Below, one piece after another: positions 1 through 64,000 of a DNA stretch of 64,000 bases. Source of the DNA: Chrysoporthe austroafricana (lineage: Eukaryota; Ascomycota; Sordariomycetes; Diaporthales; Cryphonectriaceae); NCBI GenBank assembly GCA_001051155.2, contig JYIP02000006.1, positions 2,790,001-2,854,000 of the forward strand. The letters are read 5' to 3'. Numbering within the stretch: position 1 is the first letter of the stretch; the number at the start of each line of letters is the position of its first letter. Both the position numbers and the translations under genes were made by a program. Under the pieces are notes generated by a model that was given only the letters and a program-made list of their open reading frames with translations, was not told the DNA's origin and did no database searches.

Positions 1-204
1 TGGAACGCCCTAAACGGTAGGGGTCCACCCACCCACTGCCACCTGCCACCCCAGCAGCACTGGAGCTGCCATGCCTGCCAGGTGCGGGGAAGCGCGGCCA
101 GGGCACAGAAGCTGACCGCCGCCGCAGCTTTTTCGTCTCTGGGACGAGACACCTCAAGGGACTCGCTTCCTCCCGCGACGACAGACCCCCTTGACACCGT
201 CACG

Positions 205-820
205 ATGGAGTCCCCGAACCCAGCAGAGGCTCCTCCCGTGGACGTCCACGCGCCTTTCACGCGCGCAGAGCGCATGACGCAGCTCGCCGAGATCGACAAG
301 GTGAGACCCCCCCTTTAGAAACCCACCCCGCCCGTCTCGAGCGTCTCCTAACGTGTCCCTCCCCCTCCCCCGACAGGACATCGCCTCCCTCCTCGAGCTC
401 ACCGGGAAGGCGATCCAGTCCCTCGGCAGGCAGGCCCCGGCCCAGCCCGACCAGCCCGCCCCGACGGCCCAGGACCAGACCCAGGCCTTCCAGGAGAACA
501 TGGACAAGTTCCTCACCACGCTGCACGCCGTCGACGTGCGGATGAAGCGCCAGATCTTCGGGCTTGAGGAGGCCGGCATCCTGACGCTGGACAAGGCCAA
601 GCCGAAGGACGAGGACGGCGGCGCCCGGCCGTCGCTCGAGCCCAACGGGCTGGGCATGGTGGGCAACCTGGACGTGGGCTGGCTGAACAGTCGGAGCAAC
701 CAGGTCGAGAGGGAGATGGAGGCGGAGCTGTGGACCAAGGCGCGGCAACACCTCGAGAACGTCGCCAGCGGTCCAGGCGCCGGCGGTGCCAGCGGGAGTG
801 GCGACGTGAGCATGACATGA
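205..820 (+). CDS. MED11: Mediator complex subunit 11 (MED11)
   Basis: Two exons, 205-300 and 377-820, joined over a 76-nt GT-AG intron (donor GTGAGA, acceptor ACAG), give about 179 aa. The N-terminal half carries the MED11 signature: TRAERMTQLAEIDKDIASLL, then a helical stretch ending in VDVRMKRQIFGLEEAGIL. In the family this region forms the helical partner of MED22 in the Mediator head module, which contacts RNA polymerase II and TFIIH in the nucleus. The C-terminal third is Gly/Ser-rich and probably disordered. The start at 205 is the ATG that keeps the conserved N-terminal helix in frame. Family identity is by recognition of motif and length; intron boundaries are inferred from frame and splice motifs. 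Confidence 0.85.
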
Positions 821-1267
821 TGAGAGGGGTGGTCATGGGCGCGTCTGACCAGGCGATCCGTCGTCGCCACAGCTCTCGTTTGCCATGTGACATTTGGAGT
901 CCGGCGCAGACGGCCCATACGGGACGCAGGGCACGGACACAGGGACAGGTAACTACACCAAGATACCCAAAGTTTGATTTCAGTTTCACACAGGTCCTCG
1001 CGAGCTCTTCCACGTCCAAGTCCTGAAGCAAGGGTGCCAGCAACCTATCTACGGAGTCGAACAACATTCATGTCAGCATTCCATGCTACAGAATGGCTTC
1101 TGCTACCAGTACAAATACGGGATGGATATATAAAGGGGGGAGCTATGTACAGCGCTGCGCTCCGTCAAGAATTACATCCAACGCCCGACACGCGTTAAGA
1201 AACCCGCTCGTTATACGAATCGAAACGACATCAAACGGCGAATCCGCCACCATACGGTCCGGCTTAA
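821..1267. other. Intergenic between MED11 and a convergent secreted-protein gene
   Basis: The two flanking genes converge here, so this holds their 3' UTRs. No ORF, RNA gene or repeat that I can support. Confidence 0.6.
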
Positions 1268-1900
1268 CTAGCTGCAGAGCTTGTTGAACCCGCCAGCAGC
1301 AATGTTCGACGTGGTCGTGGTGTAGCACGAGTCATCAATCCTGGATTCATGAGCAACAGCGGTCAGCACTTAATGCCTTGGTCCATTCACCCTTGCGGAC
1401 GGGGTCGACTCACAGCGCCTTGAAGCTCAGCCACTCATAGTTTTCCGCATCGGTGTTCACGTTGATGAAGCGCCCAAAGAACGCAACACACCCCTCGTTA
1501 CCATTGCATGCGAACTGGCACTTGAAGGAGGCGTAGTCCGTGGCGTTCGAGTCGTGCGTCACGGACAGTTCCTGGTAGAACGAGATTTGGATCAGTCATG
1601 TTTTCATAAGCTGCCGCAGGACTTCTACCGTCCGATATGCAGAGAGATGCAGGCAGGAGGAGGGAGGGAGGGAGCATGGCACACCATCGTGTTGTTGAAG
1701 CCATAAGCCGCCACAAAGCTTGGGTCGATGTCATACCCCGTGCCCGCCACCGGCGCGGCCACCGAGGCGTAGTCAATCGTCCACGAGCCTGTGGTGGTGC
1801 TGGACGCCGAGCTGGTCACACATGCCGCGGAGGTTGCCTCCGTCGAGGCCGCGGCGAGCGCCGCTGCAGACAAGGAGGCGAGCAGGACAAAGGAGCGCAT
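1268..1900 (-). CDS. Small secreted cysteine-containing protein
   Basis: Three exons on the minus strand: 1685-1900, 1414-1571 and 1268-1340, giving about 148 aa. The start at 1900 (MRSFVLLASLSAAALAAAS) is a clean signal peptide; in-frame codons upstream are not peptide-like. The last intron is very clear (donor GTGAGT, acceptor CCAG, 73 nt). The first (donor GTGTGC, branch TGACTGAT, acceptor ACCAG) is less certain at its 5' end. The mature part has evenly spread cysteines (CQFACNGNEGC, SCYTTTTSNIAAGGFNKLC) and one or more N-glycosylation sites. The pattern F-x-C-x-F-x-C...GCVAFFGRF resembles PAN/apple-type lectin modules, but I cannot assign the family firmly. It is probably extracellular or wall-associated; function unknown. 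Confidence 0.7.
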
Positions 1901-3725
1901 CTTGTCTCTTGTCCGCTGGGCTGGCTGAAGTGAGGATGGCCCTCTGGGGACGCCGGCGATGAGATTGGGATCTCTTGTTACTCGACGTTGGTCGCGATGG
2001 TCTCGAGGCGGAACGCGGTGGGAGAGGTTGACGGAAGCTTTTTTGTGTGAGGGACGAGTTTCCTCCAGAGAATACCGGATTATACACACTCGGTCGGGGG
2101 ATATCAAGGGCTACCTTCCCTTTTGGTGTTCTGAATCGGCAATTTTCGGCCGAGGTAGCAGTCCTGTGGCGCCGCGGTCAGGGGCGATTCTAGAGCGGAT
2201 GCGCCGTGCCGGGCTCTGCATCTCGGGAGCCGAACACAGAATGGCGCCGGAAGACAAAAGCTTGCCTTTTTTTCCTTTTCTTTTCTTTTCTTTTTCTTCT
2301 TCTTCTATGAGAGAACAGAACACACGGCACTATCACTCACAAGAAAGTTTGAACAAATCCCACCCAGATCAAAGTGATGACAGTAAGAAGCTCCAATAAG
2401 TGCAGCTTTGAAGACTGCACAGGAAAGATCACAGAGGCATCCAGATGACGCGGGGGCTTGCATCGAGCTGTATATACCCGGGTGCAACGAACGCACCCAT
2501 CCTGAGCTGGCTGGGCCTTCTTCCTCCCAGAGATTTGCCCACGGAGTACACGAAACTCTAGTAGCAGCCGCTCGCGCCACCGTCACATTCGGGCGGCAGA
2601 GAGTCGAAAAATCTCCGGACATGTCATGATATATTTCCTCCTGTCTCAATCAGTGGCCCCTGTCTGCTTCCGCCCCCCCCCCTCGTGCAGGCCGCAGGGA
2701 GAGGAACGCCAGATGCATAATGCCTAATTGTACATATAGTACGTGCATGCATGAGGGCGCATTGGCTGCCCACCGTTCAGGGTAGTGTGTAGCAGCAGCA
2801 ACAGCAGCAGCGGTCGAAAAGGGAACTTCGGCGGGACGTGTCTAAGGTTTCAGCCTTCTCACTGCCGCCATTTGTGACGGCGACGATTTCGCCGCTGACC
2901 CCCTTGGACTGGATCCCGTCATCCCTGGGCCGCGCAGGAAGCCGGAGGATCTTCCTCTTCACCCAAGCACTCCAGATTGCGAGACATCCTGCCGTACATT
3001 GCCCCCAACCACGAGCCAAATTATCCGTCCAACGAACGACGGATGGAAGCATCCCCCGGCTTCGGTTAATATAAAAACAGGCCAGTTCCCGTCACGCAAG
3101 AAAACGCAGGGGTATCAATATTTATTTTGGCCAGGTAGAAGAACAAAGTACTCAGGAAGACCACCACTCTAGTCGTACGAGCAGGCAGCATCCTACACCA
3201 ACCGCTACGGGTCTTGGCCTCTGTCTACTTCAGCGACATGCTACCAGCCTGCGCTGTGTGACAAAGGCGGGAGGCGAGGCTTCAAGAAGCTCGCAGTCAC
3301 CGCGGTATAGAGACTACGCGTTTACGAAGCACAAGGTAACCGCCTAGGCTGTCTAGACTGCGTCGACTGTTACAAAATGTCGCCAGGCGTTGTGGGTCAC
3401 TGCAGAGACATCAGCCTTGTGGCTGAAATTAAAGCCATTCTTAATACAAAATTACCAATCAGGTGCAACTTGTCAGTGGATGATGTAGGGGAAAAGAAAA
3501 ACCAATGCTCCGTGATGTAGAGACGCCCCTGAACCAGAACGCAGAAAACCACCCTCAATCCAGGAGATACCGAACTAGGTATCACAGGCTCATCATTTTG
3601 GTACAACCTGTCATTCCACCTTAGCATGGAAATATCCTCACTGCCGTCATCTTACGCCATGGTGCTCGTCCATTCGTTGCCCACTCCTCTTAGGCCCAGG
3701 GGCCGGGGGTCACTGTCTCAGCAGC
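1901..3725. other. Intergenic, 1.8 kb, low-complexity tracts only
   Basis: Contains the promoter of the secreted-protein gene and the 3' flank of the vacuolar protease. A pyrimidine-rich tract lies at about 2267-2307 and a short AGC/AAC trinucleotide tract at 2791-2811. The ORFs here are short, lack domains and show no plausible splice partners. Confidence 0.55.
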
Positions 3726-6700
3726 TCAGATCATGAAGCTCTTGGAGCCTTCAACCAGACCCGCTGCAAATTTGGTGATGACGGCCCACGCAGGCGCAAA
3801 CTTGATAGCCTCATCCAGGGCAGGGATCGTGCCTGGTGTGTTGATGTCGCTCCAGATGCAGGTGACATTCCCGTCCAGGCCCTCCGCACTCCTGACCTTT
3901 AGCTCGTCAACTTGGGATGTTGTGATCTCTTCACCGGCTTGTTCGTTATGCCCAGCTGTGACGGCAGGGATAGTCTCGGCGTCCCATTCAATATCAACCT
4001 CCCACACCTTGTCCCAATCCCGCCTCCACAGCAAGATATGGTTAAGCCCTGAGTCCGGCACCCTACCAAAACGATCATCCCAGTCGGTGCCACCCACAAC
4101 AGTGAATCTCTTAATCGGTTTCGCGAATTTGAGGTAGCATGACTTGGTGTTCTTTGCGTCAAGTGTCAACGTCGCGTGGCCGGGCTCGTCGCCTCGCTGT
4201 AGCTTAAGAGACACCAAATCATTGTAACCCTTCTGTGGCGGGATACCGTCCACAATATTGTCTGCGACATTAGGCGGGATGTTCGTTCCGTCGTATGCAC
4301 ATTCGGTTATGCCGACTCTTGTTGTCGATTCATGGCAATCAACCAGCTTTCCTGCCGCAGAAGGGAGTTCTGCGATGATGAGGCGCAGCTGCTCCTCTAT
4401 GCCACCGAACTTGACGGTGGAGACTCCCGTGTCCAGGTTGACCGTCTGCTGCCAAAAAGCCTTGTACCTGTTTGTCGACGAGAAGGGCGCAGCCATGAGG
4501 TTGTACAATAAGGTCAAAATGAAAACGCAGAGTAGAAACAGGGGAATGTGATGCGTGATACGGTGCATGAAAGGCATCAGAGGCAAGATGAGCAGGATGC
4601 TGAAGAGCGCAACAATCAAGTACGGGATCAGCGCATTTGAACCGTCAGTGCCGGTTTGATTCGTGGCATCTGTCAGCATCAGCCCGGTCTGAGCCGCAAG
4701 AATGATCATAAAGGGGCCAAGGATCAAAAACTGGAGAAACCATGTCCACGTAGGGAGTGACTTGGACCATGGCTGCTCTTCGCCGAAAGCGCCGGAGTCC
4801 TTGCCAAAGTGTCGCTTCTTCCTCGTAACATCAGTCAGCGCGGCAATAGAGCGTCGATATGTCGTGGCGAATGTCGTCCGGCTCCCGCCCTCCCCACGAC
4901 TGGGTCTGCCGAGAAGTGGCGTTGTCGCATTGGCAGGTTCCCTCTCTACCTCCTCGTTTGTGTCCTCATCATGGTCAGCCCCATCCACTTCGCCAGGACT
5001 CGGGGCAATGATGGAGTCCGCGCTGACACCAGACCGGTCGTCAATTTGCCCCTCGTGGTCGGCACGATATTCCTGGCCCCATGTCTTCTTGGCCGGTAAT
5101 GCAAATAGCTCTGAAAGAGATATGAGAGTAGTCAAAAAGAGCGCCGAATGGAGAAAGACGATGTAGTATCCGGAGGCGATCGAAAATCGATCCTCGAAAA
5201 CCGTAACTACAACAAGAATTGCCCATCCAATCGTGAAGAGCCAAATGTAGGCGTAGCCTCGATGCAGGGCGCTCGGCCTCGCGACGTCCGCGCCCCTCAT
5301 GATGCACCAGAACGAAAAGTAGGCCAGCGACGTGGACATTGCCCAGCTGTATTTGAGTCAGATGAAAGGATCACAGACGGTGACGGGTTGATAGGCCTCA
5401 CTACTTACACGGTATACTTACTGCTATGCACAATGTAAGGGTTCACCTTCCGCAGCAGAAATGCACCGCCAAAGACCAACGCTCCAGACACGAAAAGAGC
5501 AAGAGGGAAGCGGATGATCCCTCTCAACCCACCAGTCTTGACATGCTCGTAGTCACCCGGGCTAGGACCAGGATGCTCATAGATACTGACCTTGCTTGAG
5601 AAGAAGTAATATTTGCCCTTCTTCTGGACTAGGTATGTTAATAGCATTAGGATAAGAGGTGTCGCGATTAGTAGTGTAAGTGACCACGCGAACATGCCTC
5701 TGAGGTTGAATAGAACAAGGCTGCTTCCGAAGAGGTCGAACCAGACGCCGCTGCTGCCATTGCCATTGGGCACCTTGCTTGTGTCGCCGTCTGCTCTGTC
5801 GCCGACGAAGTCTCTGCTTGAGAGGTCACGCATGGTGACGACAGCTGACGACAGCATGTGCCAGAGGCTGGCGCGGCTCGTGTGCCTATGGTCATCGTCT
5901 TGCGTATGGTATTTCGACCGAGGTTGAAAAAAGGACAAGTCAAGGCCCCTTTGGCCATAGACGTCGTGGAGGACGACGAAATCAGTTTGGCTCTTGATGA
6001 CGCCCAGACCGAAGGCGTCGGAGGCTATGACGGAGCTAAATGGGTGAGGAGTCTTGGAGTAGGCGCTCATAACTTGCTGGTCAGTGCTACGAAACAGGAT
6101 CGCGCGACCGCCCGCACCAGCGCCCTCAAGGTTGAGGAATGTGTGTACGAAGGGCAGCAGGGGGCTCTGGCCGAAAGCTCGAGCTCCATAAAGATAATCC
6201 TCTTCGCCGTTGTTGAGAAGAGCCACAATCCCATGTTTGGGTTGGTTTCCAACAGTGGTAAAATGCTTGATGAGCTGAAGTACGGTGATAACGCCCATAC
6301 CATCGTCAGTCGCACCAAACCCAGTCGAAACCCTGTTTAGCTGTCAGAACAGATCGAGTCGGACAATAAAGGGACTCTCCTACGAATCATAATGCGCGTT
6401 GACCAGAACACCGCCTCCACCAATTGGTAGCTTTTGGCGGTTGCTCCTCTTCTTCCACCACTGCCCATCCTCGTCCTCGGTACCACGAATATAAACGAGC
6501 ACATTGGTCCCCTCGAAGTAGGCGGCAACACTAGATGCCGGTGACCCGGGTGGACCGCTGAAAGACATGGTCGCATTGGACATGAGGTCGTTGAAGACAG
6601 TGGCACTGTGAGCCAGCCCCTCTTCCATAGTTTCCGATGATCCCAAGCCTTCAGCCGAGTAGTTCGACCTAGCATACTGCCTTAGCATCAAGTCTCGGAG

Positions 6701-7033
6701 ATGATGTCTCTTGTGGAGAGTCTCTCACGGCTGTTTGCCAAGGGTTGTCTCGGTTACCCAATCGGCCCCATTTTCTTCAAGGATCTGCTGAATACGCAGT
6801 AGGAGCCAGGTCCGGACCTCATCATTATTGTGGCTGTTGTAGGGGTGATACCCCTGGGTGAGAGTGGCCAGATCAAGCCAGGCTTCGGTGAGGTTGATGC
6901 CCGTGTAAGGGGTTGGAGTCGATGGAGGAGATGGGACAGTCTCATTGAGGATAACGATGGGTATGAGAAGTGCCAAATATACGACGGTGGTGAATACTGT
7001 GACCTGGGAAGGTCGGAAGGCGAATGGATTCAT
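3726..7033 (-). CDS. PFF1: Vacuolar membrane protease, M28 family
   Basis: Four exons: 6729-7033, 6384-6668, 5409-6332 and 3726-5346; introns are 60, 51 and 62 nt and the phases agree. The product is about 1044 aa. The N-terminal hydrophobic segment ([19 protein letters not shown]) is followed by a luminal M28 zinc-peptidase domain. Likely zinc and catalytic residues are His194 (AHYDS), Asp206 (GATDDG), Glu240/Glu241 (NNGEEDY), Glu266 (LNLEG) and His339 (KYHTQDDD). The C-terminal half has many membrane segments and a long acidic loop. This is the architecture of yeast Pff1, a multispanning vacuolar membrane metallopeptidase. For exon 3 the second of two overlapping GTAAGT donors must be used to preserve frame, giving the family-like junction SSKYTVWAMS. 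Physiological substrate is not known from sequence. Confidence 0.9.
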
Positions 7034-8062
7034 TCTGGCTTTGGAGACCTGAGAGGATGGCTCCCCTTCACAGCTGCGTCGTGACAGGCAACTCCAATCC
7101 GTTAGCGATCTCAGACAGGTTCAGGTCCTGCGCCTATTTGAGATCCTCCGCAATCAGCGACTGTGATACATCAGGATATTACAGGCAGGCGGCAGTGCAC
7201 AAGTTGTCGAAGCACGTAATCAGGTGGTTGGATCGAGGGCGGGCTTTCGCCGGCGCAGATAACGATGATGCCCTGGCACCTGGGTGCAGGGGTCTAGGTG
7301 CGACAAGAGAGATCGAGGGGAGCAAAACAAAGGAGAGGGTGGAATCGGTGGGCTGATTGATACACGAGAAGGATGTTCGTGTTATTGATCCGGCATTAAT
7401 CAGAAACATTCGCTCATTCTTGTCAAACCCGAACGCTGGTGGAAGTCTCGACACATGACGAGAGGGCTGGCGTCACCCCCTCAACTTGAAGCTGCCCCGC
7501 GCTGCCCGCATACCTCAGGCACGCTTAGGGCGTGAGCGAATGCCTAGAGCTAAGTTAGTGGCCCGAGCTCCGGCGGGCACCCACATGTGCATAGTAATGA
7601 TGGATTACATTGCGGGCATTCGAGCATCGTCAGGGGCCATAACGAATAGAGAACGGGCAGTTTGAGTCAAATTGCAATCTCTGGAGGCTTACAACACCGA
7701 TTTCTGCATATGCTTCTACGGCCGCACTTGAGCGTTCCACCGCGCAAACCCGATGTGTGAAGGCGTGCGTGAGCTGGACAGTCAAGATGCAATCTGCACT
7801 GACAAACCAGCACCATTTCAGGATCACAGAGTTTTGGCATTTTGTTCTATGAGTAGGAGCTACGTATCTTACAGTCAGTAAATCCTCTGCGCCATCGAGC
7901 TGTCAGTCTGCCGTTGTTGTCAAAGTTGTGCTCTGCTAAGATCCTGCATCGTCCTTCCTGTCGGTAAGTTAAGTCGACCTAGGTGAGTAAAAGTAGGAAT
8001 CCGTGCAGTCCGGCGATCTGTGTCAGTTTTGAAACTTTGTCGAAGCAGAATTCCCGCCTAGC
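7034..8062. other. Intergenic, 1.0 kb
   Basis: 5' flank of the vacuolar protease gene and 3' flank of the BBP gene. I see no coding signal, RNA gene or repeat. Confidence 0.55.
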
Positions 8063-10187
8063 CTAAGCACCTGGAGGGGGAGGTGGCGGCGGCTGATCAC
8101 CAGGGGGTGGTGGAGGGGCGCTGTCCGACGGCGGCGGCGGCGGAGGAGGTGCCGAAGCACCTCCAGAAAACTGCTGGATCAGAGCAGTCAGGTTGTCAGC
8201 AGGAGGCCCGGGAGGAGCTCCGAGCCCAGGAGGGGCACCCATCGACGAGAATCCTGGATAGCCGCCAGGGTAGCCTCCGTAAGGCTGTGCCCCGGGAGGG
8301 GCGGCAGGAGCCTGGTGCCAAGGCGCCGCTCCTGGAGCAGCGGAGCCTCCGTAGCCCTGGTTGTTATGATGGCCACCGTAGTAGCTGTCACCTCCATGGT
8401 TGTCGTGGTTCCGCTCGCGACGGTCACGAGCCCAAGGAGCAGGACCGCCGCTGGGCCCACTGCCACGGTCACCACCATCGTGATGATCGCGATCCTGGTT
8501 GCGGTTACGCCAGGGAGCAGGACCTCCCGTAGGGCCTCGCTGCCACGGCTTCGCGTCTCCATTAGAGTGCGATCCAGGCCCGGCCTCAATGCGCGCGGGT
8601 GCCGCGCCGCCCCCAAGCTCTGCCATGAATTGCTAGGGATATTGTTAGTACCATATCTTGTCACATAAGGCTGTATCCGGCTGGAGAGGACCTACCTCGT
8701 AATCAGCATCGGCCTCTCCTCCACCAAGGCGTCCCGCCGACCGAGCACCAGGTCCGTCGTTGCGCCAGTTTTGACCTCGCTGCCTGTCAGGACAGTCGCG
8801 GGCCATGTGACCAGCATTACCGCACACACGACAAATGATGCTAGCGGTGAAATTCTGCTTCTCAGGACAGTCGTACTTGCGGTGTCCTATCTGGCCACAG
8901 TTCTGGCAGGCCTGGTTCTCGTCGTCACGGAGAGTACCGTTGAGAGCGGCCAGCTCACGCAGCTGGTTACGCTTCAACTCGTTCTGGCCTTCGGGGATCG
9001 AGGCAGCCTGCGAGAGTCAGCTTATCGATGTCCGGCGGGACGTAATAGGGATGGTACTCACTGTCTCGATCACGTTATGAATCAACTTCTTGGCCTTGTT
9101 GACCTTCTCCTCAGTGTCGGCCATGATTAGACAGTGCAGGTCTTCTTCCTGGTTACTGGCGTGAGCTGCATCGGAGCGGCCCTTGCCCTCCTTGACGGAG
9201 CCTTTGCCACGAATAGCAATCTTTGCGCCCGATTCGGTCTCCATCTTCTTCAGAGTGTTGCCACGAGGACCGATGAGTAAGCCAACTTGAAAGGAGGAGA
9301 GCTAAGTGTCAGTATCATATCAGAAGAACAGAAGTTGGGAGCACGGTTCGATCAGTGACACGAGCCTGCGGAACAATGCTGCTATTGCGCGAGATCTAAG
9401 AACTCGCCAAACTGCGGGGGATTGTGATATGGTTAGAGAGGTTAGAGGGTTAGCAATCATACTGAAGTTGATCTCCGGATAGTCATTGACTGGCACATAG
9501 ACTTTCTCCTGAGTCTTAGTGGGTCGCCTGTAGTCCTGGGGTGGGTGATAGTTAGGAATCGTCTTCATGGCCTTCTCTATCAATTTGTGTCGCTCGTCCT
9601 CTAGGCGCTTTCGGTATCGGTACTCTCGGGTATTGACACGCCGGCCATGGTTGTCGTACATTGGGGCAGGTGAGGGTGATCTGTTGGTGAGTCATGTTAG
9701 CGATAGCCTTCAGGGCACCAGGGCAATGGAGGAGTGCTTACCTGTCGCCGTCGGCAGGCACAACATCATCGATCTTGAGTTTCTGGCTGATCTCCTCAAT
9801 GCGGAGATGCAAAGTGTATGCCTCAAGTTGCTCGCTAGTCATGTTTGCGACAATTGCAGTGGGGAGGCCCATGAGTCCAGCTGCCTTGTTCTCGGAGGCA
9901 TCACCCCATCGGTTGCGCTTCTTGCGGCGTCGAGGACCATCTACAGCAGTTCCTGGGTGGGAGTCAGCATTGGGAGAGATGTCACACGATGTTGCTTTGT
10001 GGTACTGACTGGGCTCAGGGCTGCGACCGCGCTTCAGATCGCGGTCGGGGCCGTTGGAATAGCCATCAATAGGCGCAGACCTGATGCGGTCATCCTCGTC
10101 CTTGGTGTCTGCATCGCCACCGAACCTGCGAGACTTTCCCAAGGGAATGTTGTTCGAGCCGGTGATTCCTTGGTTTCTCCACGACAT
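8063..10187 (-). CDS. MSL5: Branchpoint-bridging protein (SF1/BBP)
   Basis: Five exons (9742-10187, 9463-9680, 9062-9285, 8696-9007, 8063-8632) encode about 589 aa. The N-terminus [17 protein letters not shown] is typical of the fungal family. Next come an [11 protein letters not shown]2AF-contact motif, a KH/QUA2 RNA-binding domain (about 200-296, with [16 protein letters not shown]), and two CCHC zinc knuckles at about 330-343 ([14 protein letters not shown]) and 355-368 ([14 protein letters not shown]). The tail is Pro/Gly-rich. The protein recognises the intron branch site and bridges U1 snRNP and U2AF during early spliceosome assembly in the nucleus. The intron before the last exon has a perfect TACTAAC branch site. 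Exon 1 contains a stop-free 57-nt stretch (9956-10012) bounded by GTCAGT and CCCAG that may be an optional intron. Confidence 0.92.
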
Positions 10188-11706
10188 CTTGACGCCCCTG
10201 CAAATCTGTGCAATGGGGTTTGAGAGGCGGTGATGGATGGTTTGTGGTTGGAAGTTGCAAGGTTGGAGATTTTTGGCGAACTCGATGATCAGAACAGCTT
10301 GGGCCCAGGAGGTTCTCCCCCGGGTGACTAAGCTAGACTTAGCGCTATTTTATGTACTGCGTACGGCGCGTACCACAGGCATTGCCTCACCTCTCCACTG
10401 GGGCGAGCCAGGAAAACCTACAGGGGTATACAACACCATTGCCCTGAGTCGTTCGATAATCTCCGAAGGAGATGTTTCGCATCACTTTAACCCTTTTAAT
10501 GCCTTAGCATCTGAAATTCTAACAACACTTCGAGGTTGAACAAAGCTCCCAAGCCCAGAAAAGTTGATGTCTACATGTACACCCGAGCTCGTCCATCTAG
10601 CAGACGTCATACCTGGCTCTCTAGAAACCAGCTAAAACCATTCCAGGTGAGTTGTCAGGAGACTATCTACCCCTAGGAAGAGAAAATTCGATCAACAACT
10701 GTAGTTCCTCAAGAGTTTATTGAGATACTGGATATCTATGACTTTTCGTCTCCCTAGTGTACCTCAGGCTTATGGGTTTGTATTTTTATTCACATCAATC
10801 TCATGACCCTTCCAAACCAAGTCAAAAGGAGCACCTGTGTCACCGGGCCCAAGGAGCACACCTGTATGCAGTCCTACTGGCTGGGCAGAAACACGGGTTG
10901 AGCACCTGTAAGAAGTCCTCCAAAAGACCCGCCATCCTCTAAGGCCATCTGCCAGGGTTACTCGTCCACTGCTTCTTCACTGTCCGGAAGCATATGCTGC
11001 GTGATCATCCATCCATGGCCGCTGACCTCGTCAGCACCGTCTCTAGCGCTATCGCAGTGGCTAAGGTTGGCTTCAGAGTGAGATAAAAGGCTGCAGATCT
11101 ATGGAGGCTATGGGACTGCGTGAAAGAGGTGCCCGATGCTGTACGCGCCTCCATTCTCATTCCAATCCCAGGAGAGCTGCTAGTTCTGGTCTGAATTCCC
11201 TAGCGTGCTTGCTTCCATGTAAGAGTCGACGGGGTGAACCTCCCTCCTCCACGCAGGGCTTACCACCAGAATTTGGGAGGAGGAAGTGGACGATGCAAAT
11301 TCGACTGGCCTCCTGTTGTGGGATACTGTCGAGAGCTTAGTCTGGGTAGGGAGAACAAGGAAAGTCAGAACTGAGATCTATTGACAGCTAGCAGTAATTT
11401 AAACTCCTGTGGTTTGGTGGTGTCATCTCCTTAGCCCATCTCCTTAGGCTAGTGTTTGAAATTATGCTGGATTGTGTCCTGTCTTATGTGATGTGGCCGC
11501 ATCAGCATTCAAGTCTCGGGTTGGCAAAGCCGGTTGGGGCGTTATACGTCTTATTTCTACTACCTACTAATAATTTTCAGCGATCCGCGCCTCGTTCTAA
11601 CCCGAATTTAAAGGGTCTTTCAGATTAGAGAGTTTTACTGCTGTAACCCTGCCGAACAGAGCCGTGTTTTTGGCGCCGTACAATTTTCGCCAGCACACAG
11701 TCGCTC
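10188..11706. other. Intergenic, 1.5 kb
   Basis: 5' flank of BBP and 3' flank of the GST gene. Several short ORFs are present but none shows a recognisable domain or credible splice structure. Confidence 0.55.
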
Positions 11707-12940
11707 TCATTTCTTAGCATCCTCCTTCATGCCGGCCTGCACCCAGCCTCGGGCGCCCGCGGCCCTCGCCTCTATCTCCTCCTCACTCAGCTTGGCGATT
11801 TCGAATGCCTTGTGCGGCGTCGGCACATGGCGACCCCTCTCGAAGCCAGGGCGCTCGAGCAGCCTGTACAGCCAGGCTTTCAGCTTGGGGAACTCTTCAA
11901 TGTCCACGCCAGCCCACTCTTTTCGCGAGGTAAAACGATCAGCCCACGCCTTCAACCACGATCGAAACAGGCAAGACAGAGAAGACTTACTGGCCGACGC
12001 AACCCATCCCCAGCAGCTCATATCAGCGATGGTAACCCTATCACCCACAAGGAATCCCGACTTCGACTTGGCGAGAGCAGTGTCCATAACGCGGTCTGCA
12101 TAGCGTTAAAATCCTACTGCGAAGCTGAAGGCGCTTTCTCGAGCAAGGTCTACAAAAGGCAAGGAAGGGCAGACACCACAGGATGAAGAACTACTTACAG
12201 AGGCGACGAGTCTCGTTTTGGTAGCGGGATATTCCATATGGGATCTTTTCGGGCGCATATCGAGTGAAGTGGTTGGCCTGACCTTGCATAGGACCCAGAC
12301 CTCCCATCTGCCAGAATAACTACGGAAATGGGGTCAGCACCCGAGGGAAGACTGCGGAAGGATCATGTGCGGCGACGTACCCAGCTATTCACCTCATAGT
12401 ATTCCTTAGAGTCACGAGGATACGACACCTTGTGCTCCGTATCGTACCTATCGATAAGGTACTGCATGATCGATCCGGACTCGAACAGGCGGATGGTTGA
12501 GCCGTCCGTGAACTTGTCCGTCATTGCTGGGATCTAAAGGCCGGACGTTCAGTCATTCTGCTTCCTGATCAGCTACGGCTGGAAATTGAGGTCTTACCCT
12601 GCCATTGGGGTTGATTTCGAGGAACCAGTCCTCCTGATGATCAGTTAGTCATCGCGCCTCCCTTAGTTTCTCCAGGGAGCAGGGCAGGAATAAATGCCTG
12701 ACTTTCTGAGTGTTCTTGCTTAAGTCGATAGCTGTGGTCTAACTCAAGGTCAATTTGATGCCACCGAGGCTTGTGAAGCTATGGAGATCTGACCTGGTAT
12801 GACAACCCAAGTTCCTCGAGGAGGATAGACACCTTGATGCCATTCGGAGTCCCAGTGGTATCTACTAGGAAGTCAGCTAGTCTAAATCAATAATGGAGGT
12901 GGGCGGTCTGACATAGGTGAATATCAGATTGGCTGGCCAT
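11707..12940 (-). CDS. Glutathione S-transferase, Ure2-like
   Basis: Eight exons: 12913-12940, 12794-12861, 12703-12738, 12598-12633, 12381-12533, 12199-12319, 11991-12095 and 11707-11918. They join without frame conflict to about 252 aa. The N-terminal thioredoxin-like domain shows SDIHLYTTGTPNG, then NPNGRIPAM and the glutathione-contacting [14 protein letters not shown]. The C-terminal helical domain has the N-capping motif [14 protein letters not shown], then [16 protein letters not shown]. This matches fungal Ure2p-type GSTs, which conjugate or reduce with glutathione in the cytosol; substrate unknown. An in-frame ATG 13 codons upstream (12979) would add a short extension. I chose 12940 because it directly precedes the conserved domain. 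Three of seven introns use GTCAGA or GTCAGG donors. Seven introns in a 759-nt coding sequence is dense. Confidence 0.88.
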
Positions 12941-13896
12941 ATTGAGATGCCTTTCGATGTTTCTGAGTCTTGTTGTCATTACTGTGAGTAGAGATGTTGT
13001 GCTTTGTCGAGCCGGCGTTGTTTTATGAATGCGTCACATGGGATGCTTGATAATCCACCCAGGCTTAGAAATCATGATCGCGCGCCCTGCTGCGGCACCA
13101 TCTCCACTTGCTACTCCTACCTGCATTCAAATGGTCGTCCCCATTCTATTTTGTCAATTCTCGAACCTGCGATCGAGCACTATATCTTCAAGCTCCCTCC
13201 TCCAAGCTGTGCGGTTGTTTTTTTTGGGGGGTTTTTTTCTTTACCAAAATGAACGTGATTGCAAGGTAAAATGACGATTTTGTGGAGGGGAGAGATGCTA
13301 TGGCAATTTCGTTAGCTTTCAGGATGTGCACAACATATCGATACGGTGCCAATGCACCCTCGTCCCTCCTTCCAAAATGCTCCAAAAATGGCCCCACAAT
13401 TTTCTTTTAGATAATGCTTTGAAGGTGGAAATGTTCAAAAAAGATCACTGTATCCTTGCCCGCATGCTTTTGCATTGTCGCTATCGCCATCGCCTTGACC
13501 TTGATAGCTTTGGCAATTTGGCATATGGATAGTCCTATTTGTAACATTGCGGTATAGGGGAAGATAATGTTCGTATACCTTCAGATCGCCAGCCTGATAT
13601 CCAAGCGTACCCTGACGCCCGCAAATACTTGAAAATCTCCCACGCTATATCCTTGGTTTGGCTCGGAAAGTATACGGCATGATGACTTCCATTCATTTTC
13701 AAGAAGTCCGGGTCAGACTTTTCCATGGTGGTAACGTAACGACGTCCGGACGCGCTTTTCTTTTGCTTCCCCCCCAGGCATACACACCCAGCTCAAGGAC
13801 TTCATATGCTCCTCACAGGCTGACGCTGTTCTTTGCTTACGAACTCGCTATTTTCGGCAATGCTTATTACATGACCTGTTTCCTACAAGCTTCTTT
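12941..13896. other. Intergenic, about 1 kb, T/G homopolymer run
   Basis: 5' flank of the GST gene and 3' flank of the ankyrin locus. A T-run, G-run, T-run sequence lies near 13209-13232. No gene supported. Confidence 0.5.
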
Positions 13897-14832
13897 TCAA
13901 ATTTCACGGTTCAATAAGCTAAGTCCCTCTTTAAAGCCGCTGTCCCGTGCCAAGTCAATAGCGTTTTGTCCAATAGTATTCTCTACAAGTGGATCAGCTC
14001 CCCTTTCCAACAGGAACTTGATATGCTCCGTCTTCCTATCTCGCACTGCAACATGCAAGGCTGTCTCGAAGCCCATGCCGCGATTTCCGTGGAAAAATTC
14101 GTCATCCCACTCCCATCGCAACATATTGATGGATACGCCCGCCTCGTCCAGCAGATAGGCCATGGCTTCCATATGCCGCCCCTCTTTATCACCATCTTGC
14201 CTGGCGGATTCATGGAGCGCATTCAAATGGCGAAACTCGGCGCCATGTGCACGAAAGAGCCTGAGGACGCTTACGGGAGAGAACTTGCCAGCCTGACTCG
14301 CCATATGGTTATTTCGGCCCGCGGACCGAATCATGGGATCCGCCCCGTGTTCCATTAACCACCAGACGTGTTCTTCGCTGTAGAGGAAACAGCTATCTTG
14401 ACTGTTAGTCGAGTGTCACTCAGCCACATCTGCGACCACATACAGATAAAGTAAGATTACAACTCACTACAATATAGGCAATGTATTGCCACCTCCGACA
14501 GATCTGTTAATATCCCATCCGCTCCGCAGAAGCAGCTCCGCCACGTCCCAATGCTTGTACCACACAGCGCTGCGGACGGCTTGGGAAGAGGGGACACAGC
14601 CTCGCTGCTTGAGCAGATAGGCCACAATCTCGATATGTCCCGCCCTGGCCGCTATATTAAAGGTCCATTCAAGAACGGACTCCTTTTCAAAACGTGAGAT
14701 TCGGTCTTAGTTTACGTTATCAAGTTATTACAGCTCGCTCTATAGAGATGCCAAGTCTCCAGCCGCCACTATTACTTCAATCCCTTCTCGCACGAGGGTG
14801 AGCTTATCGGTGGAAGGCGCATCGGGAGCCAT
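13897..14832 (-). pseudogene. Ankyrin-repeat protein gene with one frameshift
   Basis: Ankyrin repeats are clear in 13897-14392 (ETALHVAVRDRKTEHIKFLLERGADPLVENTIGQNAIDLAR) and in 14471-14682 (AARAGHIEIVAYLLKQRG, DVAELLLRSGWDIN). The likely first exon is 14732-14832, starting MAPDAPSTDK and ending in AAGDLASL, a typical ankyrin lead-in. That exon runs into TAG at 14740-14742. The next splice pair (donor 14731, acceptor 14683, 49 nt) is then out of phase by one base. A single missing base near the stop explains both defects, so this is either a recent frameshift or a sequencing error. The intron between the two repeat exons has CTAAC 13 nt before an ATAG acceptor. Function unknown; ankyrin proteins bind other proteins. 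Confidence 0.6.
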
Positions 14833-16028
14833 GGCAACAGAAGAGGGAAAAAAAGGACTCGTTAGATATTGAAGCTTAGGAATGATTTTAGCCCGCGGTA
14901 GTTTCATTAGGCACAGGCAGAAAGGGTGGGTGATAACAAGAGGGTAGTAGTGGCACAGGATAAGTTTAAAACGTTGCCGAAGTTTGTATGGAGCTAAGGT
15001 GGCAGGTTCGGGAATTGACGAAAATAGAATGGGGACGATCACTTGAATGCAGGTGGGAGTATAGGTGCCCACCACGACAGGCCGTCCCTAAGTCACCATC
15101 TCGTCACATTAGCCGCAAAATGGTACGAGCAGTGAGGGGTCAGAAGCAGAGATGGAATAGCGAACAGCCTGCTGTATGTTGTATTGCTTCATTGATTTGT
15201 CATTTGGTATGGTTTCTCTCCCTTCACCTTTCTCGAGAGACAATTTGGCGTCAAGTGATGAGACACGGACTGAGACGTGCATCCATCACCAACAGCCCTA
15301 TGCTTCTATGCATTGACGGCGGAGAGTAGGCACATCTGTTTGCAAAAGAAAGAGCAAAGTTATCATTGGCAATTTTTCTTCCGTCCCCCTGGTGTACATG
15401 GGCAATGCTACTTGTACAGCTGCGTTGGGGAACGCGTTTGATGTCCCTGTTTTGTTGCTCTTCTTCGAAGTCGTACGCTATCTAGAACATGATTTCGGAC
15501 GTTGGTGGCTCTAGCACGGAGCCCAGAACGTGAGTAGCGGGTACAACAAACTCAAATTCAGCGGCACATGGTTCAGTACAGCCTAGCAGGTGTAAGATTT
15601 TAGGGCATCTAGGGCATCTCTAAACCAGTACCCACTAATGAATGCTCTGTGCTCTCATTAACAGCACCCCAAGGTTCTGCCGCCCAACAAAACTGCATTT
15701 GTACGGTACCGTGGGTACCTCCCATTGTTTGTTCAAGGCTGAACTGGATGGCGGCTTTCATTCTCGTCGGTCATTACCACATTGTCAACGGGAACCTTGA
15801 TCTTAGGCACAATCAGATTAGACAATAGGTATTTCCCATCAGCAGTTTAAGGAATTCAGCAATAAAACAGCATGCCTTGTTCAGCGCACTGAATTGCTCA
15901 CCTAATCCGGTACCCGTCCGCCCTGCTGCTCGTACTTGCCCGTGAGACGGCTCCACTTGCACACAATGTGAAAATTTTGTCCTGAGGATATGAGTCAAAG
16001 AACATGGTGAATTTTTTCATACCACAGC
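14833..16028. other. Intergenic, 1.2 kb
   Basis: 5' flank of the ankyrin locus and of the tRNA gene. No gene or repeat that I can support. Confidence 0.5.
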
Positions 16029-16035
16029 AGCTACG

Positions 16036-16046
16036 TAGCTCAGGGG
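16036..16046 (+). promoter_or_regulatory. Pol III A box of the tRNA gene
   Basis: TAGCTCAGGGG matches the A-box consensus TRGYNNARNNG at every specified position. It lies entirely in the first tRNA exon, upstream of the inserted intron. Confidence 0.75.
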
Positions 16047-16050
16047 AAGA

Positions 16051-16107
16051 GTGAGTCGACTTTTCTTGTCTGAAAGTAGCCACCTCAACTTCTAACAAAC
16101 TTCATAG
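16051..16107 (+). other. Spliceosomal-type intron inside a tRNA gene
   Basis: 57 nt starting GTGAGT, with CTAAC (branch adenosine at about 16095) 12 nt before the terminal TAG. Length, donor, branch site and acceptor equal those of the protein-coding introns in this window. It lies between the second and third bases of the 3' D-stem strand, not at the canonical 37/38 site. It contains no internal Pol III terminator: the longest T-run is four. Confidence 0.8.
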
Positions 16108-16135
16108 GCGCCGGGCTCATAACCCGGAGGACGTT

Positions 16136-16146
16136 GGATCGAAACC
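16136..16146 (+). promoter_or_regulatory. Pol III B box of the tRNA gene
   Basis: GGATCGAAACC corresponds to the B box GGTTCGANNCC with the A substitution typical of initiator tRNA T loops. The intron lengthens the A-to-B distance by 57 nt, still within what intron-bearing tRNA genes tolerate. Confidence 0.75.
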
Positions 16147-16166
16147 AATCGTAGCTATCACACAGC

Positions 16167-16173
16167 TTTTTTT
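16167..16173 (+). terminator. Pol III terminator (T7)
   Basis: A run of seven T residues begins 10 nt after the discriminator base, the expected Pol III stop, with a second T5 run close behind. Confidence 0.75.
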
Positions 16174-16921
16174 GCTCTTTTTGTTTATTCCGTATTTCTC
16201 TTTTATTTCTGTACATTATGGACTTCATATAAATCCAGAATTATTCAATGCTTCAAGACACTGGATGATATCTTCAATAAAAATATCATCGGTGTGAAAC
16301 TGAGAACTGATGTCCTTGGGAATTACAAAACAGAATATTTTCACTGATTTGCTTTGCCTGCCTGCCTAAGCTCTGGAGCTGTTCATAGTTACCTTAAAGG
16401 TATTTATATGTTCTCTAGCATCCAGTGTCTAGCCATGTACAAGGTGTCGCAGAAACCCCGAGCATGACGGTTATGCAATAGTGTCTTTGATGTTGGACTT
16501 CTGTCGAGAAACCTCTCTTGGAGCTCCGCGTATCCATGCTCAATCCTTGTCCTAGTACTTATGGGTTCGACCCAACCATCTTACACTGTTTTACCCCACC
16601 TGTGGAGTCTGCATGTGCATGGGTCTGTGTACAAAGCCAGGATTTGGTGGGGCGTGAGGATTAATCTCCTGGTGGTGCTACATAGATCTCTAGGCTGAAT
16701 GTGTCACCTCGTTCGTTAATCTGTATGAACTCTGGGTTCCCATCCCGCTGCAGCACGCGGGTTGTTGTCGGTGGCCTCAGGCTGCCTTGCCCGCCTCCAA
16801 GGCACTGAGCCGTCGTAGGGAAAATGACGAGAGACTGTGAGTTCGAACAATCGAAAGAGCTATGTGCATACTCAGGCTGGACTTGAATCCTTCTCTAGCT
16901 CGTCAAGGCTTCATGCAATTC
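16174..16921. other. Intergenic, 0.75 kb
   Basis: Holds the 3' flanks of the tRNA and of the convergent methyltransferase gene. Nothing further recognised. Confidence 0.5.
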
Positions 16922-17860
16922 CTAAATTTTGGTAGCCAAGATGACCACGACCGGAAACTCGAGCTTGACCTCATCCCCGCCGAGAGCCTGCTCTAGCTCG
17001 TCCCAGAGCTCCTGCAGCTCTGATTCCGGAATGCGCGAAACTAGTGTTGCGAGATGGGACTTGAGCCACACGATGTCATGAAAAGCGGTCCAGCCGTCGT
17101 CGTGGTCGATCCATACCTTTTCCTCCTCCTCTCCGACCCTACTCTCGCTAGTCCGGCCGTCCCCGCTCAGCATCCACTGGTGAAGACTCCCTGGCGAGTT
17201 GATATAAACCCGCTTGACGTCCCTCCACGTATCTTCCGGCAGCGCAAGAGGCTCATAGGCCGCATTCGACAAGCTGTACGCACGATCAAACATGTCTCCC
17301 GTCGCCCTCCTCGCAAACTCGTGCCAGATCGCCTCCCACAGTGCCTCGGCGCGTTCGTTGCCCCTGATGCGCGGGACGGCGTAGAAGCTCATCACTAGAG
17401 TCCCGCCGGGCTTGACCTGCCGGCCAAATTCCTGGACCGCCGCGCCGGGGTCCACGAAATGCATCATCTGGCACGCGGCGACAAGGTCGACCGTCCCGTC
17501 TTCCACGCTGCTCTGTTCCGCGCGCTCCCGGAGGAAGGTAAATTTGCGCTCTGGCAGACGAGGCTCCTCAGTCAGGAGTCTCCTCGCGAGCGCAGTGTAT
17601 CCGTCGTTTGGGTCCGACACGACCACCCTGTCGAAATGCGGGGCCAACCTCCTGGAGACGACGCCGCATCCGGCACCGACGTCGTGCGCTGTTGACCAGG
17701 CCACGTCAGGTTTGTGGCCGTGATAATTGTGGATGAGAGAGAAGAAGGATGCCGGATAGACGGGGCGGTAGGCGATATACTGAGACCAGTCCACCCCTTG
17801 GTCAGGAGCAAAGCCGAGCTCTCGGGGCCCTGAAGCGGGGATCCCGGTGGTAGTGGACAT
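16922..17860 (-). CDS. SAM-dependent methyltransferase (class I, trans-aconitate-methyltransferase-like)
   Basis: Intronless, 312 aa. The class I Rossmann methyltransferase order is visible: motif I HDVGAGCGVVSRRLAPHF (residues about 59-76), an acidic residue after strand 2 (VVVSDPNDGY), the EDGTVDLVAACQMMHFVD segment (motif II/III), and KPGGTLVMSFYAVP. The N-terminal WSQYIAYRPVYPASFFSLI is typical of the fungal branch that also aligns with trans-aconitate 3-methyltransferase. It transfers a methyl group from SAM to a small acceptor that I cannot name. No signal peptide or membrane segment, so it is probably cytosolic. It stands alone with no neighbouring pathway genes. Confidence 0.85.
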   Translation of the reverse strand: MSTTTGIPASGPRELGFAPDQGVDWSQYIAYRPVYPASFFSLIHNYHGHKPDVAWSTAHDVGAGCGVVSRRLAPHFDRVVVSDPNDGYTALARRLLTEEPRLPERKFTFLRERAEQSSVEDGTVDLVAACQMMHFVDPGAAVQEFGRQVKPGGTLVMSFYAVPRIRGNERAEALWEAIWHEFARRATGDMFDRAYSLSNAAYEPLALPEDTWRDVKRVYINSPGSLHQWMLSGDGRTSESRVGEEEEKVWIDHDDGWTAFHDIVWLKSHLATLVSRIPESELQELWDELEQALGGDEVKLEFPVVVILATKI

Positions 17861-18871
17861 TGCTTAGACGTCGAGTATGTCAAATTAGAGATAATATAGA
17901 ATTGTAGAAGCGGCAGTACCAAAGAACTCGGCGCATTCATTCAAGTATTCAATCCAGACAAGGGGTGATGGCCAAGACGAGGGACTACGAGGTTAGGCGA
18001 CTTATGTTCCTGTAGCTGCATCATAGCAGGACTTCGGGGGCGCCTAGGCGCCACCTTAACACCTAGCTCTAGTGGCTGGCCAGGGCCTGGTCCCACTAAA
18101 TATGCCTGAACAACGACAGCCAGTTTGTGCTGTGTTGCGTGGGTTATAACATAATAGCTAATACGAGCGATTTCACATCATTGTTTGAAGGCGAATGATT
18201 AAGTAATAGCTATGTACGGAACGCTCTTATAATCTTAGAGTCTCAGAGGGAGAATGCATAGAAACAGCAGGGTTCTCGAACTTGTTGCAAGGTTGCGACG
18301 CCGGCGATGTTGAAAGGGCACGATGAAGTGCCCAACAAAAGTGCCGACGGAGAGCTTTAAGTTTAGTGGGAAGCAGGGCTTACACCATATAGCGGTAGGC
18401 AGCCGGCCGCCTGGCCAGGCCATGCGTGACTTCTTATATATTGCACAGAAAGGAAATCTGATGGAAGTAGCGTCTCGCGCTTTCCACTCGGTCACTCAAA
18501 TATCTCCTGGGCTGGAACGGAGCCCGCATTTGAACCTTTCTACACGATCCCTATCGACTACCAAAACCCACCAAGAGGAGTAATATTCCAATCCCAGTGC
18601 GCCTCCATGATAGCTGGTCATCAACCACTTCGGTCTACATCGTACGTGTCCTGCGGCCATGTGAATGTTCCTACGTGTGATGTCCATCTAGCAATATTCA
18701 GCTGACACCTACACACAGCCGGCTCTAGAACGAGAAAAGGGGACCAGGCTCGAGCCCGAAAGCCTGGGAAGACCACTTGTCGACTAAACCCCCTCCTCGT
18801 CAGCTAGATAGCGGCCGTATCGGACGACCTGAGTCACGACTTCTTGGGCCAATTCAGCACACTGGTCCGCA
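17861..18871. other. Intergenic, 1 kb
   Basis: 5' flank of the methyltransferase gene. Short ORFs only, no recognisable feature. Confidence 0.5.
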
Positions 18872-19603
18872 ATGCCGCCGCTCAGATACAGCGAGCCTGC
18901 ATGCGAGGCCTGCACTGCAGGCGCAGCCTACTGCGCGCTGTCTGCCTTGGTACAACTTCTATCGCTCCTCTTCAGAGTCAGAACCCACAAGTGGCTGCGC
19001 CTGCCGTTCATCAACACCACATCTTCCAGAATCGCCGATCGCGTGTTTGGGACTATGTGTGTCCTTACCTCGGCCCTCGCGATCTACTTCTTCCTCCAAG
19101 CTCGCTCCTTACGTGCACCTGAGGAGCACTTGCACCTCTTTGATGCACGGGGTGTGCTCGCTCACGTGGGTATCCAGTACGCTGCTCTGGATATCTGGTG
19201 CGCATGTGGGGGTATCTGGTGCGCTGGTGGGGGTATCTGGTGCGCTGACGTGGGTATCTGGTACGCTGATGTGTGTATGTGGTGCGCTGATGTGTGTATC
19301 TGGTACGCTGATGTGTGTATGTGGTGCGCTGATGTGTGTATCTGGTACGCTGATGTGCGTCCTTGGTACGTTCGTGTGTGTATTTGGTATGCTTATTTTT
19401 TTATGTGGTACGCTGATGTGATGATGTGGTACGCTGATCTATGTATGCGGTACGCTGGTTTGTGTATGTGGTACGCTGATGTGTGTATTTGGTGCGCTGC
19501 TGTTGCGGGAGTATTACTGGCTGGTGAATTAGCTAGTGGATGGTCAGGTATCTGGCGTGATATGTGCGTTTCACATACAGGTATTACAACAGGTAAAGTA
19601 TAG
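18872..19603 (+). CDS. Doubtful ORF carrying a 7-residue tandem repeat
   Basis: An uninterrupted 243-codon frame. The first 95 residues include two hydrophobic stretches (AAYCALSALVQLLSLLF and FGTMCVLTSALAIYFFL) that could be membrane segments. The rest is a heptapeptide repeat WYADVCM/WCADVCI translated from the 21-bp minisatellite at 19166-19500. Because the repeat unit is a multiple of three and stop-free, a second frame (18777-19421) is also open, so openness alone is weak evidence. No homologue recognised. It may be a fast-evolving gene or a chance ORF. Confidence 0.25.
   Translation: MPPLRYSEPACEACTAGAAYCALSALVQLLSLLFRVRTHKWLRLPFINTTSSRIADRVFGTMCVLTSALAIYFFLQARSLRAPEEHLHLFDARGVLAHVGIQYAALDIWCACGGIWCAGGGIWCADVGIWYADVCMWCADVCIWYADVCMWCADVCIWYADVRPWYVRVCIWYAYFFMWYADVMMWYADLCMRYAGLCMWYADVCIWCAAVAGVLLAGELASGWSGIWRDMCVSHTGITTGKV
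19166..19500 (+). repeat. 21-bp minisatellite, about 16 degenerate copies
   Basis: Unit approximates GGTACGCTGATGTGTGTAT plus CT or GT. Central copies (about 19255-19350) alternate between TATCTGGTAC and TATGTGGTGC forms, making a 42-bp higher-order unit. Copies at both ends are more diverged. Confidence 0.85.
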
Positions 19604-20265
19604 TGACGGCCGCGACCGAGAACTTGGGAGTGCACACTCAGGCTAAGACATCTGGGAGGGGACCAGCAGTCTGGCAAGGGCGCTGGAGAAATGCAATAGA
19701 CTATTACTTAAACTTAGTAACTTGGGCCACATGGAGATTCAACCAAAGAATTCTTGATCCTGAGTACGCGTGTATACAGGGTGTCAATTTCAATCAATAT
19801 CTTGATGAGCAAGCCAAGTCCCTAGATCACTCACACCTGGGTGCGCAAGTGTCCGGTCCATACCGTACACATAGCGGCACCATTTGGTGATTGCTGTATG
19901 ATATCCACCTGGAAAGAAGATGCCACTCTATGAGAGGGAAGGACGGATCACCCCACTGCGTAGCATCTTAATGATATGAGACCTTTCTGCATTAATTCTT
20001 TACAAGATCCTTGATTGGGATGTTGGTTATGGTATTGGATATGCAGCACGGACCGCACATAGGTTATTGTTGAAAAGCTAAACGCGCGCTTGAGTACGGA
20101 TATACTGTAAGTAATTGAACCCTGCCCCGCGCGGCATGTCAGCCAACCAGGATACAGCACCCCGGACCGCATTACAATTACTACAGGCAAAATTTCCGTC
20201 TACTGCGGTCCCGAGGGCTTTTTTGCAGACATTTCCTCCAGAACAAGACCACGCGACAAGGCAAG
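19604..20265. other. Intergenic, 0.66 kb
   Basis: 5' flank of ALB1. No feature recognised. Confidence 0.5.
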
Positions 20266-20909
20266 ATGGCGAAGACAAATACCAAGAAGAGCAAAGGTGA
20301 GCCGCACCGGCAAGCCCTCTCCCTCCGACAAGATTCCCGTTATTGACCCCAGACCCGCGGACGAAAGCCCCCTCCATCCACTCCCGCGCGGCGCGCCGCG
20401 CCACCTCCCCCTCCATCGACACCGACAAGTCCCTGAAGGCCGTCCAGCCCCCACCCGAGTCCCTCAACCAGCGCCCATCCGTGCTGGGCCTCTACCAGAA
20501 CGCCGGCGTGAGCAAGAAGGCCAAGCGCGGCCGCAAGGCCGTCCTGAGCTCGCGCGCGCGGCGGCGCCACGAGCGCGGCCTCGAGCGCGCCGAGGAGATC
20601 CTGGACAGGACGGCGGTCAAGATCGCCAAGAGCAAGGAGTCGGCGCGGAACCTAGACGGCCGCAGGAAGGGCTGGGACGAGATCAATGCCTCGACGGCCG
20701 GAAAGAAGGGCGCGGCTGCGAACAAGTTCGCCGGGTTGGCGGACGGGGATGACGACGAGGACCAGGAGGAGGAAGACGGGGCTCATGAGATGGATGATGA
20801 GATGGAGGAAGCTCGAGGATCCGCACCCGGCGAGGGCGCAGGTGCCTCAAACGCAGCCGCGCTGGCGCCAGCACCACCACCGCAAGATGACGACGACGAG
20901 ATCTTGTGA
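20266..20909 (+). CDS. ALB1: Ribosome biogenesis protein Alb1
   Basis: Two exons, 20266-20296 and 20368-20909, with a 71-nt intron (GTGAGC...AAAG), give about 190 aa. The short first exon MAKTNTKKSK runs into APSIHSRAARRATSPSIDTDKSLK, the conserved N-terminus of fungal Alb1. A basic region follows (KKAKRGRKAVLSSRARRRHERGLERAEEIL), then SARNLDGRRKGWDEIN, then a strongly acidic tail ending DDDDEIL. In yeast Alb1 works with Arx1 as a shuttling factor on nuclear pre-60S particles. Small basic/acidic composition and length fit. The alternative frame in exon 2 lacks these motifs. Confidence 0.85.
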
Positions 20910-21188
20910 TAATTTGTACAGGGAGAAGCGAAACTCGGCATTGGCATATTCATGACCAGGCGTTGGGGATCAGATACCACATGGACTCGAACATCTTTGC
21001 TTTCCGGAGACTTGAAGCTTTCTTCTTTGTGCGATTTACGAAGTATGGTCGGCACTTGTCCCTTGCGACCGCGCCTCTAGGTGATCACTATCGAGACCGC
21101 CTGGAAGCAAACATCAATACCTGGGCTTATAAGCCATTCCAAGCGACTCAAAAATAGACATTGCCAACTCCACGATCTTCTATGCTCC

Positions 21189-23103
21189 TCACCATTGCAT
21201 GATCTCCGCCATCAGACTGGACTGACTTAGATCCTCCCAGCCTGAGTTACCCAAGGGCAGTCGTCGACTCGTATTACCACTGATACCGAGCGCATCAACC
21301 CATGAGCTGCTGAGCCGGCTGCGTGGGTTTGGTGCCGAGCTCCGCCGCCGGAGTCTCCCTTCTTCCTGGACTCCGTCGTTTGGCGCATCCAACTGGCTTC
21401 GCGGTAGGTCTTCCGATGAGGACCCAGAGCTCCGTCTCAGGAAGGGGAAGTTCGGATGCTTGTAGAGCGCATCCGTCGCCCAGGCACTCTGCCTTCCACC
21501 CGAGGCGTCCAGCAGCTCTGCCGACTGCGGCAAAGAAGACGATGTTCCGTATCCACTGTCTCCCGAAAGGTTCCGTGAGCCCCGGCCGACAATCTGGCCC
21601 CGGTGGCTCCTGGCCCTCCAGATCGAGTCGGGCGACTGTCGCAGCTCAACCGTCCTCTTGTATGCGTTGTCGCAGATCTGCGCGTCGACAACTCCCGGGC
21701 AGAGAGACGCTGACGATCCGACGGAGTCTTGGTACAACCACTGAAAAGGGCCCAAGGTGTCTTCCCACTCCAGAATGCCCCGGCTGAACAGGTGGACCAG
21801 ATCCGGCTCCTGGATGAGCACCATGTGTGCCCGCGTGCCACCAGTCCCGGGCGCGAAGTCCTCGAGGGCCTGCTCTACCCCTTGGTGCTGCCGCGATATG
21901 GTCTCACGGCTTGTCTCCGGCGCAGTAGGCCCAACCTCTGCGAGTCGCTCGCCCCGAGCCCCGGAGACTGTCTGCACGCCCTCGGTGTTGGCAGGCGCCC
22001 AGGAGCTCTGAGGGCGCGGGCCGCGGGGTCTCGCTCTCGGCATTTGAAGGCTGCCTGTCGACGCCGCTTGTTGTGGCCTCTGCATGAGCAGCTCTCCTCC
22101 CGTGGACGCCTCGTGCGATGCGGGTCGCTCCTGGGGCGCGGGCGCAGGACCGAAGGCGGGCTGTCCTGGCTCCCGCGTTCCCCGATGAGTATCCGATCTT
22201 CCGGCTTCATCTCGCGGCTGTGCTTCGTGTCCAGAGTGGCCGTCATTCGGCTTTGGCGGGAGGCTCCTGCTCTCCGCGATTGCGGGAAGCTGATCTTGTG
22301 CAAGCTGAGGTGGGATGGTTACGCGAAGCCCGGGCGGTCCCACGGCCGATTGGTGTTGAGTTTGAATGGGAATTTGGAGGGGAAATACGCCGCTCTGAGG
22401 ACTCGCTGGCCTGCGCGAGAGGTTGAGAGGAGGCGGGACCATGGAGGGATGCCTTGATGGGAATGGCCACCTAGCGTCATGATCCCGTGCCGGAGCTTGA
22501 TGGCTCTGTTGTGGAGCTTGATCGAGACCGCGTGAAAGATGCAACTCTCCGGAGTCAGTGATCTTCTCAACTGGCGCCTGCGTCTCACCATGTTAGTCTC
22601 GTATCCCGAGAGTGGCGCTTCAGCAAGAAACTGCCTGTGCGACAGGAGGTATCCAGTTGACTTACCTCCCGTTGACTCTCTCCAGGACCCAGCGGAGGCG
22701 CCACGCCCTGCCTCACCAGACTCCTCCGACGCTCAGGACAAAACGTCGTGCTATGCACCCTCTCCGCGGGGCTCGCCCCTGCCGACCCAAGCGAGCTGCC
22801 TCCGCCTCCCTTCTCTGCATCCGCCGCGGCTTTTGCCCAGGCACAGTACAGAACAAGGTGACAGATGGCGAAGAGCCCGACGAGGATGCCCGCCGTGACG
22901 CAGAAGCCGACGAGCACCGCCTTCGAGAGCTTGCCCCAGGTGATCAGCAGGGCGCTGCCGAGCACCAAGAGGAAGACGACAAAGGCAAAGGGCATGAAGA
23001 GGTGCGCGGTGTCGTGTACGACCCTGTGGGGCCTTGATGAACGCTGCTGCTTGCTCATCTCGAGCAGTGGGCGGAGGCATCCGGGAAGCCCGCGTCCGAA
23101 CAT
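21189..23103 (-). CDS. Two-pass membrane protein with long disordered cytosolic tail, unknown
   Basis: Exons 22666-23103 and 21189-22577 join in phase 0 over an 88-nt intron (donor GTAAGT, branch GACTAAC, acceptor CGCAG), giving about 608 aa. Residues about 33-88 hold two hydrophobic helices (HLFMPFAFVVFLLVLGSALLIT and AVLVGFCVTAGILVGLFAICHLVLYCAW). The remaining 500 residues are Pro/Ser/Arg/Gln-rich, low in predicted structure, with one more ordered stretch around HMVLIQEPDLVHLFSRGILEWEDTLGPFQWLYQ. No named family recognised. It looks like a fungal-specific plasma- or endomembrane protein with a regulatory tail. Confidence 0.65.
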
Positions 23104-23430
23104 GAGTGGCGATACTAGTTGATGTTGGCATCGACGACCGCGGATGGGATCGAAAAGATTGCTGGGTCTCTCGGAGGGCCATCTTCTTTAATCTGTGGAG
23201 GCCTCTGCTATAGATGTTCTCAAAGCCAGGCTGCATCAAAAGGCTCCCATCAGAGTCCAAGAAGGTCGCAGAAATCTGGTGGTGTTAAACAAAGCAATGT
23301 AAGACAAGTCCGGTATCACAGGCAAGAGTATCTCGAACACAAACAAGCGAGCGTGCCTGGAACTCAACTAGATGAACAATGAAGAATTGGTATTAGTGAG
23401 CATTTTTCCTAAGAACCCACCACGGGAGGT
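23104..23430. other. Intergenic, 0.33 kb
   Basis: Lies between two co-oriented minus-strand genes: 5' flank of the two-pass protein gene and 3' flank of the next. Nothing recognised. Confidence 0.5.
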
Positions 23431-24588
23431 TCATCCCCATTGTGGTCTATCGTGAGGCAGCCACCTCTCATCCGCCTCCAGCTCATGGATATCCTCCAAA
23501 GACTCCCGGGCATAGAGATGATGAGCTACTTCAGGGCGCTGGAGGTGGCCCCAATTACTGAACGATACCGGTGTCGCCGGTAACTCTACTGGTGTGCGAT
23601 TAATCAACGAAGGCACCCAGCTAAGCAATGACGTTCGCTTCCTTTTGGGTGTTTGGTACGGTTCCTTCGGAGGCAGTGGAGGCGGCGGGGGCGAGGGCTC
23701 GGCGGCAGAGATGCTCCGGGCAGCCAGTGTGCCGGTAGACCTGCTCTGGATGGGGAGGGTCGTCTTGGTTGACCTGCTCTGGATGCCGAGTTGCCTGCGT
23801 GACCCTGTGGAGCTTGCGGTGCGTGCTGATCGTCTCCTTCTGACCAGTGCAAACGCGATGATTCCTCCGATACACGCAACGCCGCCAGCCGCCGACCCGG
23901 CCGCGATCTCAATTGTCCGGTCTTTGTTGCCGGAAGAGCCTGATGACGAGGCGCCTGAGGTAGACGTCGACGTGGGTTGTGTGGTATCTGTGGTCTGTGT
24001 CGCCATGACCAGCCCAGCGTCAGTGCCAGTCGCAGTGCTGACCGTCAACGTGCCCGTCGGTGATGGGGACAAGGTGGCGGTTTCCAGCACGGTGCTCTGC
24101 GTGCTGAGAACACACGTCGAGCTTCCGCTGCAGGTATAGCCGAACGGGCAGCACCCATCTCCGCAGGTCGGCAGCTCTCCCGTCAGGTTTGTCGTGTGGA
24201 CTGAGGTTTTAGGAAATGCCGTGGCATTGAGCGAGGATATGCTGCAGGTTATGGGCTCGATGGAGGAGCAGTCCAGGCCGTCCGGACAGCAGAGCACGGT
24301 TGTGTTGTCGGCCAGGGCATTGCAGGAGTCGCCGGTCGGGCAGCAGAAGTCGCTTGGCAGGCCGTTGCCGCATTGAAAATAGTCGGTCGGGCACGTATCT
24401 GAAGATGCTCGGCGCGAATGCCTGAGGGGCGAGCCGGGGCCGTGGCGTCGTTGAGTGACGTCGCTCTGGAGGTCTCTCACACTGGTCGCGGTCGAGCCGA
24501 TATCCGTAGTCTCCGCTGCAAGGACCAGAGGGAAGGAGAATATGCAGATCAAGAGCAGAAGAGCAAGGTGGTGATTACGTGAATGCAT
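23431..24588 (-). CDS. Cysteine-rich single-pass membrane protein
   Basis: One exon. I start at 24588 (MHSRNHHLALLLLICIFSFPLVLAAET), which gives a signal peptide and 385 aa; an upstream in-frame ATG at 24735 would bury it. The ectodomain has clustered cysteines in paired CC units (CPTDYFQCGNGLPSDFCCPTGDSC, VLCCPDGLDCSS, CGDGCCPFGYTCSGSSTC) and N-glycosylation sites. A Ser/Thr-rich mucin-like stalk, a transmembrane helix (AAGSAAGGVACIGGIIAFALV) and stop-transfer RRRR follow. The cytosolic tail has a polyproline stretch PSPPPPPLPPKEP. The layout resembles fungal wall-anchored sensors (Mid2/WSC-like in design), but the cysteine pattern is closer to granulin-like repeats. Function is inferred only. 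Confidence 0.7.
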   Translation of the reverse strand: MHSRNHHLALLLLICIFSFPLVLAAETTDIGSTATSVRDLQSDVTQRRHGPGSPLRHSRRASSDTCPTDYFQCGNGLPSDFCCPTGDSCNALADNTTVLCCPDGLDCSSIEPITCSISSLNATAFPKTSVHTTNLTGELPTCGDGCCPFGYTCSGSSTCVLSTQSTVLETATLSPSPTGTLTVSTATGTDAGLVMATQTTDTTQPTSTSTSGASSSGSSGNKDRTIEIAAGSAAGGVACIGGIIAFALVRRRRSARTASSTGSRRQLGIQSRSTKTTLPIQSRSTGTLAARSISAAEPSPPPPPLPPKEPYQTPKRKRTSLLSWVPSLINRTPVELPATPVSFSNWGHLQRPEVAHHLYARESLEDIHELEADERWLPHDRPQWG

Positions 24589-25000
24589 TGAGGCTACATC
24601 GTCTGGTCGGGACAGATGCAGGCAGACGTCGATCAACCGCGGGCACGGATGATACCAGCGCGAACGAGGGTCCGAGAGCGAACGAAAGGAAGATGAAACA
24701 TAAAAGTAGGAGAAACAGGACAAGAAACGAGACAAGCGCGGGAGAGAGAAGAGATGAACCGCGCGAGGTGCAGGAGGGGGGGCCGTCCAGCCTTACGAGG
24801 CTCACATGAGGCTAGGCTGCCGTTAGCGAAGGCCACTATTCGATGCTGTGAGCCCTCTGGGCCGTCCTGGCCACTTGGCAGGATGGGGGAGGGGACGTCA
24901 AAGCACACGGGCTCAGGGCCTTGGAATCTGACGGTCCGAGGGTCGCTCGACGGTCATCCATCAGAAGCGGATTCCTGGCGGCCAACAGTCGAGGACAGGG

Positions 25001-25056
25001 CGAGGCCCTGGGAGGGTCGAAAGCGAGGCCCTGGGAGGGTCGAAACCGAGGCCCTT
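25001..25056 (+). repeat. 23-bp direct tandem repeat, 2.4 copies
   Basis: CGAGGCCCTGGGAGGGTCGA plus three bases occurs at 25001 and 25024, with a partial third copy at 25047. Copies differ only in the last base. Confidence 0.8.
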
Positions 25057-26620
25057 CCTCTCGTCACCGCTGATCGCCTGGACTGCCGCGGCACGGACCT
25101 GCCGTTGGGCCTTGGTCTGCCTGAGGATCAGGGCGTTGCTGGCACCCTGCTGTATCAGCTATCAGGTATCAGCTCCCGGAGAAGAGAGGCGCGGTCCCGG
25201 TTCGCGAGAGCGCTCAGGGCGGCACAGCGGAAGAGACTGTCAGCGCGCGGGCGTGGACGGCTGTACCGCTGCAGCGCTGTGCATGGCAGTGGCGCCTGCG
25301 CCTACGACCAGGGCCAGGGACGTTTTTGGTGGGGGGGCACCGCGCTTATTCGCGCGATGGAACTAAATCGGTCTTCCTTCACAGCCATGGGCCCGTGGGG
25401 CCGCTCCAACGGGCCGACCATCGATTCTAATTCGGGATGGATGGCGGGGGGCTTCCGCCGGTCGCCGGATTTAGCCCGGCCGTGCTATCTATGCACAGGG
25501 CGTAAACAAATCGAAATAGATCGGGTCAGAAGCATCCGATGGCGTTGGCCACAGGATCATGAGAGACGCGAAGCCACCTGCAGTCAGTTGACTCGCGGGT
25601 GTCAGAAACGTAAATCCCTTGCATGAGATAGAAAATATATTTCGGGCGAGGATCCCACCCGCCCCGGCTTTTGGTTGGTATGGCGCCGCGCGGCACGATG
25701 GAGAGCAGGCTTGACTCGGTCTCGGTTCGATCGAGAGAATGCGAGATGCAGATGAGGGAGGTGAAGAGTGAAGAAAGAAGCAGAATCTCAGCCAACAACG
25801 CGGCTGGACACTGGCCTCAGCTCTGCGAAGAGGTGATTACTGTGTTGTTTCCAGGGCCTCACCCTCAGTGAGGGCCGCTCCTTCAACATCACAGTAACAG
25901 TGCCCTTGTCCTTGTCTGCCGCGAGGCGAGAAATCCGAAGAGGGGATCACCTCGTTGCTCCCAAAGCCCAAGACGAAACGTCCTGCGAATGTGCGATGCA
26001 GTATTTCGAACGTCAAGCGTGCCTGTGCTTTGGGAGCGTGACGATCCCTAACTATATTAGCACGGAGCGTAGTGGAAGTCTGTTAGCCGAAGACCTCTTC
26101 ATCAGTTAAGCTCGCCAGCCTGCTGCCAGCCAATCAGGAAACGGCAGCGCGGACCGCACCACAGGCACCACATCACTGCCGTTCACCTGTATTTGTTCTG
26201 CACACTAGCACCAACAGGAGGCTCTATACACAAAGTAGGGCTCCATGGGCAAATAACGCAGCCATGAAAAAGGTCGTGCAATCTGTTGGGTGGAGACACA
26301 GCGGCGAACAATGACGGAGTAGAGGCTCCCTGAGAAGCACGCGTCGATCGTTTGTGAGGATCATATAATTAATATACGAGCCGACTTTTTGCAATTACTT
26401 TGTTGCGTCGCTGCGCATTCTATTTCCACTGTTCGGTTACTAAGTTCGGCTATGCGCTCCTGTTACGTTCCGTTGCACGCCCTTCGCCCAGTAGCAGTGT
26501 AGCTCTTAATAGGCATTCTCTCTTTGTTTCCTTTTTCTTTTCTTTTTTTTTCCCTTTTCCTTCTTCTTGAGGGAGGTAAGGCGGCGCTCAAAAGGGTGGG
26601 CGCATGGGAATCTTGGAAGC

Positions 26621-26636
26621 ATATATATATATATAT
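26621..26636. repeat. (AT)8 microsatellite
   Basis: Sixteen bases of alternating A and T. Confidence 0.9.
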
Positions 26637-27276
26637 GCGAACTGGTCTTCCGTCCTGGGCCAGCTGTCCGGGCAGGGCGGGACCGGACGTACAACACAGC
26701 TACAAGCCCAGCTCTCCTGCTTATGAGCAGTAGTACCTACCTAGGTAAATATAGACCTCTTTGATAGCCAGTACCTGCCTGGGCGATTGAGTGCGAGAAT
26801 CAGCGAGGAGTATATACAAGCAAGCGGCAGCCTCGCCTTACACTTCACGTCCCATGCCATCCTGCCTACTCATTTCGCCTCCCAGGTGTGCTCCGGTTAT
26901 CTGGTCTCAAACTTCCTGATCATCTCACTTTTTCTGCTCGAAAGATGGGAATAGGACAATCGGGTTACCGCGCTTTACCGAGACAAATACTAAGGGCGCG
27001 GAGTCGAACTTGGCTCGCCTACAGGCGAATCCTATCTCCGTATCCCAGGACTATGCTGATTCTACAGCGAAGGAAGGAAAGAGTCGGCTCTGGCAGTAAT
27101 ATGGAATCAGTGAGCGTTTCTTCTCGCTTCATCCTCTGCGCCGGGGCCCCGGTGCTCTGTTTACCTTTCGTGCTTTAGTTGTTGCTAACCTCTACACTCG
27201 GGTCCGTTAGTTTTATCTGCTTTCGGTTCCCGAAGACAGGTTAGGAGTCTCTAGGAAAAGTCTGTGGTGATAGATT

Positions 27277-28129
27277 TTACGTGAATAAGGCAATGGACAT
27301 GTCATGTATTGGAATTTCCTGAAGTTCTTTGTGGGCACGTCGATTCAGTCTAGACCGGTCTGGGGTGAGGAGGAGTACCACGAGGCGCAAGGACTCACAA
27401 CCGTCTCGGTTGTGAATTCCTCGTAGAAGTCCCTCATTGCTGTCACTCAAGAACACATTCTTTATGAGATGGTCATCCACAATGGGCAGCAGCTCCTCTT
27501 TGCTCAACGCTAGGGGCCCAATTGGTCCTGCTGATAGCGGTTCTGTGGCTGTAATCACCAAGGTTAGCTTCTTTTCCCCGCGCTCTATCCGTAGTACTTG
27601 TCAGTATTGGCTAGAATTTGTTCGATACATCGGTAAAGAGCTTAAGCAAGAGTGTGAGTTTAAACAAGATAACGAATACGAGAGTCGCAGCGACCTGCCA
27701 AGATAGAGAGAAGCTCTTCCGCACGCTCTGGGAGCGCTCTAGCGATATCCCAGTATTGCCGCAGAACCGGGTCACAGTACATATATCTCTGGTTGTAAGC
27801 CTAATATTCCAGGAAAGATTAAGTGGCGCGACTTTCGCCCGTACCTACTGTCCGATCCAGATAAGCCTGGGAGGCACCAGCTGTTCGCCGATTCTGTAAG
27901 CAAGTGCGATTCTTCGTAGACACGTCACAAAGATGAAGTCAGAGTACTGATTGTTCCACAGAGAATAGAAGATCCGTAAGGCTGCGGCATTGACCAGAAA
28001 TTGTGAGCGGAGGCCGGTCCTGTTTTGACAGACTGACAGGGGATCCAAATTGATACGAATAGCTATTGGACCAGCCAAACGTGATGGGATTGTGTTGTTT
28101 AAAAGGAAAAGCCGAGCTGAAGGATACAA
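27277..28129 (-). pseudogene. Possible decayed coding sequence, family unknown
   Basis: Several minus-strand fragments read like ordinary protein but lie in different frames, broken by stops. They are RIALAYRIGEQLVPPRLIWIG (around 27850-27910), YCDPVLRQYWDIARALPERA then EELLSILAG (27690-27790), CIEQILANTDKYYG (around 27590-27640), and an ORF 27277-27561 with KEELLPIVDDHLIKNVF and NEGLLRGIHNRDGCESLRLV. I could not join them with good splice sites. It may be a degenerate gene or a multi-exon gene I could not resolve. Confidence 0.25.
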
Positions 28130-28345
28130 AAAGCAAGTTAAGCAAGTACTTAAATAAACACATTCCTACGATGCGCCAAACAACGGATCCACGCCTGCAA
28201 GAACCCTATATGAAAATGCAAATCATCCCACCATACCGACTATAACACCTGCCGTTGCCGTTCCATGGTCCATGCCGAAATATCTCGTTCTGAACTTGTA
28301 TTCGTTGTGCAGCTTCGGGCTTCGGTGGTATTCATGAACTATACC

Positions 28346-28976
28346 TCAGCCCAAGTGCTGCTTTCCCCAGTTGACCATCTGTTGTGTGACGGTGTTACAG
28401 CTGAAGCTCGCGTGGTTGTAGGTTTTGCCGTTCATGATAGTTTTCACTGTCTCTTTATTAGCTTCCCTCGGAATCCAAATCTGTTGTGGTGAAAGACTTA
28501 CGCTGAGTCTCAACGTCAGCCTGAGTAATATCTGCCGCAAGTTGACCGATATAAGTGATCTTTTGTCCGTCGAGCTTCTGGTAATTCTGTGCATAAGGCG
28601 AGATTGCGGCTCCGTCACCATTAGGCTTCTTGAGCCAGGTCTTGTCCGAGAACTCCAGTCCGTACTCCTTCTTCGATGACCTGGTGCCAACAATGACATC
28701 GGCGTGCTGACCACCCATATCCTTGATCATCTGGTTGAGGTTGCTGTGGTCAACACCGGCTCTGTTGTCATACACAGCAGCGGTGGTGTCCAGGCGCTGC
28801 CACATGTGGAGCCTGTTGGCGTCCGCGCCTGAAGGCAGAGAAACCGCGTCGGTACGGGCTTCAATGACATGCACCGCGGGGGTTTCCCCAGTAGGAAGAG
28901 CAAAGGCGAGGCTTGCCAGGTTGGCGAGGACGAAAACGAAGTTCGAGAGCTGCATTTTGAGAGACTGGAAGGCCAC
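28346..28976 (-). CDS. Small secreted protein, unknown
   Basis: Two exons, 28502-28976 and 28346-28446, give about 191 aa. The intron is 55 nt (donor GTAAGT, branch GCTAATA, acceptor ACAG); an alternative acceptor 15 nt earlier also keeps frame. A signal peptide is evident (MQLSNFVFVLANLASLAFA, reached from ATG at 28955 or the upstream ATG at 28976). The mature protein contains MWQRLDTTAAVYDNRAGVDHSNLNQMIKDMGGQHADVIVG and ends NTVTQQMVNWGKQHLG. It has a single cysteine, so it is not a disulfide-rich effector. Probably exported; no family recognised. Confidence 0.65.
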
Positions 28977-30045
28977 CTGGGCAGAATAGTGATAAGTAGT
29001 TTGAGAATTATGTGTGAATTGGAATAAGAAGTGAAGATGGAATGATGAAGCAGCAACCTTTCCAAACGTTGAGGTATCATCGCTTTATAATTCCCATCGT
29101 CGTTCATCGCGTCCACTGTTCAGGCGAACTCAAGCGCGCGAACCCGTTGCAACCCATAATGGCCCATCTCGAGGCTCAAGGTATGGCCACTCGCCCAGGC
29201 CGTATCACGGCCAGCCTTCATTCTAGCCTCGTGGCCATCAGCCCTTGTACAATCTTAGAGAAATAAGTGCGGGATGAGGCTTACCTAAGTGAGGCACGTA
29301 AATATCTGAAGGGGTCTAATGAACGGGTCTGGTCTCGAGCCTCGTTCAGCACTAGTTCGATGGCCATTTAGAGTTCTTGGCACTAATGAGCCCTCGGCCT
29401 TGGCGAGTACACCTCTGCACGGATTTGGAAGTAAGCTTGCGAACTGCCTTACCTGGCCCCGGGCTTCCTGGAAAGAGAGAGATTCCCAGGGCGAATCATA
29501 TAGGAAACCATAGTTTACAGATTGAGGAATGTTCCTGTACAGTCAAGATGTATGCTCAGTCTCTGAGCCACCATTCGAATATGACCGCTGGCGACATTGA
29601 GAGCTACGGTTCCGTTGGCAAAACGGCCAAACCAGGTAAGGGTAAAAGGGTAAATGGTGTTTTGCTACAGTGATCACCGCCCGACAAACGACACTTGAAC
29701 CGCATAAACTCAAACTAGCGACTACTTCATAGTGTCTCCTGCTGAGTCGATGGCCTCTTGAGAAGTAGGGCTGAGGTGTATTTGAATAGAGTTCGAAGCA
29801 GACTAGTCCCGAGACCCGGGGGCTGACATTTGATTTCGCCGCTATCTTCGTCGCAGCGCCACGTTCCTTCGTAGAAAGCCTGACCCAATGGTCATGCAAA
29901 CTCGATGTACTGTACCTGAGCCTCCTGTCAGATGAACAGTGGCAGTACCGAAAACCGACCCTCGAGGATTTCAACAGGTCCTGGCGACAGCGTGAAACAT
30001 GACATCTTATGAGGCCGCTACGCTAAAAATGGGCTGCATCTTTGG

Positions 30046-30048
<3 letters not shown>

Positions 30049-30078
<30 letters not shown>
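30049..30078. repeat. (GT)15 microsatellite
   Basis: Thirty bases of alternating G and T. Confidence 0.9.
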
Positions 30079-30080
<2 letters not shown>

Positions 30081-30235
30081 AGAAACTCAATCTATCCTTT
30101 TTCAGAAGTATAATTAACATATTAAGATCCTTCATCACATCGGCACTATAATAACTTGGTAGATATATCGTAGGGCTATTGGGTAGGACTTACTATTTCT
30201 GCATTAGCCGCTCCAAGAACCTATACAGTCGCTGA

Positions 30236-30287
30236 GACCCAAGAGCTGCGTATGCTTAATTTCAGATGCTGGCGCCCTTACGTCAGC
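30236..30287 (+). repeat. 52-bp direct repeat, copy 1
   Basis: Starts GACCCAAGAGCTG and ends ACGTCAGC. It matches 30331-30382 in about 44 of 52 positions, and most differences are C/T or G/A transitions. Confidence 0.75.
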
Positions 30288-30330
30288 CACTTCTTCACTG
30301 TGTGTGACCATCGGGACTAGGGCTTACTTA

Positions 30331-30382
30331 GACCCAAGAGCTGTATATGCATAATTTCAGACGCCGGAGTCCTCACGTCAGC
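30331..30382 (+). repeat. 52-bp direct repeat, copy 2
   Basis: Second copy, 95 bp downstream of the first in the same orientation. The transition bias between copies fits repeat-induced point mutation but the sample is tiny. Confidence 0.75.
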
Positions 30383-30646
30383 GAAAACCACTTTGAATAA
30401 CTACGCTGAGCCACAGCGGCCTGACCTTCAAGGCCTTGATGCAAATTAATTCCTTCAGTTCTGTGATTCAATTGCATCAGGCAGATGCGTTGTTGAACGC
30501 ACGACCGTCTCGAGGCAACCATCACGTTTTCTGAACACTTAAAAGTTTACATTTTTGACCTCCAACATCTTTTTATCTTGCCTTCATTATTCATCCTTTT
30601 CAGCTTCTCAGTCATTACACGGATATCGCACTAGTCAAAGTTCAAT

Positions 30647-31931
30647 ATGGGTTCGAAGGCTAACGTTACCATGCGGATCGAGGAATATGAGGGCTACGCA
30701 AGACTGGACCGTGTGCACTCTAGTATTGAGATCGTCGAAGAGAGGCTGAACGACGGTCTCTTCACCAAAGGTATCATCGCGAGCTTCCAAGCCACGCCAT
30801 CACCGATTTTTAACAATAGGTTTGCAGATAAAGTTCTGGAGAGGTATAGTAAACAAGTATATCTCGATATCGACGACGACGAATATCCAGAGGCGCTGCA
30901 GAATATCAAGAGTTGCTTTACATCCCTTAGAGACTCATCAAGCAGTACGTGAGGACTATGCCGTCTCTTTTGACTTTCGCTCATCTGACCTGATTCCTTT
31001 GGATTCAGATCTCTCACAAGCCAAGCTTGAGGAATTTTTGTCTAGGGCACTTGCTGCCCTTGAGATTCCCAAGGGGCCGGACGCCACCACCATGCTGGCT
31101 AAGATAATCAACTGGCACTCGGCCTACCCTTTCCCCATCCAGTACGAGGGTGGAGATGAAACATCACCTGCCATCGACGAGGCAGCATTCATCCGTGCTG
31201 TGGCCTTATTGACCCTCGAGCCACGACCATACGGCGCTCCAGTCCTCACGGAGCCAGCATCACACAGTACTGTGGGAGTCTCTACTCCCGAGAATCCTGA
31301 TTTCAGCCTTGATCTTGTTACGCAGCGCGGCAAAGACGCGAATGACTTCCGCCGGTGGCTTTTCCGAAGCCTAGCAGTTCCGAAGCCCGAACCCAGTAGC
31401 TCTTCACCGGTACATCTCCCAGTGCCGCGGTTGGCTGTTCAGCCTCATGCCGATAGTGGCAAGGTCTGGTATGTGGCAGAGGAGGACGAGCGCTGTACGG
31501 ACGTGCTGGATATCCTTGCAGAGACCGTTCCTGGCTGCAGGCGTCCGATGCCGCGCCCGCTACGTGCCGCGTTCGAGCTGGCGCTGCCGATACTACCTCA
31601 GCATGAGCTGGGTCTCCATGAGCTCTACGTTCCGGCTGAGACGCTCAACGCCTTCACAGGGGTGCTGGCTGCTGAGGCCAAGTCTTCTGAGCAGGAGGAA
31701 AAGAATTCGGCTTCAGCAGGAGGGGGCAAGCTGTCGGGTTTCGAGGATCTCGCTGGACGTGTTGCTGCAGGGCTCAGCCAACCTTCCGGTGAGGAAAAAA
31801 TTGGGTTCTGCTGGGAAGAGTTCGACCAAACCTTCGGCGCTGAAGGCTGTACAGTCAGATTTCCCACTCCTTTGCAAGACATGAATTTTTTTTCTGACCA
31901 GAATACAGGCATCTATCGCCATAAAACTTGA
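30647..31931 (+). CDS. Uncharacterised two-exon protein
   Basis: Exons 30647-30944 and 31009-31931 join over a 64-nt intron (donor GTACGT, branch CTGACC, acceptor TCAG), giving about 406 aa. It starts MGSKANVTMRIEEYEGYARLD. The middle contains AKLEEFLSRALAALEIPKGPDATTMLAKIINWHSAYPFPIQ, then AAFIRAVALLTLEPRPYGAP. This is weakly reminiscent of the helical region that precedes the TLD domain in fungal Rtc5-like proteins, but no TLD domain follows. The C-terminal part includes KIGFCWEEFDQTFGAEG. No signal peptide or membrane helix. Real gene likely; function unknown. Confidence 0.65.
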
Positions 31932-33122
31932 CCAGATCTATTCCAGCTTCAAGAACCCCGTCACGACCAATGGGCGTACCTAAGGACTGCCTTGACTATC
32001 CACTTATCCCAGCTATATCTGAGGCAGTTCGGAGATCCCAAAACACAGAGTCAGATTCGTCATCGGAGCTGATCTATCTTATTAAAGGAGAGGGATAGCG
32101 GCATAGGTTTTCGCGGGGGTCGTCAGTGGAATCTAGCCCGAAACACGTGTCCCTACGATCCTCTGTGCTTAAAACTATGCTCTCATTACGATACGAAGCT
32201 ATATCGATCAGAAGCTCAAGACATGCATGAAATAAACATAGACTCGCATTGCTCAAACGTTTCTGCTTGTATTATTTCTCTCTGCGACGTCTGTGGCACC
32301 GTAAAAGAGGCAACGCTTACCATACTCGACGATGACTGGGCTGCTTTCCCCGCCAACCCCGAGACTATCTTTTCACCACAGGCACTGACGGTGTTGGCAT
32401 TTCGGATTGCTTGTTAAAGTTCGGTGCGACTTCCGTTATCCTCTGTGCCTGCGGGACCCCGGCGTTTCTCTGCTCATCATCCTCCACGTTGCATGAAGAG
32501 TAAGACGGGAGGAACGCGCCAAACTTAAACCTGACAATTGGGATGCGGATCTGAATGAATGAGGCATCAATGCCCACCCACTATCTGAAGTACCAGGCAT
32601 TCCTTGTTGGAGAGGACCAGACGCATGTCCAATAAGAGTCCTTCGTGATTCGAACTCAGACCAGTGCACGCTGGAGAATGAACCCTACTGGGAACATTCC
32701 CGTACAGTCGAGAATAGAAATACAACAACAGCCTCGGGACAGCTGTGCTCAGTACAATATACCAACCTTTCAAGAAGAAGCGTGAAGGAAATGCCCGTCA
32801 CGGTCTGAAACAAACACCACCCCCCCAAAAAAAACTAACGGTGAGAAAAAAATCACACTATCGATCCCCGTTGTAAATGGGCTCTAAGGAATGAAAAAGA
32901 GATGTGGTCAGTCTCTAAGATCATTGCAAAGTCCAATGAATAGCTGTTCCCTGTCCTCCATCTGCAGTGGAGTTCGTCAGTTTGCATTGGGCTATACTCC
33001 ATATGCTTCAGATAGCGTATCCACTTCGCAAATATAGTGCTTTCCGTGCCCTAGTATACAGATACAGATATTGGCTCAACAGACGCTGAGCCTAGCCGTC
33101 TGCCTCAATCGGCCGGCCAGTC
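31932..33122. other. Intergenic, 1.2 kb
   Basis: 3' flanks of the unknown gene and of convergent uL4m. A short C/A homopolymer run lies near 32820-32836. Nothing else recognised. Confidence 0.5.
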
Positions 33123-34179
33123 TCACTTGAGCAACAGCTCCCCGACCGGTGGCCCCTGGTCCCTCAGGCCATTGATGACGATCCTGCTCACCAGATCACT
33201 CCGATGCCTCTTGATGATCTCTCTCAACGCGCTCCTCTCCATGACGATCCGGCCCGTCTCTAAAAGATTCTTCACGTCCAGAGGATCCTCCTTGTCGCTC
33301 AGATGTATAACCCGTCCGTGCTCCTTAGCCACGCTTAGACTCGTAAACAGGTTCGGCCGATAATCCGTCGTGACAAAGGTCGTCCGGCCGTACTGCTTGC
33401 CCCACCGCAGGCCGTCCATCATCTGGCTCAGATACCGCACTACGAACCCGTCCTCCAGCTGGCGGCCCAGCCGGCCCGCCTGCGCGAGCGCAAGGAAATC
33501 CTCGGGCAGGGGCAGCTCCATCCCGTCCTCCGTGATGATCAGCTCGCCCCGGCGGTAGCGGTACGACAGCGCGGTGCGCCAGGCGAGGTCGTAGACCTTG
33601 CGGTTCATGTCCGTGCCAAAGTCGCGCGGCTTGGGGCCGAACGTCTTGCCACCGCCCCTGCGCAGTGGGGATTGCTTGTTGCCGACTCGCGCCCGGCCGG
33701 TGCCTTTCTGTCGGTAGAGCTTGCGGTGTGAGCCGTGTACTTCGTAGCGGGTCTTGGAGTTTGCGGAACCCTGCCGGGTGTTGTCGCCCTCGTAGGTGAC
33801 TGCCAGATGCAGGATGTCCCGCCGCAGGGGTAGGTAGAGGTGCTTTGCGGAGTAGGCCTCGAGGGAGCGTGGCTCGAGGCTGGGGAAGCTGTGGATGGTG
33901 ACGGGGACGGTGGTGAGTGGTTGGTAGGGGAGGAAAGCGGGTGTGGTGGGCTGGTCGGCGGAGGGCATCGTGAGGCTTGGAGGCACTGCCGTAGTTGCCA
34001 TCGTGCGCGATGTCATGGGCGATAATCTCCTCTGTCGCATTTCGTCAGTTCAACTTGTGCTCCTTGCAGAAGGCATCCGGGCAGGGTAGGCGTACCAGTA
34101 TTGTAGATTTGCATGGTTGCGAGGAGAGGCCCAGGGCCTGCATGGCCTCAGTGAGACCCCGAAGCCCCTTCCCAGCCAT
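33123..34179 (-). CDS. YML6: Mitochondrial large-subunit ribosomal protein uL4m
   Basis: Exons 34096-34179 and 33123-34031 (64-nt intron, donor GTACGC, branch CTGAC, acceptor GACAG) give about 330 aa. The large exon alone starts at an ATG (34040), but the upstream exon supplies MAGKGLRGLTEAMQALGLSS, an N-terminus I recognise from fungal uL4m and consistent with a mitochondrial presequence. The L4/L1e fold is evident: YEVHGSHRKLYRQKGTGRARVGNKQSPLRRGGGKTFGPKPRDF is the conserved basic loop that reaches into the exit tunnel. The protein is a structural component of the mitoribosome large subunit in the matrix. It lies head to head with mL38. Confidence 0.88.
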
Positions 34180-34423
34180 CGCGACAGCCTGTGATAAATT
34201 TGTATGGCGAGCTGTGGTGAATTGGCTTCTGACAGAAGTGATGGTGTTGAAAGACCTCGGAGCTCGAAAAAGATCGAGAACGCTGCGTGCACGGACCACC
34301 TGCGGCCCGCGCAGCTTCCCTGCAGGCGTCCCGAAATTTTCGAGAGCTTCTACTTCGCATCGCGTGCCGGCGATTCGATGTGCATGCCCCAGCACCTCGA
34401 CACACTCCACCCCCGCGTCCAAG
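34180..34423. promoter_or_regulatory. Shared divergent promoter of uL4m and mL38
   Basis: Only 244 bp separate the start codons of two oppositely transcribed mitoribosomal protein genes, so their promoters must overlap. I did not identify a specific factor site. Confidence 0.55.
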
Positions 34424-35932
34424 ATGTCGAGGTGTCAACAGGCAGCGCGCCCGATCGCGCTGTGCCTGCGACCACGATGCTCAGCACAAATCGCTGGGCC
34501 GTCACTCTCTACGGCGACGGCGCGCCTGTTCTCGAACTCCGCGAGCCGACCAGACGTCGAGCCAACGACGACCTCATCCACGGGGGGTATTGCCGATGCA
34601 CAGGCGACACAGGACCTCGTGCATGCCAACAGCACACCAGATATATCCACCTCTACAGAGGCTGAGTTGGCCAGACGGCGCGAGCTGAAGGCGCGGCTGC
34701 TGGATCCCAACACCACAGTCCTGCCGTGGGCAGAGAAGAAGCTGCAGAAGAAGGGCATAGAGCCGATAGGGTCGAGGAGAAGGAGAGCCGCAGTCCGCCA
34801 GACACCGAATGTTCCCTTCGAACAACTACCGTACCACTGCTTCCAGGAGGCAAGGAAGGTCTTGGCCGAGGACCGCGCCGCAAAGCTCGAGGAGATCAAG
34901 AGGGCGTACCAGAGGGTCAAGACCGTGGAGGCTATGCCGGCAGAGAAATACAGGGGCGGCGAACTTCACAAGAACAAGAAGCTGGACTCACTGCGCAGGC
35001 ATGTTGAGTATCTGAAGATCCAGGCTGATATCAATGATCCGGCTGTAAAGAGGAAGTGGGAGGACGGTTTCGGTTGGTGTTGCCAAAACATGTCTTGACT
35101 CTCATCCACAAGCACTAACGCCAGAACAGCCGACATGAGCAAACCAATCTACCGCTACTTCAATGAGCAGAAGTGGCGCTCCATGGCCTACAAGATCTTG
35201 GCTCAGCGTGTGGAACAATTTCACATCGTCCCTGACGTTCTGCCAAACTTCGATCCAAAGATGGATGTCCAACTCTCCTTCCACGGCTACCGTATTCGAC
35301 CGGGTGAGATCATCGACTCGCTCGTCTCCGAGGCTCCGCCCAACCTGCGCATTCAGGTGTTTGACTCCAAGCAACGATTAGTGTCCATCGTGGTGATGAA
35401 CAGTGACGTCCCGGACGCCGAGACCGATTCCTTTGGCCGTCGTCTGCACTTCATGGCAGCTAATATCCCGATCGACTGCCTAACCAAAAACATCTCCCTC
35501 CTTCGCGTCAGCAAAGACCAAGACAAGCTCGCCGTACCCTGGCTCCCACCGTTCAGCCAGGAGGGCGCGCCGTACCACCGACTGTCGGTATGGATCCTCG
35601 AGCAATCCGAGGGCAAGGAGTTGAACGTCGCAGCACTGCGCGAGCACTACTCTAAACATCGCGACGGCTTCTCACTGCGGTCTTTCCGATCGGCCCACAA
35701 GGTGCAGCCGTATGGCTTCAACATGTTCCGGACGGTTTGGGACGAGGGCACCGAGGCGGTCATGCATAGACACGGCATCCCCGGTGCCGAGATTGTCTTC
35801 AGAAGACAGCGGGTGCACAGCCTCAAGCCGCCAAAGAAGGCGCGTGGTTGGGAGGCGAAGAGACAGGGCCCCAAGTACAGGCACCTTTGGAAGTACACCA
35901 AGAACATCGGAAGGAATCGCGGTGGTACGTAG
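34424..35932 (+). CDS. MRPL35: Mitochondrial large-subunit ribosomal protein mL38
   Basis: Exons 34424-35072 and 35130-35932 (57-nt intron, donor GTTGGT, CTAAC branch, acceptor ACAG) give about 483 aa. The N-terminus MSRCQQAARPIALCLRPRCSAQ is a mitochondrial presequence. Next come a charged helical part (LLDPNTTVLPWAEKKLQKKG) and the conserved ADMSKPIYRYFNEQKWR across the splice junction. A phosphatidylethanolamine-binding-protein-like domain follows (LVSIVVMNSDVPDAETDSFGRRLHFMAANIPI ... YHRLSVWILEQ). The C-terminus ends PPKKARGWEAKRQGPKYRHLWKYTKNIG. This is the yeast MrpL35/mL38 layout. Structural subunit of the mitoribosome. The donor GTTGGT is weak, but phase and homology support it. Confidence 0.88.
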
Positions 35933-36650
35933 ACGGGATGAGATGGTTGAAGTGGCATGTCCAGCTCTCCCAGGTCTTGATAGATATCTGCAGAATATCG
36001 TATCGCAACTACCAGCGAAACTTGTAGTATATGGTCTGAATGACTTCGGATTTCAGAGTGGAAATCTAAAGGCCTTGGACCATGTGAGCCATCCAGATCA
36101 TGTCACCGTACAAGGCATACTTCCACCACCGACTGCAGACTGTACCAAATCAATAATTCGCCGCCATCCCTCCTTTGTGCAGACTAGCCATCACTCTGGA
36201 TATTGGCACAATTTCCCATTCTCAGATAATAGCGCAATTGTTGAGTATTGAAGGTGTAAGTGAGGTTTGGTCCACTACCCAGGGGCAAGCCATAGGGCAG
36301 GGTTCAGAGAGAGAAAGGGAAGAAAACAGAAACAACATCTGAGGACACAGCAAAGAATAAAATAAAGAAAAGCTAATCGTTTCGAGTATATTCTTGAGGA
36401 TATCGTAGATGTTGACCTGACCGTGACCAGCAAGCGAGATAGGTCAGGCCAGCGATCTATTGTACTAGGCAGTACCAGGCGGGTCCTATTATGAGCACAA
36501 AGCTAAGGGAGCTACTACCTAGAACCAATCAGTCCTCCCCACTCCATCCGCGGATAGACTCTCAGCTTTGACAGCCTTCCACTACAACTCATCTCTCGTC
36601 TTACAGCACCTCGCCTCGTCGCCCCACCCCAGCCTCGTCCTACCGCCGCT
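35933..36650. other. Intergenic, 0.7 kb
   Basis: 3' flank of mL38 and promoter of RFA3. Pyrimidine-rich just upstream of 36651. No other feature. Confidence 0.5.
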
Positions 36651-37393
36651 ATGGATTCCCAGCCGACCCCGCGTGCCACGGCACCTTACCTCGACAGCTA
36701 CGTCGGCCGTAACGTGACCATCGTCGGCAAGGTCGTCCAGCTGCGCGGCGAGGTGGCCCTCATCGACGCGGACGGGAACATCACCGCGCATCTGAATCGT
36801 GTGAGTGAGACGGTCGTGATACACACCTCCGCCGCGAGATCAGTGCCTATGCCGTTCCGCCGGCCCAGGACCGATCTCGCAGCTGCTGTCCCTTGACATC
36901 ATCACTAGCACCCGTGTAATGCACTGGGACACAGTGCCTTGGCTACCTAGGCTCATGAGACCAGGCACCCGCCGCGGGCTGAACAGCATGAGGACGACGT
37001 GGGGCCGCGAGACTGACATGAACCACCTCCAGGAAGCCCACCTCTCTCCAGGGTCTGCAGCGCAGATCATCGGCAAGGTCAATCCTGACCTCTCCGTTCG
37101 GGTACTGAGCGCCCTGGACTTGGGAAATGGGGTCGGTATGTTGTTTCCAGTCCATGAATCTCAAGCAATCACCAGAGGGCACCATTTGCACCTGTCTGTT
37201 CGCAGCGTCCCTAGGGTTCGCTGCCGCCGGAGCATCTCCAATAACCCCTTGCCCGTTTCGCCACCTCTTTCCGGGAACGAGCATCGACTAACGGGCGGGC
37301 CTGTCCCTGTTCATAGATTTCGCCCTCTGTCAGCAGCTGGTCGAGGTCTCACATCGCTACAAGCACCTCTTCGACAACGTGGCAGTCAACTGA
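36651..37393 (+). CDS. RFA3: Replication protein A subunit 3 (RPA14-type)
   Basis: Three exons, 36651-36800, 37033-37135 and 37317-37393, give about 109 aa, the normal size for the small RPA subunit. The OB fold reads YLDSYVGRNVTIVGKVVQLRGEVALIDADGNITAHLN, then AAQIIGKVNPDLSVRVLSALDLGNGVDFALCQQLVEVSHRYKHLF. The last phrase spans the second splice junction in phase, which fixes the boundaries. RPA binds single-stranded DNA during replication, repair and recombination in the nucleus. The two introns (232 and 181 nt) are long for this window. The stop lies only 48 bp before the next ORF. Confidence 0.88.
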
Positions 37394-37441
37394 CTCCGCG
37401 GCCAGAGGGCCCCGGGCGGAGCTAGTCCGCACTCCGTCTCG

Positions 37442-38038
37442 ATGAACCGGCCCTCTGACTCCGTCTCTCAGCGCCGCACTGAGCGGTCGCAGTCCTTGGA
37501 GGAGGGGGATTTTGATGATGGGGACAGTTCTAGCGACGACAGTTTTGGTGACGACAGTCTGGCGGAGGAGATGAGCAAGCTGGACATCTCCTTGCCCCCA
37601 TCGCCCGTTGCTGCGAGGCAGCAGCTAGGACAAGAGCCGCCGCCGGGGTCAGAACAGACATCGGGGCAGGGCTCAACGGCACACTTTAAAACTAATGATG
37701 AGATCTTGGCAAGGCCCACGTACAAGTCACTCAGTAGCATTGGCATCGGCGCGTGGGACACCTTTGTTGGGGCACCGGGGGCTGGCGCACCGCCATTCCT
37801 CCACAAAGATGGGGCTCGTGACCCTGTAAGGACGGCCATCACGAAGTCGGAAAATCGTCTCGGAGGGGATCGCGATCTCGATCACTCTCCGGGACTCATC
37901 GATTCTATATTTTGCGGCATTGCGAGGGAGATAAGCGGGAAGTGGTTTGCGCAGCTGAAGATGGATGGCTCGGGCAGGTGGCGCCTCGTGCGGAACTTCA
38001 GACTACCGGAGGTTTTCAGTCCACATGATGCTAGGTAA
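37442..38038 (+). CDS. Uncharacterised acidic/Ser-rich protein
   Basis: Intronless, 198 aa, beginning MNRPSDSVSQRRTERSQSLEEGDFDDGDSSSDD. The first half is acidic and disordered. A more ordered C-terminal stretch reads PGLIDSIFCGIAREISGKWFAQLKMDGSGRWRLVRNFRLPEVF. No family recognised. It begins 48 bp after the RFA3 stop on the same strand, too close for a normal fungal terminator and promoter. Either the two share a transcript, the ORF has an overlapping promoter, or it is an alternative 3' part of the RFA3 locus. Confidence 0.5.
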   Translation: MNRPSDSVSQRRTERSQSLEEGDFDDGDSSSDDSFGDDSLAEEMSKLDISLPPSPVAARQQLGQEPPPGSEQTSGQGSTAHFKTNDEILARPTYKSLSSIGIGAWDTFVGAPGAGAPPFLHKDGARDPVRTAITKSENRLGGDRDLDHSPGLIDSIFCGIAREISGKWFAQLKMDGSGRWRLVRNFRLPEVFSPHDAR

Positions 38039-38586
38039 TGGATCTCGTTGATGTTTCGTTTCTGGTCAAAGCATCGCAAACTGCAAATATCCCAAAATGG
38101 CATCCGCTCGGTCCATGAAGTCATACAACGCCCACGGACAAACATCCCTTCGCAGCGAAGGCTATTTGTGGGCAAATTAGTCGTGCTAACGTAGGATGCG
38201 GGCAGCTGATATAAATGTGTCAAGCTAGAGACGTATCAAGCATGAGCAACTTCTCATTACACCGATGTTCGGTTCTAAAGCAATTCGCTGCCATGACAAG
38301 CTAATCAACAAAGTCTTTGGCTAAGGTGGTATGTGCCGTAATTCCGTATGCCGCCCTATTCCCATCCATCCATCCATTCATCATGTATCCTGAATACACC
38401 ACCCCGCGCTCTACCTTGCATGTCCCTCCTTATTAACATCCAACCAATGTATGAATAATGCCAAGATGATATAAACAGAGAGACGCTTGAGCCTTAGAAA
38501 AGGCTCATGCACTCGAACAGACCAGCCCCTCCGTTCGCCGAGTATAGCTCGGGATCCTCGGGGGAAGTGGACTGCAGACCGAAGTC
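38039..38586. other. Intergenic, 0.55 kb
   Basis: Convergent 3' flanks. A short CCAT tandem run is at about 38363-38380. Nothing else. Confidence 0.5.
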
Positions 38587-41500
38587 CTACTTGGTCTGTG
38601 TGTCATCGCCATCGCCGATCCCATCCAGATTGACATCCCCAAAAGTCTCCCAGTCAGCAAAATCCATCTCAGCGGGCTCAAATGCCTCCGCTTCACAACC
38701 CCTGCGCAGCACGGGTGGACTGCTAGGCACCACCGCATCCGTAGTCAGGAAGTGCCCAAAGTCCAAGCCCTCAAAATGGCCTGTCAGGCCACTGTCGCTG
38801 CCCATATTTGGCAGCTCATAGAGCCCGTGGGCAGATGATCCCGTCGTGAATTCATTCGCCTCAGACAGGAGCTGGTTGATCGTGGAGCTGAAGGGAGTGC
38901 CGAAGTCTGTGTTCATCATCATGTTGTCGTCAACGACAAAGTGGGCATGGGGATGTTGATTGTTGGGGGCGCTCCCGTTGCGCAGCCGAGCGCTCGAGCG
39001 GGGTGTCTTGGTCGGTGTCCCTTGAAGCCGAGGCAGCGCATGGCCGGGTGACCTTGCAGTAGACCGTGCCGTTCGTATCGACTTTGAAACACTTCTTGTT
39101 ATGGGACGGTGGCTCGGTGTCGGGCGGGTCGGAGTCTTGAAGACACCAGTAGACCTTTCCTTACGCTGGGGTGTCGAGGGATGTGAGGATGTGCCGAACA
39201 AGTCTGCCAGATTATCTTTATCCGTAGCATCAACTCCGAATTTGGGCGTGGAAAGAAGATTCATCTCGATGTCCACGTCCATCGGCATTGATGAGTTCTC
39301 CTTCCCAGTGATACCGCCTCTGGATCCCTCCACACCAGCTGACGTTCGCACAATATTGACCGCGACTTCGCCAAGCACCTTGGGCTGTCCATCCTTCTTT
39401 GGGGACGGGAAAAGCAGTCGCTTCGTCTTTCCTAGGACGTCTTCCTCGACGGGGAGTGGGCTTCGAGCCGACTCGCTGCCGCGTGAGTGTGTCGATCCGT
39501 GTCGATCCGGGCAACTACCCAAGCCACCCGTTTCTGCTGTTTGCGACCGCGCACCGCGCTCGCGGCTCGGTGGCTCTGTGGTTGGGCCTCGAAGCAGCAT
39601 CACCTCATCGCCCTCTGTGAGCGGTGTCTGTCCTTGGTCGTCCGGCCCAATCGGATCAGTGGTAAAATAAGCCTCTGAGGGCAAGTTTGCCGTCGCCGCA
39701 CCCTGTGTCTTGGCCTTCTTGGGCCGAGACGTTTTCCCGGCCCTCTTCTTGCGCGACTTTCCAATCTGAGAGAAGTCCTTCTCCCATTGTGACTCAGGCC
39801 GTTGAGTCTGGTACTTGGACAGCCAGAGACCGCATGCTGTGTCCGATTAGTTGGTGCCTTTTGATTGGCAAAGGAACAAAAGCGGCAGTACTCACGATTG
39901 CAGAGAATATCTTCATTCCAATTGGACTTGTCTTCGGCTGGTCCTAGAGCTTTTTTGACGACCCGGTACCTGATCGGCGTTTGGTTCTCATTCCTTTGTA
40001 AAATGACAATCGCTGTTATGCGACCAGGCTTCTCAGAGTACTCCGGAATTTCTGGGCTGCCTTCTAAGTCTTGTGTCCAAATCTTGCGCCACGTTGGCGT
40101 GCTTATTGACCCGCAGTTAGAACAGAACGTCGGCATCTGGCCCATCTTGACAGCCTTTTCCAACTTGTCCTTGATCGATTGTTTCCTCGACATGTTCTTG
40201 CTCGGCTGAGCGGTGTCTTCCGGCGATGCAGTGGATGGCGAATCAGCCGGCGCAACAATTCCGGGATCACTAGCAGGAGCAGCTGGTGCTGGGTCAGGGC
40301 CGACCATCTCCGAATCTGCAGTCTGGGTCGCGCCAGAACTCGATTCTCCCGGTTTCGGCATTGTCGACAACTCTGGGTCGATATCCTGGTGGAAACCGAG
40401 CGGCTCGCTAAGCAGCCGCAGTAGGTGATCGCCAGAATCTTGAACAGACTCCACAGCAGCTGGTGTAGGCAATTGAGTGTTCTCGACTGATTTCTTCTCA
40501 GTCTCAATTGCAGGCTCGTGTAAAGATTCTGGTTGTGCCACTTTGGGTTCGGTGTGTTTCGGCTCAACGGGCGGCTGAGGCATTGGCGGTGGGCCGACTG
40601 GTACTCTCGACATGTCCTGTCGTTGAAGATTGGGCTCAGTATTTGCTCTCTTCAACTGACGTCCGGCTGCCTTCGTCGTACCGGTTGCTCGTGACTTCTT
40701 CATCTGCGCCTTTGCCGAAGCGGAGGGATTGTAAATGCTCTGCTTGGGTAGAAGCTCTGAAGGACCGGGATATTCATGCTGGATCACCATTTGCTTTGGC
40801 TGTGCGGGCCCACTAGCTCCCTGTTCTGTAAGGCTTGGAGTGCCCGGCTCTGGGAGACCCTGAGAGTGTGGCCTTGAAGGCGCCAGATGCGGTGGCTCCG
40901 GAAGCCCGCCAGACATCGGCCGAGGAAGACCCTGCGAGGGCGGCGGAGCTGTAGGCTTTCGCTTAGCTGCCTTCGATTTTGATGTTGACTTCGACCGGCT
41001 AGAGATGCCTGGTTGTGGAATCTGGCCAGGGATTGGCATTGGCAGTTGCAAATCGTACTCATCGACCATTTCATCAAAGCCTCCGCTCATGAATCCGGAA
41101 TCAGGCTGCGGCATGGGCATTGGCGGCAAAACCGGACTAGACGGTGGTGGGCTAGACCGAACGGACCTAGGCACTGGAGGAGAAGAGCCAATATCTGCCG
41201 GGCTATCCTCCGGCGTGTACGCCTGGAATGGTGACTGGGCTGTTGAGTCAGGCGACCGAGCATCTTGGTTGAGCGGCCCAGGGATGCCCGTCTCAGAGGC
41301 AGGAAATTTCGAAGGGCCTTCGAGATCCGCCATGGAAGCCCTTCTTGGCTGCCCCTGACCAGGTGGCCTGCCTCGTGGGCGTGGCTGTTGTCCGGGCACA
41401 GGAGTTGGTGCTCTCGGAAGTTCCTGCAGATGATTTGATCCAACTCCGTTGCCACCAGCGGCAGCGGGTCTCATGGTGCGTAAGGATCCAGAAGTGCTGG

Positions 41501-42729
41501 CAGCGACTCGTAAAGAGCCAGGAGCCGAGCTCAGTGGTGCCTTGTGTGGATAGTCGGCTTTCGTGGTCTTTGCTCTCTTCTTCTTGGGGCCCTCGACAGG
41601 AGCCTCTTCGGCGTCAGTAGCATCCTCAATAGCAGAGGTATTGCCTGTCTCGGGTCTGTCATGCTTGCGGGGCCTGCCAATCGGCTTTCCTGATGCTGTT
41701 GTCGTCCTTTTCTTAGGTGCCTTCGACGAGGCCCGTTTTGCTGACTTTGAGCGAGCAGCTTGTACAGTCTCATCGGGTCTTGGCAGCGCAGTACCGTCAT
41801 CGGGAACCGGGCCCTGAGATGAAGGGACTGGCGGGAAGAAAGACATGGACAACGGCTGCACCGGTGCCGCATGCATAGTGGGTGGTGTAGGAGCACCATG
41901 TTGAGTCGCGTAGAGGTCAGGTCGAGCGTCTGGTGCTGGGCTGAGGGCCTGGATTGGCGATCCGTACCTGACTGGCGGAAGACCAGGGCTTGGCATCGAA
42001 GGACCGTTAGCCGGACGGCCGATGTTGGGGTTCGACTGGATGAAGGATGACCACTCGCTGTTACTGTCGGTCGGAGTTGGTGTCGGAGCATTGCTTCCGT
42101 AGCCTCGTTGCATGTCAGAGCTGTGAGAGGTCTGTGGTCGTTGCATCCTCGGTACAGGATTGAGCTTCAGCTTGACCTCCAAGGTCTCTGGCGCGCCGCC
42201 TCTCAGAGCTGCGAGCATGTTCTTGACCACCTTTCCGGTGACCAACTTCTGCTCATCGTTTTGGGCTGGTTGCCCGAGGCCCCATGAGAGCATTCCCTGC
42301 CCCACGAGTGGCACGTCGTCTTCGGAGTAGTCCAGGGCGTAGACGGCATAGTCTTTGTCGGGCCGGTTAATAATCTCGGGGCTGCATGAGGCAATTGCCT
42401 GAAGACATATTCGGAGGTCGACGACACCGATTGCATTCCTATCGTCGATCGGAAAGGTTTGGATCTGTAAGACGTGGGGCCATTTGGCCAGGCAGTTCTG
42501 CTGGTCTTTCTCAAAGGTGTACTGAACTTTGACTGTAGAACAAAGAACGTGAGTCCCGAGATTGTGACCATCGTGACAGGGCAGGTTTCTTGTGCTTACG
42601 TCCCATGTGCCGCGTCTGCAGACCCGAGTCCTCTGCCTGGGGAGGCTGTGAGGGCAACGGAGGTTGTCCATGGGGAGGATATCCCATCCAGGCGCCGCCC
42701 TGAGGGCCCGTCATATTAGGGAACGACAT
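38587..42729 (-). CDS. Ams2/Spt21-type GATA-finger transcription factor
   Basis: Exons 42600-42729, 39896-42532 and 38587-39836 (introns 67 and 59 nt) join to about 1338 aa. The N-terminal conserved domain (about 44-140) reads KVQYTFEKDQQNCLAKWPHVLQIQTFPIDDRNAIGVVDLRICLQAI, as in fungal Spt21/Ams2 proteins. A long Pro/Ser-rich disordered middle follows, with an AT-hook-like KPIGRPRKH. A GATA-like zinc finger has Cys847, Cys850 (CSNCGSISTPTWRKIW) and Cys921, Cys924 (CNPCGLWLSKY). The last pair is split by the second intron and recreated exactly by splicing. In S. pombe Ams2 activates histone gene transcription in S phase and affects CENP-A loading; S. cerevisiae Spt21 has a related role. Nuclear. 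Confidence 0.85.
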
Positions 42730-43966
42730 GGGGTGTCCTCAATATGCATGAGGGTAGTTGTGCCAGCCCAGCGCGGTAATGATGATGGGGTGTGGTGGGT
42801 TGCCAACGTGGTGAGACGAGGTTGACGACAAGATGAGTGGAGGCGGGGGAAGAGACGAAAAAGGACGAAAGACAGAAGTAATAGAACCTTGCCACGGAGA
42901 AGGTGTGTAGTGGACCTTGGAAGCAGAGACAACTAAGTGTCGTGTCCAGGTTCACGTTTTGCGATGCGATCTAAGTCGCGTCTGTACGCGACTGTGGATC
43001 CTCACCAAGCGCTCGCAGCTTTCCCACCGTGGTAAGGAGCTTGAGAGGAACCACAAAATCAGGCCAATTGAGTCGTCGACGATTCAGAGGTGCTTCTGCT
43101 CCGCGGCCCAGCTGGTGCGACGGTCGAAGTCCCCAGGGGCAAGAGACCAACATAAGAGAGAGACGGGTTTGCTGCCCTGATCAAGAAAGGATGCGGGAGG
43201 TGCAGTTCTGATATCGCGGTACAAAACAACCAAACGCGACTCTGAGCCTCGCCTGCCCTAAGCCCAGGAACCTGGTGTCAACCCGACAGGGGTAGCTGCA
43301 ATGCGAGGTCCCTGAGATGGCGCTAAAATTATGGGGCAGGTAAGGTCCTGGCATGGAGGAGCCGTACTGGGGGACCACTGGAGGGCGTGAGGGGCTAGGC
43401 CCGTTGGCACCCTGGCACCCGGTTAGTTTGGAGGGGGGGGGCCGTGTGTTAATGACGTGCCAAGGTCTGCTGCCACCCAAAAGGAACCGGACTTAGCTGC
43501 AAGATATTGGACAACTCCGAGTGCTCGGAAGGCAGCCTTCACACCTGCAAAACTCAGGCAGAGAACGGGGAGATTTGGGGACGAAATCTCGCTGAAGGCG
43601 GGGGGGGACCTCCTATTTATACTCCCGAGTATTACCGTCGCCATCCCGCAAATGACTCAAGCCCCGCGACTATGCCTCTGGACGGTATCAGGCTGACACC
43701 ACACTATAAACTGTCTTTAGCCAACCACCGCCCGTTCTATTTCTCCCCGCAGTGTGTTGCTGTGCCGTCTTTTTAGAAACCGACGCGTGGATAAGAGGCT
43801 ATCTTCGGAAACCGGCTCTCCGAAGGCACTGTGCCAACAAAACCGTCCACCTTGGCTTTGACGACACATAAAAGACTTGAGTCCACATCGTACCATCAAT
43901 TTTGTACATATGGGCAGGGCTTTTTTCTAATTTTCCTGTCTTCAGGGATATGCACCCCGGAGCTCC
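42730..43966. other. Intergenic, 1.2 kb
   Basis: Promoter/leader of the Ams2/Spt21 gene and 3' flank of the HIBCH-like gene. A G9 run lies near 43433-43441. No gene supported. Confidence 0.5.
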
Positions 43967-45650
43967 TTAGTCCCCTCGGGTCTCTGCCGCTGTCGCGGCT
44001 GTGCCCTGCCCGGTCTCCTCTGATGCTGCAAGAGTGTCGACCTTCTTTGGTGCCTTCAGTCGAGGTGGATCTACCCATTCGACCGCACCCTCGTGATAAG
44101 AATTCTCCTTGATTTTTGTGTTCCTCGCCACGATCTCAGCAACGATCTCCCGGATACCCTGCTTGCCATTCCTCTGCGCGGCAAACGCATTGCACACCTG
44201 GTTCAGAGTGTAATTCTTCGATTTCACGACCCGCCTGACCTCCTCCTCCGCGGGCAGACCGAACTGCCTCCATGGGTACTCCGGATAATCCTCCTTCGTC
44301 AGCAGCCGTAGCGGCTGGACCTCTGGTGAGATCTCAAAGAATGGCTCCGCGACGTTGTCTTCCTCGCGAATGTCCTCAAGGCTAGCCGGTTGCCACACCG
44401 GTTGCCTGTCCTTGCGAATGAGCTGCGCGCTCACGCCCTCCACAAAGTCTGGGTGCCGCATGAACTTGGCCGCGATCTGGTGCTCCCGCTTGAAGGTCTC
44501 TGCGATAGTCCATTTCTGCTCTTGACTCATCTGCATCTGCTTCAAGGCCACGTGCACAGAGGTCGGCGATCGTGCATGCAGCGTGGCGAGGGTCTTGTCT
44601 GCCCACTCCTTGGTGGCGCCTTCCGGCTCCTCCTTGAGCGCCTGGATGATCTCGGCGACTGTCCCCTTGGAGAAGCACCGGTCGATGGCCTTCCGCAAGG
44701 CGCCACCGAGTAGTATGGGCTGATCATGCGGCAGACCGGTGGTGTACTCCTCAATGGCATCATTAATCAGGTGTAGGCGCTTCTCGAGGGGGTCGAAATC
44801 CCTGAACCTGAGCTCCGCCAACCGTCCCTCAAGCATCGGCAGCGTGGTGGAGTGTAGGTAGTGAGTGGCGATTCCAGCGTAAAACGCATTCACACCCTGC
44901 AGATGCTCGCTCGTCAGAGCCAGGTAAGTGCCAACTGCGCCAGGTAGCCGCGGCAGGAAGAAGGACGCGCCCACATCCGGGAAGAAGCCGATCGTGGTCT
45001 CAGGCATAGCGAAAACCGTCCGTTCCGTTGCTATCCGGAAGGGTGCGTGGATGCTCAGGCCGACGCCACCACCCATCGTGAAGCCGTCCATGAACGCTAC
45101 ATAGGGCTTCGTCAAGGTCGCGATGAGGTGGTCCAGCTTATACTCGAGCGCGAAGTATGCATCGGACCTCTTCTGCCCCTTCTCGCCATTCTGGTTGTCC
45201 TTGGCCAGCGCCGCGACGTCTCCTCCCGCGCATAGTGCATTGCCTGCGCCCTTCATGACGATCACGTTCGCCATGTCTGATTGCTGCCACTCGATGAGTC
45301 GAGGCGCGATCTTTCGTATCATGGATCCGTTCAGTGAGTTGAGCTTCTTCGGCCGGTTGAGTTCGATGGTCCGCAGACCGTATATGCTGCTGAAAACGAC
45401 ATCTTCGGGCTCGTCGCCTTCGACCGGTCTCCATATCGGTGCAGACGAGGACAGCGAGGACTGGATACTAGCGTAAGCAATACTTGCACAAGCAGGCCAT
45501 AGCGGTCGTAGGACATACCGATAACCTTGCACCCTCCTCCGGCACCGTGATTTTCGCTCTGAGTGGTGACATCTTCGTAGCTGTCCAAGGCCGGCGACAG
45601 GCCGCTGATGCTGCCAGGCCAGCGCGCGCCGAGAGCGTCCGCGCGAACAT
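43967..45650 (-). CDS. EHD3: 3-hydroxyisobutyryl-CoA hydrolase-like protein / mitoribosomal mS47
   Basis: Exons 45519-45650 and 43967-45460 (58-nt intron, donor GTATGT, acceptor CCAG) give about 541 aa. The long exon has no usable ATG at its 5' end. The upstream exon supplies MFARTLSARAGLAASAACRRPW, a mitochondrial presequence. Crotonase-fold signatures are clear: FSSIYGLRTIELNRPKKLNSLN, the oxyanion-hole GAGNALCAGGDVAAL, FMDGFTMGGGVGLSIH, and the HIBCH acid segment MPETTIGFFPDVGASFFLPRL. HIBCH hydrolyses 3-hydroxyisobutyryl-CoA in valine breakdown in the mitochondrial matrix. In fungi the same protein is also found on the small mitoribosomal subunit as mS47. Which role applies here cannot be told from sequence. 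Confidence 0.88.
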
Positions 45651-46021
45651 TTATAGAGGGATTCGGGCTTCGGATGCGACTAGACCTCCACAACAAGCGC
45701 ACCGAGCATCTGGCCGCCCCAGATATGTCGTCAGAGAAAGCCGGCAGGGCAGATGCCTTATGGTTGGAAACTGAATACCGAGGTCGTGAAATTCCGAGGT
45801 CGTCTGAAAGTTCTCCAATTTTGCCGACTAGAGCCGCCCAGGGCCGCCCAGGACCGCTGCTGCGCTGCAAGGCATGGGCCCACTTCTAGCCGTCCAAAGC
45901 CAATCAACGCAGGGCTGCAGCTACCCAAATTTCAGGCGCAGCGCAAGGCGACATCTGCGCGTGAAGCTGTTTCGTCAACCCAGCGCCCTCAACATCATCC
46001 TCCACCAATAGACCAGACAAG
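45651..46021. promoter_or_regulatory. Divergent promoter region, HIBCH-like gene and SMD2
   Basis: 371 bp separating two head-to-head start codons, so both promoters lie here. No specific site identified. Confidence 0.5.
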
Positions 46022-46655
46022 ATGGCCGACCCCAAGATTCAGTCAGTACCGAAAGAGTCCTTGAGTCTTTGCTCATACGCTAACGAACAAGCACAGGGAG
46101 CTGCTCACGAAGCCGCGCAACGAACTTACGTGCGTGTCTTCCTACTCGTGCCGCCACGTCCACCGTCCAGAGCACTAATCTGCATCACAGAGAATACGAG
46201 ATCTCGCAGCTTGAAGAACGTACGTGCCAGACAGATCCCAATCGCATCCTCTCGTGGGACGGGACGGGACAGACAAGAGCACTCCTTCCGAATGCTTCAC
46301 GGTTGCTGACACGATGGACAGATGAGTTCTCGGCCGGACCTCTCTCGATCCTCCAGACCGCCGTCCGTAGTCACACCCAAGTCCTGATCTCCATCCGAAA
46401 CAACAGAAAGCTCCTGGCGCGGGTAAAGGCATTCGACCGGCACTGCAACATGGTCCTGGAGAATGTGAAAGAGATGTGGACGGAGACGCCCAAGCTGGCG
46501 AGCGGCAAAAAGGGACGGCCGATCAACAAGGACAGGTTCATCAGCAAGATGTACGTTCTAGGCGGTCCCCGTGTGCACTCTGCAGAGGCGGATGCTGACT
46601 TTTCATGCACAGGTTGCTGCGAGGGGACTCCGTCATCCTGGTGCTGTTGAGCTGA
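46022..46655 (+). CDS. SMD2: Small nuclear ribonucleoprotein Sm D2
   Basis: Five exons (46022-46041, 46097-46129, 46191-46219, 46322-46550, 46613-46655) give 117 aa, the family length. Tiny exons 1-3 encode [27 protein letters not shown], and phases at all junctions agree. The Sm1 motif is [33 protein letters not shown]. The Sm2 motif [14 protein letters not shown] is completed by exon 5. Sm D2 is part of the heptameric ring around U1, U2, U4 and U5 snRNAs. The first intron uses an unusual GTCAGT donor but has a CTAAC branch site. Four introns in 354 coding bases is dense. Confidence 0.92.
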
Positions 46656-46960
46656 GGGAAGCACTTACGATTTCATGATACCCGGAAGAGGGCCGTGCGA
46701 GTCACCAGGGTGTGTTTTGCTTTCAATATAGGGATCAGGGTCATTCACATGCGGACAATAGGCGTTGAGAAAAAATTGATTCGATTTCTCCTGGGGCTGC
46801 ACTCCAGCAAACACGATCATTCTGCCGTTCCCATGCGCGTGATTACGATTATTACGTTGTTGGCGCCCACCAAAAGCAAGAGCTTCATAGAAGAACACAC
46901 TGATATACTCACAGACGCTTGGTGCCGTTGTCTCCATCGACCTTCTCAACAATGCCTCGC
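46656..46960. other. Intergenic, 0.3 kb
   Basis: Convergent 3' flanks of SMD2 and the dihydroxyacetone kinase gene. Nothing recognised. Confidence 0.5.
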
Positions 46961-48808
46961 TCAGACCGTTTCCCAGCCCTCCTCCGCCGGCTTGGGCGAC
47001 TCTAAGCCTGCTATGCCGAGGAAGAAACACGCCAGGCCCCACGCACCCGGATCGGGCACTTGCTGAAAGCCCTCACCACCAACATACACCGTCCGGCCTA
47101 GACTTGCCGCCATGCCCTTTGTGCCCTCTGCACCGACCTTTGAGGCCTCCGCCGCCTGCTTGACGTCTCCTGTCTGGCCCAGGGTGTCGACAAACGGGTA
47201 CAGCGCGTCCACGAGTGTCCGGTCGCCGGGTCTGGCGGGCGTGTATCTCGACAGGGCCTCACAGCTCTGCTTCAGCGCCGCAGCCCAGGTCTTGTTCGTG
47301 GCCTTACCGGGCGCGAGGGTGCTGAGGGCGTGGACAAGCGCGTTGAGGAAGATGGCGTAGAGCGCGCCGGATGTGCCATCCATTGCCATCTCGATAATCG
47401 TCGCGATAGTCGCGACATCGAGGACGGCGTCGCCCTTGAGGGGCTCTTTGGCGATATGATCGAGGACAGCTGCCTGGTGGTCAGCAGCAGAATGCGCGCT
47501 CTCGTCGGGTGTCAATGACGTACCTTGTGCGCCTCTCTTGAGGCCGATACCGCAGTCTCCGTCTCCCACGACCGAGTCAAACCGAGTGACATCCGGCTCC
47601 GCGGCAACGACATGCTCAAGGCCGGTTTTGAGCGCTTTCATCGCTGCGGCGGCATCATACTCCAGCCCGCTGGTGTCTGCCTTGCGTTCGGATGATGCTA
47701 TACCCTCCCGGGTGGCTGTGTTCTTCTCCTCCCACGTCTCCTTCGAGATGGGAGCCGCCCAACCGGTCGCTTCGCACGGGTAGTCTAGCAGCTGTATCAT
47801 GCTCGGGCCGCCGACGTCGGTGTTGACGACGTTGAGCAGCGAGATGCTGAACCCAAGCCCGTTCAAACTCGTCATGTAGGTTCCGCAGAGGATCCGGACA
47901 GGCTGGATGCCGTAGTCCTTGTCCAGCTGCTGCACCACCTCGGTCAACACACCGCCAAGCTCCAGGACGCTCAGGCCGCCGAGGTTATTCACCAGCAGCA
48001 CGACCTCGTTAGAGTTGACGTTCAGGAAGGCCCGGTCCTTGTCCTGCTGGTCCAGCAGCTGCTTCAGCATCTTCGCCACCAACCCGGGCAGCTCCGTCCT
48101 CTCCCTGCCGGACCCGGCCTCGTTGTGGATGCCCATGCCCAGCTCAACCTCGTCCTCCCCCAGCGCCCCGGGCTCGTCCCTCTTCGGCACAGCCCGGCCG
48201 GGCACGTGGACGTGCTCCAAGCTGGCGCCGACGCTAACGAGGTTGTTCGCGACCAGCCTGGCGACCTTGGCGACCTCGTCGAGCCCGTACCCCTGGGCGG
48301 CGAGGGCGCCGCTGATCTTGTGCACCAGGACTGTGCCCGCGATGCCGCGCCGGCCGACCTTGCCGGCCTTGGCGCGGCCGACGCCGACGTCGTCGCCCAC
48401 GACGACCATCTCCACCCGGGTGCCGGCGGCGTGGGCCTTCTCCACCGCGACGCCGAAGTTCAGCACGTCCCCGGTGTAGTTCATCACGGTGACCAGCACG
48501 CCCGCCGCCTGGTCGACGCGGCTCGTGATCGCCGCGCGGATCTGCTCCGCGGAGGGCGACGCGAAGATGGTCCCCGCGACGGCGGCGGAGAGCAGGCCCG
48601 GACCGACCATGCCCGCGAAGGAGGGCTCATGGCCGGAGCCGCCGCCGGAGACGATGCTCACCGTGGGCTTGGCATTTGCGGGGGAGGGGCGCCGGTAGAT
48701 GACCTTGTTGGTGGCGTCGAGGGCGACGGAGGGGTTGGTCAGCGTGATGGACTGCAGGGCTGTGTTGACGAGGTGGGTTGGGTCGTTGATGAAGTGCTTG
48801 TGTGACAT
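46961..48808 (-). CDS. DAK1: Dihydroxyacetone kinase
   Basis: Open across the whole span (615 codons). A 54-nt GT-AG intron (47470-47523, donor GTACGT, CTGAC branch, acceptor GGCAG) is in frame and stop-free; removing it gives 597 aa and a family-like junction LKRGAQ-AVLDHIAKEPL. The start MSHKHFINDPTHLVNTAL is typical. The DhaK domain has SIVSGGGSGHEPSFAGMVG and the covalent-substrate histidine in VGASLEHVHVPGR. The C-terminal DhaL ATP domain has VVGDGDCGIGLKRG, DGTSGALYAIFLNAL and DALYPFVDTL. The enzyme phosphorylates dihydroxyacetone with ATP to DHAP (glycerol use and detoxification), in the cytosol. Single-chain ATP-dependent type. Confidence 0.93.
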   Translation of the reverse strand: MSHKHFINDPTHLVNTALQSITLTNPSVALDATNKVIYRRPSPANAKPTVSIVSGGGSGHEPSFAGMVGPGLLSAAVAGTIFASPSAEQIRAAITSRVDQAAGVLVTVMNYTGDVLNFGVAVEKAHAAGTRVEMVVVGDDVGVGRAKAGKVGRRGIAGTVLVHKISGALAAQGYGLDEVAKVARLVANNLVSVGASLEHVHVPGRAVPKRDEPGALGEDEVELGMGIHNEAGSGRERTELPGLVAKMLKQLLDQQDKDRAFLNVNSNEVVLLVNNLGGLSVLELGGVLTEVVQQLDKDYGIQPVRILCGTYMTSLNGLGFSISLLNVVNTDVGGPSMIQLLDYPCEATGWAAPISKETWEEKNTATREGIASSERKADTSGLEYDAAAAMKALKTGLEHVVAAEPDVTRFDSVVGDGDCGIGLKRGAQGTSLTPDESAHSAADHQAAVLDHIAKEPLKGDAVLDVATIATIIEMAMDGTSGALYAIFLNALVHALSTLAPGKATNKTWAAALKQSCEALSRYTPARPGDRTLVDALYPFVDTLGQTGDVKQAAEASKVGAEGTKGMAASLGRTVYVGGEGFQQVPDPGAWGLACFFLGIAGLESPKPAEEGWETV

Positions 48809-49306
48809 GGTTACAGGCTCCAGCAGCAGAAGGGGGTCTAGTGGGTTTGTTTTTCCGGGAGCGCACTCGGGGGGGATACGGCCAATCCTGGGTTACGATG
48901 TGGGCTTGAGGTGATCTCGACCATGAGACCGCGGGTGAAGGTGAGGGGTCCATGGTGAGAGGGCACATTTACAAGTAGGCCAGCCGACGGACGGAAGGCC
49001 GCGTTGAAAATCCGGGACGGAAGAATTGAGGGGCAGCTCATGCTAGCGTCATGGCGTCCTTCGACCTGAGAAAAAGGCACTCGGTGTAGCGGCCGCTCTC
49101 CATGGCAAATCACGAGGCGTAGCAACGCTGTGTCCCCAGGTGCTCCTCAGGTGAGTGGCGGGAGTCTAGATCGCCGCCCATGGGGTGAGGTGGGATGACG
49201 CAGGACTGCGGGGACGTCGATGGGGTGACGGGGCGGCAGCCGAGCCTAGCCCTGTAAGTCTGCTATAGTATATGCTCGAACCTCAAGTCTCACTGCAAGT
49301 GGGATG

Positions 49307-49343
<37 letters not shown>

Positions 49344-49885
49344 GGGGGGTGTAGTGTTTTTTTTTCTTTNAAGGGAAAAAAAAAAAAAAAAAAAAAAAAA
49401 AAATGATCCCCACTGGGCCGCAAGGTTCTTGCCTCGAGATAAAACATGCTCTAATGAGATGGTGCGCGCCGCCGCGCCCCCTGGAGGGGGGGTGATTTTT
49501 TTTTTTTTTTTTTTTTTTTTTCCCTTCTGGGGAGTATGATGGTAATTTTTCCGATCGACTTGTATACATCCCGTGGTATGCCCTGCGCGGTACTAGTCTA
49601 TCACTCGTATGTGTAAGTGACAAAGGTACAGCAAGACGTTATCCCCCGGAATGCAGTCTCCGGCTTCGAGCTGGGATCGGTGGCCTCAGGCCTCCTCCTC
49701 CCATACCCGGATGCTCAGCATCCAATCCAGGCCCTCATTTACTTCATCAGAGTCATTACGGCTCGCCCAGGAGCGCCGGGCCAGATATCCTGCCTGCCCT
49801 CGCCGGGACTGCCCGACAGGTGCCAGCCCATATCATGCAGGCGCACCGCTAGGGGTTGCGTGCCAGCCTCTTGATATCATAGGTC
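48809..49885. other. Intergenic, 1.1 kb, with homopolymer/N artefact region
   Basis: Promoter of the kinase gene and 3' flank of the GH76 gene. Contains the homopolymer region 49310-49520 (separate entry). No gene supported. Confidence 0.5.
49310..49520. other. Homopolymer tracts around an ambiguous base
   Basis: A long T-run, G7, a T9, one N at 49370, a long A-run, then a second G/T-run at 49491-49520. The single N between opposite homopolymers looks like an assembly join rather than biology. ORFs through it (poly-Lys or poly-Phe) are artefacts. Confidence 0.7.
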
Positions 49886-51419
49886 TCATTTGCCCAAAGC
49901 TCCAGGGCCCTTCTCGATTACCACAAAAGCAACCCCGCTGAGAGCGCCCAGCACGATGGCGGTCGTCAGGAACCCGGCAGCGACCCTGTCCTTTGTCTCG
50001 ATGGGCGGAAGCATCGTCATCGTCATGTCGCTCATGATGCCCGCGTCCGGGTTGCCCTGCGACGTCCCGCCGGTCGTCGACGTCACGGGGGCGGTCGAGT
50101 CATTCGAGTTCGCGACAGGCCGAGTCGTGAGCGTGTACATGATCGCCGACAGGGCGTTCATCTGCTGCCCCACGCCGACGGACCCGTCGAAGCCGCCCGT
50201 CGTCCACTTGAACCCGCACGCGGTCCCGGCCTGCCCGTTGAAGCCCGTGGCGGGCGACCCGGTGCAGGCGTTCGCGACCGCGGTCGCGGTGCTCTTCAGC
50301 AGCGCCATCATCGTGTCGTACGTGTACGGGGCGACCTGCGTCGTGGCCGCCATCCACCGCGCCAGGTACCCCTTGAAGCTCTGCTGGTCGGTGTCGCACA
50401 GGTTGACGTTCTCGCACGCCTGCTCCATCATGATGGAGTTGTTGAAGAACACATCCTTCGTCTCGTTCCAGATCCCATCCAGGCGGGCCTTCCACGTTTC
50501 CTGCTCCGCGCCCGTCGTGATGTTGTACATCACGGCCGCGCCGTTCATGTAGATCCCCGCGTTGTAGCTCCACTGTATTACGTCCGGCTGCGTGCAGTTC
50601 TGCTCGACTCCCGCGCCGTCCCGGATCTGGTATTGCGGCGTGATGAAATTCACCGCTTGCTCCCACTCGAAGACTGTCCGCGCCCAGTCCGCGTACGTCT
50701 GGTTGCCCGTGAACCTGGCCAGCCTGGCCGCGATGTTGAAGAAGCATCCATTCGAGATGGAGTTCTTGTAGTTGTACCCATTATTAAACGTGAAGATCTG
50801 CCACCGCATCCCACCGTTGCAGTCCTGGGGGTCCCAACGCATCGTATACTCATTAAACACGGCCTGCGCAAGGGCGAGCCACTGAGGCTGGTCAGGTGGT
50901 GGGTCAGGAAAGCGGTTCTCTGCTGCCGACATCGCGGCCATGGCCCAGAAGCCCTGGTCGTCATTGCCTTCGGTCCGGGTCTGGTTAGTTGGCATGAAGT
51001 CTCTGGCGTCACCAACTTGGTGGAGGAGTGCTTCGGAGGTGACGTTGAGGTAGGTCTCGTCCTTGGTCAGGAACCAATAGTCGACCAGAGTGCCGAACAT
51101 GGCGCCTGCTTCCCACCAAAAGTATGGGTCTCTGTTGATCTCGGGGTGAGCCTAGTGGTAGCATGGAGGGCCCGAATGGGGGGGACTCACGGTAGGTTGC
51201 CTGGAACATCACCGGTATTGTTGCCTGTGTAGTATTTCATCAACCCGAACGCTACTGTGCTTGCCGCATCTTTGATAGATTCTGGGGCTATCTGTCAGCC
51301 AAAGCCAGGAGTGGAGCAACAAGGGGTCGCGTACGATCATCTTCTACGTCGAGGGTGATGGCGACGCAGCTCCGGCTGAACAGGCTCAGAAGGCCCGCAA
51401 TTTGTATTATGCCCTTCAT
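49886..51419 (-). CDS. GH76 mannan endo-1,6-alpha-mannosidase (DCW1/DFG5-like)
   Basis: Exons 51335-51419, 51191-51281 and 49886-51131 (introns 53 and 59 nt) give about 473 aa. The start [20 protein letters not shown] is a signal peptide. The GH76 core shows [19 protein letters not shown], the catalytic Asp pair D116-D117 in [40 protein letters not shown] and [18 protein letters not shown]. Many N-glycosylation sites are present. The C-terminus ends in a Ser/Thr stretch and a hydrophobic segment ([21 protein letters not shown]), consistent with a membrane or GPI anchor. In fungi these enzymes act on the alpha-1,6-mannose backbone and help transfer GPI proteins into the wall. The acceptor of intron 1 has an alternative 6 nt upstream in the same phase. 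Confidence 0.88.
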
Positions 51420-52777
51420 GACGAAGCTTTTATGATAGCCGGCGACAGAACCAAAATGCAGGCGAAGTTGTCAAAAGCAGAACAGCTCTAAGTCTGTTTT
51501 AAGGACAGAGGAAAGTCACGCATCTGGGCCCAGACGAGAACCTCGATCTTCGGACGAAGCGGACAAGTGCCTGGAGAGTCCAGCCTCTGCAGGTCGATAT
51601 TTCAAAAGATAGGAAGGACACTCGACCAGGAGCCTGCAGGAATGAAGATTACAAAAGTGAAGGTAGATGAAAACAGTGAGCGACGACTAGGCCTGAGCGT
51701 CGACGGTGTTCTGAAGGAAAAAGAAGAGACCTGCGTCACCGGACGAAGAACTCCCAACAACAAACCCAAAGGAGAAATCCACGGGGCAATGTACCGGCCT
51801 GTGCCAACAACACATTGTGCCGTCAACCCGACGAAAGCTTTGATAATCTCCCGACCCAGGCCTGAGCATCGATCAACGCGGATAGTCGAGGTGCCACGAG
51901 GCTGTGCTCAGCAACGGCGGAGCTTAGTGAAACCTTGCGAGTTCGAGGTTGTTAGCCACCCAGTCTCAAGACGAGCGCCACCCCTGTTCGAACCTGCGGG
52001 GGCTAAACGTTCCTCATGCGGCCCGGTGTATCAAATCCCCTGTCCCATTTACCAGAGTTTATCTTTGCTGCTTGCTGTTGGATTACTATCTTGAGCAGTG
52101 ATTCCCAGAACAATGTTCTCTATGGGAATGTTCATCGTAGGGGTCCTTGTATCACATGGAGTCCACCGGCGAAGCTGAGGTCGTATCCTCCGGGGGAAAG
52201 CCGTTCAGTGTGGAGCTTGTTGCAGACAAGGATTTCTGAGTCGCAAGATTGATCTGCTTAAGCTTAACTTGGTGTGGAGGGAAAATAGTTGGGGGCGATC
52301 CATGTGTGCCCAGCCGCCTAGATGACCTGGGCAAGCCTCAGACGTCGCTCTCAGACTGCTCGCGATTCGTACTCCACCCTCATGAAGCGCCTCACGCTAG
52401 GTCGAATTGTGTCCTTATGTTTAACATCCCGCATTTCACCCCCATCCCAATTACTGACTGGAGAGGCTCTGATGTCTGTCATTCAAGAAGCGCCAGAGTA
52501 GCCGCTGCTGATGGCCCATGTCCATGTTTCCGGACCGTCCGGACTGGTCTTCAGGCTGGATTTTTATTTTTAAAGCCTGGCTCAATTATCTGTGACCATC
52601 TCGGTTCTGTTGCTTGGAGGTTTCGTTTACCAACCATCCATTCCTGAGTCGATGCACATTGTGAAAGTTGAGCGGCTGCGAGAGGTCGTGACCATCATGC
52701 GCATGTTACCTCGTCGAAGTCCACGTCTTCTCGACTCGAGAGCGCTGGAGAAGCTTGTTCCGTCTACGCAGACACGC
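51420..52777. other. Intergenic, 1.4 kb
   Basis: 5' flank of the GH76 gene and 3' flank of VPS75. A 175-codon frame (51567-52094) has no domain. Nothing supported. Confidence 0.5.
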
Positions 52778-53906
52778 TCAAGTCTTCAGCCTCTTAGCTG
52801 GTGGTGGCTCCTCGTCTGAGTAGGCCGTCTCCTCCTCGACATCCTTCTCGTCTCCCGCGTCTGACTCGAAATCGTCATCGCTGACCTCGTCCTGCTCCTG
52901 TGCCTGGGTAAAGTACTTAATGGCATTGGGCCACAGGTCCTCGGAGAGAGCAATAGCCAGGTTCTCTCCCTCCGGAAAGATCTCCAGCTCGTCTTCGTCT
53001 TCATCATCCCCCTCGTCGTTCCCATCGCCGCTGTTGTTGGCCGTCCCATTGCCTGCCTGCCGGGCGAGTCGCTCTTTTCGCGCCCTCTCGGTCGCCTCTT
53101 GACTCTCCACCGCCGACACGTGACGGCCAACGTACCCGAACCACGCGAAGAAACTCAGCCCACCAAGACCCGTGTTCTCGATCTTCTTCTTCAGCGCTCT
53201 CTCATCCGGCGTCAGCTCTTGGGCGCCGGGGCTGCCGTCCTTGGCCTTTGTCTGGCGTGCATCCCAGACCTTCTTCACCGTACCCAGCAGACCTCCCGTC
53301 AGATCCTTCCCCTTCTTCCAGTGGATCTCGACCGGCTCACTGACCAGGCCTGACCAACCGCCCTTAGACCTTCTCTGCCAGAACTTCTTCTCGAGGACCC
53401 TGTCCTCAAAGTGCTCGTTCTCGTTGAACTCGAACCGGAAGCACAGGCTCCTAGGGTCACCCAGTCCGCCATCCTCTATCTCAAAGCGGGACACAGACAG
53501 AGATGTCAACGACGTGAGGAGCAGAGAGGAGTCCGAGGGCTGGATAAACTCGTCGATGTCTGGTGCTGCCTGCTCGAAGACCAGGGGCCAAAAGTTGGGG
53601 ATCTGGGCGACCAGCTTGTGGCGCTTCTCATAGAGAGGCGTCTTGACCAGGAAATCCTGGCGGACTGTGACAGGTATGAGTAATGAATCGATGTGTCTCA
53701 TGTCAAGGTGCGTGCTGCCGACAGGCTGGGCCCAGGCAGGGCTTCGTCATGCCACCTGTCGGCAGCAGCAAGACACACACCAAGGATGACACAGGACCAG
53801 ACGAAGACCGAGGCATAGGGGGTTACATACTCAGCTCTGTTTCTGCATCATCGAACTCAGCGCTCAGGTCATTGAGCTGCTCGTAGGTCACAGTAGAATC
53901 CTCCAT
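52778..53906 (-). CDS. VPS75: NAP-family histone chaperone Vps75-like
   Basis: Exons 53831-53906 and 52778-53664 (166-nt intron, donor GTATGT, acceptor CACAG) give about 320 aa. The N-terminal helix MEDSTVTYEQLNDLSAEFDDAETEL continues across the splice into IRQDFLVKTPLYEKRHKLVAQIPNFWPLVF, the NAP/SET dimerisation helix and start of the earmuff domain. LCFRFEFNENEHFEDRVLEKKFW and LGGLSFFAWFGYVG are typical NAP beta-sheet phrases. The C-terminus is a long acidic tail ending PPPAKRLKT, a likely nuclear localisation signal. In yeast Vps75 binds H3-H4 and stimulates the Rtt109 acetyltransferase. SET-like rather than Nap1-like by size and tail. Confidence 0.82.
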
Positions 53907-55488
53907 GTCGACGCGTGAGTGAGCCGTTGCTGGCAGTCTAAAGGCCTGGACAAGTCGCCTTTTTGAATAGCCACACGGCAGGAAGACCAGGCGCGGTCAA
54001 CTGCAAGATGCAGATTGAGCCGTCTCTGCTGCCTTAGGTCGAGGCCGGCCCCCAGTCGGGACTCTGCCAGTTCAGGTGATTGTGATGACGAGCAGCAGGG
54101 AGACGACCTGCTGGAAAACAGGGAAGTTTTTAAGGTTTGCCGTCTTCCCAAGGTGCATGTGAGCTACATCAGACCGGCATAACCCTAACCCTCATCCTGT
54201 GCGGATATCCTGCCGCGGTTGGCCGGCGGCATTATACTGGCACCTGGGTGCTATAGTACGTCGAGGAAGGTGGCCCCTCCTAGTGACAAGCACGTCTGAG
54301 ATGGAGGGGTTAGTCACCGCTGTTCGATCGAAGTCCATCGGCGCCCGAGGCTCTCGCCTGCTGGTCGAGGTGGGCAGACACGCGCCGGCCCTGCGTGACG
54401 TCTAGCCGCATCGTGACGGGGCCTGACAGTGCCGAGGCCCAATGGCATTGTGGGAGACGTGGGTTGGCTTTGGAGGTGCATGACCGTAATGTCGACACCA
54501 CCGTCGAGCCCCGATGGACAGCGGCGACCCCCACGAGCCGTGCCATGAGCCGTGCCATGAGCCGTGCCATGAGCCGTGCCACGAGCCGTGCCACGAGCCG
54601 TGCTGTTCTCCTCGCCATGAAGGCTGACTCCGGATCCTCTTTGTGCACGAGCAGCCCCGTTTCACGAGTCCGTCCGTCTCTTTGTCCGAGCTCATTGCAC
54701 CGTGTTGCGTAGAACTGCCACCAGCCAGCGTGCCCTTATAAATAGACAGAGCCCATTGAGAGGAGCAATCGGTCTCCCGGGCACGAGTCGAGCCGTGTCA
54801 TATCTCTCTTTGAGCGCGAGGTGACGAGGAACGGGGGTTCTGATCATACAGCAATTGCCTACATAGACCTACTTGCCTTATCGTAGTACTTATCACCTAA
54901 TTGTTTGTACTGCCCTGTGCCTTAATATGTGCTAAGGTACTCGGGCGGCTGAGAGGTCCGTGCACCGCTGGGCTTCCGATCTGCCTTTGATCTCCACCCG
55001 TCAGCCCAACTTCCCCTTCCCGCCTTCCCCTTGACAACATCCCATCCACAATCAAACGACCATCCGGCCACACGCCCACGCGGCTGCGCAGACGGTCAAG
55101 ACCACGAGGAACCGAATCGCGATATCGCCTTCTCGACTTTCCACGTTGTCTGCGGTGCATGCCGGACGCCCCGAGACCGCCAAGCGAGCCCAGCGACCGT
55201 CGCCGCTAAGGGCGCGACTCGCCACAGCCGAAACCCACCCTCCAATCTTACTCCCGTCATCACGACACCCGCCTCACCAGCCCGACCACCTTCGATCGTG
55301 CATCGCAGTCGGGTCCAGAGCGACGCACACGGCCGCAGCCTCCCTGGCGGTCACGTCGCCGTCTCGCACATCGGCCCAGGCCTCGCTTCGCCGAAGTTCT
55401 CCTCGCATTCACCGCAGGGAGGAAGCTTCAGTCACCCGCGAGACCGCTGACGCCATTCTTCACCGGCGACTGACGGCAGCGAGACACC
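53907..55488. other. Intergenic, 1.6 kb, with tandem repeat
   Basis: Divergent flanks of VPS75 and MED19. Contains a 12-bp tandem array (54531-54600) and a short telomere-like AACCCTAACCCT at 54181-54192. A GC-rich leader precedes MED19; its ORFs (for example 55031-55450) look like 5' UTR. Confidence 0.5.
54531..54600 (+). repeat. 12-bp tandem repeat, about 6 copies
   Basis: Unit TGCCATGAGCCG three times, then TGCCACGAGCCG twice, preceded by a partial copy. Stop-free on both strands in some frames, which creates spurious Ser-Arg-Ala-Met and Trp-His-Gly-Ser repeat peptides. Confidence 0.9.
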
Positions 55489-56588
55489 ATGTCACTCCAT
55501 CCCCAGACGCCGCAGAGCCCGTCACAACCTTCACCCAGTACTGCGGACCCTGCCTCGAGTGGCAACAGCACCATGTCATCCTTCACGACCGCGCTGCCCA
55601 CGCCCGCGCACAGCGTAAACGGCAGCGGCCTACCCTCCGAATTCAACCACGACGTCACCATGGGCGATTATTCCCCCCAGAAGCGCAAGCGGGAGCAGGG
55701 CGACTCGGGCGAGCAGGACCGCGAGAAGCGAGTGCACATCGATGATGGCATACCGAGCATGCAGGCCATCCACGAGGATGTCGGGGAGAAGTACCTGCTC
55801 CTCAAGAGGACCTGGAAGCCAACGCAGCCTAATCCCTCCGAGGATCTGTTCGACATGTACGGCTTGTCTGGTATCGCTGGAGAGGTCGCTCGGGTTCTTC
55901 CGGATGGCACCAAGAATGCTATGCGCAAGACCTACAAGGGCCAGATTAAGAAACTTGGGCTTACAGGACACTTTGACGCCATTAAGAAGGAGCCCAACGA
56001 CCCTGAAGGCTTTTTGAACCTGATTGACTGCCCTCCCCAGGAGTGGGATGTGCTGTACGTGAAGGGCAAGGAAATTGGTAGCGGTCTTAGGCCCGACGTG
56101 CAGCGGGCTTTACCCAAGGCCACCACCATGGCTCGTGGTCCTATAGCCAAGGACAAGTGGGACTCGTCGGTTCTGGCCGACTTCGCAGGGGACCGCGGGG
56201 CTAGGGGGAGTTCCTCTGCAAAGGCGACCGCACCTGGCACTCCCTTGCATCCTGCCAGCAGCGGCGCTCCTCGGCTCAAGGGCCAGGGACCCGGGGGTCA
56301 GGACCCTGCTCGGCCGCGCAGGGCCGGCAAGAGGAGGAGCTATGGCGACAATAGCTTTGAGGGTTACGGCGACGGTTTCCAAGACGACGAGACCGGTGCT
56401 GAGACGGGCTACTCGACCGGCGAAGGCGAGGGCACGAAGCGGAGAAAGAAGGTGCTTAGAGCCTCAACCTCCGCTTATGTCTATGTGTTCATACATGATA
56501 TGCTGACACGTTACAGAATGCTCAGTCCCGCGTTGGTACTCCCCGCCAGTTCTTTGGCCACGCCGGCCCTGGCATGTTGGGTGCCTGA
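55489..56588 (+). CDS. MED19: Mediator complex subunit 19 (MED19/Rox3)
   Basis: Exons 55489-56451 and 56517-56588 (65-nt intron, donor GTGCTT, CTGAC branch, acceptor ACAG) give about 344 aa. The N-terminus MSLHPQTPQSPSQPSP and TTALPTPAHSVNGS are fungal MED19 phrases. The conserved core reads KYLLLKRTWKPTQPNPSEDLFDMYGLSGIAGEVARVLPDGTKNAMRKTYKGQIKKLGLTGHFD. The C-terminus ends NAQSRVGTPRQFFGHAGPGMLGA after the intron; without splicing the ORF drifts into unrelated sequence. MED19 is a Mediator middle/head subunit in nuclear transcription. The upstream region is GC-rich leader without coding signal. Confidence 0.88.
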
Positions 56589-57766
56589 TCGACCGACCCC
56601 GAGTCAGTCAGTGATAGCTATCTGGCTGCCGCTCACGTCGTGTCACAAGCCGATATTCCCGAAAGGACTCGCAGGTTCCCTGCGTGGCTTGAACCATGGA
56701 CGAAGCATTCGATGGCGTTTGTCGCCGACTTATAGAGTCTCATGACCGATCGGATAAGCAGGCCGAACAGAAATGCGAAGACTGCATCATTCGATGACGG
56801 TGACGATTGGGAGTTGGCTTCACGAAATCGTTCTACACGAGACAAGCTCGGACCGATCGGCTGGGTTTCTCGAATTTTCACACGCTGGTGGAAATTAGCT
56901 CACGTACCTGAGCACTTGACAGAGGGACAACAGGTTACCTACCGATGGGCCTTGATGCGGCACATCACACCATCAATCAGATGGAGACGGTATTGACGGT
57001 ATTGGTTGAGCGCCAGTACATGTGATAATGACTGAGGGCTCCGGCGAGGTTGGCATGCACGATTGCTGAAGATATGTCGCGAAGGCTAGAGTCGTGCCTT
57101 CCCACTGCATTCTGAATTTCTAAACCAAAAAAAGCATGGCGTTCAGGACTGGGTCTACTCCGCGGCAGTTCTCAATTTCTTCTTCCTATATGGTCCACGA
57201 GCAACATCAACGAGACGGGCTATATGGATTGGCATAAGGTGTGGCAGGCACCTGTGATTTCCTTTACTGCTTTCGCGTTCCGAGGGTTCACAATTCACAG
57301 TGTACGATGGAGAGAACCGTTTTGTTTGGAAAGAAAATACCTTCCCCCGGGTATGACGTGAGTCTTGCGAAAGACCAGGCTTCCTGCTCCGAGCTCGTTT
57401 CTGCTTTCTCCGCCTGCTTGATCGACAGACTGATTGATTGATTGATGGACTGGCCCTTGCTGGTCTCGGCGTGCTTTGGTTGCGCGCATAACTGCTCTGA
57501 CGGTTTACGAAAGGGACCACCCAAACCGAGATAGGGATTCTCCTAGGCGTAGATGAATGCAAACGCCTGTGTGAAACCATGGGCAGGACGACTTTGCCAG
57601 TGATGGTGTGTATTGCTTATTGTCGCGCTTCTGGGTATCTACGCAGCAGATGTACCTCTCCTAAACCAAAGAACGCGCCTGTCGCTCCGGCTGGGGGTTC
57701 TCAAAAAAGGATCAAGCAATATAAACGCCATCTCATCGTTTCCGAAGGTCTATCCGCGATAGCCCC
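56589..57766. other. Intergenic, 1.2 kb
   Basis: Convergent 3' flanks of MED19 and the hydrolase gene. A GATT/CAAT-like short repeat lies near 57431-57444. No gene supported. Confidence 0.5.
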
Positions 57767-60058
57767 TCAATCTAACGCCCGTATAGCTCTCGTGGACATG
57801 TCCTCATGCACCCACCCCACCATCCTCGACCCGACGTCGCCTACGAGCTTTTCGTAGTGCGGACCCGGGAAGAACAGCCCACAGTGCGCACCCACCTCGT
57901 CCACGCCCTCCATGTACACCTGCACCCAGCAGGGGTCCCGGACGCCGTTGGTCTTCTGCGGGACCATGCAGAACTTGTGGAGCTTCTTCCCCTTACCGCC
58001 CGCCGCCGGGGCCCTCGGCACGGTCCTGTCCGCCGCCGCGGCGCCCGGAAGCGGGGAGGAGACGGACCCACACGTGGTCTGGGGCGACAGGGACGGAGTG
58101 CTGCTGTCCGGGAGCTGGTCGTGCAGCGCCAGGTCGGTCAGCTGCTTCTGCAGGGCCTGCGCTTGCTCCTGGCTGACGACTTGTGCGTGGGAGCCGGCCT
58201 GCCCAGGCTCCTCCGGCACGGACCTCACCTGATCCTTCTGCTCCTTGGCGAGCCGCTTCGCTTCTTCCCTAAGGCGCTTCTCTTCCTCTTTCTGTCGCTT
58301 CTCCGCGTCTTTCTGGGCTTTCTTCCGACGCTTCCCGACCAGCTTCTGTCTCTCCTTGAGGGCCTTCTCGCGGTCCTTGACGGCCTGGTCGTATGTCTTC
58401 TGTAGCCGTTTGTACTCCTTCTCCGCTTGTTTTCTGGCGTCCTTATCTGTGTACCGCTCGAAGTCAGGAACCTCAGGTTGTGTGGGTGGAGCTGGTATGG
58501 CTGGTAGGCCATTATCTGGATCATCTGCGATTCCTGCTTCCTTGGTGTGTAGTTCCGATGTTGAGGCTGCTCCGTTGCTGCCTTCCTCGTGGCGCAGTTC
58601 ATTACCGGACGTGCCTTTAGCCTCGCTCGAGGAGTCTGGTGTCTCTTCCTTGCCAGTATCTTCGGTTGGTGGCGGTTCGGCCTCCTCAGCTTCGCTATCA
58701 GGTTCCGGCATAGGATCTAAGATTTGCATCATCTGTGGTCTCTCCCCGTCGCTATAGTCCTCGATAGAGATTCTGGGCGTGGATGCTCCGGAGCTGCCAG
58801 CCGTCGATTGCTGAGATTCAGGCGGTTCTGGCCGCAGGTGGGTTTGGGCGCGTTTTGGCGTGGGTGGCTTCTTGGGTATGCCAGTCGACACGGTGTAATA
58901 GTTGATAAAACGGACCCTCGCCAGCCTCTGCCCTCCGTGGGCTCCCGAGCTCAGCTCGTCAACGTCCTCGAGCCGGCGGATGCTGTTGTATCTGACGTTG
59001 AGTGCCGAGTAGTCCGCAAGACAGGCACCGAACTCCAGGTGGGAAAGCAAGTGTTGGTACGTGGAGGTGAAGAGCCCTTCTGAGTAGTGCTTCTTTGCGA
59101 AGTGAGCCACATTCCTCAACCAGCCCCTGTCGACGAACTGCACATCGTTGAAGAAGGGTGGGTTGTAAGTTGGGTCCGGCCGTGCTAAGCCTGAGGCAGT
59201 GGACGATGTGGCCGTCAACGGGCTCGGCGATGTCATCCCTGACGAGGCTGCACCGTCCGTCGAAAAACTCAGCGTGCTCACAGACCCCGATGCATTCTGG
59301 GACGCCAGTCCGTCCGCAGGCTCCTGCCCCTTTCCTGGGGGGTCCGGTGCCTTCCGGAAGAGGCTCGCTATGCCGGACTTGATGATGCCAGGGTGCAGGC
59401 CAAGCAGTGGCGCATCCAAGGAGATAGTTCCCAGGATTCGATGCTTGAACGGCTGTCCTAGCGCGGGATCCGAGGAGGGCTAGAGAAGAGAGAAGATTCA
59501 GCAGCCCATTCGGGATCGTGTGGATGGCAGACCTCTTACTATCAACGCCACATCAGCGGCCAGCAAGCCCCCCATCGAGTGGCCGACAAGAACGACATCG
59601 GTGCTCTCGGACTCGTGGGGCTCTAGCCAGTTGCTGAAATTATCCCTGGCGATATCGATAGCCTTGTACGTCTTATAGCGTGGGTAGATCTTGGAGTGGA
59701 TGACATGGGACCCTGCCAACGCCTCCTTCAGGTAGCTGTGGACATGTGCTGGGAAAGACTGGAACGAGGTGTTGTCACCCATGAACCCATGGATATAGAC
59801 CACGAGCAGCGTCCTCCGGTCGTCATCGCCGTGGAGCGAGGGCACCAGTGAGTGTGTGCTGGATGACCGCGGGTCTGACGCGGTGTGCCAGGCGTATTGC
59901 GGATAGAGCGTGCCCGCGCCAGCGTGGCCCGGAGACTGCCATGGCACGTCGGCCGGATCCGGCGAGGTAAGCGGCGGCGACCACGCCGGCGGCGGCGATG
60001 ATGACGGGCCTCGAGGAGGAAGCGGAGGGGCGTCAGCAGCCCCTAGAGGCCGGCCCAT
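57767..60058 (-). CDS. Large alpha/beta-hydrolase (lipase-like, DUF676/PGAP1-like) with coiled-coil insert
   Basis: Exons 59540-60058 and 57767-59479 join in phase 0 over a 60-nt intron (donor GTAAGA, acceptor TCTAG), giving about 743 aa. The N-terminal part has the oxyanion strand LLVVYIHGFMGDNTSF and nucleophile elbow VVLVGHSMGGLLAADVAL (GHSMG), followed after the splice by HRILGTISLDAPLLGLHPGIIKSG, as in lipase/serine esterases. The middle is a long acidic, disordered insert, then a strongly charged coiled coil (about 395-480, KEYKRLQKTYDQAVKDREKALKERQKLVGKRRKKAQ). The C-terminus returns to ordered sequence (KLHKFCMVPQKTNGVRDPCWVQVYMEGVDEVGAHCGLFF), likely supplying the catalytic His (VGWVHEDM). 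Substrate unknown, perhaps a membrane lipid ester. Confidence 0.8.
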
Positions 60059-60878
60059 GACGTCACACTCGCGAGTGTCTCAGAGCCCGCGCGAAGAGAG
60101 GAATATAAAACCATAAAAAATTTTTTCGCAGTGATTAGGGCTGTCTGTGGAAGCGAGATCACGTCCAGCGGCCACGGGTTCAGCGGCATCTGGTCATCGG
60201 TTGAGGATCATGCTTGGCGAGGACGCGAGCGTGGGGATCTGGCAACCAAGCCAGCCAGCCCAGCGAGCCCAGCGCCGAGTGGCAGGCTGCTGAGCCCCGC
60301 AGACTGCGTGTCGCCTTGCCATGCGCGCAGGCGGTCTGGCCAGCTTCTGGCAGTCTACTCGTCGCAGTGGGCCGGCACCCGCCATTGGTGAGCTTGGCTG
60401 CTGTTCCTGCATTAGGCACTCCACCATGCTGGTCTCCACCGCAAGGGTTGGGATGAACGCTGTTATGACGGGTGGACGGCCAGGTCGATCGGTGTCTTGC
60501 TGAAATACAAACCCTTCCAGAAATCAGGCACGGACTACGACTTCTAGCTGACGTCAAATGGCAAGGAGACGAGAATAAGGGGGGGGAGAAATAACTGATT
60601 TCATATGGCCCCCGAATGCAGTAAAATGGTGGCAGATCGAGCGCCGGACGGAGGACACGGAGGAGTGGGTTCGCAGGGGTCAGTAATGAAACAGATGGTC
60701 ACCGTGGACACCAGACTGCAGTGCAGATTCCAAGGGCGGACGATACCATAGCGTACATAGGACTATTACCACTCGTACCAAGAAATCGATCTGGGCGCGC
60801 TGGGGTGCCGGGTAGTGAGAGAACAGATCGTAGGATACATCTGCTAGGGGCTGCCCTGTTGCGGGATGATCCAGAGCC

Positions 60879-60950
<72 letters not shown>

Positions 60951-61006
60951 CCCTCTCCCCCTCCCCCCCCTTCTTCCCTCCACCCCTCCCTNGGGGGGGG
61001 GGTGGT

Positions 61007-61042
<36 letters not shown>

Positions 61043-63818
61043 CTCTTTCCTCTTTTCCTCTTCTTCCTGTTTCCTCCCTGATGGGTCACCAGCCAGCCTA
61101 CCCACCCAGTCACGTAGACGCCTGGCCACATGACGAGAGAGCCATGATCCATGGCGCCGGAGGAATGGAAAGGATGAATCAAGCCGGACGAGACTTGGGC
61201 CCTGCCGGCTCCGACGGGAATGGTCCATGTCACTTACGACGGACCATTTTGGTGGCGCCAGGGTGTGGATATTTATGTGCGCTTGAAACGACAACCACAC
61301 CCCTCGTTGGGATCTGGTGTGCCACCACCCAGATCCGTACTTCGTGTTGGCGCGCGGGCTGCAAGATCCCTTGAAACATCGCATACGACAGGAGGCCGCG
61401 AGACCCGTGGACCCCATGGGCGACCCAATGCCCCGATGCTCGGTATCGCACGGCACGCGCCATACGCGCCCCGTCCTGGGGCTGACGACAGCATTCCTGG
61501 AACCCGCGGTCAGCAATGCCGGAGAGATTGTCCAGAGCCTAGACGACTCACCTGTTTTTTTTTGGGGGGGGGTCTTCTTTTGTGCGACCGAGACGGGCTG
61601 CTGGGCTGCGCGGCGCCGGCGGGGTGCCCCCCTCCCCCAGACAGGGCAGCTTCTCGAACAGGACCAGTAGGGTTGCCATGGTACAGAGTTCGCTTACGTG
61701 CAGCAGCGAGCTGCAGCTGCTGCACGATCCCAAATCCTAGCAGCCAGTGGTTGAGGCATCTGGAGCGGCAGAGGCGACAGGGGCCGGTGGGCTAGATGCG
61801 GGCCGTGGCGTGCCTCAAACCGCATCGAATACGAGAGTTGCTCCCAGGACCGGCCGTCCTCTCGGCGGCGCCCCCATCTGTGGCATACTTCGCCATAGCA
61901 GCCAGCCCTCTCTCTGTCCTCCCGCGCGGGCGGCGGGATGCACGGCAGCGTGAGGCCGTGGTAGATAGAGTCCCGATCCAACGGAGAAGCACAGGCCCGC
62001 CATGACTGGCTTTTCAGCCTCCTAGCCGCGGCCTCCCCATCTCACAAGATTGGCGTCATCTCAAGAGGCTGCCATCGCGTCCCCGTCGTCGTGTGATAGT
62101 CTTCAAGGTTGTCTGGGGCCCCGGGGTGGTCCTGGTCACGGCCAGAGGAGTGATCGACCGAGGGCCATGGGTTGGCTGGCCGTCTTGGCGGACAGAGGAA
62201 GACAGAGGCCCTCCCTGGCGGGCCTGGTGACCGCCGAGCCAGCCAGGCCGGCGTCAGCACGCCATCACCCAGCAGCACGCCTACTTATGGCAGTAATTAC
62301 ACGCCAGGGCTGTCAGAAGGGAACCTGGGCGGCCGGGATAGCTGCACTGGCCGGGGGGGGACCACCCACGAACCGCACAGGGGCCGCACCGCCAATCAAG
62401 ACGAGATGAACAGTGGAGGGTGGGTGCGTGGGCGTCCACTTTGGGAAAGTAGCGAAATGAGATGAGAACGTACGGCGGAGTCGATACTACTGTGACGCAC
62501 GACACCCTCATTTCCTGCCGGGCTGTGGCCTGGATTGGACCGCAGGCGCACTGCTCGCGGCACGAGAGGTGCGGTGCGGTGCGGTGCACGCGCAGGCGCT
62601 GGTCCAGGCGAGGGAGAAGGATCGCACCGCTCGCCCGCTCGCTCAGTCGCCCGCCCCAACCCCATCCCATCTCCCATCCCATCCCATCCAATCCCCCATA
62701 TTGTATGTACTACTTACTACTAAGTATGTACTATGGTACCACATGCCGCATCCACAGCGGGCTGACGACCTGCCCCACCAGCCGTTCCATACGGCCCCAT
62801 CGCCCAATGTCGGCTCTACCTAGCGACCGTCTTGTACTCTGATGTCGGGTGCTTCCTGTCCAATTTTAACTCTACTTCGCGGCCCTCTTATCCTCTCCCC
62901 TTTCCCTACCCTCTCCTTCCCTTCCTCTTCACCACCTTCCCGAGTGATCGCGAGGCACGTTTCCACACGTGGTCGACCTCATCACTTTGATCGACGATGA
63001 GGAGCGGTTGCAAGAGCTGTTGAGAAGAGGAAGAGAGCCCTACAAAGAAAAAAGAAGACGAAGACGGGGACAAAAGACGAAGAGAAAGGAGGGAGGCTGA
63101 CTGCAAGATACACAAAGCCGATCTCGAAATCCGACGCTCAGCGCGCTGCCACGCAGGTCCGGTATAAACAAGCCAGCCCCAAGCCCGACAGACGAGCGAA
63201 CAACGATGCGCTAGACGGGTCTGCGGCCCTGATCAACAACCCTGCGAGTCCAGTTCCGGCGGGAGAGGTCGTCGACGGTCGGTATCGATAGTGCTATCGG
63301 CATCTCTCGATATATCGACATCGCGACATCGCTCACGCAGGCTGCCCGACTCCGTCCAGTCCTTTTCCAACACGCCCGCACGCACAATCCGCACACGCCC
63401 GCACCGCACGAATCAGACGCTGGCCTGAGCGAGCAATGGTCCTGCGCCAGCCCGTCGCTCCTTTCGTCCACCCAACAAGCTTTCGATAAGCGTCTCAGGT
63501 TGCTTCGCTGCCGCGCTGTCAGGCTTCACAGTCGCTCGTTTATATGGTCGCCGTGCGCTGCGCCTTGCACCGATAGCGCCCCCCGCCGCCCAGCTCATCC
63601 ACCCCCAGCCCAGCCTAGCCCAGCCCAACCGCGACCCCGTCCGGCCCTGCAGATACGGGGAGCCCATGCTGATCAGCCTGGCCCGCGGAGCCTAAATCCA
63701 ATTCATACACTCGCTCGTTCTTTTTTTACCCCAGGGGACCAAGGTCCAATCACTACCAGGCCCCGCAGACTACGCCCTTGTCGATAGAGGCACCGTGGCT
63801 TCTTAACCGCCCAGCGCG
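60059..63818. other. Gene-poor stretch, 3.8 kb
   Basis: Contains the 5' flank of the hydrolase, a homopolymer/N region (60882-61043) and GC-rich unannotated sequence. ORFs here are short, overlap on both strands and show no domain. The last 0.7 kb, with pyrimidine-rich blocks, is probably the promoter and long leader of the ORF at 63819. Confidence 0.5.
60882..61043. other. Homopolymer tracts around an ambiguous base
   Basis: T-run of about 68, C-rich block, one N at 60992, G10, then a T-run of about 34. This mirrors the arrangement at 49310-49520 and again looks like an assembly join. Confidence 0.7.
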
Positions 63819-64000
63819 ATGACTAACCTATTTTACGGGTCTTCACTCTTTCAGGCCCGTAAGACTGACCACGTCCACCGTCATTCCCACTTACACAGCC
63901 GCCAGTCTCACAGCGACGCCCACGCTCATTCACATGAAGAGTTTCACAAGCGCAGGGCCGACACCGCAGTCCTGGATTCCCGGGATACCACCATCACCGA
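63819..64000 (+). CDS. Histidine-rich protein, 5' part only (cut by window end)
   Basis: An open frame from ATG at 63819 to the window edge (60 codons) with an in-frame TAA five codons upstream. It reads MTNLFYGSSLFQARKTDHVHRHSH, followed by a His/Ser/Arg-rich segment and HKRRADTAVLDSRDTTIT. The KRR suggests a dibasic processing site, and the run into a Thr-rich stretch recalls fungal surface sensors. There is no obvious signal peptide, and the family cannot be named from this fragment. Confidence 0.5.
   Translation, partial: MTNLFYGSSLFQARKTDHVHRHSHLHSRQSHSDAHAHSHEEFHKRRADTAVLDSRDTTIT

Follow-up and report, generated by a model that had tools for sequence, protein, structure and literature searches.

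The window analysed here is a stretch of 64,000 nt (C19:2790001-2854000) in a genome of 48.15 Mb and 22 contigs, and it carries on its plus strand, at 16029-16157, a gene for an initiator tRNA (tRNA-iMet) that is interrupted in the D arm by an insert of spliceosomal type. The first exon (16029-16050) comprises the 5′ acceptor strand, positions 8-9, the 5′ D stem, the D loop and the first two bases of the 3′ D-stem strand; the second (16108-16157) supplies the remaining D stem, the anticodon arm with the anticodon CAT at 16118-16120, the T arm with its ATCGAAA loop, the 3′ acceptor strand and A73. Between them, at tRNA positions 23/24 (the numbering of D-arm inserts is our own throughout), lie the 57 nt of the insert (16051-16107), which starts with GTGAGT, contains a branch-point-like CTAAC at 16092-16096 whose A (16095) is 12 nt from the last base, and ends with TAG, at exactly the coordinates given by the initial annotation. 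By the A-box and B-box consensus, TAGCTCAGGGG (16036-16046), entirely within exon 1, is A box-like and GGATCGAAACC (16136-16146) is B box-like; with the Pol III terminator-like run of seven T at 16167-16173, the promoter and terminator elements previously described as intact are present. The hallmarks of an initiator gene are all found in the sequence and its ARAGORN fold, namely A1-U72, the ATCGAAA T loop, the CAT anticodon, a GGG/CCC base of the anticodon stem, the A and B boxes and the T run.

ARAGORN calls a 72-nt tRNA-Met(CAT) only when 16051-16107 are excised. The unspliced gene receives no call, or a false Lys call when introns are allowed, and scores 26.6 bits with the Rfam tRNA model, under the cut-off of 29. 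Exact removal of the insert leaves a flawless cloverleaf, and the excised sequence is identical, in 72/72 letters (50/50 for exon 2), to an intronless iMet gene at C12:1392974-1393045. This identity fixes the intron boundaries, with a one-G ambiguity at the join, where the exon matches to the C12 copy overlap by one base. A third iMet gene, at C17:4160503-4160574, is likewise intronless and differs at 3/72 positions. When the flanks of the three genes are compared by BLAST, they are alike over no more than 4 bases on the upstream side and some 25 T-rich ones on the downstream side. The intron is present in the window copy and absent from the C12 and C17 copies. As these two other iMet genes lack it and one of them has the same mature sequence, the earlier suggestion of a possible need for the spliceosome in initiator supply is weakened, and the window copy could be silent or decaying. 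The intron may have originated by reverse splicing. A genome search returned no copy of it other than itself, so that, at the sensitivity of this search, a recently spreading introner is not seen.

Neither Rfam at gathering score nor ARAGORN in its bacterial setting gave any match in the whole window, and the Rfam families HPnc0260, SNORD5, mir-35 and RUF1, which matched weakly in the vicinity of the gene, were put down to chance. No ORF of at least 120 aa overlaps the gene, whose neighbours are an ankyrin-repeat ORF (13897-14415, minus strand) and a methyltransferase ORF (16922-17863, minus strand). A TTTT run inside the intron, at 16061-16064, is a possible weak Pol III terminator; it need not stop the polymerase, because six other tRNA candidates of the genome also have TTTT inside the gene body. 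The mitochondrial uL4 protein encoded elsewhere in the window shares 90% identity with its Cryphonectria parasitica counterpart, and the named matches that follow in the homologue search are from Diaporthe and Cytospora, which indicates a Cryphonectriaceae-like ascomycete as the source. Two long poly-T runs (60882-60950 and 61009-61042) flank an N at 60992, perhaps an assembly join. A gene with an SF1 helix-hairpin domain and zinc knuckles (splicing factor 1 / branch-point binding protein) occupies 8063-10349 on the minus strand and holds three of the eight motif-selected protein-gene introns of the window described below, probably by coincidence.

Survey of the tRNA genes

tRNA genes were collected with a finder based on structure (acceptor, A-box start and T arm) and free of splice motifs. 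It required at least 4/5 pairs in the T arm, at least 6/7 pairs in the acceptor, T[AG]G[CT]..[AG] at positions 8-14 and no more than 400 nt between, and it detects inserts between about positions 14 and 49, short ones (under about 30 nt) being covered in the anticodon loop. The input consisted of RF00005 loci (63 of 1,207 first-look candidates were scored, giving 60 matches), loci with a T-arm-plus-terminator pattern and small extra stretches. Leu(CAA) and Arg(CCT) were first spotted by eye and later returned by the finder, and both intron-bearing Leu(CAG) genes came from places fetched for Leu-like 3′ ends. The T-arm pattern places were read apart from those at C17:1487569, C20:1908144, C21:177653, C21:1351785, C21:2670641, C22:733256 and C22:1830824; in one pattern list 9 of the 31 distinct places were read, many of the other 22 being surely chance (control, 12/40 rows). 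Another list held 11 distinct places (14 rows; control, 7), and the one that was read is an uninterrupted tRNA-Ser(AGA).

The survey yielded 84 distinct tRNA candidates (69 in a stricter first run; 80 distinct gene strings). A TTTT run lies within 25 nt of the end in only 74 of them, so a few may not be genes, and Phe and His tRNAs are absent from this set. A loose automatic cloverleaf test was passed by 80/84 candidates, the four misfits being the genes for Tyr and Arg and the two for Leu(CAG) that are discussed below; the unspliced iMet and Leu(CAA) genes also fitted this test, with 4/5 anticodon-stem pairs and implausible loop introns of 47 and 82 nt. Twelve candidates are longer than 105 nt or have no 3-pair D stem; six of them contain a D-arm insert, and the remainder, as judged by eye, a long anticodon-loop intron.

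Six D-arm inserts with splice signals

The architecture of the window gene, read from the outset as that of a Pol III-type tRNA gene harbouring an mRNA-type intron, recurs in five further tRNA genes of the same genome. In addition to iMet, inserts are found in Leu(CAA) (C1:4895149-4895206; 58 nt, positions 19/20), two Leu(CAG) genes (C9:109046-109104, 59 nt, and C2:248480-248533, 54 nt, both at 19/20), Tyr(GTA) (C22:305197-305258, minus strand; 62 nt, 16/17) and Arg(CCT) (C16:442989-443065; 77 nt, 20/21). All six start with GTNNGY (GTGAGT, GTACGT, GTAAGT, GTAAGC, GTCAGT and GTCAGT), contain CTAAC and end with AG (TAG, CAG, TAG, CAG, CAG and AAG). The branch A lies 12-14 nt from the intron end in five of them; in Arg(CCT), whose intron ends AAAAG, the last CTAAC lies 30 nt upstream, which is atypical and outside the 9-16 nt seen in the window. 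The latter range comes from eight distinct ORF-bridging introns of window protein genes, 54-88 nt long. The six tRNA introns match them in length, and in branch distance in five of six cases; because the eight were chosen by motif from 957 ORF-bridging GT..AG candidates, the comparison is partly circular and carries information only on length, on distance and on the bridging of frames. When the inserts were shuffled (mononucleotide, ends fixed), the arrangement GTNNG..CTRAY (9-31 nt)..AG was reached in 1/20,000 shuffles for iMet and in 0/20,000 for each of the other five.

Exact excision restores the tRNA structure in all six genes. Uninterrupted paralogues fix the boundaries for iMet (the C12 copy), Tyr (C17:3566795 and C16:625357) and Leu(CAG) (C21:749956), whereas the boundary of Leu(CAA) was set by the Leu(CAG) D arm and that of Arg(CCT) only by a matching Arg(CCG) D arm. 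ARAGORN called the spliced Leu(CAA) gene Val(CAC), with the anticodon-loop intron slid, and CAA is our own reading. The Leu, Tyr and Arg genes of the set carry a second intron of 7-34 nt in the anticodon loop. In Tyr, the D-arm intron interrupts the A box after position 16, and the interrupted copy differs from its paralogues by two substitutions, one of which breaks the acceptor pair 3-70.

The D-arm inserts could in principle be due to chance, or to random insertion into tRNA copies that are redundant and are pseudogenes. Eukaryotic D- and T-arm inserts have mostly been supposed to mark pseudogenes (PMC4090602), and the uninterrupted paralogues of iMet, Tyr and Leu(CAG), as well as the substitutions in the Tyr copy, would be expected under such a reading. 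It is nevertheless unlikely, since it would have to accommodate splice signals in 6/6 inserts at shuffle frequencies of no more than 1/20,000 and the preservation of the exons, complete in iMet and reaching 81/82 identical positions between the mature tRNAs of the two intron-bearing Leu(CAG) genes. The interiors of these two introns cannot be aligned (213/1000 shuffles were as good), but their CTAAC..AG ends agree at 14/16 positions, with GTAAG[TC] and CTAACAA.GTCTC.AG kept. Compared with the intronless Leu(CAG) gene on C21, the two copies show 4 and 3 differences, including a double change in the T stem that keeps the pair (by eye). Mature tRNA and splice signals kept while interiors drift is a sign of selection and, as judged from these alignments, the behaviour of functional spliceosomal introns. 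The pseudogene reading also leaves aside the insert position common to three Leu genes, one of them with a different anticodon, which suggests an old intron inherited through duplication. The Tyr and Arg interiors, one of 15 intron pairs compared, are weakly alike (13/1000 shuffles as good).

Gene number bears on the same question. In the pattern lists, T arms and acceptors of the Leu(CAA) and Arg(CCT) types belong to one full gene each, with an Arg-kind orphan 3′ half at C16:453736, and neither these lists nor DNA searches of limited sensitivity gave a second locus for either tRNA, which does not fit insertion into redundant copies. The lack of further Leu(CAA) copies is weak evidence, because the DNA search also skipped the related Leu(CAG) genes. 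As that search missed near relatives of the gene, the survey lacks some isotypes and the codons of both tRNAs could be read by others through wobble, these two genes may be essential but need not be. Taken singly, any of the six loci could be silent; it is the set that carries the case.

Proposed transcription and removal of the introns

Taken together, the six genes suggest that at least six Pol III-type tRNA genes of the genome contain U2-type spliceosomal introns, that the iMet insert is one of these introns, and that it is removed by the spliceosome; from the sequence we put the probability of this reading at about 0.8. We infer that Pol III would transcribe the gene through the A box, the intron and the B box to the T run, and that the spliceosome would then, in the nucleus, take out the short intron, which it would recognise by the 5′ splice site, the branch site (CTAAC) and the 3′ AG. 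Once the D-arm intron is out, the cloverleaf could form, and the anticodon-loop intron of Leu, Tyr and Arg precursors would then be cut by the tRNA endonuclease.

Since the spliceosome normally acts on Pol II transcripts and the assignment to Pol III is made from sequence elements, the introns might be spliceosomal by origin in loci that now lie within Pol II transcripts, such as long non-coding RNAs, and supply no tRNA. The six loci have, however, kept T runs and elements resembling the A box and the B box (the intron splits the A box of Tyr), and their mature sequences are nearly unchanged, which makes this reading improbable as well.

Other classes of intron were also considered. The canonical tRNA intron sits at 37/38, whereas the inserts lie in the D arm at 23/24, 19/20 (three genes), 16/17 and 20/21; group I or II introns were rejected, as no Rfam family reached gathering score in the window and 54-77 nt would be too short for them. 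A further reading holds that the inserts are true introns but are cut by the tRNA splicing endonuclease and joined by the ligase, like the ectopic D-arm introns of red algae, nucleomorphs and Archaea. The motif of many such introns, the bulge-helix-bulge, has two 3-nt bulges around a 4-bp helix. In all six genes this central helix is incomplete (1-3 of 4 pairs), the outer helix has 0-1 of 3 pairs, and the GTNNGY, CTAAC and AG common to the six would be left unexplained. D-arm introns do exist elsewhere, many of them with a bulge-helix-bulge (PMC3978253, PMC4090602), and the Leu, Tyr and Arg genes themselves hold endonuclease-type introns in the anticodon loop, yet removal of the D-arm inserts by the endonuclease appears very improbable.

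For the genes with two introns, removal by the spliceosome has a further consequence. The eukaryotic endonuclease is considered to take the body of the tRNA as the reference for its measurement, and Sen54 is reported to touch the D arm (PMC4090602). The spliceosome would for this reason be expected to act first, and the order could be obligatory because the endonuclease would need an intact tRNA body from which to measure. The chances seem even that translation in this fungus depends directly on the spliceosome, through the only Leu(CAA) and Arg(CCT) genes found, through two Leu(CAG) genes out of the three recovered and through a share of the Tyr and initiator tRNAs, and that the Leu, Tyr and Arg precursors pass through two unrelated machineries in an obligatory order, the spliceosome first.

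Relation to known introns and to orphan tRNA 3′ halves

Introns of mRNA type are known from other genes for non-coding RNA. The U6 snRNA gene of fission yeast, likewise short and transcribed by Pol III, has such an intron (PMC10484740). U6 lies in the catalytic core of the spliceosome, and reverse splicing close to the catalytic bases is thought to have given rise to its intron (PMC10484740), whereas tRNAs have no such contact. In the present genome the best U6 match, 103 nt over the full model, is intronless. Short ectopic introns removed by the spliceosome, including one of 57 bp, occur in the rDNA of lichen fungi (PMC8527467), and spliceosomal removal from Pol I rRNA transcripts is described both in lichens and in engineered yeast (PMC8527467); those introns belong to Pol I rRNA, the present ones to Pol III-type tRNA genes. 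Cyanidioschyzon, the Guillardia nucleomorph and Archaea also have tRNA genes whose introns, sometimes several in one gene, lie away from the anticodon loop; those introns with a defined motif have a bulge-helix-bulge and are cut by the endonuclease, and many nucleomorph ones are without a defined motif (PMC3978253, PMC4090602). In the text available, a spliceosomal signal is not mentioned for ectopic tRNA introns, and the string 'spliceosom' occurs zero times in that of PMC4090602. The canonical introns of eukaryotic tRNAs have their like in the anticodon loops of the present Leu, Tyr and Arg genes and differ from the D-arm inserts in position, in having no GT-AG or branch signals and in the enzyme that removes them.

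The initial annotation knew of no described tRNA case, and the literature searched, mostly outside subscription papers and preprints and in part seen as extracts, brought none. Exact-pattern scans of viral and genome contig collections returned zero interrupted Leu tRNA genes; because these collections are non-fungal, the result is uninformative on fungi. As far as the searches went, tRNA is a new class of host gene for ectopic spliceosomal introns, rRNA and U6 being already known. If the spliceosomal reading is true, it breaks the rule that introns in nuclear tRNAs are the business of the tRNA endonuclease and that tRNAs mature without the spliceosome; spliceosomal introns could then enter and persist in tRNA genes, and the six genes, all interrupted in the D arm at four positions, would offer a natural setting for testing how short structured RNAs gain introns. 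The non-canonical intron search of tRNAscan-SE 2.0 is described for archaeal tRNAs in the text available (PMC8450103), and such fungal genes would therefore be easily missed. Because the window copy scores below the Rfam cut-off, tRNA finders are liable to miss such genes, and 'missing' or 'pseudo' tRNAs of other fungi may be alike.

A separate observation concerns orphan tRNA 3′ halves (Ala, Gly and Arg). About 3-11 kb upstream of such a half, and on its strand, stands an intact tRNA gene of the corresponding kind. Six intact/orphan pairs were recorded, at C16:4052526/4049741, C17:4276004/4272175, C12:4214028/4221156, C12:4655264/4663104, C19:1227521/1231479 and C16:443104/453736 (loci L100, L104, L106, L109, L119 and L123), and a further one, C21:2651697/2670641, about 19 kb apart, is known from listing alone. 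The sequence adjoining the orphan halves is alike between some loci (by eye). By analogy with bacterial integrases, this looks like the work of elements that insert into tRNA genes, restoring the 3′ half and displacing the old one. At C3:74560-77935 (minus strand; L082-L085), ARAGORN finds one tRNA-Leu(AAG) gene, ending at C3:77906, and more Leu(AAG)-like T arms lie on the same strand at 77357, 77495 and 74560, which are perhaps orphan 3′ halves as well.
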